64,000 bases of DNA from Pomacea canaliculata (Eukaryota > Mollusca > Gastropoda > Architaenioglossa > Ampullariidae). The stretch is from assembly GCF_003073045.1 (NCBI RefSeq), contig NC_037592.1:5569924-5633923 (forward strand), read 5' to 3'. Of this stretch, positions 1 to 64,000 are shown one piece after another. Below the pieces are notes generated by a model. It made no database searches, had not been told where the DNA came from, and was given only the letters and a program-made list of their open reading frames with translations. The number at the start of each line of letters is the position of its first letter. The first letter of the stretch is position 1. A program made the position numbers and the translations under genes.

Positions 1-16
1 TTTTAATTTCTGGTAT

Positions 17-18
<2 letters not shown>

Positions 19-55
<37 letters not shown>
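19..55. repeat. poly-T tract
   Basis: A run of about 37 T just upstream of the GPCR exon, inside the intron that precedes it. It could be the poly-A tail of a reverse-strand retroposon, but no retroposon body is recognisable beside it. Confidence 0.9.
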
Positions 56-56
<1 letters not shown>

Positions 57-153
57 AGAACCAGTTTGCCAGTACTGTCATTATTTCCTGGTAATAAAAT
101 TTGAAACTATATGACATAACTATAATTGTGACTTGTTAACTGTTTTCTTGCAG

Positions 154-349
154 AAACCTTAGTGATGGTGACTGGGAATATTGTCTGGAGATGACGAGAT
201 GGAGGATGAACATGTGTATAACCGCTTTTCTGTTTGTAAACATCAACAGCATCGTCAACCCGTTCGTCTACAGTTTCTGCAATCCGACCTTTCGTCTCAA
301 GTGTTACTTGTTTTTTACTTCTGCTCGAAGACGTTTTGAATTGTGGTAA
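154..349 (+). CDS. rhodopsin-class GPCR, last coding exon (partial)
   Basis: This is the 3' terminal coding exon of a seven-helix receptor whose earlier exons lie left of the window. A tttcttgcag acceptor ends at 153. The frame opens with a split codon and runs 64 codons to TAA at 347-349. The translation contains ITAFLFVNINSIVNPFVYSF, a typical TM7 with the NPxxY motif (here NPFVY), followed by a short basic tail with three arginines (SARRRFELW). Upstream of TM7 there is a short polar loop with WEYCLEMTRW, consistent with ECL3. The ligand cannot be told from this exon. The layout (last intron before TM7, short tail) fits peptide or orphan receptors of invertebrates. Nothing in the sequence links it to the ZIP genes, which are on the opposite strand and converge with it. 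Confidence 0.85.
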
Positions 350-2366
350 ATGCTTCTCATGGAGGTGATGACTGAAGGTAAAGGAGAATTTCTATCGTGC
401 TATACGGACTGATACCAGTGACGTGGCTATGTCTAGACGGTAATGCTGCTTGAACACAACTGCCAAATTGCTGTTTAAAATATTTTTTACACATTCCTAT
501 AGTCTCTGTAGCCAACTAAGATAAAAAAAGAAATCATGGTAAGGGACTTATCTGCATCTGGTAATAGACTATACGCTACTCAACTCCAGGGAAAACGCAA
601 GCACGAAGTAGTCCTATGGCAGAATGTTTTTATGCTTCTATAGAGTTTTTAAAAACAATTGTACTTGACGTCGTGACATAAACTCCTACCCATACCCCAT
701 GAATCCCCATACCATACCCAATAGAAAGTTAGGGCAGTATTTCTTGTCTGCTCGTCAATATGTTTAATACATTTCCCACTGCAAATGCAAATTCATCTTG
801 TGTCAGGATTTCAATAATCGAACTGTGAAATTCTGTTAGGTGGACAGGGTATCGGACGATCATGATGCTTAATATATTTTGTATGAATCTTCTCTTGCCT
901 AGGAAAATCAAATATTAAATATTTTCATGAAAAACTCTTTCAAGTACCCGTGACTATGTCTTCAAATTTTAAATGCTCGTAGCAGAGGGAATGATTTAAT
1001 AATGATGATTATGATTATTATTGATGATGATGGATGATGGTGGATGAGGATGGATGATGATTATTGATGATGATGGGCAACATGATCACTCTTGTGAACT
1101 AATACGTTTTTGAAGTTTCTCACTTTATAAGGCTTGAGTAAAAAATCCATTTAACAAAATTCATAAAATTAAGGTTAAATTATAATCATAATAAATATGA
1201 ATATACACACTGTGCAATATATTTACATGCTGAACAACAAATAGAGCAAGTTGTTTCATAAAAATGCAAGAGATATGTACACACTGTGCATTATATACAC
1301 AGGACAAAGCAAATTATACAGGCTGGAGACAAAGCAGTGTCACACAAACATATCTTGCACTCAGAGCAAACAAATCAGTCCTCATATGTATTAGTAGCCC
1401 CTACACCGGTCCGTGAGGCCTGTCTCTGGTTTCAGAATGGCGATTGCGTGAATGAGATTCACGTGGGAGTGTTTGTAGCTACAAAATACCTGCATCCTGT
1501 TGACAACTTGATATACAAGTCAAATGTTCTTCTTGGCGTTGCTTACATTAGACGTCAGCAAAGTTAGTCTGACGGGAAGACAGAAGGACTCAGTCATGTT
1601 AAGCTAGCAGCTTGCATCATGTCCACCCAACACACAATCACTTCACGTGCGGCAGATGATCAGATTTAAATATCGTCGGATTCTATTCAAATTCTATTCT
1701 AACACACACACACACTGCTCCTGTTGTAAATCGACGCAGTCCTCTCTCTCTATCTTTCTTTTTCTCTGTCTTGGACTCTATCTCTCTGTGCCTTCCTATC
1801 TCTTTCCCACTTGTCCTTCCGTTTGTCTGTTTCTTTATTTTCTTCTAATGACAAATGTTTAAAAGTGCACAATGCCGTCTCAGATAAACAGTAAACATAT
1901 TTATATTTTTTTAGCGTCAAATTTGCGTCTGTTAGAAAAATAAGATAAGAAGAGTGTAATATAGTTGACCTTTTAGCGGGATACTGCAACAGTCGGGAAA
2001 TCAGAAAAAAATCTGACCTCCTTTTTACCGCAGCCTTTTGCGTGGCTGAGTTAAACAACAACAACTATGACATGGAAACATCATGTGACAATCTTAAAAA
2101 TGTAAAATTTCAGTTACAGTACAGCTTGAAAAACAACAAATATGTTCAATCATCTTCTGACAATGGCTTGAACTAACATAGTAATTAAATCACTACAAAC
2201 TGAAGGATTTCAAACATACTTTTCTGAAAATTATTTTTTTAAAATTCTGTATGTATTGTCTTTTATGTCTTGTTTATTACATTTGGCTCTTTCGTGGCAA
2301 ACTGGTGTTTACACCTACATGCACATAGTCTGATTGCCACAGCGACATCTGATTGAAATATTCGTG
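350..2366. other. intergenic, 3' ends of GPCR and ZIP-A
   Basis: This is convergent intergenic DNA. It holds a TGATGA-rich microsatellite around 1000-1075 and a CT-rich stretch at 1740-1850. ORFs here are short and without recognisable motifs. No RNA gene was seen. Confidence 0.6.
2273..2278 (-). terminator. poly-A signal candidate for ZIP-A
   Basis: AATAAA on the minus strand about 90 nt after the ZIP-A stop codon. It is the first canonical hexamer downstream of the stop. Confidence 0.45.
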
Positions 2367-5300
2367 TTAGTTAATCTGAATACTGGTGGAAAAATACAAG
2401 ACAACAAGAATGATGCATATTCCAAGGATGAGGCCCAGGCCATGGACAAACACTAGCAGCTTGACGTCTCTGTTCAACATCCGTCCCGTCTGTGTAAAGA
2501 AAACACACAAAAAAAAAACCAAAATAAGTAGATAAAGAATGCGATACAGTCTTAAATTCATGTAAAATCTGTGCTTCACAAACGGGGAACGCAGGTACCT
2601 AGAAAGACATGAAGCGAAGAAGAAAAAGGATTATAAATGAAAGTTTTGCGGTTCTCAGATCAGATTCACTCGCATCCAGATAAATGACATCTACACCAGA
2701 AATTCAAATGCACATAATCTCTTAAAAAGTTTTTAGTAAACATTTCCTCTCTTAATAATAAAATAGTTGAATAAAATCTTAGTAAGTTGGCTAAGCATGG
2801 AGTTATGGAAGTATTAAAAAGTATACTTCAGCAGCGCTAAAAGAGCAACTTTATTTACTTCTAAGTTAACAAGTAATATAATAGTTTTGAAATAACGAGT
2901 AATTCAATGCTTAGTTGTTAGGTAACGACTAACGAGTAATGTAATAATTAGTTGCTAGGTAACGAGTAATTTACCTTGATGAAAGCATCTCTCATTTGCT
3001 CGTCTAAACTTTGACTCATGTCTGGTAACTGGAAAATCAAGACGTAAGTAAATGTCATAATGAAAGACGAAAGTACACAAACATTAATTACCTGTACACT
3101 AACTGATTTGTCTAGTGATAATTATTTAAGCGTTGAAAGAAAATTTTTATTATTATTGTTAGCGATTACGGGCTTAATGGCGACAGTGGAATATTTAATG
3201 CGGTCTGAAGCTGATCCTTTAGTGCAGTGCTACACTAGTGTCAGGGACCAGTATTAGGGACAGGAGGTTGTTGCCCCTGTCTTTCGTTTCTTAGAGATTG
3301 TTGCCCTTGCCGTGTATTTAAGATATGTTGGATAGCGTCGTGGTTTCGCGTCAGAACCCGACGTCATTTTATGACGTAATTTTAGTCGGACGCAAGTGAA
3401 AAATATTTTGGAAGAAAGCAGACGGCTGTGAGCAGGGAAGAGAGTTGGATAGAAAGTGTGTGTGGTGTTCGCTTGGGATATTGAGTGTGTATCGATCCCT
3501 GCTAATTTATCTGTGTGGTGCCGGGAGTATCTGTGTGATTTCCTGGAGTATATTTGTGGTGCCGGGTTTATCTGTGTGATTCCCTGGAGTGTATCGGTGT
3601 GGTGCCGGGAATTTATTTGTGGTGCCTGGGTCATGTGTTGACCCCCAGCAAATATATTTTGAGTCGTCTGTTAGGTGTCTGCTGAGTCAGCACCTATTAT
3701 TAGTAAGCTGCGGAACGTATATGTGATTTCCGCTGAACGATCGTGAGTGAGGATTTTACGTAGACGTGGGAATTGTGGATGTGAGTAAGTAAGACTATAA
3801 TGAAATATTCAGAAACATATGACAGTTCGTAGAATATTGAAAGGAACATGTGTATGTCGTCTTGGGACATGAAGAGAACTGTATGGAGTTGAAGATCTAC
3901 TGACTATGTGTATATATTTAGTTGATGATGGATTGATTTAAAGTTATTTTTATTTCCACGACAAATCTTTGTGCTTTTTGTTTTGTAAGAGGGGAGGAAT
4001 GTCATGAACGCGCTTTTATAAAATCTCTTTCTCACTCTCTCAACACGCACGCGTTCCCTTGCGTATTCTTTCAAACATAAAGCACAAAGATTTGTCGTGG
4101 AAATAAAAATAACTTTAAATCAATCCATCATCAACTAAATATATACACATAGTCAGTAGATCTTCAACTCCATACAGTTCTCTTCATGTCCCAAGACGAC
4201 ATACACATGTTCCTTTCAATATTCTACGAACTGTCATATGTTTCTGAATATTTCATTATAGTCTTACTTACTCACATCCACAATTCCCACGTCTACGTAA
4301 AATCCTCACTCACGATCGTTCAGCGGAAATCACATATACGTTCCGCAGCTTACTAATAATAGGTGCTGACTCAGCAGACACCTAACAGACGACTCAAAAT
4401 ATATTTGCTGGGGGTCAACACATGACCCAGGCACCACAAATAAATTCCCGGCACCACACCGATACACTCCAGGGAATCACACAGATAAACCCGGCACCAC
4501 AAATATACTCCAGGAAATCACACAGATACTCCCGGTACCACCAATATACTCCAGGAAATCACACAGATACTCCCGGTACCACCAATATACTCCAGGAAAT
4601 CACACAGATACTCCCGGCACCACACAGATAAATTAGCAGGGATCGATACACACTCAATATCCCAAGCGAACACCACACACACTTTCTATCCAACTCTCTT
4701 CCCTGCTCACAGCCGTCTGCTTTCTTCCAAAATATTTTTCACTTGCGTCCGACTAAAATTACGTCATAAAATGACGTCGGGTTCTGACGCGAAACCACGA
4801 CGCTATCCAACATATCTTAAATACACGGCAAGGGCAACAATCTCTAAGAAACGAAAGACAGGGGCAACAACCTCCTGTCCCTAATACTGGTCCCTGACAC
4901 TAGTCACTGAACATTCCAGAATAAAGTCCCTCTCGCGTCAAATTGTGTTGCGCGTCATCGAAACCACACAAGACGTCACATTTAAAATAAAAGACGTCAG
5001 CCTCACTGACGTCATCTCTCTTAGAGCGGTTACCATGTCAACGAGGGGGACATAGAGAAAGACTCCTCCAGCGATAGCCAGAATCCAGCGGTTGGCATCC
5101 GTTGTCTCCCCGAGGATGGTACCCGTCACCAGCCCCAAGCAGCAGACGCAGGCAGACAGGAAGTTGAGAAACAGCGCCCTCTTCATGGTCATTCCAGAGG
5201 CAATTAAAATGGCGATGTCACCTGGGAAACAAAACAGGTTCTGAATGTTAGTTTGCTGCAAACTTTAAGAAAAAAGTGGAAACAATTAATTAAAGAAACA

Positions 5301-8300
5301 TTTTTAAAAATTTTGTCCTGAAGAATAAGCGACTCATGATCTATTTCTATCAATGAAATCTGTGTCAGCCTCTCTAGACAAGAGACCTACAAACGTTCGC
5401 CCTCATTACTGTGAGCCAGACAGAGTGCAAAGTTCACGATGCTCAATGACTTCTCTATAAATAGGCCAAGATAATGACTCATAATAAAAACAGGCTCACG
5501 TGCCGTACAAACAGTCTGTTGTGCAAACAAAAGATTAACGTAAACACTTTACACAGTGCAAGAGGCAGCGGAAGGTCCTCTTGTAATGTATTCATCAATT
5601 ATTACACTCTGCACTGCACTCTATGTTCTGTTCACAATTTTAGACAAGCTGTAAGTAAACATCTCAACAAATGAAGCAGTATAGCAACACATCAACAAGT
5701 AAATAAAAAACATCATACCTCAAGTATTTTACTATTTTTACTTTAAGTATGAAAAACATTCTTCGCCAAAGGAAGAATGTTTTAATAACAGAACACATCT
5801 ACGAGAATATATTTATAAATCTTGTAATATATTTAGCAGTTTGAAAAGCTAACTCCCGTACTTTTTCTATATCATGGAATTTTCTTGACATGTTCTTTAA
5901 ACGTTCGACAATATCGTAATTTCATTCTACTAACCAGTTTCTTCATTCTAGTCTTTATGTCAAGTGTAAAAATTCGGATGGCAATTCCACTTTTTACTGT
6001 GTATTATACACAAGTAAAAATAGCACCATAACTTTAAAGATGATTAGTGATTAGTGTTGGAATGGTGGTTTAACTTTACAGGATGTCAGATACAAACCAA
6101 ATTTTAACATCTCAGTAAAAGGAATCTGTGTAGTCCAATGGTTAGTGAGGGAGCGTGCCAGAACGACTCCCCCTTAACTTTTCTGTTAAGCAGAACTATG
6201 TACCTGATTTTTCAGGTGAGGTAAATGAAAGCGGAGGACAAGGGCTGCTCTCCGCTTTCCTCGTGTCGTGCCTTAGACAAGGTGAACCACTTACTTTCAT
6301 TTTCTCTACGGCTACTTAGTGACTCTATCCCTTTATTTTGTATTATATTTGAGATCGCGATCTCTGCCTTTTTACGGGTAGTCAAGTATTAGCATAAGTT
6401 ATGGCACCCACCGAGTTCGTGGGGCAGCTCTTCGCACAGGACGGCGATGCTGATGGTGACCCCCATGTAGACGTTTTGCGTGAAGCTTGAGCCGATGGTC
6501 ATCCCGTCCACGAAGTTGTGGATGACGTCACCGGTCAGAACCATCCACGCCACGGTCTTGACTGGGCTGTTCTTTATAACTCCCTCGGTACTCATCTCCT
6601 TGCCGAGGGAAGGAGTCGGCAAATGGGAATGGCTGTGATCGTCTAAGCCGTTGACTAGTGCTGCCAGTCCCTCCTCCTCTGTATATTTTGATTCTTCAAA
6701 ATTCTCATGGCTCCTCAGCCGCTTCACCTGCATGCACACACACACATATCAATTTTAACATGTCCTGTACCAAATGTGATTAAAAAAAATACCCCTTACT
6801 CCCCTCCCCCGCAAAAATTTTGATTTTTGAAGATGCTAAATATAAGACAATTTACCCATAATTATAATGTACTCGGGGAAATCTTGACAATACTACACTG
6901 AAAGTATCTTCCTGTCTTATTAAATGTTTGTATGAGACAACACTTGAAGACACTAGTACCTCTCTGTCTCTCAGGAAACACTTGAGGATACGCTCGGACA
7001 TGAAGAAGATGTAGATGGATACCAGGGTCGTAACAGACTTCCATATATAGCTGTGCTTTATGTCCGGGCAGGACATGAGGTTGAATGCCTGACAACAAGA
7101 ATATCGACATCGAGAATTGACAGGAAAGTATAACACGTAAACAATTATTCAAGTACATTTTGTGTTCATGTTAAAAAAAAATAGTAGAAAAGCAATACAT
7201 CCTTCATGAGCATCCTTGGCACGTGGAGGAGAAGGAAAGAAAGTTTCGAGATGGGGAGAGAGTATAAATAAATGATCGAACGAAAGAACAAATGTAAAGG
7301 ATATGGTAGTTTCGCTTTAAAGACTCCTGTGTAGATTCGGATGTAATCAGCAATTACCTCTGGAATAAGGACTAAAAGACCCGTTCCCACTAGGGTTCCT
7401 GCTGCCATGGCAACAAGAAATTGCAGAAGTCTCTGGAAGAATGTCTTGGACATGACTGGTGTCAAAAGTCCTCCGATGTTAGATATGATGACGATTAGAG
7501 ATACAAAGCCGATCCCGTAGCCCCATGCTGCCAACAGAAAATAAATAAATAAATAAGATGTTAATCAGTATGTGGAATTGTTCTCCTACTTCTCTTCAAC
7601 ACCATCGTGTTAAATTTCTGACATGCAGGCACACGTGTGTGGCTGTGTGTGTGTGTGTGTGTGCAGGAGATGAAAAAGGAGAGATATTCTCTTCGTCAGT
7701 GAGACTGACTGACCAATCAACTGATAGTCTGAATGTAATGAACCAAATAGCTACAAGAAAGACGGTAGAAAGAAGGAACACAAAATGAAGGCGACCCAAA
7801 AAGCAGATGACAATTTTATCTTCAGAGGTAGGCAGAGGCAAGAGATGGGGATGACAGAAGCTGACAGGACAACAACACAAATATATACCTTGTCCAATGC
7901 TCGGCTTGTATTTGCTGGGGTCTCTAGGGGTCTCGTGCAAACAGCTGGGGTCCGCAGCTGACAGAAGCGCCTCAAGCACAGCTGACGGAAGCTGAGTGTA
8001 GTTCAGTCCCTTGGTGTCCGAGTGCCGTAGATATATGCTGAAAATGTTCTGGCACTGTAACATTAATTTACAGACACGCTTTTAATAATCTTTTTAATAA
8101 TGTGCTTTGTAGATGAGCATTGACTTTACTCGGTAGTAAGACCCTTAACTGCGGAAAAGTAATGTAAACATTACAACTCACAGCTCGGGAGCGAAGTAAG
8201 CATCATTCTTAATTAGAAATCGGATCCGGATCATTTATCTCCTTAAATAACTGCATTACAACCTGCAACAACACAAGTAGGTAACATTCCTAAAAAAAAT

Positions 8301-8638
8301 TCTCCCACCTTTTCATGATTCTGTGAACAGTTCCCGCTACTGTTTCCACTTTGTTTCAATTCAGAGTCGTTCAAATGCAGGTCTTTAAGTTGATTTTCAA
8401 CCCGATGTGAGACAATGCTGGATTGGAAGTTCATTTGGAGATGTTTGAGTAGCTGACTGAAATCCTCCAGGGATAAATAACCGCTAGGTCGAAATCGTTT
8501 GGCATACTCTTCATTTCTATCCATGAGTCCTGCAGGTAGACACCCTTCTGATTTCTCGTCCAATAAAAATGCTGTCGGTAAAATGTCCACCCAGAGTAAT
8601 ATTATAACGGCGAAGATCATACTTTGAATCTTCTCCAT
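2367..8638 (-). CDS. SLC39A14-like: ZIP-A: ZIP8/ZIP14-like metal transporter (complete)
   Basis: A plasma- or endosomal-membrane importer of Zn/Fe/Mn/Cd-type divalent metals (family knowledge). Coding exons (-): 8309-8638, 7889-8054, 7358-7527, 6960-7088, 6412-6727, 5034-5221, 2975-3028, 2367-2489. Together they make 1476 nt, or 491 aa; human ZIP14 has a very similar length. Every junction is GT-AG and phases match. Residues 1-25 look like a signal peptide, followed by an ectodomain with an N-glycosylation cluster (NSSGNCS). TM1 begins at WGYGIGF (about 167), TM2 ends at LVLIPE (222) and TM3 includes YIFFMSE. A His loop DDHSHSH lies at 294-300. TM4 carries HNFVDG (335-340) and TM5 EELPHELGD (364-372). 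The first His of the usual HEXPHEXGD is Glu, the hallmark of the ZIP8/ZIP14 branch. The last exon gives the final helix (VFVHGLGLILGICIILVVLY). It is a tandem paralogue of the gene at 11372-20301. ATG 8638 was chosen for its signal peptide and for matching ZIP-B. Confidence 0.93.
2872..2990. repeat. degenerate ~50-bp tandem repeat abutting an exon
   Basis: Two to three copies of a unit containing gtaacgagtaat and tagttgctaggtaacg lie immediately beside the splice donor of the 54-nt ZIP-A exon (2975-3028). The donor GTAAAT and the following bases are part of the last unit, so repeat expansion has reached the splice site. Confidence 0.55.
3239..4899. mobile_element. long palindromic (foldback-like) element in ZIP-A intron
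   Basis: The left arm (3239-3977) and right arm (4079-4899) are near-identical inverted repeats around a 101-nt loop. The ends read TGTCAGGGACCAG and its reverse complement, and the whole is flanked by CTAG (3235-3238 and 4900-4903), a likely 4-bp target duplication. The arms differ mainly by copy number of a ~43-bp minisatellite (around 4495-4620), which has more units in the right arm. The loop carries a purine tract followed by TGTCATGAAC, reminiscent of a polypurine-tract/LTR boundary, so a rearranged LTR-element origin is possible. No coding domain is seen. It lies between ZIP-A exons 6 and 7. Confidence 0.85.
4495..4625. repeat. ~43-bp minisatellite inside palindrome arm
   Basis: Consecutive units built on ccaggaaatcacacagat and actcccggtaccaccaatat. 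The left arm has fewer units in the mirrored position (about 3500-3600). This difference is the main asymmetry of the palindrome. Confidence 0.7.
6121..6350 (+). repeat. possible tRNA-derived SINE remnant
   Basis: The stretch opens with a box-A-like gtccaatggttagtgagg, followed by GC-richer sequence than its surroundings. No clear box B was found. It is in a ZIP-A intron. This is a weak call. Confidence 0.25.
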
Positions 8639-9407
8639 GTTTGCCAGCTATTTCCTAAAAAATAAAAAGCAGCCCGTTAAAGTCACCATATCCGATTCCT
8701 CTAATTTTTGTAGTCTTTCACATTTTAAGCACCAACGAAGAAATATTAGTTACATGCCAGGTTCACATTGTCTCACTGAAACCATTTGTTCGTCCCCCAC
8801 TGAATTCACATCTCCAAAAACAATAAAAAATATGAATACAAACAATCGAGTAAAAAAAATATAAAAATAAGAAATGGTATGTCGGAACTACAAAAAAATT
8901 AATTAATTACTTAATTGATCAATTAATCAAAGAAGATACAGTGCTACAAAATTATTTTCAATAAAAACTTCTAAACAGCACAAAGCATGATCACTCCCAC
9001 CGTTGAAATGTTACTGATGGAGGTAACAAGAACCAGAAGTCGGTCTGCTGGCACCGGCACAGAGCTTCATCTGACGATGCAGGTCAACGGATTATGCGCA
9101 GCACACGTGAGGCAGCTACTCGCAGATTAAAATTGTCCGCAAACAGACTGGAGGAAGGATGATAAGAATGATTATCTTCGGATGACAAACAGGTCTTGAC
9201 CTCAGACTGTTGTTTTTGTGTTGACGTCCGCGCGTGAGCCCCTGTCAGATGCTTCCATCTCTGTTCCAGTGTCTTGTTTCTCTTTCTGTCTTTCATGTAC
9301 CCCACTTCTATCAAAATCTGTCCCCCTTTTTGTCTGTGTGCTAAATTTCCTCTTTTCTCTTACTATCCATAGTTCTTTTCTTACGTGTCTTTCACTCTCT
9401 GTTGAAG

Positions 9408-9513
<106 letters not shown>

Positions 9514-9609
9514 AATGTTCAAGTCCCTTATCTCTCTGTTCAAGTGTTTATCTTCTCTCTAAATCTGTTCTAGTGCCTCTCTCTAAGTGTCTTGCTTCTC
9601 TCCGAGTGG

Positions 9610-9872
9610 TCAGGTTTGTCTTCTATAAATGTAAGCTGAACATAATTCCTTTGTGTAGCTTTTGTAAACAAGAGAATGAAACTATTGAACACTTATTTGG
9701 CATGTACATTAATCAAGAAATTACGAAAATCTATGGAATATGTTGAATAATCATAATCACTTAGGTGAATTTGAGTTTTGTGAGGAAATGGTTACTTTTG
9801 TTATTAATAGAACTTGGAACGTTGATAAAACTTTGGATTTTATTATTCTTTTAGAAAAAATGTTCATTGAAT
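9610..9872 (+). mobile_element. LINE 3' ORF fragment with RT-type zinc-ribbon
   Basis: The translation contains CSFCKQENETIEHLF, matching the C-x2-C...H pattern of the zinc-binding region found after reverse transcriptase in several LINE clades. A second frame continues with FEFCEEMVTFVINRTWNVD and ends at a TAA near 9872. The frame change between the two pieces and the lack of an RT upstream show a truncated, decayed copy. The clade is not certain (Tx1/L1-like or jockey-like). Confidence 0.55.
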
Positions 9873-10240
9873 AAATGTCTTCATTCTTTCTCTATGCAAG
9901 TGTCTCCCTCTTTTTCTAAGTGCTGATCCTTCTTTCTCCTTTCTCTCTTTGTCGGGTATTGGTGGTGTGAAAGTAATTTGAATGAATCCCAGCACAGTAA
10001 TGCTGTTGATCAATTTGTTTACTTTGAACTAATCAAATAAATTATTTAAGTGTGATCGACATTGATCTTAATTTGTATTCTGTCTCACTTTGAAATGATA
10101 ATTGCTGACCAAATAAACTTTAAAGTTCCCTCTGGTCCTTTCAACAAGGACTGAGTTTTTAGTTTTTAAATTAGGCAGTCGTGTCTGTCTCTCTTTCAGT
10201 TCCACTCAGTCCTTCTTTTTACAACTTTGCTATCGCAGGA

Positions 10241-10264
10241 ACACACACACACACACACACACAC
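10241..10264. repeat. (AC)n microsatellite
   Basis: About 12 AC dinucleotides. Confidence 0.9.
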
Positions 10265-11371
10265 AATATCACAAAATTGAGTAAGAATTAGGCAGAATCT
10301 TTTTACATTTTACCAAAAAAATTATTTTTAAAAACAAAGGTATAAGAATCCATGTCCAGCATAGAAATAACAACTTGCACTGGGACAAAGCCAGACTTTT
10401 CATCAACCTCTTTACTTCTTTCATGTCTCTTTACTCAATATATGTTTTCTACCATTCAAATAGAAATTTCTCCAACAACAAGACTGCAAAGCAGGCTTTT
10501 TATAACTCTTTTTGCATAGACTCGGAACAAGAAGTACTAAATATTTGGTGAAACAACCTGGCTTTAACAGTAATTATTTTCCATTTTTCAAATCTCGTTA
10601 ATGCATATATTCAAAATAACAAAATGTGTAAAATGGACGCTTGCGTCCTCAAAATAAGGAAAGGCAAAAATGGAACACACGGTTTACAGTATAAAATACA
10701 GGACAATATACATGTCATTGCTGCATCATATAATCATTTCACTGATTATGTTTACAAAACAGTGATTACATGCAGTCAAAGTTACATACAGTGTGGAAAC
10801 ATTACTTGAATCTCATTCACAAAGCCCTCACGAGGGCTCAGGCTGGTGTTTGGCACACAATACTGATTATTCATACAGGTATCCACAACAGAGAACATTC
10901 TCATCCTACTCACTGATGTTGTTTGTCGTCTGAACAAGAGGTCAGCAGAAACGGTGTTAAATCAACTATTGAAATAAATGTTTTTTATTTGATTTCTTTA
11001 AGGGTTTTTTTGTACACAAGGACACAACAACTTAATTTGCTTTTAATTAAGCGCATTCATTTCTAGATTTCTGGACTCATTCAGCACGATGTCATCAAGG
11101 TATGCAAGCTGCCAGCGATAGGAGGAGGAAGAGGAGGATGGAGAGGATGGGGAGAAGGAGGGACAGAGAACCTGCTGAGGTCACTTCTCGCATGTTGGAA
11201 GTCGAATTCGCCTTTCATGAGAATGCTCATCTGGAATGACTAGATGTCGGTAGGGTGGAGGTGTTCACGGGGTTGGATTGTCGACTTTACTGAGTTCATT
11301 AAGCAAATCATGAAGTGTGGAAGCTGAAGCATCTGGCTGCATGATGATGCCAGAATAAATCTGCTTGTTCT

Positions 11372-11494
11372 CTAGATTGTCATCAAGTGCCCAGTGCAGT
11401 ACACTACGGACAAGATGATGGCCATGCCCAATAGAAATCCAAGCCCTTGCAGAAACATCAGATGCTTAAATTCGTTTCCAAAGGCACCTTTGTT
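11372..11494 (-). CDS. ZIP-B distal last exon
   Basis: This is a 123-nt exon with acceptor tcttttcttccag and stop TAG at 11372-11374. It codes for 40 aa, the same length as the ZIP-A last exon. It contains the final transmembrane helix and a short tail (CTGHLMTI). It sits 4.2 kb downstream of exon 7, beyond the alternative terminal exon. Confidence 0.85.
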   Translation of the reverse strand, partial: NKGAFGNEFKHLMFLQGLGFLLGMAIILSVVYCTGHLMTI

Positions 11495-14400
11495 CTGGAA
11501 GAAAAGACACCACCAGGTGAGACAAGCTGTCCTTAAGATTCACATCATACATGCGCATGAAAGTTAACAGTTTCTCACTAATGGTGGTTGTGATGGTGGT
11601 GTTGTTGTGTGTGTGAATGTGTCAATCTCTGTGTGTGGTAGGTATGGGAGTGTGGATATGTGTGCGACAATGTAACAGTTAACGAGTGGATGAATAGGTG
11701 ATAGTGGGTTTCTTTTCTCAGCTTTTCCAACCATAAAACAAAGGGGAAAGGATGTAAGAAAGTATTAACATATCTATTAACTACTCTCTTGACAAACACA
11801 AATTCTTTATTAAACTTTTAAGTTAAGATTACTCTATTCCAGGATGAAAACTTGGCTGAAATTTTATCTCCATTTTTCTACAAAAGATTGTAAAATATTA
11901 TATAATAATGTAAAGCACGTTCAACAAAAGATGCAGTAGTGAAAGAACAAAGCGATGTAGCCAAATGCACCAAAAGCTTTTAAATAAAATATAAAAATCT
12001 GCTGAATTCGCAAAGTAAGCTGGGACAGTATGATGATGATGAAAGAAAGATAAATAAAGAAGAGGAAGTCATAACAGTAGTCAAGCTTTATGGCCTTATT
12101 AAAAAGCCTTCCCTCTCAGTGGGATGGAATTTTTTTCTATTGGATCAAGCCCAGGACAATATATTTCGTTCCCAAATGTGGGTGAATACCCTTCTTCTGT
12201 TCACAAAATAAAAGCTTGCAAACATCTTTTAGGCCAGAAAAAGGTCAACAACAAACCAGGACAGTGCATGGATCCGTTTAAGACAAGGCTTCAGAGGGGA
12301 GAGCTGATAAAATATGTGACACAAGATTTTGACCTTTTTCTGGGCAAACTGATGTTTGTAGGTGTGTATCTCGAGAGCGGATGTTATTAACTCAGATTTG
12401 GATAAATAATATCTTGGACTGAGCTTCACCCACTTATCACAACTAATACTTCCACCACAGTAGTCCCTTCATCCTCCTCTCTAAATATCAGCATAGTAAC
12501 AAAATGAATTATTTCTATAACTTAAGAAATACTTTTATTTTTAAACTTACAAGCGTAAAGTTTTCTCATAATATTAGCAATTATAAAAGCTAACAGCTCA
12601 ACATGACTAAAACAAATCTGACTGAGAAAAGGATATCAAACTGGTATAAATACAAAGAGAGGAGAGAATGAATGCCCAACATCATCGGATGTATAAGATA
12701 AGGATGTCTAGCAATAAATACGTAAGACAAGAAAGTAATAAATGAATGTCCAACATCAAGGCAGTACACAAAAGAAATAACAGCTATCATAAAAGCAGAG
12801 TACTAAGCAATGGGAGTCCAGTATCAAGGCAGTATATGTAATAAATCAGTGTTAATATGGCAACAGCAATGTAAGCGTTTGAAAGCTGCCGAGTGGCAAC
12901 GTCAGTCACGTGCTGCTGTTAGTCAGATTCTCTTCTCATGGCTAGGAAAATGTTGAAGTTCTCACCAAAGTCTTGTGACTGGACCTCCGTGGATTCGAAC
13001 CTCCGGACTAGAGGCTGTTTCTTTGTGTTTCCTTCATCAAGTTGTTTACCTTTATTCGTTGCTCTTATTTCAATTCTTGATGTCATCTTTTTCATCCTGG
13101 AGTACTTGCCCACCCTCCATCTCCAGCCTTATTTTTTCTCTGTTCTTTTCTTGGTGTCTCTTTATGCGTTCATCCTTGTTTTACATGGAAATATCACTTT
13201 ACGCTGGTGAGTCCTCTATCTGAGCAGCAGATAGGGGAAGCTGATGATAGCTGAATGGTCAGAGAACCGGTACTCAAGACAGGATGCAAGCAAGGTAGTT
13301 GGTTCGATACCCATGATGCGCAGTTACTCTTCTCCCTCTGCTCACTACATCTTGACTTGTTGAGTGAGTACCTAACTATTTGGGGAAGTGAGAGAGACCG
13401 AAGGAGAGAAGTGGTAACATGTAACATTTACGTCATCTAAAAACCAACATGAAGCTGACAGTCTTTCAAAAAATGGTTTCAGTCAGCTGTAAGTGGTTCA
13501 TCAGGTCCAGGACACAACCTGTGGAAGCCCTACCCTGTATCTTCAGGCTGGGTGGTCTGTACCAAACACTAACAACTAGGTTACGGGACTTCAAACCCTT
13601 TTTACTGATCTCAATCAAGGACAACCCAGTTTTGGGAAATGCAAGTTTCTTTCCTTTATTTTCGTATAAACATAAAATGTCACAAATTCTCGTGTTTAAA
13701 AATAGAGATAATTAATAGGAAGGAAGGTAAATGGAGAAGATACATTGTTCAGATTAACGGAACAATTAGTGTACTAAATACAAAAATAAAATTTAAAGAC
13801 ATTAAATTTTCTGCCTCATACGGCAAACAGATGTTGAACATCATGTTGTAGTCCTACGACTAAAAAGTAAAGGTTCTGATGCTCGGTTGTACGGGGGCTT
13901 TTAAAAATAGTTTGAAATTTATCCCGTGATGTTTACAGTATATTTAGAAATATTTTCAATAAGTTGCCTAAAAGATGAGCAGCTTTGAAACAATTTATAA
14001 AAAAGACAATGACACTAATTTCACAATGTTTTTGTTGAATACAGCAGTGTATTCACAGAAGTTTCTGATGGAATGTTCTTTCATATCTGACACTACAAAA
14101 GGCGACTTGGTGACGCTCTTCTGCTGTCGGTCAACAGGTCAACAAGTCACACGGTTGTGACCTTTACTTCTCCGAGATAAACATCGGTACAATTAATGAC
14201 TAGGTTGACTTTGACAACCGGGGTATAGTCATACCTCGAAGGCAACCTAGGAAAACTGTCCAAAACATTTAAAGCATTTTGAATGACTCTAATGAGATAA
14301 TGAGCGTATATTGATGGAAATCCCCCTTTGAGAAAGATTCATGTTCGATTAATTTTGACATATTATTATTTGAACGTGAGTTGGAAAATCTGAATGAAAG

Positions 14401-17400
14401 ACAATTTGACGTTCGGTTCATATTTATATTTATTCCGCTTAAACTCTGTATTTCAAATAATTCCGCAATTTAAAAAAAAAATAAAGCTACATTTTTAAAT
14501 ACACTGGCTACAGTTTTTGAAATTTTTCTTATCCCAAACCTTGATTTTTCCTTTGGCTAAACATGATTTACTATCCACGAAAAGCAAAAACATGCTGTAC
14601 AAAAGTAGGCTATTTATTATAGGTAACTGGTACTTTTTACTTAGATCATATCCAAACAGTTTTTTATTTTCACGATTTTATGCTCTTTTCTTTTGTTACA
14701 CGACAAAGATCATTTACTTTAATAATCATGATGTTCTTAAAATTCACAGCTAGTTAATTTAATGACTAGTTTAGACGGAAGAGCAAACTGCCCCGAGCTT
14801 TATTTCTGGAAAGCTTCCAGTTTTGACAGAAATCAAGTTTATGAAAGGAGAAAAAAAAATCATCTCAAATATCTACACAAAAATATATTTTTGGCCATAA
14901 TATTATTTACTTTGGGTTTTGTTCTCAAAATGTTTGATAAGATATGTCTTTGCAAGCTAAATGTACAGAAAGGTTCAAAAAATAATTTCTATAACATTTG
15001 CTAATAACATTTATTTTAATTGGTGTGGTTTATGAGAATCCCAAACAAAAATAGAATCTTCAAGCAATCACTGAAATAATTTTTGTTCGGCGATAATGAA
15101 AGTAATAAACGTTTATTTGAGATGTCTTCTCCAGTTAAAATATAGAGGGCTTTACGAGCAGCCAATCTATTTCAAGAGATTCATATGGAAAGGTAGCGAG
15201 AAAGTTTCTTTACAAAAATAGAAGTTTTAGTATCCAAGAATATATATGTATGATATTTATCGGGGATAAAAATATTGTATTGCATTTTTTTAAATAAAGT
15301 GTCTCATTGTCGTCTTCATCATTGCTGTCATCAGCAACATCGTCACTTTGTGGCGGTTTTTTTTTTCCTTGGCAAACATTGGCACATTTTCTTCACTCTT
15401 TACACAAACTGTTCAGAGATAAAATTGTCTCACGAAAGCCAATCTCGTGTCTATGAACAATCACAAGAAAATGGATTCCAAAGATCTTCCTCAGTCCTTC
15501 GCCAGGATCACCATCGGGGCCCACGGGGGCCAATATTTTGGGTGGGGCTAATGGGCCACATGTCATCAAAAGGCAGGAATTAACGCTGTCACGTGAACGA
15601 CGCCGAAGATGATACCATAGCCTACCAACAGCCCAAGGGACTGATAAATGAACAGTGCACGTACCTCTTGGACTGACTCCTTCATGGTCAGGTCCAGGAT
15701 CTCGCTCATTTCTGGAAGCTGAAAACAGAAAAAACAAAAACGGGGGACAGAGCAGGGATCTCACTTGTGGTTACTTATCCCACATCACTAAACAGCCCAA
15801 AGAGAGACAGATGGATCTTAATTGTAAGCATCACACTTTCGCTGTCCCTGCCCTGAAGATTTCATCTCACCAGCCGACATCCTTCAACCTCTTGGTCACC
15901 TTGATCGCAATCACGGGGACCTAAGCCCTGACCTCTGCTTTCTTCGTGGAAAACCCATCGCTGTGATACCGTGTTAGCGATTTAATCCATTAACCTTAAT
16001 CTTTCTCGAGATTACCTAATCAGTTTGTATCAATAATTTGCAGGAACTGTAACCTAATCTTACTCTCGTGGGGTGTGCGTGGATTCGAACCCTCCAACTA
16101 AACATTTTTGGTAGCCTGCTCAATTGAAAGAAAAGTTCTAGACCACTCAAGCATCATGGCCAATATGGTTTTTGAATGTGTCACCATTTATGACATACAA
16201 ATATTAAATGACAGATCATATTTTTTATAATCAACGTAACAAATTGCATTTCGTCTGGTAAGTGTTGAGCTAATAACATAAAACATATTTCACACTGCAC
16301 AGACAATAATGTCAGATGAGTAAGGGGCAGTGAAAAACTCATAATTCATGATATGTTACTAACAGTCTACAGAAGAGGCGTCCACGTGGACTTTGCTACT
16401 CTTCAGAAAAGAGTTATTGCCGGAGTCTCGTGAGTACTCGCGGGGTTTGAAGGTTGTACATACATCATGTGTATCTATGGGTGTCGGAATGCAGGACACG
16501 TTTGTATTTCAAATAAAACCCACAAAGATAAAAAAAGATATATAGGTGAACATCTACAAGACAGTAAGTAATTGACCTCTCCATTTAAAGGACAAAGTAA
16601 CTTTTGGGTGAGTAAGGGTAAAGACAACCCAGATATTCTGTAGAAGTCAGACGATGAGGCAGATATCAATAGAATGTGTTTGTATGGCTGTCTAAGTATG
16701 TACAATCTAACTCTTCTTCCTACCCATCCATAGACTCTCTGTCTGTATCTGTGTCTCTCACCATGTCTACAAGAGGTACGTAGAGGAAGAGTCCTCCAGC
16801 CACGGCCAGGATCCAGCGGTTGGCCTCCGTGTTCTCGCCCAGCACGATGCCCAGCACCAGGCCAATGAAGCAGACGCACGCAGACAGGAAGTTGAGAAAC
16901 AGCGCCCTCCTCATGCTCATCCCAGAGTGAAGCAAGATGGCAATATCGCCTGCAAAGGTGTCCAATGAACACGTTTTTCATTTTGGTTTCATTGAAAGAA
17001 ATCACCAACACGACATTGAAGCAACAGGGCAAGATGGCGGAGAAGAATATTCACCGATGTCATGAATAAAAATTAAATTCTTGTCATAACCTAGCAATAG
17101 GACCATACTTAATTTTTACAAAGGAACGAATACTTTAAAGCTTTGATTTTAGTAGCTACGTTGTGACTCTATGAACCTCCTGCAAATGTCAATAAATAAT
17201 TACTTCCTTTGTACATTTCTTCAACACCCGATTCTCTTCTCATGCCATTCTGTTACTGCTGTGTTATTGCAGGGTAGATGGTGAAGGATGGATGCGAGGA
17301 CCACGTGTGAAAAAGCAGATTCTGTTTATCTTCCCACCCTTTTAAATCATCACCGTTATCGTTATCGTTATTGTCATCGTCATTGTCACAGTCATTGCCA

Positions 17401-20301
17401 TTTGGCTGTCCGGTGGCGCAACGGTTAGCCCCTGTCACCAATTCAGCTGTCTGGTGTTCAGCTCTCGTCTCGGGCACTCTGTTCTTTCTCTGGCATCTGT
17501 TCACAGGCTGGCGTCCTTGCCAAGTTGCTGGCTTGGCGTAAAACACCCATTGCAATCATCATTGTCATCATCATGGTCAATGTCGTTGTCATTGTCACTG
17601 TCATTCTGCCTCTCATCATATTTTACATCACATACCTAGCTCGTGAGGCAGCTCCTCGCACAGGACGGCGATGCTGATGCTGACCCCCATGTACACGTTT
17701 TCCGTGAAGGCAGCGCCGATCGCCAAGCCGTCCACGAAGTTGTGGATGACGTCACCGATCAGCACCATCCATGCAACCGTCTTGACGGGGTTCTTCTTCT
17801 TCTTCTTCTTGACCTCACCATCCACGTTCTTCTCTATGGTTTTGATGGAGAGGTCGGGGAAGTGGGAGTGGCCGTGGACCTGGTTTTCTTTGTCTTCGAA
17901 ATTGGTCAGCGCCACCTTCTCGTCCTCCGTGGGAGGATCCACAGTAAACGACTCTTGTCTGCGGATCCGCTCAAGCTGTCCAATAACAGAAACAAACAGG
18001 TGATAAGGTTCGGGTCGTCCATAAGAAAGATAATAGATTATTCAGTCTACCGCTTATTCATTGTGTGTGAGAGAGTGATTGTCATCGTCGAAGGCGTAAA
18101 AAAAAAAAAATGAAGGCGGGTGAAGCAAAGTGTTCAAAACCTGACAGGTGTTGTAAATATCTAGCTTCAGCCCCTTAAGGGTCACGATACCTCTTTGCCT
18201 CTCAGCAAACACTTGAGAAGACGCTCTGACGTAAAGAAGACGTAGATGGAAATGAGTGCTGTTGCTGCTTTCCATATGTAGTCCTCAGCAAGGTGCTCGC
18301 ACGACGCAATATGGAAAGCCTGCACACACGTCCAAATAATGGTTCTTAAGAACATAAATAAATAAGTTAATAAATAAGATATTTCAAGCTTGAAAAAGTT
18401 TCCTTCATGTGTGTTACATTTAATTTCGCGAAAGCATGCAGAACAAATATTCATGAAGTGTATTTCCACACGAATGAGAAAGTTCGTCTCTGCATGTAAC
18501 GAAGGCTTTGCACAAGTCACAAGATTTTTTTGGTCTTTTTTTTTTTAACCAGTTTCTCTGGGTTTTTCACTATACTGCAATCTCTTATTTTCGACTTTTC
18601 TAGGTGATGGGTGAGGTCAAGTCAAGTGAACTTTCTTCGCAGAAGCTGTTTTGTTAATGATGTTGCTGAGATCTTGAAACTATATTTATATATCTCGAAA
18701 ACACATACGCATACTTTAATCCCAGGCTAAGGTTGCTATTGGTGATGTTACTATGATAACGATGGCGATGAACTCAGATTAATTCTGACCTCAGGAATAA
18801 GCACCAGCAGCCCGGTGGCAGCGAGAGTGCCGGCTCCCATGGCCACCAGAAACTGTAGAATTCTTTGGAAGAATTTTTTGGACATGACGGGCGTGAGTAG
18901 ACCACCAATGTTGGAAATGATGCAAATGAGACACACGAAGCCAGATCCGTACCCCCATGCTGCAAAAGACAAAAGGGTCCTCTTCACACCATCGTGAACC
19001 TTCGAGGGCTTAAGTTCAGTGAGGATACAGACACAAAGAAGGATGGGCAACGACCAGAAAGGTTACGGAGGTCACAAGGTACGTACCTTGCCCTGTCGTC
19101 GGCTTGTTGAACATGTTGGACTCCACGGGTTCTTGTGCACATGCGGGGTCCACCACCGACAGCACCGCCTGCTGTAGGGCATCGGGCAGATTAGTGTAGT
19201 TGAGCCCCTGGTTGCCTCTATAGTGGTAGTAGATGTCGGACACCGTTAGACACTGTTGGAAATGATAAGAAAATGAGATTAGGGACATGTTGGACATAAG
19301 TACTTGAAGTAAAGACAAGAGAATGTCACAGATGAGTGAAAGTCGAATACGTTGTTGTTATGAGAGGACGTCTCAGATGCTGGATTCTGTCAGAGAGCAA
19401 CAAAAAAATGTCACGGTTGAAAAAATAGCAGACGTGTTCGACAGAAGAACACCACTGTGGTATAGATGTCGGACTTGCTAGACATTTTTAAAATAGACAA
19501 GAGAGCGTTTCTGTTTAAATCCCTTTTTGTAGATACACACGCTTTCCTACGAATACGGGACACGAAAAATTTTAGAAGAAACTAAATATCATTGCTAGAG
19601 CAGATGTCGGAAATGGTCAAATACTTTCAATTAACAATGAAACATCTAAGAAGAATAAAGAAAGGTTCCCAGTCGTCAACATTTGGAAGAATAGCATCCA
19701 TTTAAGACACCTGCACTTCTGGCTTTTCGTTCCGTTTGGTCTTTCTCTCATCGTCCCTTTTGCTGTCCAGTTTGGACTACAAATTTGAAAGGCCATCAAT
19801 AGAGACCAGCCATTGTCAGAAAGATATAATGTTTAAATTTCGTAACATTTTGTTGCTCTCTGCGTCCGGTAATATGCTTCAAAGGAAGAATAAGAATTTA
19901 AAAAAAACAACAACAAAGAATAAGAAGAACAAAAACACAAGCAAACCAAGAGGAAGAAAACCATGACAAATAAATCTGACCCCAGAACAGTTGAAGGATT
20001 TTTCTTCGTTTCCTGAAGGTGTAGTGGTCTCTTTGCACGGATGTTCAGTGACTACCGGCATCACAGATGTTGGCAGCGGGTTTTTCTGCAGCGCCATCAG
20101 CAGGTTGTGGAAATCTTCCATTGACAGACCATCGCGCGCCGTCTGGAATCCGTCCGCCACCCTCTTGTACTTCTCGAGAGTTAGGTTGGCCAGGCACCCG
20201 GAGTTCAGGACCTGGTCCGAGGTTTGTTCCTGGCTCAGGGAGGAGCTGGTCGCCAAGACTAAGAGTCCAGCGCAGCACATCCAGAAGCGACTCGACTCCA
20301 T
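11372..20301 (-). CDS. SLC39A14-like: ZIP-B: ZIP8/ZIP14-like metal transporter (complete, distal isoform)
   Basis: Tandem paralogue of ZIP-A. Coding exons (-): 19981-20301, 19087-19252, 18790-18959, 18191-18319, 17636-17975, 16762-16949, 15665-15718, 11372-11494. They total 1491 nt, or 496 aa. Exons 2, 3, 4, 6, 7 and 8 have exactly the same lengths as in ZIP-A (166, 170, 129, 188, 54, 123 nt). The N-terminal signal peptide ([12 protein letters not shown]) is followed by an ectodomain. A His loop NQVHGHSHF lies near 293-301, then a run of six lysines. TM4 carries HNFVDG (340-345) and TM5 EELPHELGD (369-377), so the ZIP8/14-type Glu substitution is shared. Exon 7 encodes [18 protein letters not shown] and ends in a strong donor (GAG|GTACGT). 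The distal last exon at 11372-11494 gives [20 protein letters not shown]. Donors of exons 1 and 3 are the weaker GTCAGA. An alternative end is listed separately. Confidence 0.92.
12985..13015 (-). repeat. tRNA-like box B remnant
   Basis: The minus strand reads GGTTCGAATCCACGG, a good pol III B box. No matching A box lies at normal distance, so this is probably a SINE remnant rather than a tRNA. Confidence 0.3.
13485..13560 (+). repeat. dispersed repeat, copy 1
   Basis: Shares ctgtaagtggttca, ctgtggaa and gccct in the same order with 32345-32410. An unclassified interspersed repeat. Confidence 0.4.
15566..15718 (-). CDS. ZIP-B alternative proximal terminal exon (read-through of exon 7)
   Basis: If the GTACGT donor at the end of the 54-nt exon 7 is not used, the frame stays open for 33 more codons to TGA at 15566-15568. 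It encodes [20 protein letters not shown] and a tail ending LIPAF. That stretch aligns with the final helix in both distal exons ([24 protein letters not shown]) and with the ZIP14 C-terminal helix, so it is not random intron sequence. The resulting protein would be 488 aa. It is most simply a duplicated last exon fused to exon 7, used by intron retention and proximal polyadenylation. Confidence 0.75.
   Translation of the reverse strand, partial: LPEMSEILDLTMKESVQEVRALFIYQSLGLLVGYGIIFGVVHVTALIPAF
16050..16165 (-). repeat. tRNA-like SINE in ZIP-B intron
   Basis: The minus strand begins ggccatgatgcttgagtggt (A-box-like) and about 70 nt later has GGGTTCGAATCCACG (B box), spaced like a tRNA with a long variable arm. 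No clean cloverleaf can be drawn by eye and it lies within an intron, so a tRNA-derived SINE head is more likely than a functional tRNA. Confidence 0.4.
17408..17560 (+). repeat. tRNA-derived SINE copy 1
   Basis: The A box ccggtggcgcaacggttag and B box gttcagctctcg are followed by a conserved body (ggcactctgttctttctctg, catctgttcacaggctgg) and tail ggcgtaaaacacccat. The same family is at 42226-42356 (-), 42357-42525 (+) and 61709-61893 (+). It lies in ZIP-B intron 5. Confidence 0.75.
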
Positions 20302-20432
20302 AACTGAAGAAATTTCCGCTCCGAGCTAAAGATGAAGAGCGCGGCTATGTGGATGGACTGGCTTGAGTTGTCTTCTCTAGGCTTGCGTTCTCGGTTGGAT
20401 GGACGCCCTCGATCTCCTCGGCTTTTGCATCC
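20302..20432 (-). other. ZIP-B 5' UTR part of exon, with uORF
   Basis: A plausible acceptor (aatcttttgcag) lies at 20433-20434 on the minus strand, suggesting that a non-coding exon lies upstream. The leader after it contains an early ATG that opens a 17-codon uORF closed before the main ATG at 20301. Translational control is possible but unproven. Confidence 0.4.
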
Positions 20433-20537
20433 CTGCAAAAGATTTTCAGAAAGACAATTACCACGTGACAGAGTGTGATCAACTGTTTTAGTCATCGGTC
20501 TGAAAGGTCAGATGCGGATAATGAGACTGTAAATAAC

Positions 20538-20990
20538 TTTTCTTTCGTTCTTTTCTTCTTTTTTTCCTTGAATTCATTTATTTGTTTTACCTTTAATCCA
20601 TTCATTCTTTCTTTCCTCGTTCGTTCATTAGTCTCTCATTTCTTTCATTTATTATTCTTTTCTCTTGTTCTTTGTTCTTTCGTTGACACTTTCTTCATTG
20701 TTTCTTTTATTATTATTTTTTCTTTCTTCTATTCTTTCTCTCGTTGATTTATCTTTGCTCTCACTCCTTTATTCTGTATTCATTTTTTCACTCTTTCTTT
20801 TATTTATTATTCTTTTTGCTACTTTCTTTCTTTTTCATTCTTTCTTTCATACTTGCTATTATTTTTTCATTCTTTCGCTCATTAATCTATTATTTTTCTT
20901 TCATTTGACTTTTGAATTTTAGTTTACTTAACTTTTTGTTTCTTTCTTGCTTTTTTCGTTTTTTTTCATTTCTTTCTTGACTAGCCCCAC
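20538..20990. repeat. pyrimidine-rich (TTTC/TTCTTT)n tract
   Basis: About 450 nt of almost pure T/C on the plus strand, i.e. a purine tract on the transcribed strand of ZIP-B. Its ORFs (SLFLLLLFF-type) are artefacts. Confidence 0.9.
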
Positions 20991-23754
20991 CACCACCACA
21001 CACACGCACACACTTTTTCTCGCTTGCTTCATGCTTCCTTTTTCTCATTGAACGGTTACAGCACTTCTATTCTTCTTCGCCATCCTCTTCTTTTTGGAGG
21101 TAGTGCTGTAGTGGAAGCCACGATGATCGTGGAGTTTAGACAATTTTTCTTTTTTATCTTGGTTTTTTTCATCCCATCCCTTCTTTCTTCCTCCCTTCCC
21201 TATGTTCCACAAAGACATATATGTACAGATGACCGTCGTGCCCTGATCACTCGACGAATTATTCAACAGACTGAGGTGCTGAAGAGCTGACAAGCTGGTA
21301 CATGACACAGCTCTCTTGACCTACTAGAAGATAACTTCTTAGACAGTCAGATGACTCCGTCACATGACTGAGACAATCAACACTGACAACGCAAAAAAAT
21401 TAAAAAAACCCCAGTAAACTTGATTATTTCAGCAAATAAACAAATAAACAAAAATCAATAAATATAGAAATAAATGAGAACCTTTTCGTGAAGTACATTT
21501 TACTCTGATAAATAAGTGTTCATTTGTATCAGTCTGGACTGACCATCAGTGTAGATACATAAATGAAAAACAGAAAAGAATTAACCAGGGTAGGCAACAT
21601 GGGAAAATAGGATCAGGGATATTTCTCTTTCAGACTTACTAATAATTCAGAAATTAAGCTGATGACGAATTTTAACACAGGTAAGTTGACATGTAAGCTG
21701 AAAGTCAGACATACAATTCAGAGAATTTACCATTCTCAGCTACTCATACCGCCATGTATGTACTTCTCTCACTAAAAGAATTTTTTCCGGACTGTTACTA
21801 CGGAAAAAGTGTCGTTAACAAACCTTCAATTAATTCTTCGGCTTCTATTACTGCTTCGCCATCCAAACCTGTATAAATTTGTTTCTTAAGTACTTCATCA
21901 TCACCCCTACAATCTTTTTCATCGCTGTCAAGACAATAATTATTGCTGTAGATAATGGAACAAAGAGCAAAGGCGTTTCAAATAGAAAAGACAACAGCAT
22001 CAGCAGCAACATCAGCAACACAAGAAGAAGAAGAAAAAGATGATGGTGATGATGACGACGATGATGATGATGTCAGACAGTAAGATGCAAGCTCAAACTC
22101 ACGGTCACTTACGTTGTTGCTCCGTGTGTGAGGGACTGACGGGACGGACGGACAGGAGGCGAATGGCGGGGCGAGACGGTGTGCAAGGTAGGTATATGTC
22201 TACTACCTACCACCCTTCAGTTATCAAGTACCTGTTGTGACGTCATCGGGGACTCAACATAGGTCTAACAACCGCTCGAGTGTGGCTGGCAGTTTTGAAG
22301 ATATCAGTAATCGTTCCATAAATTGTGCTGGTGTATGTCGGAGCAAGTGGAGGAGAGCTGAAGAGACAGAAAAATACTCACGGCGTGAACTGTTGACTTG
22401 ATTGTGGATTCGCCGCCACTTATACTACTGTCTAAAAATATCGTTTTAAATAAGTATGTTGGGCTCTGTGCGCAATTCTATTTTCCGTGATCTTGGTGAA
22501 TATTTTTTTGTCTGGTGATACAAGTCGAAAAAGATAACCATGCACAGAAAGAAGACAAGTAGTCTACCACCACTGCCGAAGGATGTGCTGAGGTGGCCAA
22601 AGCTGCATCCCTCTGGAAGTGTCTTAGCTGCGCATTAATTGGGTTTATCAGTAAGCATTCATGATATCAATATTTTCAAACAAATTTCATTCTAGAAGAC
22701 ATTGAATTCATCCTAATGTCATATAAGAACTGGATTTCAAGATCTATAACTCTAAAAAGAATGTTATTCTGTTTTTTTGACTGTGGCATTTTTTTCTATA
22801 CAAGGGTCCAAACTTCTTGAGATGAAATTTGAGTAAGAAGTGACCGTAAGCAAAGATGCTGGTCAGAAATAATAGACACTTTCAGTATTTTCGAGCACTT
22901 GATCAGTTTCTGACTCTAATGAACTAGGAGAAAAGTGGCTCTTCTTTTTGCAAAACCACCTTCTTGGTGTAATGTGATTATTGTGTGGATCGTCTGGACT
23001 TGCCATAAAAATATATCTCTCACTCACAGCAAATATTGTTTCTTACTTAGCATTTTTTCTGGAAAATACAAAGTTTATTTTGTTTTGTTTGAATTATATC
23101 CTTTCTCACCTTCGCCTAAAAATAACCACGAATGTGTCTGAATACAACTGTTAGGTCTTTCCCAGCATCGCTATTTGACTTTGACTATGGACTTGCGAAA
23201 TTTTCTCTTCTTTCTCCCAGTTTTCTGTATTTATGTGCATTTCTATAGAGCAAAGCCCTGCTCTCTCTCACACACACACACACGCACGTAAGCATGCGCA
23301 CCTACACATCTATATATTGCTATATTTGATCATTTAATTTGCCTGTCCATATCAACCTACATATATATCAACAAGGATGTAACTATATGTGTAATTTCTT
23401 TGTGTATTTTATGAATGTTAACTTATTTATTGAATCATGCATACAGACAGACAAGGTAGTAATAAACTGTTCAGAAGTTAAAAATGCGAAGTTTTATGGC
23501 AGGCATTTTTTGTAGCTAACCAGTCCGCTCTTTCTGTACTTTCATTTCTTCGGTGTATAAACTTTTTCTTGAAATGTTAGAATATTACTTAGCAGGTAAT
23601 GATCTTACTAGTGCATTTTGTACAAAGTCAAGAGGTGTTATGTCCATGTCTAGTAAACTTTTACAAGACGAAAAGTAACGATCACTAATGACATGGATCT
23701 GCCGTGCATGTCCCTGGCAATAATTACTGTTTCATATCAGCAAGTTTTTTAAAA

Positions 23755-23812
23755 CAAGCAAACAAACAAACAAACAAACAAACAAATAAACAAACAAACA
23801 AACAAACAAAAA
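23755..23812. repeat. (CAAA)n microsatellite
   Basis: A tetranucleotide array of about 13 units with one CAAATAAA variant. Confidence 0.9.
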
Positions 23813-24364
23813 ACTAACGTAGACTAGGTGATTGAGCCAGGCTTCATAATCTCGCACATTTCACACCAGCCCATGTTTACAGTCAACAGTTAGAATTGAG
23901 GTCGATCCAAATGTAATTTCTTTTTAAAAATAATATTACAAATTAACAACAGTTTTTAACAAACTAGTGACGGCGTTGGGTTTTGTTCGCCTTCCAGCAA
24001 CATCGAGCTCAGTTGCAAGTTTTAGTTTGCCTTCAAGCAGACCTTCTTTCTCTCCAACTTGAAGAAGACTTGAAAGTGTCATCATTGCTGGCTTAGTTGT
24101 GACATACCTTTGTTTTTTTTCTTTGGGTTTTGGTTTATGTTTAAAAAATAATTATTCTTTTTTCCTCGATCCTCCAGTTCCTCCTCAATAAGTGTTCCAG
24201 AAGTTCATTTCAATCGCTACAGATTGAGCCAAGCTTCACTGCAAATCTAAATTCATTTAAAATTACTAAAAATATTTTTTTTAAAAAGAGGAAAAGCAGC
24301 ATAAAGAGATCGGTAGAATCTTCTAAAACCAAATCCTGGCTCAGAAAACTGACGGTCACTGCCC

Positions 24365-24690
24365 TCGTCAAGCGCAAGTACACGTGATCTACCCTCGTGC
24401 GCACGTCACCCCAACGTCAACGCCGTGACCTGAAGGTTTGGTGTCAACAGCGCGACGTTATCTCTCAAGCACACGTCCCCGAGGTTCCCACCATCCCCTT
24501 GTCTACTCCCTTCAGGTGTCCCTTGTGCACCGTCGGCTTACGTGAGGCCAGACACATCCACAGACGCGGCATTCATGTTGAGGCTGTAATCCACTTACAG
24601 GTCGGTCAAGCCTTCACCTCCACCCTATGACCTATATAACCCCGCTAGGGGTGATAACAACTGCACTGTAAACCAAAACCGTTTCATTTC
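24365..24690 (+). other. GC-richer patch with TATA-like box
   Basis: Markedly more GC-rich than its flanks. It contains an open frame at 24397-24630 with no known domain and, after it, cctatataaccccgctagg, a TATA-like box. It could be part of an unrecognised repeat or a promoter fragment. Function is unknown. Confidence 0.3.
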
Positions 24691-25136
24691 TACACAATTT
24701 TTTGTCCCCGAAATGGGACGCCAAGAAAAGGTAGAGTCACTGTTCATTACTCATCAAATGTCTGAATAATGTAAATAACGGAAAACGTAAGTTAAACGAA
24801 GGCTGATTATTCCTGGCTTAGGGTGAGAGTTATGGGCCTTGTCGTGCACATAAATATTGTAAAATGTTTTAAGCATACAGTTAAAAAAATACCAGCTATG
24901 TTGCAAATTGAAGAATATACTTGGTTCGGGTCTTGTTCGGTGTGAAAGCTGGTTACGGAGATGACACTTATCAAGGATGTGTGTGTTCTGGCATCTGACG
25001 ATGACAATGATCAACTCTATTTGTCCCAGTGGACAATTTGAACACAGGAAGGTACTCTAGTTATAAAGTAAAAGTTAGAAATAAAAGTAAGAATAACGTT
25101 CGTTGCAAGGTGCAGAGTTAGAAGGTATCAACCTTA

Positions 25137-25190
25137 AAAAAAACCAACAAACAAACAAAAAAACAAAACAAAACAAAACAAAACCCTGAC
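25137..25190. repeat. (AAAC)n microsatellite
   Basis: An imperfect AAAC/AAAAC array. Confidence 0.85.
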
Positions 25191-28100
25191 CTGCCCACCC
25201 AGAAAAGTACTGAAATTACTCAGTTTATGACAGCATGAACTTGAGGCATGAAACAAACAAAATAAAAGAACATAATTATTGTAATAGTCTTAAGGTTTAC
25301 ACGTGCTCACACACACACTGAAGAAATGCATCATGAGTTTTTCTAAAAGAATATTGCACTTTTTTTCGTATGTTGTTAACTCTCCGATATTTTGAACTAA
25401 TGAAAATCCAATAGTAGCGCAAAACTTTATGTTTCTTGGGTGATCTGCTCCATTTTTTCACAGATGAATGCTGCTATAGCACTGTCTACCATCAGTCTCG
25501 TACAAAAATGGACAAGCCAACAGCTCTTTAACAGCAATTAAAAATATACACGGCGTTCGTGAATAGGGTTATAAATCACCTCACCCTGCCCTCCTTCCAT
25601 TCTTAGTCTTCCTCGAGAGGTCTCATAAATGCACCACCCTATAGCGTTGATTTGATGTATTTAGACTTGTCCTCTTTCGTCCATCAGTGATGGGAAGAGA
25701 ATAAACACAATAAAGACACGCTTGCAATAACTTTCTTGTCTGAACATGAATCGTTGTGTGACACCCTTACAAGGGCCCAAAGTGTAGACTATACATCACA
25801 TCTTTACGCCTGCTCCGAATATTCCAACATACCTATGTCTGTGTGTACATGAACTGTGTCGCACAATACGTGCATCTTATTATTATATGATTCATATATG
25901 CATACACGTATACATAGCTTTCTCAGAATTCCACCCAACCCCCAAAATATGCTCACTCTTTGAAGTTTTTAAAATGCAAATGTGATGATGGTATATTTAT
26001 TTCTCTATCATAATATTTTTTACATATTCGTACACATGTATACTTACTTGTCCTTTGGAGAGTTAAAGTATCTTATTAACAAAAATCGTTGTAGCCGCGA
26101 CGTAATGTAAACAACAACAGCAACAACAACAACAAGGTGATTTTGTGTTTGTGGACATGCATACGGATCTGTGTGAATCCATTTCTCACATCTGTAAGCC
26201 AGATGACATCAATGCTAAATGTAATGTGTCAGTCTTTGCCTTCTCTTTATTTGACATTAACAAACTGCAATAATCCAAGCTGCCATCATCATCATCATTA
26301 CATCATGAGCAGCAGCAGCCCGTATATAAACCATCTAGACAAACTATATTGTCATCATTCTTGCCTCTCACGTGAAAGTTCCAGACGCAGTCCAGTCACG
26401 AAGAGCTGCAGGACAGAATACACACGTCACACATTTCTGTCGGATAGAAATATATAACACACATTGTCATGTTTCATTCTCATTTCATTTCTGTTCTCGC
26501 AAAGAATCATCAGCATACCTCTACAAAGCTTGCACAATATTCTGAAGTACTGTAGACGGGGATTGCTTACTCAGACTCTTGAAGCTAAGAACTTATACCA
26601 CACATACAGTGTTTACCCATCACTGATGTACATCAGTTTCGCCATAAATCTGCATTGAAGCAGGCCGAGTGGCTTGGTTTGAAAGGCTTTGAGCGAAAAT
26701 AAAAACAAGGAACAGACTTCTTTACACGTCGTTTGTTATCGCTGTCTGTTATTGGGAATTTGACCCCAAAGCCAACAACTTAAGGCTGTCTGGTAAGTGC
26801 AAGATGTCTTAGATTGAAATATTTATGTCTTATATTGAAATATTTTTGCAGAGAGAGAAAGAGAGACATAGGATTATGAAGCTAACACAGTCGTGTTCAA
26901 CTGCACGTAAGTCAACAAAAAATGTATATGACTGTATACCTCTGTCGTGAAATTTCTTTAAATCGAGGACAAGGAAATGTATAGAGCTAGGGACAATATA
27001 GCTGTACATCTGAACAGTCCTTTCAAAGATGACAGAACATTAATGGATGCGCGTTAACGAGGCAAAATAACTTGAAATCTCACAACAAGAAAATCAAACA
27101 AGCTACAGAAAACAATGATAATGGTTATCACACCTTTGCTTAACCGAAACGCGAAACACTGAAATTCCACTGGGTTAGTGGAACATCGGGAACAGAAAGA
27201 TATCAGAGACGGGAGACATACGCCAGGACAGGGCAGGAGAGTATTTACCTAGTCAATGCCTCGGCCAAGGTACCCCACTAGTCTCTTAAACTTTTGAATT
27301 TATATGTCGTTGATATAAAGTCTGTTTTTTCCAAAGCCTTTACATTTCATGCTTGTGCCATCATGCACAGCTGTAAAACGAATGAATTGATAGTTGAAGA
27401 AATGCCTCTTTCCTTATCTTTAGAATGTGTTTAAAATCTTGGGATTTATTGAAAATTACTGTAAAACTGAATCCTTCGCTGGAGCCTATTGCTTCATTCC
27501 CACTAACTTAGCCACGAGGTCTCCCCTCACTGCTTTATTAGCCCGGTCAAATCAAGGGTTTTCTCGTTTTTCACAGTAATAAAAGAACCATAAACAGACC
27601 ATTTCAAACCTATAAATGAACGAAGAGCTCCATCGGTGCCGAAAAATACCCGAAAATAACTCACACCAAATGGGAGTGGGGACGCCAGCAACAATAGGGT
27701 GTCATTTAAGGCCATGGTGATCGTCAACTTGATTCTAACTTTAGCCACTTTGTAGTTTTACCTGCCATTAACTGCTGTTTCTTACTGAGAACATACGTCA
27801 GCACTGCGGCGAGGGCAGTCATAAACTCCTCTTCTTGCCCATTGCAGTGAAGACATTTTACAGCCGGAATCTTCTCGCTGAACTCAAGCACGAGCCGACA
27901 ATGACAATCATTTATAAAAAGTTGTATCAGAGAAAAGGTATATTTTGCAGCCCACCACTTTCACTTACTGATCCATTTTTATCTTTGTAGTATAGATGTC
28001 AGAATGTGACTGCTGCAGTAGGATACATACAGTCATGCACCGGATAGAAAACTGGTCAGAAAAGGTATGTACCAATGCACTCAGCTCTTGCAATGAACCA

Positions 28101-28371
28101 GTTTTGTAAGACTGGAGTTCTAGATGTCAGCATTTTCTTTTGGTATAAAGTGCATTTACTTGCTACGTTAACACAAACTTCATTTGTAATTCGAGTCCCT
28201 CTTCTGGACGACAAAGTATTGTCTTTAGTCTCGCCACAACCCTTTTTCATTCACCACTCCAACACTTTTTATCATACATTTTTTGAGCAACACCCTCCTC
28301 CTTTCATGCACCACCCACAAAGATCACAACAAATGAAAAATAACCAACTGCTTTTTTCTTAATAAGAGCAG

Positions 28372-28377
28372 TTTAAT
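28372..28377 (-). terminator. poly-A signal candidate for ACTL6A
   Basis: ATTAAA on the minus strand about 335 nt after the ACTL6A stop. A non-canonical but common variant. Confidence 0.3.
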
Positions 28378-28708
28378 TTCTGCTCCTTATCAACTCATTT
28401 TTATGACAATGCAATCCAACCAGTCCATTCAGGCAGCTCTAAAAATGCTGCTTGCTCTTTATATTTGTATCCTGGGCAGGATATATGAGGATGATAACAT
28501 GGTGAGAATGATAATGGCAGAGTTCACATGATTGCTGATGGTAAAGGCAGTGTATAATGAAGTCTTTTGAACAAAACAATGATTTTTTTTTTAGAGTGCA
28601 AATGATAAAACGATCAGAGACAAAAAAAAGACACAACACGAGGTTGAAGGATGCTGGGGGTTAGAGGAAAATGTGAGAAAGGGTTGAAGACAATACAGAT
28701 CAAATATC

Positions 28709-31700
28709 TTAGGGACACTTTCTTTCCACACAGCCCTTTCCACCTTCTTCATATTCCTGCTTGGAAACCCACATTTGCTGGAAGGAGCCCTGAACAGGAA
28801 AAAAAGTCATGCAAGACTACAGTGTTGTGCAGTGCTGGAGACATGTTAAAAATAATCACCGATGCCAAAAAGTCACAAATCAAAAACTCAATTTTTGACA
28901 ATATAGCAATAAAAATACAATTAAATTTGTAAATGATAGCTAACCCAAGTCATCAAAACATATTTTATTAAAATGCAGTTTAATGCAGAAATAACCTCTG
29001 TTTTATATGTAAACTTATAAAGCTAAAGACAATACACAAAAAAAAAAAAACCATATAAACAAAAATGAATGAAGTGATCAGAATCTTTACTGCATTTTTT
29101 TCTTTTCTTCCATATTTAATAAAAACGGCAATAAGAAAAGAAGAAAATTTTGTGGGATGCCACATCTTTCAACTTACCAGTGAGGCCAGAATAGAACCTC
29201 CAATCCAGCTACTAAACCGTCTTTCTGCTGAGCTCGCTGCAGCAATAATTTTCAAGCGCATGCTCTGCAAATAAGTGTTCCATTTAACAAAATCACACCA
29301 ACTCACAAACCAGAAAGATGTACCACTACTTGATAGCAAATATTTGTCCATTCACATATGATGAAAGAAATGTTTCCTGTCTCTTGATCTTGTAACATAG
29401 TTATTACAAATCCCTGTCAAAATTAACTGTGTATTACCTACTGTTCATAGTGACCTACAGGGTTGAAATAGTGAGAGTAGTTTTGAAGCCAGCAAGTTGT
29501 TATAGGATTGGATATAGCTAGACTGTAGAAGTGCTTTCTACTAGCTCACAATTTTTCATTCAAGCCTCAATAATTTTACAATTATGAAATGATATGTTTA
29601 ATACCAGACTCCAATAGGAAAAAGGAGACCCAAACTGTTGTTTATATCAGCTACAAAGAAAGCAGAAGCTAATGTTAAGGACAATTTTCAATGGCTCGTT
29701 AATGTATTTTACTTTCATAATAGGGTCAACAGCCAACCAGATATATATGGCGACTTCTTGGAGGTACTTACAGGAGGGGTCTTGTTGCTCAAATCTCTAT
29801 TCAGGCGATCAGTAAAACCTTGAATGAGAGAGTTACCACCCACCACTATCACTCCACCATAGAGACTCTGGAAAAAAAGGGAGACAGAGAAAAGACTAAT
29901 CTAGTATAAAAACATATACTTGCTTTCTGTGCCCAAACTTCCAACCTGTAAACTACAAATAAATTGAAATTATTGAATTTATAATTTTTCATTTAACCTC
30001 TTACTGCAGTTATATGTGTATCAATATATTAACATATTAATGATAAATCCAAGTGCAGCGTATATGTTTCGCAAATGACTGGGCTTAAATCACCACTAAA
30101 ATACTATTATTTTAAGAGTTGAACAATTACTTTCTGTCTTTGCGACATATAAGCCTTCAAGCACTAACATTCTTGGTCAATGCATTGAGTGGGATGGAAA
30201 TTATGGTGGCGCATATATATGTAAAAAGAATGTTACCAAGGGCAAAGCCAGGTCCTAGAATAATATTTGACCACTCTCTATGCCTAGATGAGAAAGTGGA
30301 GGGCTATATTTTACAAAAGTCATAGAACAGCTTACTCATGTTTAGGGAACATCTGACAATGAACTAAATACATTGTGTACAAATGAAAGTTTAACAGCTG
30401 GTTTGATCCCATGCTTGAGTTAGTTTTTAACACATCACTACTCACTGGTCTGATGTCAATGTCACACATGCCAACACTTGTGGTGACTACATGCCCAACA
30501 CCAAGCATAGAATTGCCTTGTGCTTCCTGTTAGAATTTAAAATAAAAAAAACTCTTTACTATTTAAAAGCATAATACTTAAGGTCTTTAAATAAGCATAA
30601 ATTCTGCAAAGAGACTTAACTCTTGAACTTTCCACAAAAAGACCATATCATCAAGGAGCATAATTTTCAGGTCTTTTATATATATCTGACAACCAGAAAC
30701 AAAAATGTAATACACTATTATCCAACTACAAAGATGTCTAAACAGTTAAATTGACAGTGATTTGTTCGTCTCTGTGACTACAAAGTCTAGGAAGTGCAAT
30801 CTAGAGGAAAAATAGCACTGAAAAAATAACACGCTGCAACTCTTAGATACTTTCCAAAGAAATAGGGTTCAGAGTACAACACTATAAAATGTAATGTTTG
30901 TGAATCCTTTGGTTTCAAGTATTATTCAAAACTTATCTGCAAATATGAAACACCTAGGCACCTTAATGACTGATGGGTCAAAGAGTCCTTCGCAGACCTT
31001 GAATCTTTCATAGCCAAAATCCTGGTTGTAGCCATTAGGATACTCATAATGTACACATGGCATAGAGTCCACAGAACTGTGAGAAAAATAAAAGGAGAGT
31101 TGAAAAACTAATTTAAAAGAAAAGGGATATTGTGCTAGATAAAATATTTTTAAATTTACATGTATATTTGTATCAAGTATTTGTATTTGATTCTTAAATA
31201 TTTCCCCTGAAATGCGTGAAGTTTCTATGAAACACTGCTATACCACACTATTAGTTAACATGCGCTCTCCCTCTAGTCATATGTATGCTAATGTATCATG
31301 AGGATTATAAAACATCTTGAAACAAAAACATGTGGGTAGTTACTGGTGTTTATTTCTAGTCAGCAAACTAAGTGCATATTACATTGGGCTAACCAACCAA
31401 GCAAAAAGAAAGCAGAGAAAAGAAGAGAGAAATGACAAAATATATCACATAAGTAGGAAGATCTTCTTTAGTTAACAAACACTGAGCAACATCGTAGAAG
31501 CTGATAGGGAATCAATGCTACTCTACTTTCCCAGCAAACTCACTTCTGATCATATGGTGTATCAAAGACTTGCAGAACTGAAGCAGCAAAATCTTGCAAA
31601 ACATCCTGTAATGCACAACACTTGTAATTACGTCATCATAAATTCTTTCCCATGAATCAAAACACCTTTAGATCACTTTCATAAGTGATAACAATGTTAA

Positions 31701-34700
31701 ACATTTTCAAGAAATTAGGCAAACCAGAAAAATAACTTGCCCCTCTCCCCAATAAGAGCTTGAGAGGTTTTAAATCTTACCTTTACCATGCAGTTATGGA
31801 AAGACTTTGTCACATCAAAAATTTCCTTCTTCTTCCATTTTGGGGGCTGTTTGTCTCCCACTGCCTCCTGCATGACAGAAAATGGCAGGGCATAATGAGA
31901 AGGAAAGACGAAAAACATGCTGGAGAACAGCAAGTCAAAACAATCAACTTTCTATTGGGCATCAGTGACACTGATTATTTTTCTCCTCCTGTACTCCTCA
32001 AGTTTAAACTCAACACTTAATCATTTTAATTTTATACATTTGCCACAGTCAAAAAGGCAATAAAATTTAACTTTTTTCAAGTTACCTTGCTTTGAATGAG
32101 ATAAGGGGGCACAACTTCAACACCAAGCTCATCCATTAGCTTTCGACATTCGATTGTCATGAAATCACCGGCGAGTGGAGACTTGACGATGCCTGAAAAA
32201 TTAGAAATCTGAATTTTAAACATAGAGGAAATAAAAATATAAATGTGCCAGCAACAGATACGAAAGTTGAAAGTTTGACAAGCTTAAAAAACAATTAAAT
32301 CAGGAAGAAAGGTAAAGATCTTATGGCTTAGTGGTTGCAGAGGCCATAAACTGTAAGTGGTTCACTGGGACAAGGGTACAAACTGTGGAAGGTGAAGCCC
32401 TAAACCCTCACTCCACTGCCTTTAAGTTTAACTTGCATTAAAAAACAGGTACCCATTCACTGATAGAAGGACAGAGTCTTTTGGATACTTTTAATCTACA
32501 ACCTGCTCAGAAGATGACCACACTAACCACAAGACCACTGACCTTCCCAAGTTTAGTTTATTTCTTGTTACTCCTCAAGAAGCATAGGGCCACAAGTTGT
32601 TGTACTGTTGTGGTTTCTGTAACGGCTTTTTTTTTTTTTTTAAACATGAGTGGGTTGTTAGCCCAAAGCATAAACCCCAACCTGGAGGGCCAGGGTGCAA
32701 CATTTTAGTCTGGCCTCTCCCCTGCCAGACCTGTTCGGCTTGGTTAGACCTGCCAGAAGCACAAGCCTCCTGCCAACATAGCTCTGTGGACCGACAAGGC
32801 GCACAAGCCACCACACCACTAAAAGGTAAGTTGCACCAACTGGTGGTGGGACCTTCCCAAAATCTTCCTTGATACTGCACAATCCCTTTCTAAAGACTGA
32901 TTTATTCTGAATTTCTCCTAGCAGCAAGAAAATGAACAAGTGCACTTACAAGAATTTTCTGGGTGTAAGGAAAAAGCAATGTAAAATCTGTTCATTTGAG
33001 TGATGGAATGAAGGGTAGGGTCCTGGGAAGGAAAAAGATTGGAAAGAGAATATGACGTTTACTGTCAGTGGTGCAAAAACCAACCAACCAAAAAAAAAAA
33101 AAAAAGGCATAGTTTACTCCCAAGCTGGTAAACTAAAATACAATAAGAAAAACAAATGTATAGACTGAGCTGGATTAAACGTACCATGTGTAAGAACATA
33201 ACCATCATATACTGGTACTGCTGAAGTGTGTGTCGCTCCACTGTCTAGAATAAGAGCTGTTGACCTCCCATTAGCAAATCTGTACTTTGTTATGGAGTTT
33301 TCAATACTGCTTCACCAAAATTAATAAATGAAATTCTCTTTTCTTCAATCAAACCATATTGTTAACTTAAAGTTCATTCATACTCTTTGTACAAGAATCT
33401 CTACTGATGAGACTAAACAAGAACAATCTTTATACACGGAGATTTTGAAACATTTATCATGTGTGCATTTCTTGCCTTTCTTGAAACCTTTGTGTTGAAA
33501 CTTCTGCACACTGGTGTTAGTCTGGAAAGTTCTTTTTATGTCTAATGTTGCACATTGTTTTGCTCATAGAACATTGAAATAATGAAAAAAAGTTCTTTAA
33601 ATAAATGAAAGCAGTAAACAAAATTTAAAGGCCAGAAAAGATATTGGCCCTCAAGAAGATCTATGAGTGAAACACAAAGCAGAAAATGAGTAGCTACTTT
33701 TAATCCTCTAATTATATGCAGTGGGCATTCCCCAAATGTAAAAGTTTGAGAAATTTTTAAGTAACTCAATCAATCAGAATGTTTAATAATAATAATGATA
33801 AGGTTCACTTGTTTGGCACCTTATCCCTGCCTTATGGACAAGCTCAAGGTCCCTCACAAAAAAAAATAACTTTTTACAGCAGAGTCTAGTTCACATATTT
33901 CTTCAGAAGCATAGTACTGACTGGTCTTAACTGAATACAATGTTGCAAGAGCTAAAGTTCCAAAAACACAAATATAATACATGCACAATGACAGTCCATG
34001 TTTCAAGAAGGAACTCTGTAGATACTAGAGCCTGAGGGAGGGTCTGTATTAGATGCTTTCTGCAACGACGATGAGAAGTCATTAGCTTTAGCTCATTTAC
34101 AGGGTGCTTGGCACTGTTGATATCTCATGAATAAAATGCCCAAGGAAAAAAAAATAGCCAGCAACACAGAAACCAATAATGCTGACAATCACTCCAGCAA
34201 TGGGACCCACACTCCTTGAATCTCTCCCACTGTTGTCAGATGTGCAGCCCTGTGGGCAGCTTCCTGATACCACATTGCAGATTGTTCCCTCAGAGCTAGG
34301 ACCATATGAAAAATTGCAGCAATTTTCTTTACACGAGGGTAGCTTTTGTCCTGCAGCACATCCTGTACTGTCGGCAAGAAGATTGAATATTTTTGAGACA
34401 TTGGAAGAAATGTGTGTTCGAACTGTGGGGTTGGGGAATTTGGACTTGTTTTGTGTTTCTTTTTGGTTTTCAAATTATATTATTTTTAAAATTTTAATTG
34501 TTGTTTGTGTTTTGATTGATTTATTTTCCTTGTCTGAAAGGCACTGTAGAGTGCAGGTGACATGGAGAAGACATAGAAACCAATCCAGAAACATAGGTAA
34601 TGATGTCACAGATTCCCGGATCATTAATAGACACAAAACCTGATACAGATAAATGGGGAAAGACAAAATACAATGAAGAGCTAACACCCACTAGCCAGTC

Positions 34701-37700
34701 AGCTAAAGGGACCTCTCTCTATTCTATTTGCTTTTTTGTTGAGTATGACAATGTAATTTACAGTCTAAAAATGAGAAACACTGAAAGAACACAATTATAA
34801 AGTAAAGCATGACTGGTTTATATAATTAGCAACAGATATTCATCTGCTCAAAGGATACGCTGATAAGACTGAATTCTTGCAGAGAAAAAAAGCTGGAATG
34901 TTGTATTTCTCAAACATGATTTCTGTCAACTTTTCTCGTTTTGACTTTGTATTCCACTGTTTAAAAACAAACCACATTATAATATTACAAACATACAAGT
35001 AACAATTTTACACATTACAAAAACAAGAAAAATCTGTTTTGGCATAAATTATAACTGTATTTTGGTGGGAGAACCTTTGATGTTAAAAACATTTCACGAA
35101 ATTTTAACCAAATTTTAGTGTTACTACATTCATTTAAAACCTCAAACACTCAGTCACTACACCCAGTTACTTCACAGAAGCATACAAACAAAATGTGCAG
35201 TGAATACAACTTACTGCTGGCTCTGACATAAGAAGTGGGTGAAGGGAAGCCTCAGACTTGATACTTTTTCCATATGCGTAGTCCATCACCTTCTCAAACA
35301 TATCCCAGTTTTCAACTTAAAAATAGCAAAAATAAAACAGCATGATCAATAATTAGTACAGCTGTTATTAATCATAACACACAAATTATTTTCACAGACA
35401 ACATACAGTTGTTAAGACAAGCAAATAGTATAAACTCTGCCAAATGGTGTGAAAAAATGTACATGTAATACAGTTACTGGTTTTGTTGTACTGTCAAACA
35501 CCATGATAATAGTTTACTGGTAACATTATATCTCATTGTATGAAAATGATTCAGCACCTATAGCCATGAACACACAATTGAGCAGATTTTTTCTTTGTTG
35601 CTCATTTCTATATTAGTTAAGAGAAATGAGGAATCAAAAAGCAAAAGTCAAACAGAAAGAAATTTTATATATTATTAGATATTTAAAAATCATGATGATT
35701 CTAATAAGAAACTAATAATTTTAAAGAAAAAAACAAAATTATGCATTAACAATTCACTAAAACTATAAATAATTTTTTTGGGAATGTCTAAAACACCATT
35801 AACCAATATTTCTGGATGATTGTTGGCAAAGTCATATCAGAACATAGGTGACAAAATCTAAAACTAACTAACAACTGATGTTGCACTTACTCATGCCATC
35901 TTTCAAAAAGCTGCATAGTTCCATGCCTTTGCGGGGATGCTTCATGTAGACAGTGTCAATATAGTACTTCTTATCTGGCTGCAATGGTTGATCTCCCCCA
36001 TCTGTCTCCATAGCAGCCTCGACTTCTTCCACTACTCCAACATTTGTAGGGATCTCAGCCTAAAACAAAATTATACCTTAAACAAATATAGTTACAACAC
36101 ATTTTCTAATAATACAAAATTTTTATACTAGAACAAAGGTTTACTTCCTGCTTAGTCAACCACTGTTTTAGTTTCAATCACCTTTGGTGTGTCCTCGCCT
36201 GCATAGCCTGCTCGAAAAGAGTATGATCCAATATCAAACACCAAGGCTCCAACTTCATCTGCAGACAATGAAGAAAATGCACAAAAAAATGTAAATATTT
36301 AAAAAATGCTACCAATGTTTTGTTGAACATATTAAAGTATATATACAACTTTTGAATTATGTTGAGACATAAACAAAATTTTCTTTCTTATAGACCAATG
36401 CACAATGCTCTGACTGATGCCATTGATGTATTGACATCCAAGTCAGTTCAGTAAGCTGCATTGGTAAACTAATATTATCCTAATCATACTTTACAGCTTC
36501 CCGGAAGAGATGGTGCTGATGATAATGCAGTGCATTTATACAGCACCTTTCTCCAGCAAACTGGCTCAAGGAACTTTGCATATACATAAATGTATATACA
36601 GGCATGTGAACACACATCTTTAGGGTAGGCATCAAATGCACTTCATGAACCTGCATGCACACACCACACACATACACACACCACAAGACAATACAGTGAA
36701 ACCTCAATTATCCAGTCTTCAATTAACCATGCATTCAGTTATCCGGGACTGCCTAAACTCCAACCCCCTAAAAAAAAAACTGCTAGACATCACAAGACCC
36801 CCAAAGTCAAGTGTCAGATTTCCAGAAGAAAGTGACGTGGTTAAAGATGAACCTTCGGAAAAGAAAGTTTCACTTGCAAAAGCCCTAAATTTTTCTGAAA
36901 CTTTGCCAGACTTTCTTCAGCAGCAAGCAGATTTAAATTTTAGTGACATCCTATTTTAGTTTATTCCTTGTTACTTCTCGAGGAGCACAAGGCCACAACA
37001 ACACCTCGCTAGCGGACCCAGTTTTCAACAGCCCCCATTCAGTTGGGCTCACATGGTTCCGACATCATATGCCTTGCTCTCTACTGTTCTTTTCCAAAGA
37101 GACATCCTAACACTTCACAAATACCACACGTCAATAAAATTGAAGCACTGCAAGAAAAAAGTAGTGTATCATGTCTGATTGTATCCTAGAAAACTTTATA
37201 AACAACACAAGAAAGGTAAGAATTTCACTGTCAGCACCTATTCTAGCATTTGCAAATTTTTAGAAATATTTTCGATTATCTGTGATTTTTTAATATCCGG
37301 ATGACGGGCGCCGATCATTAAATTAGAAAAATGAGGTTCCACTGTAAATATTTAGTAAGCACACAACTCCTCCAAATGGAGCTCATGGCATTTACAAAAT
37401 GTCTACACACATACCACATACACAAGCATGCATGCACATGCACAAATACATGGTATATCCAAATGCCACACACCTCTGTCCAAATGATTAATCACCCAAA
37501 AAAGACAAGATAAGGAATGACAGGTATCCTTAAGGTTTCATTCTGAAAAGAGGATAATCCAAACAGAAGCTCAGCAATGTTTATGTTTAATGCCGTGCCA
37601 GCAACTAGGGCTATATCACGGCAATACAACTTAGTGTCAGGAGATGAGCATAGATCAATTGTAAGGAATGCGAATAAAAAGCGCTCCATGACTGCTATAT

Positions 37701-37928
37701 TGAAAGAGTGTGATAGTGAAATCAACATTGTGATTGTTCAACAATGATCGTTCGGGTGAGTTATCAGTCACATCTACTTGGTCTTGGAGCTACTGTCGGT
37801 ACCACCACTGTCTGCTGGAGCTGGGTTGGACCTCCTAAAATTGCCTTAAAGAAAGTAAAATAAATTAATTCAGATAATTTCAGATGTACATAAAATTACT
37901 TACCCCCACCGTAGACTCCACCACTCAT
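28709..37928 (-). CDS. ACTL6A: ACTL6A / BAF53 actin-like protein (complete, 14 exons)
   Basis: Nuclear actin-related protein that pairs with actin in SWI/SNF (BAF), INO80 and NuA4/TIP60 chromatin complexes (family knowledge). Coding exons (-): 37904-37928, 36182-36258, 35891-36059, 35215-35315, 34859-34956, 33185-33279, 32086-32192, 31781-31867, 31544-31605, 30962-31076, 30446-30526, 29772-29867, 29178-29264, 28709-28789. The sum is 1281 nt, or 426 aa (human 429). All junctions are GT-AG with consistent phases. The N-terminus [20 protein letters not shown] is nearly identical to vertebrate ACTL6A. Also visible are the ATP-fold motif [34 protein letters not shown], and the C-terminus [15 protein letters not shown] then [12 protein letters not shown]...VERKCP. 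The least conserved part is the acidic insert in exon 3 ([16 protein letters not shown]). Introns contain transposons but the gene looks intact. Confidence 0.97.
32345..32410 (+). repeat. dispersed repeat, copy 2
   Basis: Partner of 13485-13560 (shared ctgtaagtggttca, ctgtggaa, gccct in order). It lies in an ACTL6A intron. Confidence 0.4.
32552..32825 (-). mobile_element. internally deleted RTE-type LINE copy
   Basis: The left part (about 32552-32615) is the LINE 3' terminus seen also at 62961 (plus-strand agtttatttcttgttactcc). Directly beyond it is a segment (about 32648-32815) almost identical to 41595-41745, which belongs to the 5' part of the same element. 5' and 3' ends are thus joined without the RT, next to a T-tract. 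It is the same strand as ACTL6A, in an intron. Confidence 0.6.
33782..33860 (-). mobile_element. CR1/L2-like LINE 3' tail
   Basis: An (ATT)n-ending tail, read on the minus strand as a short stretch ending in attattattatt, with the 'gcaccttat...' motif shared in type with 36520-36600 and 41136-41215. A 5'-truncated fragment. Confidence 0.4.
34097..34390 (-). pseudogene. EGF-like / TM receptor gene fragment in ACTL6A intron
   Basis: An open frame on the minus strand ending in TAA at 34097-34099. It reads [17 protein letters not shown], then [18 protein letters not shown], then a clear membrane helix ([20 protein letters not shown]) and a short tail. The Cys spacing and GxCxxGC ending resemble the last EGF-like unit plus TM exon of MEGF10/11- or SREC-type scavenger receptors, which are large families in molluscs. 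There are no neighbouring exons of such a gene, so it is probably an isolated duplicated exon fragment. A nested live gene cannot be excluded. Confidence 0.45.
36520..36640 (-). mobile_element. CR1/L2-like LINE 3' tail
   Basis: The minus strand contains ggtgctgtataaatgcactg, the usual 'trapped' 3' tail of CR1/L2-type elements. No ORF. It is adjacent to the pogo-like element. Confidence 0.4.
36694..37344 (+). mobile_element. pogo/Tigger-like DNA transposon with nested LINE
   Basis: The inverted ends are CAGTGAAACCTCA at 36694 and TGAGGTTCCACTG ending at 37344, flanked by TA (36692-36693 and 37345-37346). Between them is a reading frame ending [20 protein letters not shown], resembling the acidic C-terminal region after the DDE domain of Tigger/jerky transposases. 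The catalytic domain is absent, so the copy is non-autonomous. A LINE fragment (36954-37100) is inserted in it. It is in ACTL6A intron 1. Confidence 0.7.
36954..37100 (-). mobile_element. 5'-truncated RTE-type LINE with target duplication
   Basis: Minus-strand 3' end of the same LINE family as 62961-64000 (shared plus-strand tagtttattccttgtt and gctctctactgttcttttcc). It is flanked by GACATCCTA at 36945-36953 and 37101-37109, a 9-bp target duplication. Only about 147 nt of the 3' end are present. Confidence 0.8.
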
Positions 37929-40048
37929 TGTGTAGATTTTGCGATTTTACTTTAAACACAGACAAAAGGGATCGCGGCAACAAAACCGGAAGTACTTTGA
38001 GTTACTCCACCATTGCAATAAATCAAGTATTTGCAGCGTAAATATTACAAAATATTAAATATACAGCAGAAAGAATATTAAATCTCAATATTCTATTAAA
38101 ATTCAGTTGTTCCAAAATAATACAGATGTAAAATGCTTAATATCTGACAAAAATCTTTTCTTTGTACAACATTAATAGCTTCTCCCTGCAGCCTGCATTA
38201 CTTCCCTTAGTGGACAGCCGTGCATTTTTGGTACCGAGGCGCAAATTTTCATGTTAGTATATATATATCGTTGTCAGTGATTGCTGGACAAAATTGTATT
38301 CATATATTCCTCTTAATCTAACGTATATATAACCCCCTAATTGTTATTAGTTTTATGGGACAAAATAGCCCGAGAGTGTGTAGGCGACCGAAGGTTAAAT
38401 TAGCTGCATTACGATTACGGAATGATGATGATGTCTATTTGTAATGCGCAGGTATTCATTCAGAAGAATGCTCATTGCGCAGCAAAAAAACCAAAAAAAA
38501 AACAAAAACACACACACACAATAAATAAAATAAAAAAAGAAGAAAAAGATAAAGTGAACAAATATATAAAACACCAGAAGTGTTGCTTGGTTGTTTAAGT
38601 CTGTCTTAAATAAACAGATGGTTCTTCAGATATGGGTATGCTACAGATGCATACACATACTGCTAAACATATTCGTCTATCCTGCGCATGCGGTAAATTT
38701 TATCTGCTCATCTTCGCTTAGACTTTTTTCTAATCTGAGTGTGGGTATGTGTGCGCACGATCTCTGAACCCTGGAACAAAACAAATAACTCTTATCACCC
38801 TTATCATTAATGCCACACAACTCCACGTTCCATTCCTCTCGGTGTAGTCTGCTAAGCTCAACTCCCTTCTGTTTAGTGGTATCGTAGTTGATACTTCTGT
38901 TCAAGCACCAAATTTCCTAGTGGCGCGTTTGCCTAATAAGTTACACATATTGAAGAAGGGGGGAGGGCGTCCTTTAACGAATATTAACCTTCGCTTTTAG
39001 CCAAGGCATTAATGTGGAATCGGCACCCCTCGGTGCATTAAAAATTGTTTAAGAAACCAAAAGAAAGTTAAGCCTATTCGCAAGACAGACTTGCTATGTG
39101 TAGCTGCATATTGAATATACATGACAAAGATGATATCTTTATGTAAATCCACCATGTACAAAATCAGTTTCAAGTGTGGCATTTGGATAATAACTTTTTT
39201 GGGGATTGTTTCATAAAAGAGGAAAGTAGACAGGTTGATAGACTAGAGACAATTCAGGATTATGATATAGTATGACTGTAAAACGCCTACAGTGACTTTA
39301 AATTAGAGTAATAAAACTTTTAATTAGTGAATACAGAAATAGCAGAAAAAACATACACAGAATGGCTTGTCAGATCCATTGTAGAGTGTGGGGATCTCCT
39401 TCCTTTCTCTTGGGTATGATGATGTTTCAAGTTTAGAATTTATTTTGGTATAAAACTTAGTGCCGAGATGATAAATTATGGATATGCAATTTAGTAGGAA
39501 ATTGGAGACATTTGGGCAGTAGTGTTGAAGATTTATTATATCTCATGAGATGCTTTTAGCTAAATTACAGGTGAAATCTTGGCTATATGCATGTTAGTTG
39601 TAGACATTCTCAAGACAATCAGCCAAATCCCAAAAATGTGGCCAGAGGAAGTACAGAATGCCACTGAATTTTCCAAGTTTAAGGTCTTCAGTGAGGCTAA
39701 CTATCAAACGTTTAAAGAAGGTTCTTTATGTGGTTTTACATGAGAGGGGTAAAGATTTTTTACCTTGTACACATGACATTCAGTGAAGATATGTCATGTA
39801 CACTTGTGATTGTGCTGGTAGCCAAATAATTGATTTAAAAACCAATTTTTCATCATTGTTTTTGTGCTAGTGAATCACTTCCTGGTCTTATTTTAAAAAC
39901 TTTAAACTGGTATAATATGACTGTAAGTGAATTTTGCCCAAAGGATGGTGACTAGAATTGTTAAACTAAGTAAACAACTAAAACTTATAGCAATGGTTAA
40001 TAATGCATTTGTTATACAGGATCATGTTTATGTGCAGATCTGAGAATC
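37929..40048. other. divergent intergenic region ACTL6A / TSSC4-like
   Basis: A 2.1 kb head-to-head spacer. It has an AC microsatellite at about 38506-38520 and A-rich DNA. TSSC4 5' UTR exons probably start here: acceptors ttatacag (ending 40019) and tgtgcag (ending about 40038) lie just before the ATG. No other gene was seen. Confidence 0.5.
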
Positions 40049-40918
40049 ATGACAACATCAGAAGAGAAAGAAGATGAATATTCTGCATCATTTTCTCTGC
40101 AGAACACCAGTCAAACATTTCTTGGTAGAAGTAATGACATTTTTGCTAGCCTTGATGCTTTGGAGCAAAAACATGAGGCATATGAAAAGAATAGGAAAGA
40201 ATCTGGGCAGTTAGAAAGTGATGAGCATTCGTTATTAAAACTTGACCCAGATGAGGAAGTGAAAAGAGCTAGGGAGGAGCCCAGGAGAGGAAGAAGAGAA
40301 AAAGAGTGGAAGAACAAAGATCTTCCAACAAGAGACAGAAGTAGGATAGGTGCTGACAGAAGTGGAGAGCATAAATCAAGTGACCAAGAAGAACCAAGAT
40401 CTTTCCCTGGTTCATTTCAGTTTCAGGCACCCCGTGGAAGAGCCCCAAGAAGTGACAAGACACCTGACTTTCGAAAACACCCAGACAAATGGACACATTA
40501 TTCCTTAAAAGATGTTGAAGCCAACGATATGTCAGAGTCTTCTAATACGAAGGCAGCATTTGCCTTTTTGGAAGAGAGGCGTAAACAACGAGAAAAGGAG
40601 ATGCAAGAGATGGGCACAGAAGCAGAAGAAATTTTTAACACAAATGTTGCTGCTTGTTCAAAAGGTATCATTTCATTTTCGAGGCCAGGCAAACAGCCGA
40701 TGGAAACAGATTCCAAACCCATAAAAGAGAACCTTGATGACACAGATGTGCTGTCAGGAACTGGAAGTGGAAAGTTTATTAATGAGTTTAATGATGAATT
40801 AGGGATCGAAAAAGTAGAGAATGCAGAATCCTTTGAATGTGGACCCCAGCCATCAACATCATTCAAGAATCGCAAAGGCATTAAAAGGAATATTCGAAGT
40901 CGTGAAAATGACAACTGA
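40049..40918 (+). CDS. TSSC4: TSSC4-like U5 snRNP assembly factor (single coding exon)
   Basis: 289 aa, acidic and lysine-rich. In human, TSSC4 acts in de novo assembly and recycling of the U5 and tri-snRNP (literature knowledge). Three blocks match the family in order. The first is FSLQNTSQTFLGRSNDIFAS near residues 16-35 (human: F.L..MSSTFSQRSRDIF). The second is PDFRKHPDKWTHYSLKDV near 138-155 with SESSNTKAAFAFLEE after it (human PDY..HPERWTKYSLEDV...ALAFL). The third is a segment with IISFSRPGKQ. The C-terminus is basic (RKGIKRNIRSRENDN). The coding part is uninterrupted. The ATG at 40049 is the first in frame after plausible 5' UTR acceptors. ATTAAA lies at 41042-41047 downstream. It is divergent from ACTL6A. 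Confidence 0.85.
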   Translation: MTTSEEKEDEYSASFSLQNTSQTFLGRSNDIFASLDALEQKHEAYEKNRKESGQLESDEHSLLKLDPDEEVKRAREEPRRGRREKEWKNKDLPTRDRSRIGADRSGEHKSSDQEEPRSFPGSFQFQAPRGRAPRSDKTPDFRKHPDKWTHYSLKDVEANDMSESSNTKAAFAFLEERRKQREKEMQEMGTEAEEIFNTNVAACSKGIISFSRPGKQPMETDSKPIKENLDDTDVLSGTGSGKFINEFNDELGIEKVENAESFECGPQPSTSFKNRKGIKRNIRSRENDN

Positions 40919-41135
40919 CTTGAACTATGCAGTGCAAAGTAGAGCTGTAAATCAGTTTATAGTGAAAGGTTTCTGAGGGAAGGGAGCTGTTAATATGTTA
41001 CTTTCTATTATTCACTTAGCATCTTTTGCATGGGCACATATATTAAATATATTGTTTAAGATTTAGAAGGAATTGCTATTTTTTTTTATGTCTGATGGAA
41101 GAGGTGTGCTCTTGAAACTGGAGCTTTTCACAAAT

Positions 41136-41220
41136 AATAATAATGAGGATTTATATAGCACCTTTCCAAAGATTTGCTTACAGTGCTTTACATAAATCAT
41201 AGACAAAATCATCAACAACC
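41136..41220 (-). mobile_element. CR1/L2-like LINE 3' tail
   Basis: On the minus strand, ggaaaggtgctatataaatc followed by an (ATT)n end. It abuts the RTE-type copy at 41259. Confidence 0.5.
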
Positions 41221-41258
41221 ATGCATCCACATTGCATGTAACACACTTCTACAACTTT

Positions 41259-41747
41259 AGTTAGTTTATTCCTTGTTGCTCCCATAGTGATCTTCAGATC
41301 TCTTCTAGGTGTGCGGACAAGCAGAGACTGCAGGGAACTATAGAAGTCTTCTTTTTCCTCTTCCTCTGCTGCATTTGCTAGTGCATAGCATTGATGGTGA
41401 TCTTGCTTCCTTTGGCGTTGAATCTTGCTGACAGGAGCCATGGTGAGACTAGTTCCCAGGCCATCAGCGCCTTTGTTGCCTGTGCTGACATCGACAGTGC
41501 TACTCCCTGGGTATGATCGTGGTCCAGGTCTTTGTGGCCAGAGTAAATAATGGTTTCTCCTGATATTAGACTGATCTGGCCACTTCCATTCAATCATGAG
41601 TGGGTTGTTAGCGCAAAGCAAAACCCCCAACCTGGAGGGCCAGGGTGCAACATTTTAGTCTGGCCTTTCCCCTGACAGACCTGTTCAGCTTGATTAGACC
41701 TGCCAAGAGCACAAGGCTCTCGCCGACATAGCTCTGTGGATTGACAT
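41259..41747 (-). mobile_element. internally deleted RTE-type LINE: endonuclease joined to 3' end
   Basis: On the minus strand, the 5' side is homologous to 32648-32815. It is followed by endonuclease-like coding sequence (AEEEEKEDFYSSLQSLL then PRRDLKITMG, the region before the GDFNA motif), then directly by the 3' terminus shared with 62961. The whole RT domain is missing. Several frames are needed, so it is dead and non-autonomous. Confidence 0.7.
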
Positions 41748-42225
41748 TATTAAAAGGAGTTTGGCAATATCTGATTAATCACATCTTGATAGAGTACATG
41801 CTGTCCCAACAATACACTTTGTTGGTTTCTATTTTATGTCTTTACATCAAGTTTGCTCCTTCTTGCCAATGAGCATTAAAGCTGCAAATGTTGCTGAAAT
41901 CTTTATTAAAATATAAACTGGCTGTCATCTGTCACAGACAACATCAATCTCACTTATTATTAGATCTATTTCTTAATCAACTTTTAAGATGCAGTCATAC
42001 TTGCAGACGAAAATATTTCTCCCTCAACAAGAATAAAACAACAAACAAAAAAACCCTCTAACAAAATAAAAATCCTGACAGAACACGCATATTCAGATGA
42101 TGGTTTTATTCCGATGATTCTTTCACATTCAACACTTAACATAATTGATTTTAACAACTCAAATGAAATCTTAGACTTCATGCTTTCACTCAAGCCCAGT
42201 TGTTTTACGCTGTACCAGCAACTAA

Positions 42226-42356
42226 GACTATATCATGACAAGGCAGCCAGCTGTGTAAACAGAAGCAGAGAAAGAACACCATGCCTGAGACGAGAACTGA
42301 ACCAAGAACAGCCAAGCTTCACTGCATTGACGGATGCTAACCATTGCACCACCTGG
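42226..42356 (-). repeat. tRNA-derived SINE copy 2
   Basis: On the minus strand, a tRNA-like head (ccaggtggtgcaatggttag) with the same body as the copy at 17408. It is arranged head to head with the next copy. Confidence 0.75.
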
Positions 42357-42525
42357 CCGCCCACCAATACAGTGAGGATTGGCTTCCATGGATTCAGATC
42401 TCATCTTGGGCACGATGTTCTTCCTCTGGATGTGGCATCTGTTTACAGGCTGGCTGCTTTACCGTGACATAGCCTTAGTTGCTGGCTCAGCGCAAAACAC
42501 CAATTCTCCACCTCCTACCTGACAT
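42357..42525 (+). repeat. tRNA-derived SINE copy 3
   Basis: Body and tail (catctgtttacaggctggct, gctggctcagcgcaaaacac) in plus orientation. The A-box part is lost at the junction with copy 2. Confidence 0.75.
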
Positions 42526-43187
42526 TGAATCACAATGAAGTAGCTGCAATGGGCAACTGGGTGAGTGATATGCTTTCAAACACAGATTGCTTATATTTTA
42601 AGCAGCTGTATATTTCCTGACATTCATTACCAGGTTACTTGTGCACTTCAATTAAAGTATAGAAAAAAGTTTGATAGAAAGTCAATAAATTACAGATCAT
42701 ACAAGAGCATGGTAGATTACTCCGTTAAATAACCGTGTTATAACTATTTAAATAGCAAATTTCCCCACCACTGAAGGTGAGTCAACATGCTTCATGTTAA
42801 CTGCCAAACATACAGTAACCACGCTATCTTTTTTTTTTTTTAAACACAACCAAACAGACACACATACGCAGAGTACGGAGGAAGTACCCAGAGAAAAACA
42901 CTGATGGCTACTTGCAAACATCACATCTAAACAGAGCAGTCCGGAAACAGAAATTCAAACCCAAAATACCTGGTTCTGTCTCTGCAGCAGGCACTTTAGC
43001 CATTGTACCATCAACCTAAGTGAGATCATTCTTAGTAATATATTCCAGGAATCAACTGAATCTGCTACCATTTCATTAACATGAAAAACTCAATGAAAAT
43101 ATGCCCTTAAAACAATAATTATTGACATTATTTAAAAATTTCTCCTGAGATGCTACAGAGAAAAAAGTTCACTTTATTTATCATATT

Positions 43188-43910
43188 CTATTTATCATCT
43201 TTATAGTATCTCTGTTTTAAAGTCCTGTATTTGCGAAGCATGTAAAGTGATTCCAGTTCTTTTACCACATACTCTCCTCTGGCTAGCAGGATTTCAATCT
43301 CTTGGGGATTTTTCACATTTCTGTTTTTCATGAATGCAGCTTTCAACTTGGCACGGAAGTAGTCAAAGCCCTTCGGATAGTCTTTTCCCAGATAAAGAAG
43401 CTGTAAAGAAAATCCAAAGTCCACATTTTTTAAGCAATGAAAATATGTCAGAAAAAGCCAACAAATACTTCATCCAAGTTATTAATCTACAAGGGCAGGG
43501 CAATCAGTAAAGTTAGTCAATACCCTGACTGTGAGAGCTTGTTATTTACTTTGATTGATGCTGTGTTGTTGTATCTCTGTATATTTGTTGTTCATGCTTT
43601 TTTCTCTTTGTACACACTATGTTCATTTTAAATCTGTGGTATATTTTTGTATGTTTTGTATTTGTAAGCACACAGTCTGTTTCAAGTGGAGAAATACAAA
43701 TCTACTTATTATTGATATCTCTTGATATATTTTCAATGAAAATATTTCTCAAAGTAAGGCTAAAATGTAAACAACTGTTCACTGACACCAAACTTAACCC
43801 TAGCCATAACCTTACTTGAAAAGAATATCAATAGATAGACCTTGTTACTGAAAACTTACTGTTTTATACAGCGCAATAACTTTAGGACGAAGATTCTGAG
43901 ACGACATCAT
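43188..43910 (-). CDS. ETFRF1: ETFRF1 (LYRM5), electron-transfer-flavoprotein regulator
   Basis: A mitochondrial LYR-motif protein. In human it removes FAD from ETF and so tunes electron flow from fatty-acid oxidation (literature knowledge). Two coding exons (-): 43860-43910 and 43188-43400, donor ACA|GTAAGT and acceptor tttctttacag, phase 0, giving 87 aa (human 90). Exon 1 gives [17 protein letters not shown]. Exon 2 gives [35 protein letters not shown] and [20 protein letters not shown], an almost direct match to human LYRM5. Two ATGs in tandem start the frame; the second would give 86 aa. An AATAAA lies at 43173-43178 (-), unusually close (10 nt) to the stop. It is divergent from DNAI7. 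Confidence 0.95.
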
Positions 43911-44366
43911 AGATTTCAGATGTTGTTTTCAAATATTACTGGACGTTTGTACCTTGTATCTTTCTGCAGAGATAATCAGTTCTGTTAGTTTCATGACTCA
44001 TACACTTTTTGCTATATATACTATTTATTATAAATACAACTTTCAAAGACTATATTTTATTCAAACCAGCAGTCACTAGCCATTTTACCCCACTGCCAGT
44101 GTTGAATTGATCCAAAACGCTAAAACAAAATTGACCTGGGTGCCGGTAATTTCGCCCCAAGACCCTATCACCCAACAGCCCGAGTGTAATTGCCCCATTC
44201 TATATTGTCTGAAATAAGACTATATCATCCCAACACCGGAAGCTGAACTGGCCCAGGCCCAAAAGACAAAGCTCAGATGCCTGTTTTAAACAGTGCCATT
44301 TCTGTTTAAACACTTTTTTTAATGAAAGATTTTGTCATCACTTTATTTTGATTTTTATATTTTGAC

Positions 44367-44538
44367 CAGGGCTTCTGCTTACACAAAAAATTGCGTACAG
44401 TACGCATTAAAAGTTTGGAGGACCCCTTCAATTTTCATCAATGGGGTCCCCTTCAAATTTGGGCAAAGAACAGGGACCCCTTAAAAATCTGAAAGGGTCC
44501 ATGGGACCCCAAAGAATTTAGCCTTAGCAGAAGCCCTG
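44367..44538. mobile_element. MITE-like element with CAGGGCTTCTGCT ends
   Basis: 172 bp with inverted ends CAGGGCTTCTGCTTA / TTAGCAGAAGCCCTG and internally mirrored ggacccctt / aaggggtcc blocks. No convincing target duplication. The CAGGG terminus suggests hAT-like, but this is not proven. Confidence 0.6.
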
Positions 44539-45813
44539 CTTTTACTTTTGCACATTTTGCAGTTGGGAAATGTGCTGTATAAAGCCACTCTCTTATAATA
44601 ATAATAATTATTATTATTATATGCAGAGAGATAGGATTAAAAATAGATAGAAAATTGATCTCCATTTAGCTCTGTTTGAAATAGACGGCTATTCGTGTGT
44701 TGGTAATATCTGATGTTAATAGCTACTTGTGTCATGGGTGGTCTATTCGTCTTTTGGGACTGAAATGATTTGGCTTTTGGTGTTGGGATGATGTGGTCTT
44801 ATTTGGGACGATATGGATTTAGCTGGGATGATTTGACTAAGGCTGTGGGACGACATGGCCTTTAGGGCGAAACACGGACCTTCATTTACCACGGACCTTT
44901 TCACAGTGTGGTGAAATGACTGCATGGTGACCAACAGAGCTATACATTCTTCAAATAAGTTCAGCTTTACTATTTCTGTGCAACAGAGATAGCAATTTCT
45001 CTTTGTTGTGAGCTCACATAATTAAGCAACATTGAGGTAAACAACCTCTATATATTGGGGGGGGGGGGAATCATTAATATACTGGTATTACTTTTAGGCA
45101 TGACTGCAAAAACAATACCAAAGATTAAAGAATTAATGATTAATGAATGACTCGGTCTCTGGAAGGGTACGATGCGCAGTTTTATAAGATTCTAAATCCG
45201 TAACAATTAAAAACTATTCTCAATTCACAAACACTGAGTAAATACATTTATTTCAAAAGAAACAATCTACAAAAAGTATTATATCGCACATCTTACACTG
45301 CAGGGGGTCTTGTTCTCACCTTTTATCAACTCATCACATGATTCGGAACAGGTGGTGTTTGAAGAATTGTCCTTGGTGCCATCGCGTCCGTGCTGGCATG
45401 TTTACCAGACTGTATAAAGATTTTCCGGATTCGTGTTAGGAGATGTGATGATAATGACTTCATAAAGAGTACAAAGTGCAGTAAAATATTATTAAAATAT
45501 TTTTCCTCCTTACAGACTATCTCTATAAGAATCAGCACATTAGCATGCCTGTCATAACACCAGCGTCCTCAGTGAATGATTAACGCCGCGTTCTGTTACT
45601 TTCACTACTGCCGTTTATCCATAAACTTGTATGACACGACCTTGACTCATGAAGGACAGTAGTCGCAAAGATAGTTATACTTAGCTCTTTAGTCTTTAAC
45701 TCCTTGACATTTTAAAGAAATATCTCTGTAAAGTGTAAAAATGTAAATTGTTGTAAGTTCTGTTTGAAAATACAAACTTTGCAATATTACAACAATAGAA
45801 CGCACGGAGGCTG

Positions 45814-45830
45814 GTTGCTATCCAACAACC
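45814..45830 (+). promoter_or_regulatory. RFX X-box-like half site before DNAI7
   Basis: GTTGCTAT followed by ccaacaacc, about 60 nt before the DNAI7 ATG. The left half fits the RFX X-box (GTTRCYAT); the right half is degenerate. Cilia genes are often RFX targets, so the position is suggestive only. Confidence 0.3.
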
Positions 45831-45885
45831 ACGTCCATGCAACAACGAAAGGGGCAAGAAAAACGGCGAAGCGTTAAACGAGAAA

Positions 45886-48800
45886 ATGGGGGTAAGTTAA
45901 TTTCCGAGACTATCATTCACATAAAGAATTCAAGTATTGTAAAAATTTAGATGATTGAAAAATGAGCATTAAATAAGGCATCTTTTTCCTGCAACAAAGT
46001 AGCTATCAATGCTAAGATGTACATCGCATGCTCACGGCCGGAGGACTGCAAATTTAATTCACAACTTCGTCTTCAACCAGTTTGGTCAATGAGCTTATTA
46101 GGAACTATTCTTAAAAAAACAGCCAACGGGTTGACATAAATCTGTAATTAGCTACTCCATCTGAAAAGATTAGCTTTCAGGTTTTTCCTTTAAAAAAAAA
46201 AGACTGTAAGCATGCTTCCATAAAAAGTTTAATTCATAGATTCCAGTTTGAAACGTGTATGTACTGCATCAATATTCAATTGGAATGATGATGTTTTGAA
46301 AGAGGATAAAAACAGATGTTTTTCAAACACGTGAGATACATTTTAAAGTATCCTGTTTATAGAATATATATGATCAGCTTTTGTGATAATTGCATGCATG
46401 GTTACTTTCCATTTTCAATATTGTTTTTATTTGATATAATTTAGTATCATTTGGGAGGAATCTGACTTGAATTTCAAAGAGAGGTGAAGTTCTGAATAAG
46501 AAACTGCTGGTCATGGCAGAAACGGTGGGTTTTGTGACCTTAATTATGTGTGTGCTTTGTGTTCAAGAATTAAAAAATCAAAGTGCCAGATATCTGCTTC
46601 TTATACCCATTGTTATTATGTTTAAAAGTAATAGAAAATGCACATACTTTTCTTACATATGTGCACAAGCATGCACACACACACACACACCAGCCAAAGT
46701 TAACCAACCGACCATATATATATATAGCTCTTTAATTAAATGATGACATCTATATGCAATCACTAAAGTACTTTTCAAGCTTTCTGTGATCACTATTTTG
46801 AAATATTAGGCCATATGTGAACTTCTTTCCTAAATAATTGTTTTATATAAATTCTAGCTAGGCTGTTATCAATTTCAATTGGTGGATGAGGATGCCAAGT
46901 CTGGTAGCCAGTTCTAGTCTTTTATGCTTTATATATGTTTGAATTTATAACTCCTGGATACATGCTGTAACTTTGTAGCCAGACCTCTTAATCTATCATG
47001 CTACATAAACTTAATTTCTTTGATCTATTTGATGTTTTCCTAAGTTGCTTATGAGACTCTACATAAAGATCTGTATGAGTTAAAGTATAACAAGAACAAG
47101 TTATGATATCATAGTTTTCAGTTTTTGCTATACATGGTAATGGATGAGGTTTTAAAGAACAAACTTCAACCACATGCTATAATAGAGATTCTCACCTTTT
47201 TAACTGTGGGAAACATTTGATCTCTGTCCAAATTCAGGTGAAAATTTTGATGTTAAAAGACTTGGATCTTACAAACAGTAATGATTATAGTCACTCACAT
47301 GTTGGGAATTACATGTAGCATATTGTAACAAACAGAGACTGCACAAAAGTTGCATTCCTGGTAAGTCTTAGAAGATGTCATAGTCTTTGATTGCACAATT
47401 TTTGGCCCTTCGTTTTATCATTTGAATGTCTGTTGATAGAAAACAATTATGTGTTGTTTGGTCTTAACCATTGCATTAATTTCTTTTGATAAGATGTTGT
47501 CAAAGATTCAACAGCCATTTAAAGTTGTTAATTGTGTACTATTTTTCAAGTGATTAAAATATAATGAGGTGCATCCAAAATAAAAAGAGTAAAAACAAAA
47601 GGTATTTACAAGTAATTGGGCATTTGTAATGAAGCAGATATCTGACATTTTGTCAGACATTTACAATTGAAAATGTAAGCTGCAATAATGTGGTGTGCAT
47701 TTTTAATTCATTGACACAATAGTAAAAGGATGTTGCTTCTCTGGACGCTTATGAATTCTTGCTTAAATCTGTGTGACATTAGCAAAGATAGGTCTACACT
47801 CATGTACATATATAGATAAACCATTATTTTGGGCTCTAAGTTTTGGAGTTTAAATGAAACATCTTTTACAAGAAACTTGATCTAAACACTGTCTTCAAGT
47901 ATTTTTGCTATTGTCCACATTCTAAGAAATAGTTCAAAATTGGACCTTGTAGCAATGTCTTCATGTAGGTTTATCTAACAAATCTTTATCTTGCTCATTT
48001 TATGTTTGATGCACAGTGTATATAGCCCATTCAAAGTATTATTGCTTTCTTGTCAAGACTGTGATGGTCTCATCAAGTGATGTAGCCGCTCTTCTGACAT
48101 GGTCATTTATAGTGACAAGTTTTATGTGTCTATGTCTTGATGTAATGACACAGCTGGATATTTTATAGTAAGACATATATCTATATTTTGACAAAACTGT
48201 CGCATCAAAATATTTCTTTAGATTTAAAGTCATTTAAGAATGTTTTCTTTTTTATGAAAACCATGGTCATGAGAAATTTTCTTGTGTAAGTAACCTTTAA
48301 GATTTTTAGATTGATTTGTGTCTGTTTAAATGCATGTGTTTTCATTTGCTTTCATTGTTTTCATTCATATCAGCTGTAGGCTTTTGCTGCCTGAATTTCA
48401 GTTTAGTATATAGAAGTAGATTTGTGCTAATTGATCAATTAATTAATTTCTAGACTATAATAAGCATAAAGATAATATAATGATTCCAAGTTTAAAATGT
48501 ATTATTACGTTTCTGCAGATTTGATGGCAGTTCCTCACTTTCTGTAAATAACTGCAGATTCCTTAAAAAACTGTAAAGATAATGAAAGGATTTCTAGTTT
48601 GAAAGATATTTTATTGTTTTTCTGGGGATTTGTTGGTTATTTGATGTAATTGGATTGATGGGATCTAGGACTGTTTTTAGAGATTCAACTGAATGGACTG
48701 GAGCTATGAGAATAAATGTCTTACTAAATATTTTGTTTCTGGAGTAGGTCGAATTTCTTGCACATTGGAAAACTGCTTTGTGTTTCTGCCAAAATCTTGT

Positions 48801-51800
48801 AGTCAAGGTTAAACAAAAATTTGTCTATTTTAATATCTGCTTATACTTATCTGCAATATGAAATGTTGTTCATGCTATAATAATGGTATGCATGAATACA
48901 CATTTACGCAGTTTAGTTTATTCCTTGTTGCTCCCTTAAGGAGCATTGGTCTGCAATTTACTCAGATTATTTATATATAAATGTGTATATAAACTAAATA
49001 TATACACACATACATTTACTTACCATCGTGCATTGCTTAATGACAGAGATGTGGTCTGAGAAACAGATTGTGAGGTTATTTCATTGTTCTACAAACTTCA
49101 TAGAGTGTACTTACACCAGACTTGTTTATTGTCATTGTATTTTGTAATGTATTGTGTGTGCTAATTGTATTGTATGCTGTATACTTTGATACAACTTGTA
49201 TGTAATGTGCTGGGTTACCATGCTTTGATGGTGCAATGTCAGTAATAATAATAATTGGAACTTATAATTAACATGCAGCATCACAACCAAGATAGATGCA
49301 CTCTCTGCGTAGACCAATAATGATAAATGAAAGATAGCAGCCAGTGGACAGTGAGGTACCTACTGGCACAATGAACTACATAAAGATGAGGTACAAGAGT
49401 AGAATGTAAAGCAATAGATGAAGGTATGAAGGGATGTAGATGCTATAAACAGTGTAAGATGGAGTTGTTACATGATGGTTAACATATCATACAGTATTAC
49501 AAGGGAGTTAACAAGGGCACTTAGTGAACAAATGTTTTCAGAAGACGTTTGACTGTAGCCTTTGAATGTGAGTGGCGAATGTGATGGGGAAGAGAGTTTT
49601 ACTGCTTAACAGCAGAAGGAGAACATCCATTGTCTGTATGCGACTGTCTTTGTGGGAGGGAGAGATAGAATGCGGGAGTCTAATGAGGAACAAAGATTTC
49701 ACACATTAGTGTGGACAGACAAGATTTCAGTAAAGTAGTGGGGAGAGTAGCCTTCAAAGAATCCATATCATAGAGATAAGAGCTTGTAGACTATTCTAGC
49801 TTTAACTAGAAGCCAATGAAGAGAGTGAAGAAGTGGTGTAACATATTTAGATATACGAGTCCAGAAAATGAGACGATCAGCTGATTTCTGGACTTTCTGA
49901 AGCTTGTGGATGAGATACTATGGACAGCGGCAAGAAAAGAGTTGCGGTATTCTAGTTTAGACAGAACAAATGAGATTATGAGAATGTTGGTGGTTGAAAT
50001 GGACAGAGTATGGCGAATAGAGCTGATCTTTGGGAGTGTGAAATACTGGTGTCAGTCCTGGGCGACTAGTTGACAGATTACACTGCACACAATAATGATC
50101 TGAAGAGAGCCCATTTGAGACAGTGTCTGTATGTATTACATGATCAACAGGCCTGTGCACCACCCTATCCAGGATATGATTTTTTATGTGAGCGTGCTTG
50201 ATGACTGACCAGGGGAACTGGAAGACATCAATCAGGTCCATGATTCTTTTGGTACACAGATGGTTTTTTTTGGTTGTCAAGATGGACATTAAGAAATCAC
50301 CTACAACCACAGGTATCCACTGAGCGTGATGCAGTTGTCAAACAGATCATGAAATTTTGACAGAAATGTGTTTTCAGTCAATTCATGAATGTGGTCAATT
50401 TGTTTATAGTGTTATGTATAAACATATAAGATGAACTTCTCTGTCTGAAAGTCTTGCATTAAAAAATTCAGATGACAAGTTAACAAAAGGGAAATCAGTC
50501 TCAAATGCAAGGTGACTCACGAGAGATGTAATTCTTCCTCCACGACTGCCACCGGGAATGACCATATATTGTAGTTAACTGGGGTTAGATCAGCACAGAC
50601 ATTCTCATCACCATGATCTCTGAGCTAAGTTTCAGTCGATAGCATAATGTTCAGATCATTTTCACTGATGAACTCTACAATCTCAGGTCTCTTTTGTGCT
50701 TGCTGCTTGGATGAGATAGACCGGGCATTAAAAAGTGCAGTATGGGGTGTAGCGGAGTGTCATGGACCTAGTCAGAGTGGAGGACTGAGCACGTGTACGT
50801 GTGGATGAAAGGGAGCGAATGATGGACGTTTTCTAAATGACGTAAGGTGACGTCAAAAAATAGTGACGTCAAAATAGGGTGACGTCAAAGGAGAGGTCGA
50901 TCGTTAGAGAGCAGATAGAAGAAGGACGTTAGAGAGCAGAGAGAAGAAGAAGAAGGACGTTAGAGAGAAGAAGAAGAACGAAGAGTGGAGAGAAGGGAGA
51001 AGACGAAGTGAGTAGAGAGCCTTTGCCAAGACAATTAAATGTGCCTCGCTAGTGAGTAAAAGATTGAGTTGGTAGAGAGCCTTTGACAAGACAATGTGCC
51101 TCGCGAGTGAGTAAAAGCTTGAGTGTGTTAGTCAAAGGAAAAGCCGTTGTGTTAGTGACTGTATTTTGTTATAGTTAGGATTTGTTCTTTTGAGTTTTTA
51201 TATACTTAGTAAACACGGGCAGACTCGTACAAGCGTCGTGACACGGAGAGGATGGAGGAGAAGAAGAGCATTTCCTGCAGTTTAGAGTCGATGAATGCAG
51301 AGCTTTAACATTTAAGGGGTGATCAGAAGCATATTGGGGTGATAAGGAAGACGACAAGGAGGAGCATGCCATTGATACAATCAAATCTCCCTACTATGCC
51401 ACCTACCCGGACCGAGCAAAAGTGGCATAGTAGCGAGAGTGGCATAGTAACGAGGGTTCGTAAAAACGGCTTTATTTGCTCAAGTTACCCGTCAGTCCAA
51501 AGCTCTCAAGAATCGTCGGCTGGCGCTAGCTGTCTCCTCTCATTCTCCCCCTCACCTCTTCATCCTCCACCCCTCCCAACCACATCCAACCACCTGCATC
51601 CTGTCGCTAGTCGACACCCTCCCGCTCTCCCTCTGTCACGTGACTGTCACCCGGCCAGCGACCACCCCCCATCGCCAGCCTCCACCCTCCCTGTGTGCGT
51701 GCTATGTTCCATCCCACCTAACAGCGATGTCCCACACTACCATAAAGTATAATAATCGAGCACTGTGCGGAATTTCACAACTTGTGTCTTTTAACAGTCA

Positions 51801-54800
51801 CAAAAAAGTGGCATAGTAGCGAGAGTAGGGGGTGGCATAGTAATTTTTTTTTACATTGAATTTATAGTCGGGACCGAGCAAAAGTGGCATAATACCGAGA
51901 GTGGCATAGTAGCGGGGTGGCATAGTAGAGAGATTTGACTGTACACAGTATATGTCCAAATGCGATAAGAATTTTTCAGCTCTCCTTTATTCTTAAGGGA
52001 CAACCATCACAAATGCAATGCATTGTTGAAAGCATTATTATGATGCACGCGAATGTTTATAGATATGTTTCAGTAGTTTATTTCTTATTTAAAGTCAGGT
52101 AAAGGTGAAGGTCGCACATCTCAGTAACCATCAGGGGAGTGAACTGTGAGCGGTTTTTCCTTGTCTAGGGCAAAGTGTTTGGAAAATTGATTCTATCCTA
52201 CTACTTCAATCATTTTATTTTATTATTTTTTTTTTTTGGGGGGGGTGTAGGGTATGTGGTTTGAAAAATTTTAACGCAGCTCTTCTACCCACCCTGCAAT
52301 CAAAACTTTTTTGTCTCAGTAGCATTTTTAGCGAAAACCATGCAGGCTGATTGAATCCATTTATTTCTTGCTTACTCATGTAAAAGTGTCAAAGAAGACA
52401 GATGCATAAAGGTCATAGATACAGATTAGTGTGAAGCTATCAGAGTTTGTTCAGACCTGCTTATTGTTTAGCTTTATGTGTGTGTTAAAGTGCTTCATTT
52501 TGTTCTGCCATTATTATTTTTTTTTCTTTTGAACATTTCAGTAATAAATATGAGTGTAATATATAACCTTGTCATTATTTGACTTACTTTTTAAACTTAT
52601 ATATATTTGAGCTGGGTTAGACATGCTGTCTTTAGGTCTGATATATTGTGGGAGTTTAAAACTAAGGGAGAGAAGATAAACGGGTAGTTTGCAACACATT
52701 AAAAGCAAAGGGATGCATAAACAGGTATTTAAAACCTTTATATAAATTCACAAGCATGCTATAAATAATGTTACTTACAGACATACACACGTCCATTAAA
52801 AAAAGTAGGTAAGCAAGTGTACATGCAGCTGTTTCATATAAGAGGATAAGGAAAGTGGGTTGAACCACTTTCAACGGTGAAGCTAATGTAACATTTTTGT
52901 TTATGCAGAAAAAGAAACCATCGAAGACTGACAGAAGTAAGATGAAGAAAGAGGAGGAGGAGAAAACAGTAGAGGAGGAAGGTATAAGACTGAGCTTATA
53001 ATCATAGAATTTTTACATCTTTACATTTTCCATTTTTTTCTTTCTCCCTGCTCACAAGCTAGTTACTTAATTTTATATCTAAATCATGTCTATGTGCACG
53101 AGCATGCCGTCTTGACCATCCTTCAACAGTACATGTGTGTGATCATAGAATTAGCATTTTGTACCATGAGTTTTTGAAATTATCATGATTTTTGACGGTC
53201 TGCGAAATGGTTATAGTTGTATAAAGATAAGTCATACATTACTCTTGGATAATGATTGCACTTAAATCATTTTGACTAAGAATTAAAAAAAGAAAACCAA
53301 CTGTGTAATCAGGGGTTTTAAACTGCACTGCTGACTTTCACCAGTAAGTAGAATTTTTTTGTATAGATAACACTTTATGGATCTTAAACTAGAAAAATGG
53401 AAAAGGAAGCAGTTGACTAAGACCATCACCATTTTCGCACTACAATCCTAGCCAAAGATAAATGGTCCCACTGCCTTGAGGAAAAGATAAAGGCTAAGGG
53501 AGTAAACCCCTACAGAAAATCCTGATAATAATACGACATCAGCGGGAGAAGACCTTCCATGATGAAAGTACCAGCCAGCACTCAGCGCCTATAGGTGTTC
53601 ATGACCAGGCTGACTACCAACTGTGGTTCACTTGGAGAGGAGTTGGGCGCTACCAAGTGTATAATGCTCAATGTTAGGACCATGGATATATATACCGCAA
53701 AAGAGACAATTGGATCAGTCGAGACCCGGATTAAGAACGACTGCAGGCTCCAGCGTGGGGTCAGCAAGAAGTGTGCTACAGAAATCAAGTTGAGAGAGGG
53801 AACATCCATTAGCACGTGGAATGTACGCAAATTACACTAATGCGGCTAAGTGCACCAACTCACCCATGAATTAAAACGCTACCAGTGGGACATTGTGGGA
53901 TTGGCAGAGGTCAGCTGGACAGGATTTGGGGAAACAACAACGGATGACAGCCACAAACTGGTAAAATGGAGAGGACACCATGCAGACATGAGTATGGCAT
54001 AGACTTCCTTGTTCACAGGAAGGTGGCCAGAGCAGTCATCAGCTGTACACCTGTATCCATTAGGCTGATCGCCATAAGTAACTCAGCAAAGCTCCACAAG
54101 GTCACCGTTGTCAAAGTATGTGCTCCAACTTCCACGAATGGAGAAAACGAAGGGGAGAAGTTTTACCAACAACTAGATAACATTATGAAGGCAGTTCTGA
54201 AAAAGGACATCTTCATTGTGCTTAGTGACTGGAATGCCAAAGTCTGCCAAGATGCTTATAAGATGGTATACCATCAATGGCAGTAACGGTGGACAAATTT
54301 AGCCTTGATGAAACCAGTGACAGTGACTCATCTTAGCCAACACCTTACACCACCACAACAAAATCATGGACGACCACGTGGCACTCACTGGACAGATTGG
54401 TCTATAATCAAATTGACTATATGCTGCTGCCGACACTTCAAATCCTGCATCAGCAAGGCCAAGACAAGGACATACCATGCAGGTGCTGACATAGTGACCA
54501 TGACCTTATTCTAATGAACCTGAAGCTGAAAGCAAAGCCACTCTCAAACATCCCCCGAATTTGGTTTGATTTGGAGATCTGCAAGACCCAGACATTGCAG
54601 AAGTTTTCAATGCCACAGTTGGAGGAAAATTTAGCGCTCTGAACCTGATGGAATGTGATGTAGACATCCTTGCTGGAGATATCAAAGAGGTCAACAGCCC
54701 GGAAGGTTCTAGGGCGGCATAGGAATATGAAACAACCATAGGTCATGAATGACATCCTAGATCTCTGTGACTAAAGAAGTGCATTGAAGAGAAAAAAAAA

Positions 54801-57800
54801 AGAAAAGCGAAACCGAAGCAGCTATCAAATACAAAGAAGTGAACTGTGCCATCAAGAAAGGGATGAAGGCAGCTAGGGAAAATTGGATCGAGAGCCAATT
54901 CCAGGACATAGAGGATGGAATGACACAAGATGACAGCAAAAAGGCCTACCAACTTCTTGTTGTGGATCACCCCCAGTGTTGCCGGCTGCACACTTGCAAC
55001 TGCTCACACAGCCGGCATGAGCACACACCGGGCACGAACACACACACTCAGTCAGCAAGAGGCAGGACACAACATACCTATCGAACCTTTGATGAACATA
55101 GGCCACAATAAAGATGAAGTGAACAGTACAAATAATCAGCACCGCCACAGAAGAGCTACTAGCAGAAGAACAAGCTGGCTTCAGATCATGTAGAAGCAGA
55201 TCTTCAACTGTTGCATCTTTATAGAAAAGCATCTTCAATATCAGCGGAACCTCTACCACAATGTCATTGACTTTAGAAAGGCATTTGACAGATTCTGGCA
55301 TGAGGGGCTCTGTCATGTGATGCAAAAATTCCACATCAGAGAAGGCCTCATGCAAGTCATTGAAATGCTGTACAATAGCTCAGTGAGTACAGTAATGCTG
55401 GATCACCAAATAGGAGCTTACTTTTGCACCACAGTAGATATGCATCAAAGGTGTCACACCTGCTGTTTAATATCTTCTTTGAGAACATCATGCTCAAAGC
55501 TCTCCATTACCATCATACTTCTATATAAATGTGGTACAGCTCGAAGAGGTAAGCAGCTTCCAGTACTTGGGAGCTATACCCTCTTCAAGGACGGCAGCTC
55601 CACGCCAGATATTGATATCAGGATCGTGACAGCAACAGTGGCAATGGATAGACTACCTAGGATCTGGCATAGCCATAACATAAGGTTCACTACCATGTAC
55701 AAGCTGTATAAATCTCTGGTAATACTGATCCTGCTCTATGATTGTAACACGTGGACTCTGCTCACTGAAACTGAAAGGAGAATCCAGTGCTTAAGGAGGC
55801 TGCTCTGGATCTCATACAAAGAACATAGAACCAATGACTTTGTACCAAACAAGATTCCCACACTTGTAGGACACCAGGAATCTCTACTTTTAACAGTCAA
55901 GCAATGCAAGATGCATGGTCTTCTTTGGCCATGTGACATGTCATGACAACTTGTCCCTCCAAGGCACCTCAGAGGGTAGTTGATGCTGTGGTGGCCAAAG
56001 AAAGAACTGGTTTACAAATGTTAATGACTGGACTGGTCGTCCTGTGTAGGACATGCTCGTTACTGCCTAAAATAGGCAAATGTGGCAGGCCCTGTTAGCT
56101 CCCACATAAATCAGTAATGTGCCCCCCCTCCCAAAAGGGACAGGTGCCAGTCATGGGACGACTAAATGACTGATGCATCAAGATCTTTGAATCTGAGAAA
56201 TGTTAAGCAGGTCTTTTTTTTAACAATATTAAAAACATGTATGCTCTCCAAAGAATATTTTTAGCGTAGATTTTATTTTAATGGATAATGAAAATGTTTG
56301 TTTTGCATTTTATTGCAAAAGGAATGTGAATACTTTACAAATACAGCATTTACAAGCTAAAAATGAGTTTTGATTTGGTACCAGTGCATAAGTTTAGTGT
56401 TAGAAAAAGTCCTTTTTCAAATACAGCTAATGTTTAGTGCATTAAACATCACAAATAGTAAGGTAGAATTTTATTTTTTTTATCATATTTTGTTAAAGTA
56501 ATAAAGTGAGTATCCAGCCCTAGCTTATAGTACCTTAAATGGAAAAAAAGCATGTCTTGTTTACTTTACCTCTTGTTAGTAAAGAATTGTTATTGTCATT
56601 AAACAATTTTTTTTAAAGAGGAAGAAAGGTTACGGATTCTTGAAGAACAGAAAAGAAAACAAATAGAAGCCAGGATTCTGAAACTTGAAAGACAGAAACT
56701 TGAAAATGAGGTATGATAGCTTTATTTTTAAAAACCTTCCTTTCACTAGATTTGGTTGCTTAAGTATACACAAAGTCTTACATCATCGTGTGTGTGTGGA
56801 TGGCTATGCATGCATGTGTACATGTGAATGTGTTTGTTTGTGGGAGTGTGTGAAGCTGGGGACATTTAGTAACCCACAACAATCATTTTGCACGACTACT
56901 ACAATGAGAAAAAAGGACAACTGTGACAAAATAACGAGAAGGGTATGAAAGGTGTAGTAATGACAATATTTCATCTGTATGTCCACGAATGTGAAGTCAG
57001 TGATTAATTACAAATGATTTATAGCATTATCCAAATTCCGTGCCAGTATTCATGATAGATTTGTCAATATAGTAGGCTTGAGTGAGTGTAACTACTGTAA
57101 GAAATATTCTTCAACTCTAACGTTGCAAAATTAGCCAAATATAAGAATATGCTTACTGACACTAGATGACTATATGATATCATGATGATTTCCCACACGC
57201 ATTATAATCGCAGGAAAAGAAATGTCGACGTTTAGAGATGGGGGAACTGATGAGTATGCTCTTTGCAAGTAAAAGTCGCCTTCAAGCTAACGATGATAAG
57301 AGACGCAAGGAAGCAAAGGTTGGTTATACCTATGTACTATCAGTTGAGAGGGTGGATAAAATATGAAAAATGTCCGCAGACGTACAATACACTGATGGAT
57401 CTGTCCTTAACAGAATAGATAAGAACAAGCTTTTATACTGTGATTAGTCATATTCTTAGATGAAATCGATCTGCAGAATCTAGCTTACTGACCATTTAAT
57501 TGTTCATGAAGATTTTCTTGTCCATTTAACTATATTTATCTGATCTTGCAGTGGGCCCGCTACATGCGGTGTGATGGGTCTCCTGACCCTACAATTCAGG
57601 GGGAGATAAACACATACATCAATCTAAGGCTGGAGGACACAGCTGAGACTGATGTTGAAAGAATTCTGAAAGACACTGTACTTGACCTTACAGTATGTGC
57701 ATTAAAATCAAGCATCATTAAAGTCTATTGTTTTGTTAATGAAGCCTAATTTTGTCAGTTTTCTGGAGTGTTCCATTCATTGTTTCCCAATAAATCAGAG

Positions 57801-59471
57801 AAATCTGATTTTTGCTTAGTCCAGGTTGTGCTTATCTTTATGGTAGCATCAACAGGCAGCTGTCAAAAGAGTCTTATAAATGTATTTTATTTGCAGCTTA
57901 TCAATAAAATGTCTTAAAAGAATGTTTTTTTGCAGCTTATTGCAGAACTTGAGTCCCTTTTGATTGATACTCCTCTAGAAGATCTTCCACAGAGAGAGCG
58001 TGATCGTTATCGAGAGGTGAGTTTTGTAGGAGACTTTCAGTCTTTCATTAATCATGTTTCGTGATGATTGCTCCCGTTGATTCTCTTTTGTTGTTTGTCT
58101 GTGCACTCTCTGTCTGTTCTACTGTCTGTCCCTGTTGTTTTTGTCCTATTACCTACATCTTTATATGGAAGTTCTCTACTCTTGGCTTCTGCGCTGGTTG
58201 AAATCTCATTCAGACTAGATTGGAAAACTCCCACCGTCCACTTAATCAGGTCTCTCTGATTTATCTGTAAATATATATTTATAAGGAAATTGTAGCACTC
58301 TGTTTTCCATATGTCCTATTAGGAATAGGTGAATTGATTATTACAGTTCACTATACCTACATCTGCAAGATCATGGACAATTTACCTTTGTATGTGTGTG
58401 TAGATAATATTTAATTATATGTAAATTATTTTTTTTAAATGCCTATCTACATAATCATATGCCACTTAGTCATGTTTCAGTCAGTGATGTACCACAAATA
58501 CAATTTGTTATAACCATGATTTATATATACAGACACAGTCAGTTATTGACTGAAATGTTACTGACTATATGCTCTGGGATGTTCATACAACAACGAAATA
58601 GTCGGACAATGCATTTCTCAGAGCATATCTCTGTTGCTTTGTCATGCACATGTGTGTGTATGTATATATACTTGCGCATGTGTGTGTGTTCATGTGTGTG
58701 TGTACACGTATATTTCAATTTATCACTGTTTCAGACAATTGGAGAAATTCAGCATCTTGTGCAGGTGAAGTTAGATGCCGCTTCCCTGAAAATTCTTTGT
58801 GATGCATCTAGCCTGCAGGACCCAGAAACCAGCAATCTGCAGTACACAATCAGGAATGCAGACATTGTTCTTTGTGTCTGGGGCAATCTGAGCAAAAATC
58901 CAAGGTTAAAATAGTTGCTTTTGTCATCTGAAAATAAGTATTGAGTTTGGTTAAGGTGGTAATGCACGAGCACAGTTAGTGAGTACTTGTTAAAGTAGGC
59001 ATACAGGTATTGCCATCCAGTGACCTTCAGTACTAATATCAGGGGATAAAGGGTGTAGTCAAAGGAGGTGCTGGCGTTCATGTCAATGTTAATTAAGATA
59101 AAGGTTAGCAGATTTGTATTATATTGCTGTTAAGACAAAAGACTTTTATACTAAATGAAAATGAGATTGATTCATTTTTATTTGGTAATTACAATATATG
59201 CTGATTCTTCTTAAAACGTTTAGCTGCAAACAGAGTCTGATTTTTTTCATAAAGTGTTTACTAATATCAGCCTTTAGAAATAAAATATATTTTAAAGGAA
59301 ATGTATTCTGTCTTGGCAGGATTAAATCTTTTGAGTTCACTAATGCTGGCTGCTCCTTTGACATCCCTCGTCAACTGACCCTGTCAGATTGTGCCATTCG
59401 CTATATGCGCACAACATTTGACCATTTTTCAGCTTATAGTAAATCATTCTACCCCAGGTGCAAATTCAAAG
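45886..59471 (+). CDS. DNAI7: DNAI7 (CASC1) axonemal dynein-associated protein, 5' part
   Basis: Ciliary protein linked to axonemal dynein arms. Coding exons: 45886-45891, 52909-52981, 56619-56710, 57214-57318, 57552-57692, 57936-58016, 58735-58904, 59320-59471. That is 273 aa plus a split codon, and the gene continues past 64000 (human protein about 716 aa). The start is MG|KKKPSKTDRSK, matching the human MG-plus-lysine-rich start. It comes from a 6-nt coding exon; an earlier ATG at 45837 is in a frame that meets a stop in exon 2. A Glu/Lys/Arg-rich coiled coil follows. Diagnostic blocks are WARYMRCDGSPDPTIQGEIN (human WKHYIQCDGSPDP), NADIVLCVWGNLSKNPR (human ENVTLYVWANLKKNPR) and AIRYMRTTFDHFSAY. 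All junctions are GT-AG. Introns 1, 2 and 8 hold mobile elements. Confidence 0.92.
46660..46735. repeat. (AC)n and (TA)n microsatellites in DNAI7 intron 1
   Basis: Short AC array at about 46675-46692 and TA array at about 46715-46728. Confidence 0.8.
48911..48958 (-). mobile_element. very short RTE-type LINE 3' end
   Basis: Only about 48 nt of the 3' terminus (plus-strand agtttattccttgttgctcc). It is the fifth copy of this terminus in the window, all in the same orientation. Confidence 0.6.
49239..51377 (-). mobile_element. CR1/L2-like LINE, internally deleted, with nested solo LTR
   Basis: Reading on the minus strand: an N-terminal stretch (51250-51377), the start of the endonuclease (NARSIS, then RPEIVEFISENDLNIML), and the endonuclease C-terminal part (MDLIDVFQFPWSVIKHAHI, GLSSDHYCVQCNLS). 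The C-terminus of RT follows almost at once (KLQKVQKSADRLIF, LHWLLVKARIVYKLL, NSLPHHIRHS). The (ATT)n 3' end is at 49239-49255. The central RT with its catalytic motif is missing and several stops are present, so it is dead. It is interrupted by the LTR at 50758-51243. Confidence 0.75.
50758..51243. mobile_element. solo LTR (LTR-retrotransposon fossil)
   Basis: A 486-bp unit from TGTCATGGACC to CGTCGTGACA, with the TG...CA termini of an LTR, flanked by the 5-bp duplication CGGAG (50753-50757 and 51244-51248). It has GACGTCAAA-type short repeats and GAGAGAAGAAG-rich tandem repeats inside. No internal region remains, as expected after recombination between two LTRs. Its 5' end resembles the tip of the palindrome at 3239. 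The clear duplication suggests a fairly young insertion, younger than the LINE it split. Confidence 0.8.
51378..51941. mobile_element. pogo-type MITE with GTGGCATAGTAG sub-repeats
   Basis: The ends CAATCAAATCTC / GAGATTTGACTG are flanked by TA (51376-51377, 51942-51943). Both sides carry several GTGGCATAGTAGCGAGAG units in inverted arrangement, plus a second inverted block (ggaccgagcaaaagtggc). The C-rich middle has an open frame with no known domain. 564 bp; no transposase. Confidence 0.75.
53400..56190 (+). mobile_element. decayed endonuclease/RT LINE in DNAI7 intron 2
   Basis: An RTE-like LINE of the type often annotated as 'craniofacial development protein 2-like'. In order: ISTWNVRKLH and YQWDIVGLAEVSWTGFGE (endonuclease), FIVLSDWNAKV (endonuclease GDWNAK motif, changed to SDWNAK), LLAEEQAGF, then IDFRKAFD...MLYNSSVS (RT), YKLYKSLVILILLYDCNTWT and SYKEHRTNDFVPNK, and a 3' end near PVQDMLVTA. 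The pieces are in different frames with stops. The RT catalytic (YADD-type) segment between about 55490 and 55540 is deleted, and a CACA/GGCATGAGC-rich insert lies near 54965-55130. Dead copy. Confidence 0.8.
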
Positions 59472-59829
59472 GTAAGCAAATGAAACGGATGCAGGCAGAC
59501 AGCAGTAAACCAAGATGCAATTATGTAATCTGACAATATGACATTTAAACAGCTTTAAAACAAAAATATCCAGAAATTGCTATAGGCTAATTAGTAGACA
59601 CATTTCACCTAAATTTCTAGTAACCTGAGTAAAATTATGAAAATTGTAAAATGTTTTTATGTGTGTTTGTGTGTATTTATTCATATTTTTTTTGTGGGTT
59701 AGAGAATTGAGAATAAAGGGGATATAATGATATGAACTTGGAACCTGGGTGTATTGTAGAGTTGTCTCTTAGAGCACAACTATACAGGTATTGCATTACA
59801 TAGTATTGTTTTGTATATGTTTGAGAAGA

Positions 59830-60795
59830 AGAAATCCATCTTCACTTGTTTGTCCACTAAATCACATCAAGGTGGGCAGAATGAACATCACCTTTGCGTC
59901 ATCTGTCAGGAATGTGGGATTCATTGTCACTTAAGACATGACCCTTGCTAAACAAATCACAGCTGTTTGTCAGTCTGCCTATTATAAGCTACGCAGGGTC
60001 AGTAGTGCCATCCGTCACATTCTGTCTGTGTGCATTACCAGTACTCCAACACTCTTAAATTGTCTGTGTGTGCTTGCTCTGTCTAGGCTTGATTATAGTA
60101 ACTTTTTGCTTGCTGGCTGTCGTGCATCTCTTCTTCACAAACTCCAGAAAGTACAGAATTGCTTCACATCTGGTGCTTAGAGCAAGGAAACGGGACCATG
60201 CCACTCCTCTCCTTTGTTTTCTGCACTGGCTACCCATCGGCATCCAGTACAAACTGTCTGTACTATGTTTTAATTTTTTTGCTGGCACCTGCCCTGATTA
60301 TTTCTCTGAACTTCTCTTCCCTTATGTCCCAGCTAGACAACTCCACTCCTAGTCTGATGATCATCTCCTTACTCTTCTTGTCGCCAGAAAACCGACATAT
60401 GGCCACAGGATTTTTAGTTATTGTGCAGTAAAATAATTGAGCTCTCTCCCTTTCCTTATCCGCCACCTAGCCACTATTGAATCCTTTAAATGTGCAATGA
60501 AAACCAACCTCTTCTGTAAACATTACAGAACAATTACTCTTAACACCCTTTCCTACCATGCTAGTCCTTTTTAACACCCTTCCCTGCTCGCCTTTATCTC
60601 TCAGTTGGTTCTTCTTTGCATTTTCTGTTCTTGTTTTTATTCTTCATTAGTACTGCTTTTATTCTTTCTTAGTTCATGTTATTTGTTTCCCTGTCCCTAG
60701 TATGCTGTCCATGTCTTGTTCTTGTTCTTAGGCACTAAAAGCATACTCCTTAGGAGTGTGAGTATGCGCTTTACAAATTTTGCATTTATTACTAT
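59830..60795 (+). mobile_element. CR1/L2-like LINE 3' part
   Basis: The plus strand encodes the end of RT: ITAVCQSAYYKLRRVSSAIR, LALSRLDYSNFLLAGCRA, SLLHKLQKVQN. It is followed by frame-disrupted C-terminal sequence and a 3' tail with tatgcgctttacaaattttg and an ATT-rich end. Several stops and frame changes; 5'-truncated. In DNAI7 intron 8. Confidence 0.75.
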
Positions 60796-61708
60796 TATTT
60801 CTAATGTCTTTAAAATGTAGAGTGTAGTGTTGCATATTTTCGTTCTACTACTGATGTTTAAACATAGATGGATTTCTAGAAAATTTCAAAGGTATATATA
60901 TATATGTATCTTTCCAATAGCAGTATACCTGGAACACATAAATATGAAGTGAAGTTCTGTTTCATCTGTGCAGAATGGACAGTTGAAATCAGAAGATAAT
61001 GTATTGCATATGTGCTTAAGGGCATAGACTTATATAAAGAGACACATGCCTACTTTAAATCTGATGAAAGCATTTCTCATTTCTTAAATAGTACAAATGA
61101 TGACTATTAGTAAAAGAGGATCTAAACGAATTATAGAATTGATATTGTTTATTGGAAGATATAGTAAAATGCCATTCTTGTTGATAACAAAGTTGGAGCC
61201 TCTTTTAAATGTTGCAACGAATAGTTCAGGGTCTCCAATGCTTTGATTTTGCCAGACATGCACAAAACCATAATGATACAATGAAAATCTTATAGAAGAA
61301 GCCCATATTATCTTGTTTGGTTATGTATGTTTAACACCATATTGTAAGCTTTATGTGGCAGTCTCCTTGGATTCATGCTCAAAACATGTAGCCAATATTT
61401 AATACTTTTTACAAAAAGAGAAGAGTGAACTGTTTCTATTGATTTGAGATTGGCAACAACTCTCCATATAGTTTTCCTGCAGACATCATCATAGGAATAT
61501 CTAACAGTCCAGTCAAACAATTTTGTGGGGCAGAGTGAAATAGAGAGCAGAACTTATGATGTTATACTTGCAACCCCACCCACTCCACATAACTTCTGAT
61601 ATTAAAATATGAATAATTAAATGTGATAACCACTGATATTAAAATATGAATAATTAAATCTGATAGCTAATGGTTGCACGATATATTTAAGATGAGACCG
61701 TTAAGGCT

Positions 61709-61893
61709 TCTGGTCCGGTGGCACATCGGTTAGCGCTTGTCACCAATGCAGTCAAGGTTGGCTGCCCAGAGTTCATTTCTCTTCTCGGGCACGCTGTTCT
61801 TTCTCTGCACGTGGCATCTGCATTTTACAGGGCTGGCTGCTTGCCGTAATATAGCCTCAGTTGCTGGCACGGCGTGAAACCCCAATTCCCCCC
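61709..61893 (+). repeat. tRNA-derived SINE copy 4
   Basis: A box gtccggtggcacatcggtta, the family body and a tail ggcgtgaaaccccaattccc. It is the most complete copy in the window and ends in a C-run. Confidence 0.8.
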
Positions 61894-61899
61894 CCCCTT

Positions 61900-62694
61900 T
61901 GTATTACGCAGGGCCTTATGAAAGGCCTCCTGCAGCCGATGGCGATGTTGTCGCACCAGTCGGTGTGCTCTCGGCAGAAGGGCCTGGTCGGCCTAGGAAG
62001 TAGTCAACTGGAAGGCCAAACAGTAAGAAGAACGGCGCGAACCCTATTGAAGCATGTGGAGTGTTGTTGTAGGCCTGAAGTAACTCTGGCAGGTATTCTG
62101 GCCATCGCCGCTTGTGTTCAACAGAAGCGTTATAAGGAGGTCGTGCATGGATCGACTGAATTGCTCACACTGACCATTGTCCTTGGGGATGGTATGGCGT
62201 CGTGCGGGACTTCTTGATGTCATAAAGCTGGCACAACTCTCGCACAACTTTGCCTTCAAAGTCTCGGCCCTGATCACTGTGGGACACCAAACCTCTGAAA
62301 CCATTCCTTCACAATCACCTTCGCGCCAATCTCGGCTTCCTGGTCCCTTGTGGTGATGGCCTGCACACGTCAGTCATCACTAGCACATTATCCCTGCTGT
62401 CACTTGACATTTCTAATTTCGTACAGTCAATGAACAGCACTGCAAGTGGGCAATCAGCTAACAGATGTCATGGAGGTGTATGCAAACTTTGACGACGGAT
62501 TAGCACCCACCTGTCACAATTTCTATATAGTTTTTAACATCGGTGTACATTTCCGGCCAGTACACTCTGGCTTTTACCAGTGACATAGTCCGGTCATATC
62601 CTTGGTAGCCCGGGCTAAGCATGTAGTAAGTATAGTATTTTATGGATATTGCATATATATAATTACATGGATCTGCCCTTATATATACATGCAT
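61900..62694 (-). mobile_element. Ty3/Gypsy fossil, integrase region
   Basis: Minus-strand pieces match the integrase of Ty3/Gypsy elements: a zinc-binding-side segment (GYDRTMSLVKARVYWPEM) near 62510-62610, a core-end segment ([15 protein letters not shown]) near 62140-62200 and C-terminal integrase-like sequence at 61900-62110. No LTRs, gag or RT were seen nearby. It is broken in several places and old. Confidence 0.7.
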
Positions 62695-62960
62695 GTGTAC
62701 TGATGTGGGTTACAATAGATATAGCTAGAGACCTGTATGTTTCACCAAAAGGTGTATAATTGCAAAAGCTTGATTACATTACAATATGCATTTACTATTC
62801 ACATCTATGTAAAGATGTTTTTCATGTTTTCTGTGTTTTTATACTCACCCTATTCAATTAAGAGCTATGGCCTACACAGAATAAAAGTCTAAAGTGTAAT
62901 TTAAAAAAGTCTAAATTTATACTGTGTAGTACTATTAGATACAAGTCACAGGTAATTGAT

Positions 62961-64000
62961 ATTAGTTTATTCCTTGTTGCTCCTCTGAGGAGAATAAGGC
63001 TGCAACAACACCTCGCCAACGGACCTGGTTTCGGGCAGCCCCCTTCAGTTGGGCCCAGGTGGTTCCAATGTCCTTTGCCTCGCTCTCTACTGTTCTTTTC
63101 CAAGTCTGCTTTAGTTTCCCAATTCTCCTCTTCCCCTGAGGGTTCTAGTCAAGTGCCTGCCTGGCAATGGTGTCAGCTGGTTTGCGCAGTGTGTGTCCTA
63201 TCCAGACCCATTTACACTTTTTGATGTCTTAGCTAGTGGCATTCTGGTTAGTTCTTTTCCACAGGCAGCTGTAGGAGATCATTTCAGGCCATCTGATTCC
63301 CAGGATATGATGTAGGCATCAGTTGGTAAAGGTCTGGAGCTTTTTGTTTATGGTATTTGTCACTCTCCAGGTTTCAGAACCATATATAAGGACTGCTTTC
63401 ACATTGGTGTTGAAGATGCTGGTCTTACTGCCAAAGGATAATGCTTGGGAGTTCCAGATGGGGCGTAGGCTGTTGAAAGCATGCCTGGCTTTGTTGATGC
63501 GGCTTTTGATATCATCGTCCTCTCCACTGCCCTTGTTGACAATGCTCCCCAGATACTTGAAGCAGTCTGTTTCTAGGATGTTCTCTCCTTGAAGCTGGCT
63601 TGGGAGTTCCTGCTTGTTGTTGATTCTCATCACTTCGGTCTTCTTTCTTTTGACCTTTAAGCCAGTCTTCTTCTGTTCCTCGGCTAGCTTACTCAGTTTG
63701 GTTTGTGCATTTTGTTGCCGATGAGGTAGAAGACCTTTGTCATCTGCAAAGTCCAGGTCCTCTAGCTGTTTAGTGAAGGTTCACTGGATACCGGTATTGT
63801 TGTCTTGCGCATAGTCCAGTCTATGATCATCAGGAAGATTGTTGGTGATAATATGCAACCCTATCTTACACTGGTCTTCACTACAAAAGTTTTAGTGAGT
63901 TTGCCATTGTGAATAACTTAGCAGGGCAAGTCTTCATACAACCCTTGGATGATGTTTATGAGCTTAGGTGGAATGCCATAGTGAATCATCAGCCTCCAGA
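62961..64000 (-). mobile_element. RTE-type LINE, 3' half, running off the window
   Basis: Minus strand. The 3' terminus at 62961 (reverse complement of agtttattccttgttgctcc) is preceded by the RT C-terminus: LEDLDFADDKGLLPHRQQN (catalytic FADD), CFKYLGSIVNKGSGEDDD, VKAVLIYGSETWRVTNT, GIRWPEMIS, WIGHTLRKPADTIARQALD. The longest clean frame is 63319-63633, and a few stops separate the blocks. This copy defines the family to which the four short ends at 32552, 36954, 41259 and 48911 belong. Confidence 0.85.

Follow-up and report, generated by a model that had tools for sequence, protein, structure and literature searches.

Sequence support for two homologous helix 8 ends, one within a putative composite terminal exon, in a ZIP8/14-type gene of Pomacea canaliculata

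Tandem ZIP genes and their predicted 3′ ends

The window considered here is a 64,000 nt stretch of Pomacea canaliculata DNA (GCF_003073045.1, NC_037592.1, positions 5,569,924-5,633,923, forward strand) harboring two tandem genes, ZIP-A and ZIP-B, whose models were built from the window sequence, all exon boundaries being predictions. Each gene has eight predicted coding exons on the minus strand (8638..2367 for ZIP-A, 20301..11372 for ZIP-B), and exons 2, 3, 4, 6, 7 and 8 are equal in length between them (166, 170, 129, 188, 54 and 123 nt, respectively). Both are members of the ZIP (SLC39) metal transporter family: against a curated PF02535 cut-off of 35.1 bits, ZIP-A scores 184.3, spliced ZIP-B 199.5 and ZIP-B read beyond its exon 7 donor 205.0 bits. 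ZIP8/ZIP14-type members of the LIV-1 subgroup carry EEXPHELGD in place of HEXPHEXGD. Comparison within this genome finds the ZIP8/14-type motif in ZIP-A, ZIP-B and a third gene, L012, and CHELPHE(L/I)GD in L009, L010, L011 and L014; by its sequence, ZIP-B is a ZIP8/14-type metal transporter, the ZIP14-type reference being a same-genome gene with this motif. Among solved structures, the best sequence matches, bacterial ZIPs such as 5tsa (E about 6e-5), stop short of helix 8.

The features relevant to the gene ends are the following:

15719..20301, minus strand: ZIP-B exons 1-6 with introns, predicted from sequence
16949-16762, minus strand: ZIP-B exon 6, with a phase 0 end ahead of exon 7
15665..15718, minus strand: ZIP-B exon 7, 54 nt, 18 residues, acceptor ttttcag, donor GAG|GTACGT
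15566..15664, minus strand: ZIP-B read-through encoding helix 8, 32 codons and a stop, continuing the exon 7 frame
15112..15117, minus strand: candidate proximal polyadenylation signal AATAAA, the first after the read-through stop, 448 nt downstream
11495..15664, minus strand: ZIP-B intron 7, 4170 nt, predicted if the internal donor is used
11372..11494, minus strand: ZIP-B distal exon 8 of 123 nt, encoding the other helix 8 (putative duplicate), acceptor cttccag
10984..10989, minus strand: candidate distal polyadenylation signal AATAAA, 382 nt past the exon 8 stop
2975..3028, minus strand: ZIP-A exon 7, 54 nt, whose read-through hits a stop after 8 codons
2490..2974, minus strand: ZIP-A intron 7, 485 nt, predicted
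2367..2489, minus strand: ZIP-A exon 8 of 123 nt, carrying the one helix 8 that was found for this gene

These models bear out the layout given in the original prediction, namely a 54 nt exon 7 in both paralogues that in ZIP-B ends at the donor listed above, a distal exon of the same 123 nt in both genes, located 4.2 kb downstream in ZIP-B, and a frame that continues beyond the donor for 33 codons, stop included. Exon 7 and its read-through together form a predicted composite terminal exon of 153 nt, with an internal 5′ splice site (15665/15664) and an in-frame stop beyond it at 15566. The internal donor matches 7 of 9 consensus positions (range 5-8 among the 14 donors of both genes). The predicted proteins have 496 aa when spliced and 488 aa when read through, and the loop between helices 7 and 8 is 8 residues longer in the spliced form. 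An ATTAAA lies 324 nt past the exon 8 stop, and further AATAAA hexamers follow the proximal candidate, although such hexamers are common in AT-rich sequence and constitute weak evidence.

Homology of the read-through to helix 8

Over the 30 residues before the stop, ungapped identities are 12/30 between exons 8 of ZIP-A and ZIP-B (A8 and B8, respectively), 11/30 between B8 and the read-through and 9/30 between A8 and the read-through. Scored against A8 and B8, the read-through reaches 74 and the next best segment 19 among the 1253 segments of 30 codons in the window that are open and end in a stop, a set that includes both reference exons and the read-through itself; the peptide does align with the last helix of both distal exons, as originally claimed. 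None of 100000 residue shuffles and 26 of 100000 class-preserving shuffles attained 74. With reference sequences that do not derive from A8 or B8, namely the helices 8 of five other ZIP genes, the read-through scores 128, a value reached by 4 of 100000 shuffles, and the next best within ZIP-B intron 7 scores 34 (2171 open 25-codon windows, both strands). Searching the whole genome with the 58-residue end of the spliced form gave two hits, one at exon 8 and one at exon 7 with its read-through, the latter aligned over residues 1-53 at E 2.4e-5 with a score coming partly from the common exon 7; this search is insensitive, since it missed ZIP-A exon 8. Cut at exon 7, ZIP-B scores 198.5 bits against PF02535, compared to the 199.5 and 205.0 bits obtained upon adding exon 8 and the read-through, respectively.

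The original statement that a random intron would not behave in this way holds for homology, which is exceptional, but not for openness. Five of 14 introns stay open for at least 32 codons (97, 63, 35 and 33 codons, along with the read-through intron) and ZIP-B intron 1 likewise yields a hydrophobic tail. Openness and hydrophobicity were accordingly rejected as evidence, given that four other introns of ZIP-A and ZIP-B run open for 33-97 codons. Among the five other read-throughs long enough to be scored against the relatives' helices, the best reached 14, against 128 for that of ZIP-B. Homology alone is the unusual property of the read-through, and it supports two homologous coding ends for helix 8 in one gene, that is, tandem-duplicated terminal segments in ZIP-B. 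In ZIP-A intron 7, no helix-8-like remnant is recognisable among 83 open sense-strand windows, the best of which scores −28 with the five-relative references.

Last exons of the relatives and the age of both ends

The claim of two alternative C-terminal helices, one obtained by ignoring a donor, stands as far as the two homologous ends are concerned; the proposed direction, a last-exon duplicate later fused to exon 7, is not supported, since the unbroken last exons of five relatives point to the reverse. All 5 LIV-1/ZIP14-type relatives in this genome with located predicted ends have one last exon, unbroken through helix 8 to the stop, that begins at [LIV]P[EQ][ML] in phase 0, the very splice position of ZIP-B exon 7. 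This count was drawn from nine stretches, those left out (L013, L015, L016 and L017) being other ZIP kinds; L017, whose end was not located, is outside the last-exon counts, and the end of L011, which lies 10.7 kb past its exon 6, in L018, was assigned by position and similarity. In L012, the closest relative, the last exon has 153 nt, the length of ZIP-B exon 7 plus read-through, though its helix 8 is offset by one residue from that of the read-through despite the equal exon length. Counting from the last-exon start, the first helix 8 glycine is residue 21, 23, 25, 25 and 28 for the five relatives; the read-through form has it at 29 and both spliced forms at 37. In eight more distant loci, too, helices 7 and 8 share an open frame: L015 and L016, plus L001-L004, L006 and L008, whose profile matches extend to position 321-322 without stops (for L001-L008, profile matches were the only basis; L005 corresponds to the L015 gene and L007 seemingly to that of L008). 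At 67.8 bits, the match of L015 to ZIP-B was close to that of L014. A second helix 8 end behind L012 was not found, the best other windows scoring 22 within L012 and 31 in the 9.9 kb that follow (L021), compared to 88 for its own helix 8 in the same gene-strand scan.

Because the five last exons run unbroken from the same start and that of L012 has an equal 153 nt, the ancestral end is probably the read-through, of which the distal exon, the only form displayed by ZIP-A, would be a copy. The 8 extra loop residues could be a doubled stretch of the exon 7 end, which is suggestive only: similarity between the exon 8 leader and the exon 7 end was matched by 5229 of 100000 shuffles over ten residues and by 1775 of 100000 over the last four. 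Nucleotide comparison of flanks and 3′ UTRs between the read-through and the two exons 8 returned only 10-14 nt words, at E 0.6 or worse.

The reading we favor, with somewhat better than even confidence, is that ZIP-B bears a composite terminal exon giving two transporters with different helices 8, and that the duplication pre-dates the ZIP-A/ZIP-B split, ZIP-A having lost the original. The helix 8 end would have been duplicated in the common ancestor of both genes and ZIP-A, upon losing the original helix, would have become fixed on the duplicate. In ZIP-B, the internal donor would compete with proximal polyadenylation: were donor 15664 ignored and the transcript cleaved at the proximal poly(A) site, exon 7 would continue into the original helix 8, whereas donor usage would join it to the diverged duplicate 4.2 kb downstream. 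Such a swap would alter the dimer face, not the metal site.

The ZIP-A/ZIP-B pair is old, with 257/478 identical, 73/125 fourfold sites differing (JC 1.13) and an NG86 dS of 1.48. A tree of the protein bodies joins ZIP-A and ZIP-B at 99/98 and then L012 at 94/92; the helix 8 tree, made of 30 columns with long branches, groups the read-through, B8 and A8 at 91/92, below the star level of the tool. Decay was simulated taking present-day sequences as ancestors and putting half of the A-B divergence on the ZIP-B branch as neutral decay. At 0.57-0.74 per site, a read-through frame of the same score with its stop survives in 2.2-0.3% of 20000 runs and B8 in 0.9-0.1% (also 20000 runs). At 0.3 per site survival rises to 18.5% and 17%, respectively, and a simulation started from L012 under another score gave 12.6% at 0.3 and 1.6% at 0.5; with such survival at low divergence, either end could have been lost recently. 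At codon positions 1, 2 and 3, the read-through matches A8 in 13, 21 and 6 of 31 codons (Fisher p 0.0016) and B8 does so in 22, 27 and 9 of 41 (Fisher 1e-4). Constraint in ZIP-A alone could yield part of the B8-A8 asymmetry.

Alternative histories can be weighed against these data. It is possible, if doubtful, that ZIP-B uses only its distal end today and that the read-through is an undecayed fossil of the old last exon: ZIP-A displays exons 7 and 8 alone, so the donor-using form should work in the sister gene, the ZIP-B donor is as good as the others of both genes, and the low-divergence simulations allow the frame to stay open if function was lost recently. The read-through, however, retains its frame, stop position, helix 8 pattern and codon-position bias, scores higher than exon 8 on the ZIP profile, and has no recognisable counterpart in ZIP-A intron 7. 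The converse, in which only the read-through end is used and exon 8 is a relic inherited with the arrangement of ZIP-A, draws on the read-through form being the ending of five relatives and the better fit to the family profile; we consider it unlikely, as exon 8 retains its acceptor, 123 nt length, frame, stop and biased matches to A8. Quite improbable is a history that starts from the split arrangement, with ZIP-B exon 7 acquiring a fused copy of the last exon afterwards. The split form is alone in ZIP-A, and helix 8 residues do not tell which copy is older, since mean scores to the five relatives are 25.6 for the read-through, 28.8 for B8 and 31.6 for A8. L013, a distant ZIP gene, also has helix 8 in a separate exon, so that a split as such is not unique, nor are unbroken ends universal in this genome; yet its intron is at another position, apparently in phase 2, and the last exons of the five nearest genes for which an end was located begin at the exon 7 start and are uninterrupted, with an equal length in the closest of them. 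An origin of exon 8 as the 3′ remnant of a third tandem ZIP gene that has since been lost, with no part in ZIP-B transcripts, agrees with the tandem gene order and the 4.2 kb gap but is very improbable, considering that two genome-wide searches, best candidates only, reported no ZIP exon between ZIP-B exons 7 and 8 and that phase, acceptor and 123 nt length are those of ZIP-A exon 8. Finally, an intron reading as a hydrophobic peptide by accident, for which the open read-throughs and the hydrophobic intron 1 described above would be precedents, deserves hardly any credence and was rejected on the homology scores (74 versus 19, 128 versus 34, and 14 for the best other scorable read-through).

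Possible meaning and known systems

Returning to the composite terminal exon, we tentatively speculate that an old helix 8 switch is still live in ZIP-B and resolved in ZIP-A on the derived helix, so that two transporters would have one metal site but a different dimer-forming scaffold helix and an 8-residue longer loop between helices 7 and 8, the splice choice setting dimer partners or location. In BbZIP, helix 8 belongs to the dimer-forming domain and dimer face, according to PMC9873690; an effect of the helix exchange on dimerisation would for this reason be at least as likely as an effect of the tail on sorting or stability. Were both ends in use, a single ZIP gene would exchange a whole transmembrane helix of the scaffold domain by splice choice, its tandem sister would display the same choice fixed by loss, and control of dimerisation or trafficking by helix 8, apart from metal transport, would become testable. 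More generally, an apparent intronic frame beside a good donor can be an original exon, which a one-isoform annotation would miss. Among the matches listed in literature searches on ZIP 3′ ends or Pomacea ZIP genes, no title or abstract opening describes the end arrangement of ZIP-B.

DMT1 (SLC11A2) belongs to a transporter family other than ZIP. Like ZIP-B with its two predicted ends, it transports metal and has a pair of alternative 3′ terminal exons, numbered 16 and 17 (PMC4683092). A DMT1-like 3′ end would be controlled by an iron-responsive element, and an Rfam scan of positions 10000-21000 on the two strands reported none near the ZIP-B ends: it gave 6 matches with E up to 5, none of them reaching its gathering score. 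The putative mode of choice in ZIP-B resembles that of composite terminal exons, which, along with intronic polyadenylation and the IgM heavy chain as its classic case, are defined in PMC5928244: an unrecognised donor leads to run-on to an intronic poly(A) site and another C-terminus. IgM thereby gains or loses a membrane anchor, whereas both ZIP-B outcomes would encode homologous versions of one helix, the older of which appears to be that of the run-on form.

Tandem homologous terminal exons under alternative choice, putative in ZIP-B, are also found in Drosophila pip, which has eight tandem clusters of mutually exclusive duplicated exons (PMC9013439); ZIP-B has two ends instead, and its putative copy corresponds to just the latter half of the old last exon. 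In a mollusc, a close parallel is the oyster alternative oxidase CvAOX, whose terminal exon 10 is tandemly duplicated, both copies, as in ZIP-B, bearing a stop and homologous C-termini (PMC5589949). There, the choice is made by an alternative 3′ splice site and expression was shown, whereas in ZIP-B it would lie between an internal 5′ splice site and a poly(A) site; the oyster copies are also less diverged (15/41 residues differ in C. virginica; PMC5589949). Duplication of terminal exons is a known phenomenon, with oyster AOX as a precedent among molluscs.

The predicted ends of ZIP-B

Gene models place ZIP-A and ZIP-B, two tandem ZIP genes, on the minus strand of the window (C3:5569924-5633923). 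Each has 8 predicted coding exons, with equal lengths between the genes for exons 2, 3, 4, 6, 7 and 8; all exon boundaries, here and in the relatives, are sequence-based predictions. Both carry the motif [10 protein letters not shown], which is characteristic of the ZIP8/ZIP14 group. A long tetranucleotide (gaca) array lies between them at 9400-9520. The end of ZIP-B is laid out as originally predicted, with the distal exon some 4.2 kb on:

15718-15665, minus strand: exon 7, 54 nt, 3′ end GAG/GTACGT
stop at 15566, minus strand: read-through of the exon 7 donor, 32 codons before the stop
11494-11372, minus strand: exon 8, 123 nt, beyond a 4170-nt intron

The exon 7 donor matches consensus at 7/9 positions, all 14 donors of the two genes spanning 5-8. 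Exon 7 is flanked by phase-0 introns, and splicing exon 6 to exon 8 keeps the frame and drops the LPEM motif; a third, exon-7-skipping form is possible in both genes.

If the donor is ignored, the frame does stay open and align with the final helix of the distal exons: over the last 30 residues, aligned without gaps and with stops in register, the read-through shares 11/30 identities with ZIP-B exon 8 and 9/30 with ZIP-A exon 8, which share 12/30 with each other. The original prediction that a random intron would not do this stands for homology but not for openness or hydrophobicity, as 5/14 introns of the two genes are open for at least 32 codons past the donor and the ZIP-B intron 1 read-through likewise encodes a hydrophobic tail. 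At these genes, what sets this read-through apart is its homology and not its open length. With a score of 74 it ranks third behind the two reference exons among 1253 open stop-ended 30-codon segments of the window (next 19). Scored on the helix 8 sequences of five other genes, it reaches 128; the runner-up among 2171 open windows of that intron reaches 34, and the five other read-throughs long enough for scoring reach at most 14. GxxxG occurs at the same place in 8/8 helices compared, the read-through among them. Querying the whole genome (440,159,624 bases, 24 contigs) with the spliced end matched exon 8 as well as the stretch of exon 7 with its read-through (E 2.4e-5), but missed ZIP-A exon 8, which shows this search to be insensitive.

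Origin and retention of the two ends

The read-through had been proposed to be a duplicate fused onto exon 7, a direction that the relatives' unbroken last exons argue against. Nine same-genome stretches with other ZIP exons and some adjoining DNA were sampled, and predicted ends were located for five LIV-1/ZIP14-type genes (L012, L014, L010, L009 and L018, with 50, 52, 42, 48 and 48 last-exon codons). All five have one last exon, which starts in phase 0 at [LIV]P[EQ][ML], exon 7's own start point, and encodes helix 8 without interruption as far as the stop. In L012, the closest gene in the body tree, it is 153 nt, exactly exon 7 plus read-through, with helices offset by one residue despite the equal length. 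Numbering from the exon start puts the first glycine of helix 8 at residues 21-28 in the five relatives, at 29 when the donor is read through and at 37 in the spliced forms of ZIP-A and ZIP-B alike. On gene structure, then, the read-through is more likely to be the original last exon, the spliced form with its longer loop being derived. Helix 8 residues do not discriminate between original and copy, mean scores to the five relatives being 25.6 (read-through), 28.8 (ZIP-B exon 8) and 31.6 (ZIP-A exon 8). Helices 7 and 8 lie within one open frame at eight more distant loci (L001-L004, L006, L008, L015, L016); in L013, a distant ZIP gene, helix 8 has a separate last exon (L013 4151-4550), preceded by an intron that is differently placed and apparently in phase 2. 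L017, whose end was not located, is outside these counts. Downstream of the L011 ZIP gene and ahead of the L018 last exon assigned to it, a frame with FFDLEKAYD (L011, about 8540-9130) resembles a LINE-type reverse transcriptase.

The body tree joins ZIP-A and ZIP-B as sisters (99/98), with L012 next (94/92, not starred), and the helix-8 tree groups the read-through and both exons 8 against the five others at 91/92, below star level (30 columns, long branches). This grouping, with the 54-nt exon 7 and 123-nt exon 8 common to both genes, would place the helix-8-end duplication in the ZIP-A/ZIP-B common ancestor. The ZIP-A exon 7 read-through meets a stop after 8 codons, and a search of the 485-nt intron for a remnant of the original helix found nothing helix-8-like. 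Ahead of ZIP-A exon 7, intron 6 holds a large inverted repeat (3234-4904), which may be a foldback element or DNA transposon of recent origin:

3508-3983/4073-4548: inverted-repeat arms, 476 nt, 99% complementary
3234-3599/4539-4904: inverted-repeat arms, 366 nt, 98% complementary

ZIP-A and ZIP-B are identical at 257/478 aligned residues and differ at 73/125 fourfold sites (Jukes-Cantor 1.13; NG86 dS 1.48). When neutral decay was simulated with half of this divergence as the ZIP-B load, and success defined as an open frame, a score at least as good and the stop in place, the read-through survived in 2.2-0.3% of runs and exon 8 in 0.9-0.1%, figures that depend on proxies for the ancestral sequence; at 0.3 changes per site survival was 18.5% and 17%. 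In an earlier simulation, scored and started differently, survival from the L012 exon was 1.6% (0.5 changes per site) and 0.15% (0.8); from the read-through, 0/2000 survived. These figures argue that neither ZIP-B end has gone unconstrained during most of the interval after the gene split, which does not imply present use of both. Matches by codon position point the same way (22, 27, 9 of 41 between the exons 8; 14, 20, 9 of 31 between read-through and ZIP-B exon 8, p 0.027; 13, 21, 6 of 31 between read-through and ZIP-A exon 8, p 0.0016), and constraint on one partner could yield part of the asymmetry.

A putative composite terminal exon and known systems

In a composite terminal exon, as outlined in PMC5928244, an unrecognised donor lets the exon continue to an intronic cleavage site, and the predicted ZIP-B arrangement matches this. 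With the donor ignored, exon 7 would run on to such a site and give a 488-residue product; with the donor used, it would be joined to exon 8 and give 496 residues, the helix 7-8 loop being 8 residues longer. The first AATAAA or ATTAAA lies 448 nt past the read-through stop, 324 nt past that of ZIP-B exon 8 and 88 nt past that of ZIP-A exon 8, compared with 326-812 nt in four related genes checked. Just past the read-through stop, 100 nt (15466-15565) are at 54% GC versus 36% for the post-stop intron, with an apparent small hairpin, judged by eye. We take the loop with its 8 extra residues to be cytosolic and the short tail past helix 8 to lie outside the cytosol; a cytosolic sorting signal in that tail is therefore unlikely. 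The BbZIP dimerisation domain comprises helices 2, 3, 7 and 8, and cysteines put into helices 3 and 8 cross-linked the dimer (PMC9873690). A helix 8 swap should therefore alter the dimer or scaffold face and spare the metal site, encoded in earlier exons.

Tandem terminal-exon duplication with alternative use is an already known kind of arrangement, described for the molluscan AOX gene of oyster (PMC5589949) and for fly examples (PMC9013439); ZIP-B shares the duplication with them, its alternative use being predicted. Among metal transporters, DMT1 has alternative terminal exons (PMC4683092); ZIP-B too is a metal transporter, with two candidate terminal ends, near which no iron-responsive element was reported. 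Particular to ZIP-B are a run-on form that is apparently the older exon, a choice that concerns a single transmembrane helix, and a sister gene, ZIP-A, that shows only the derived choice.
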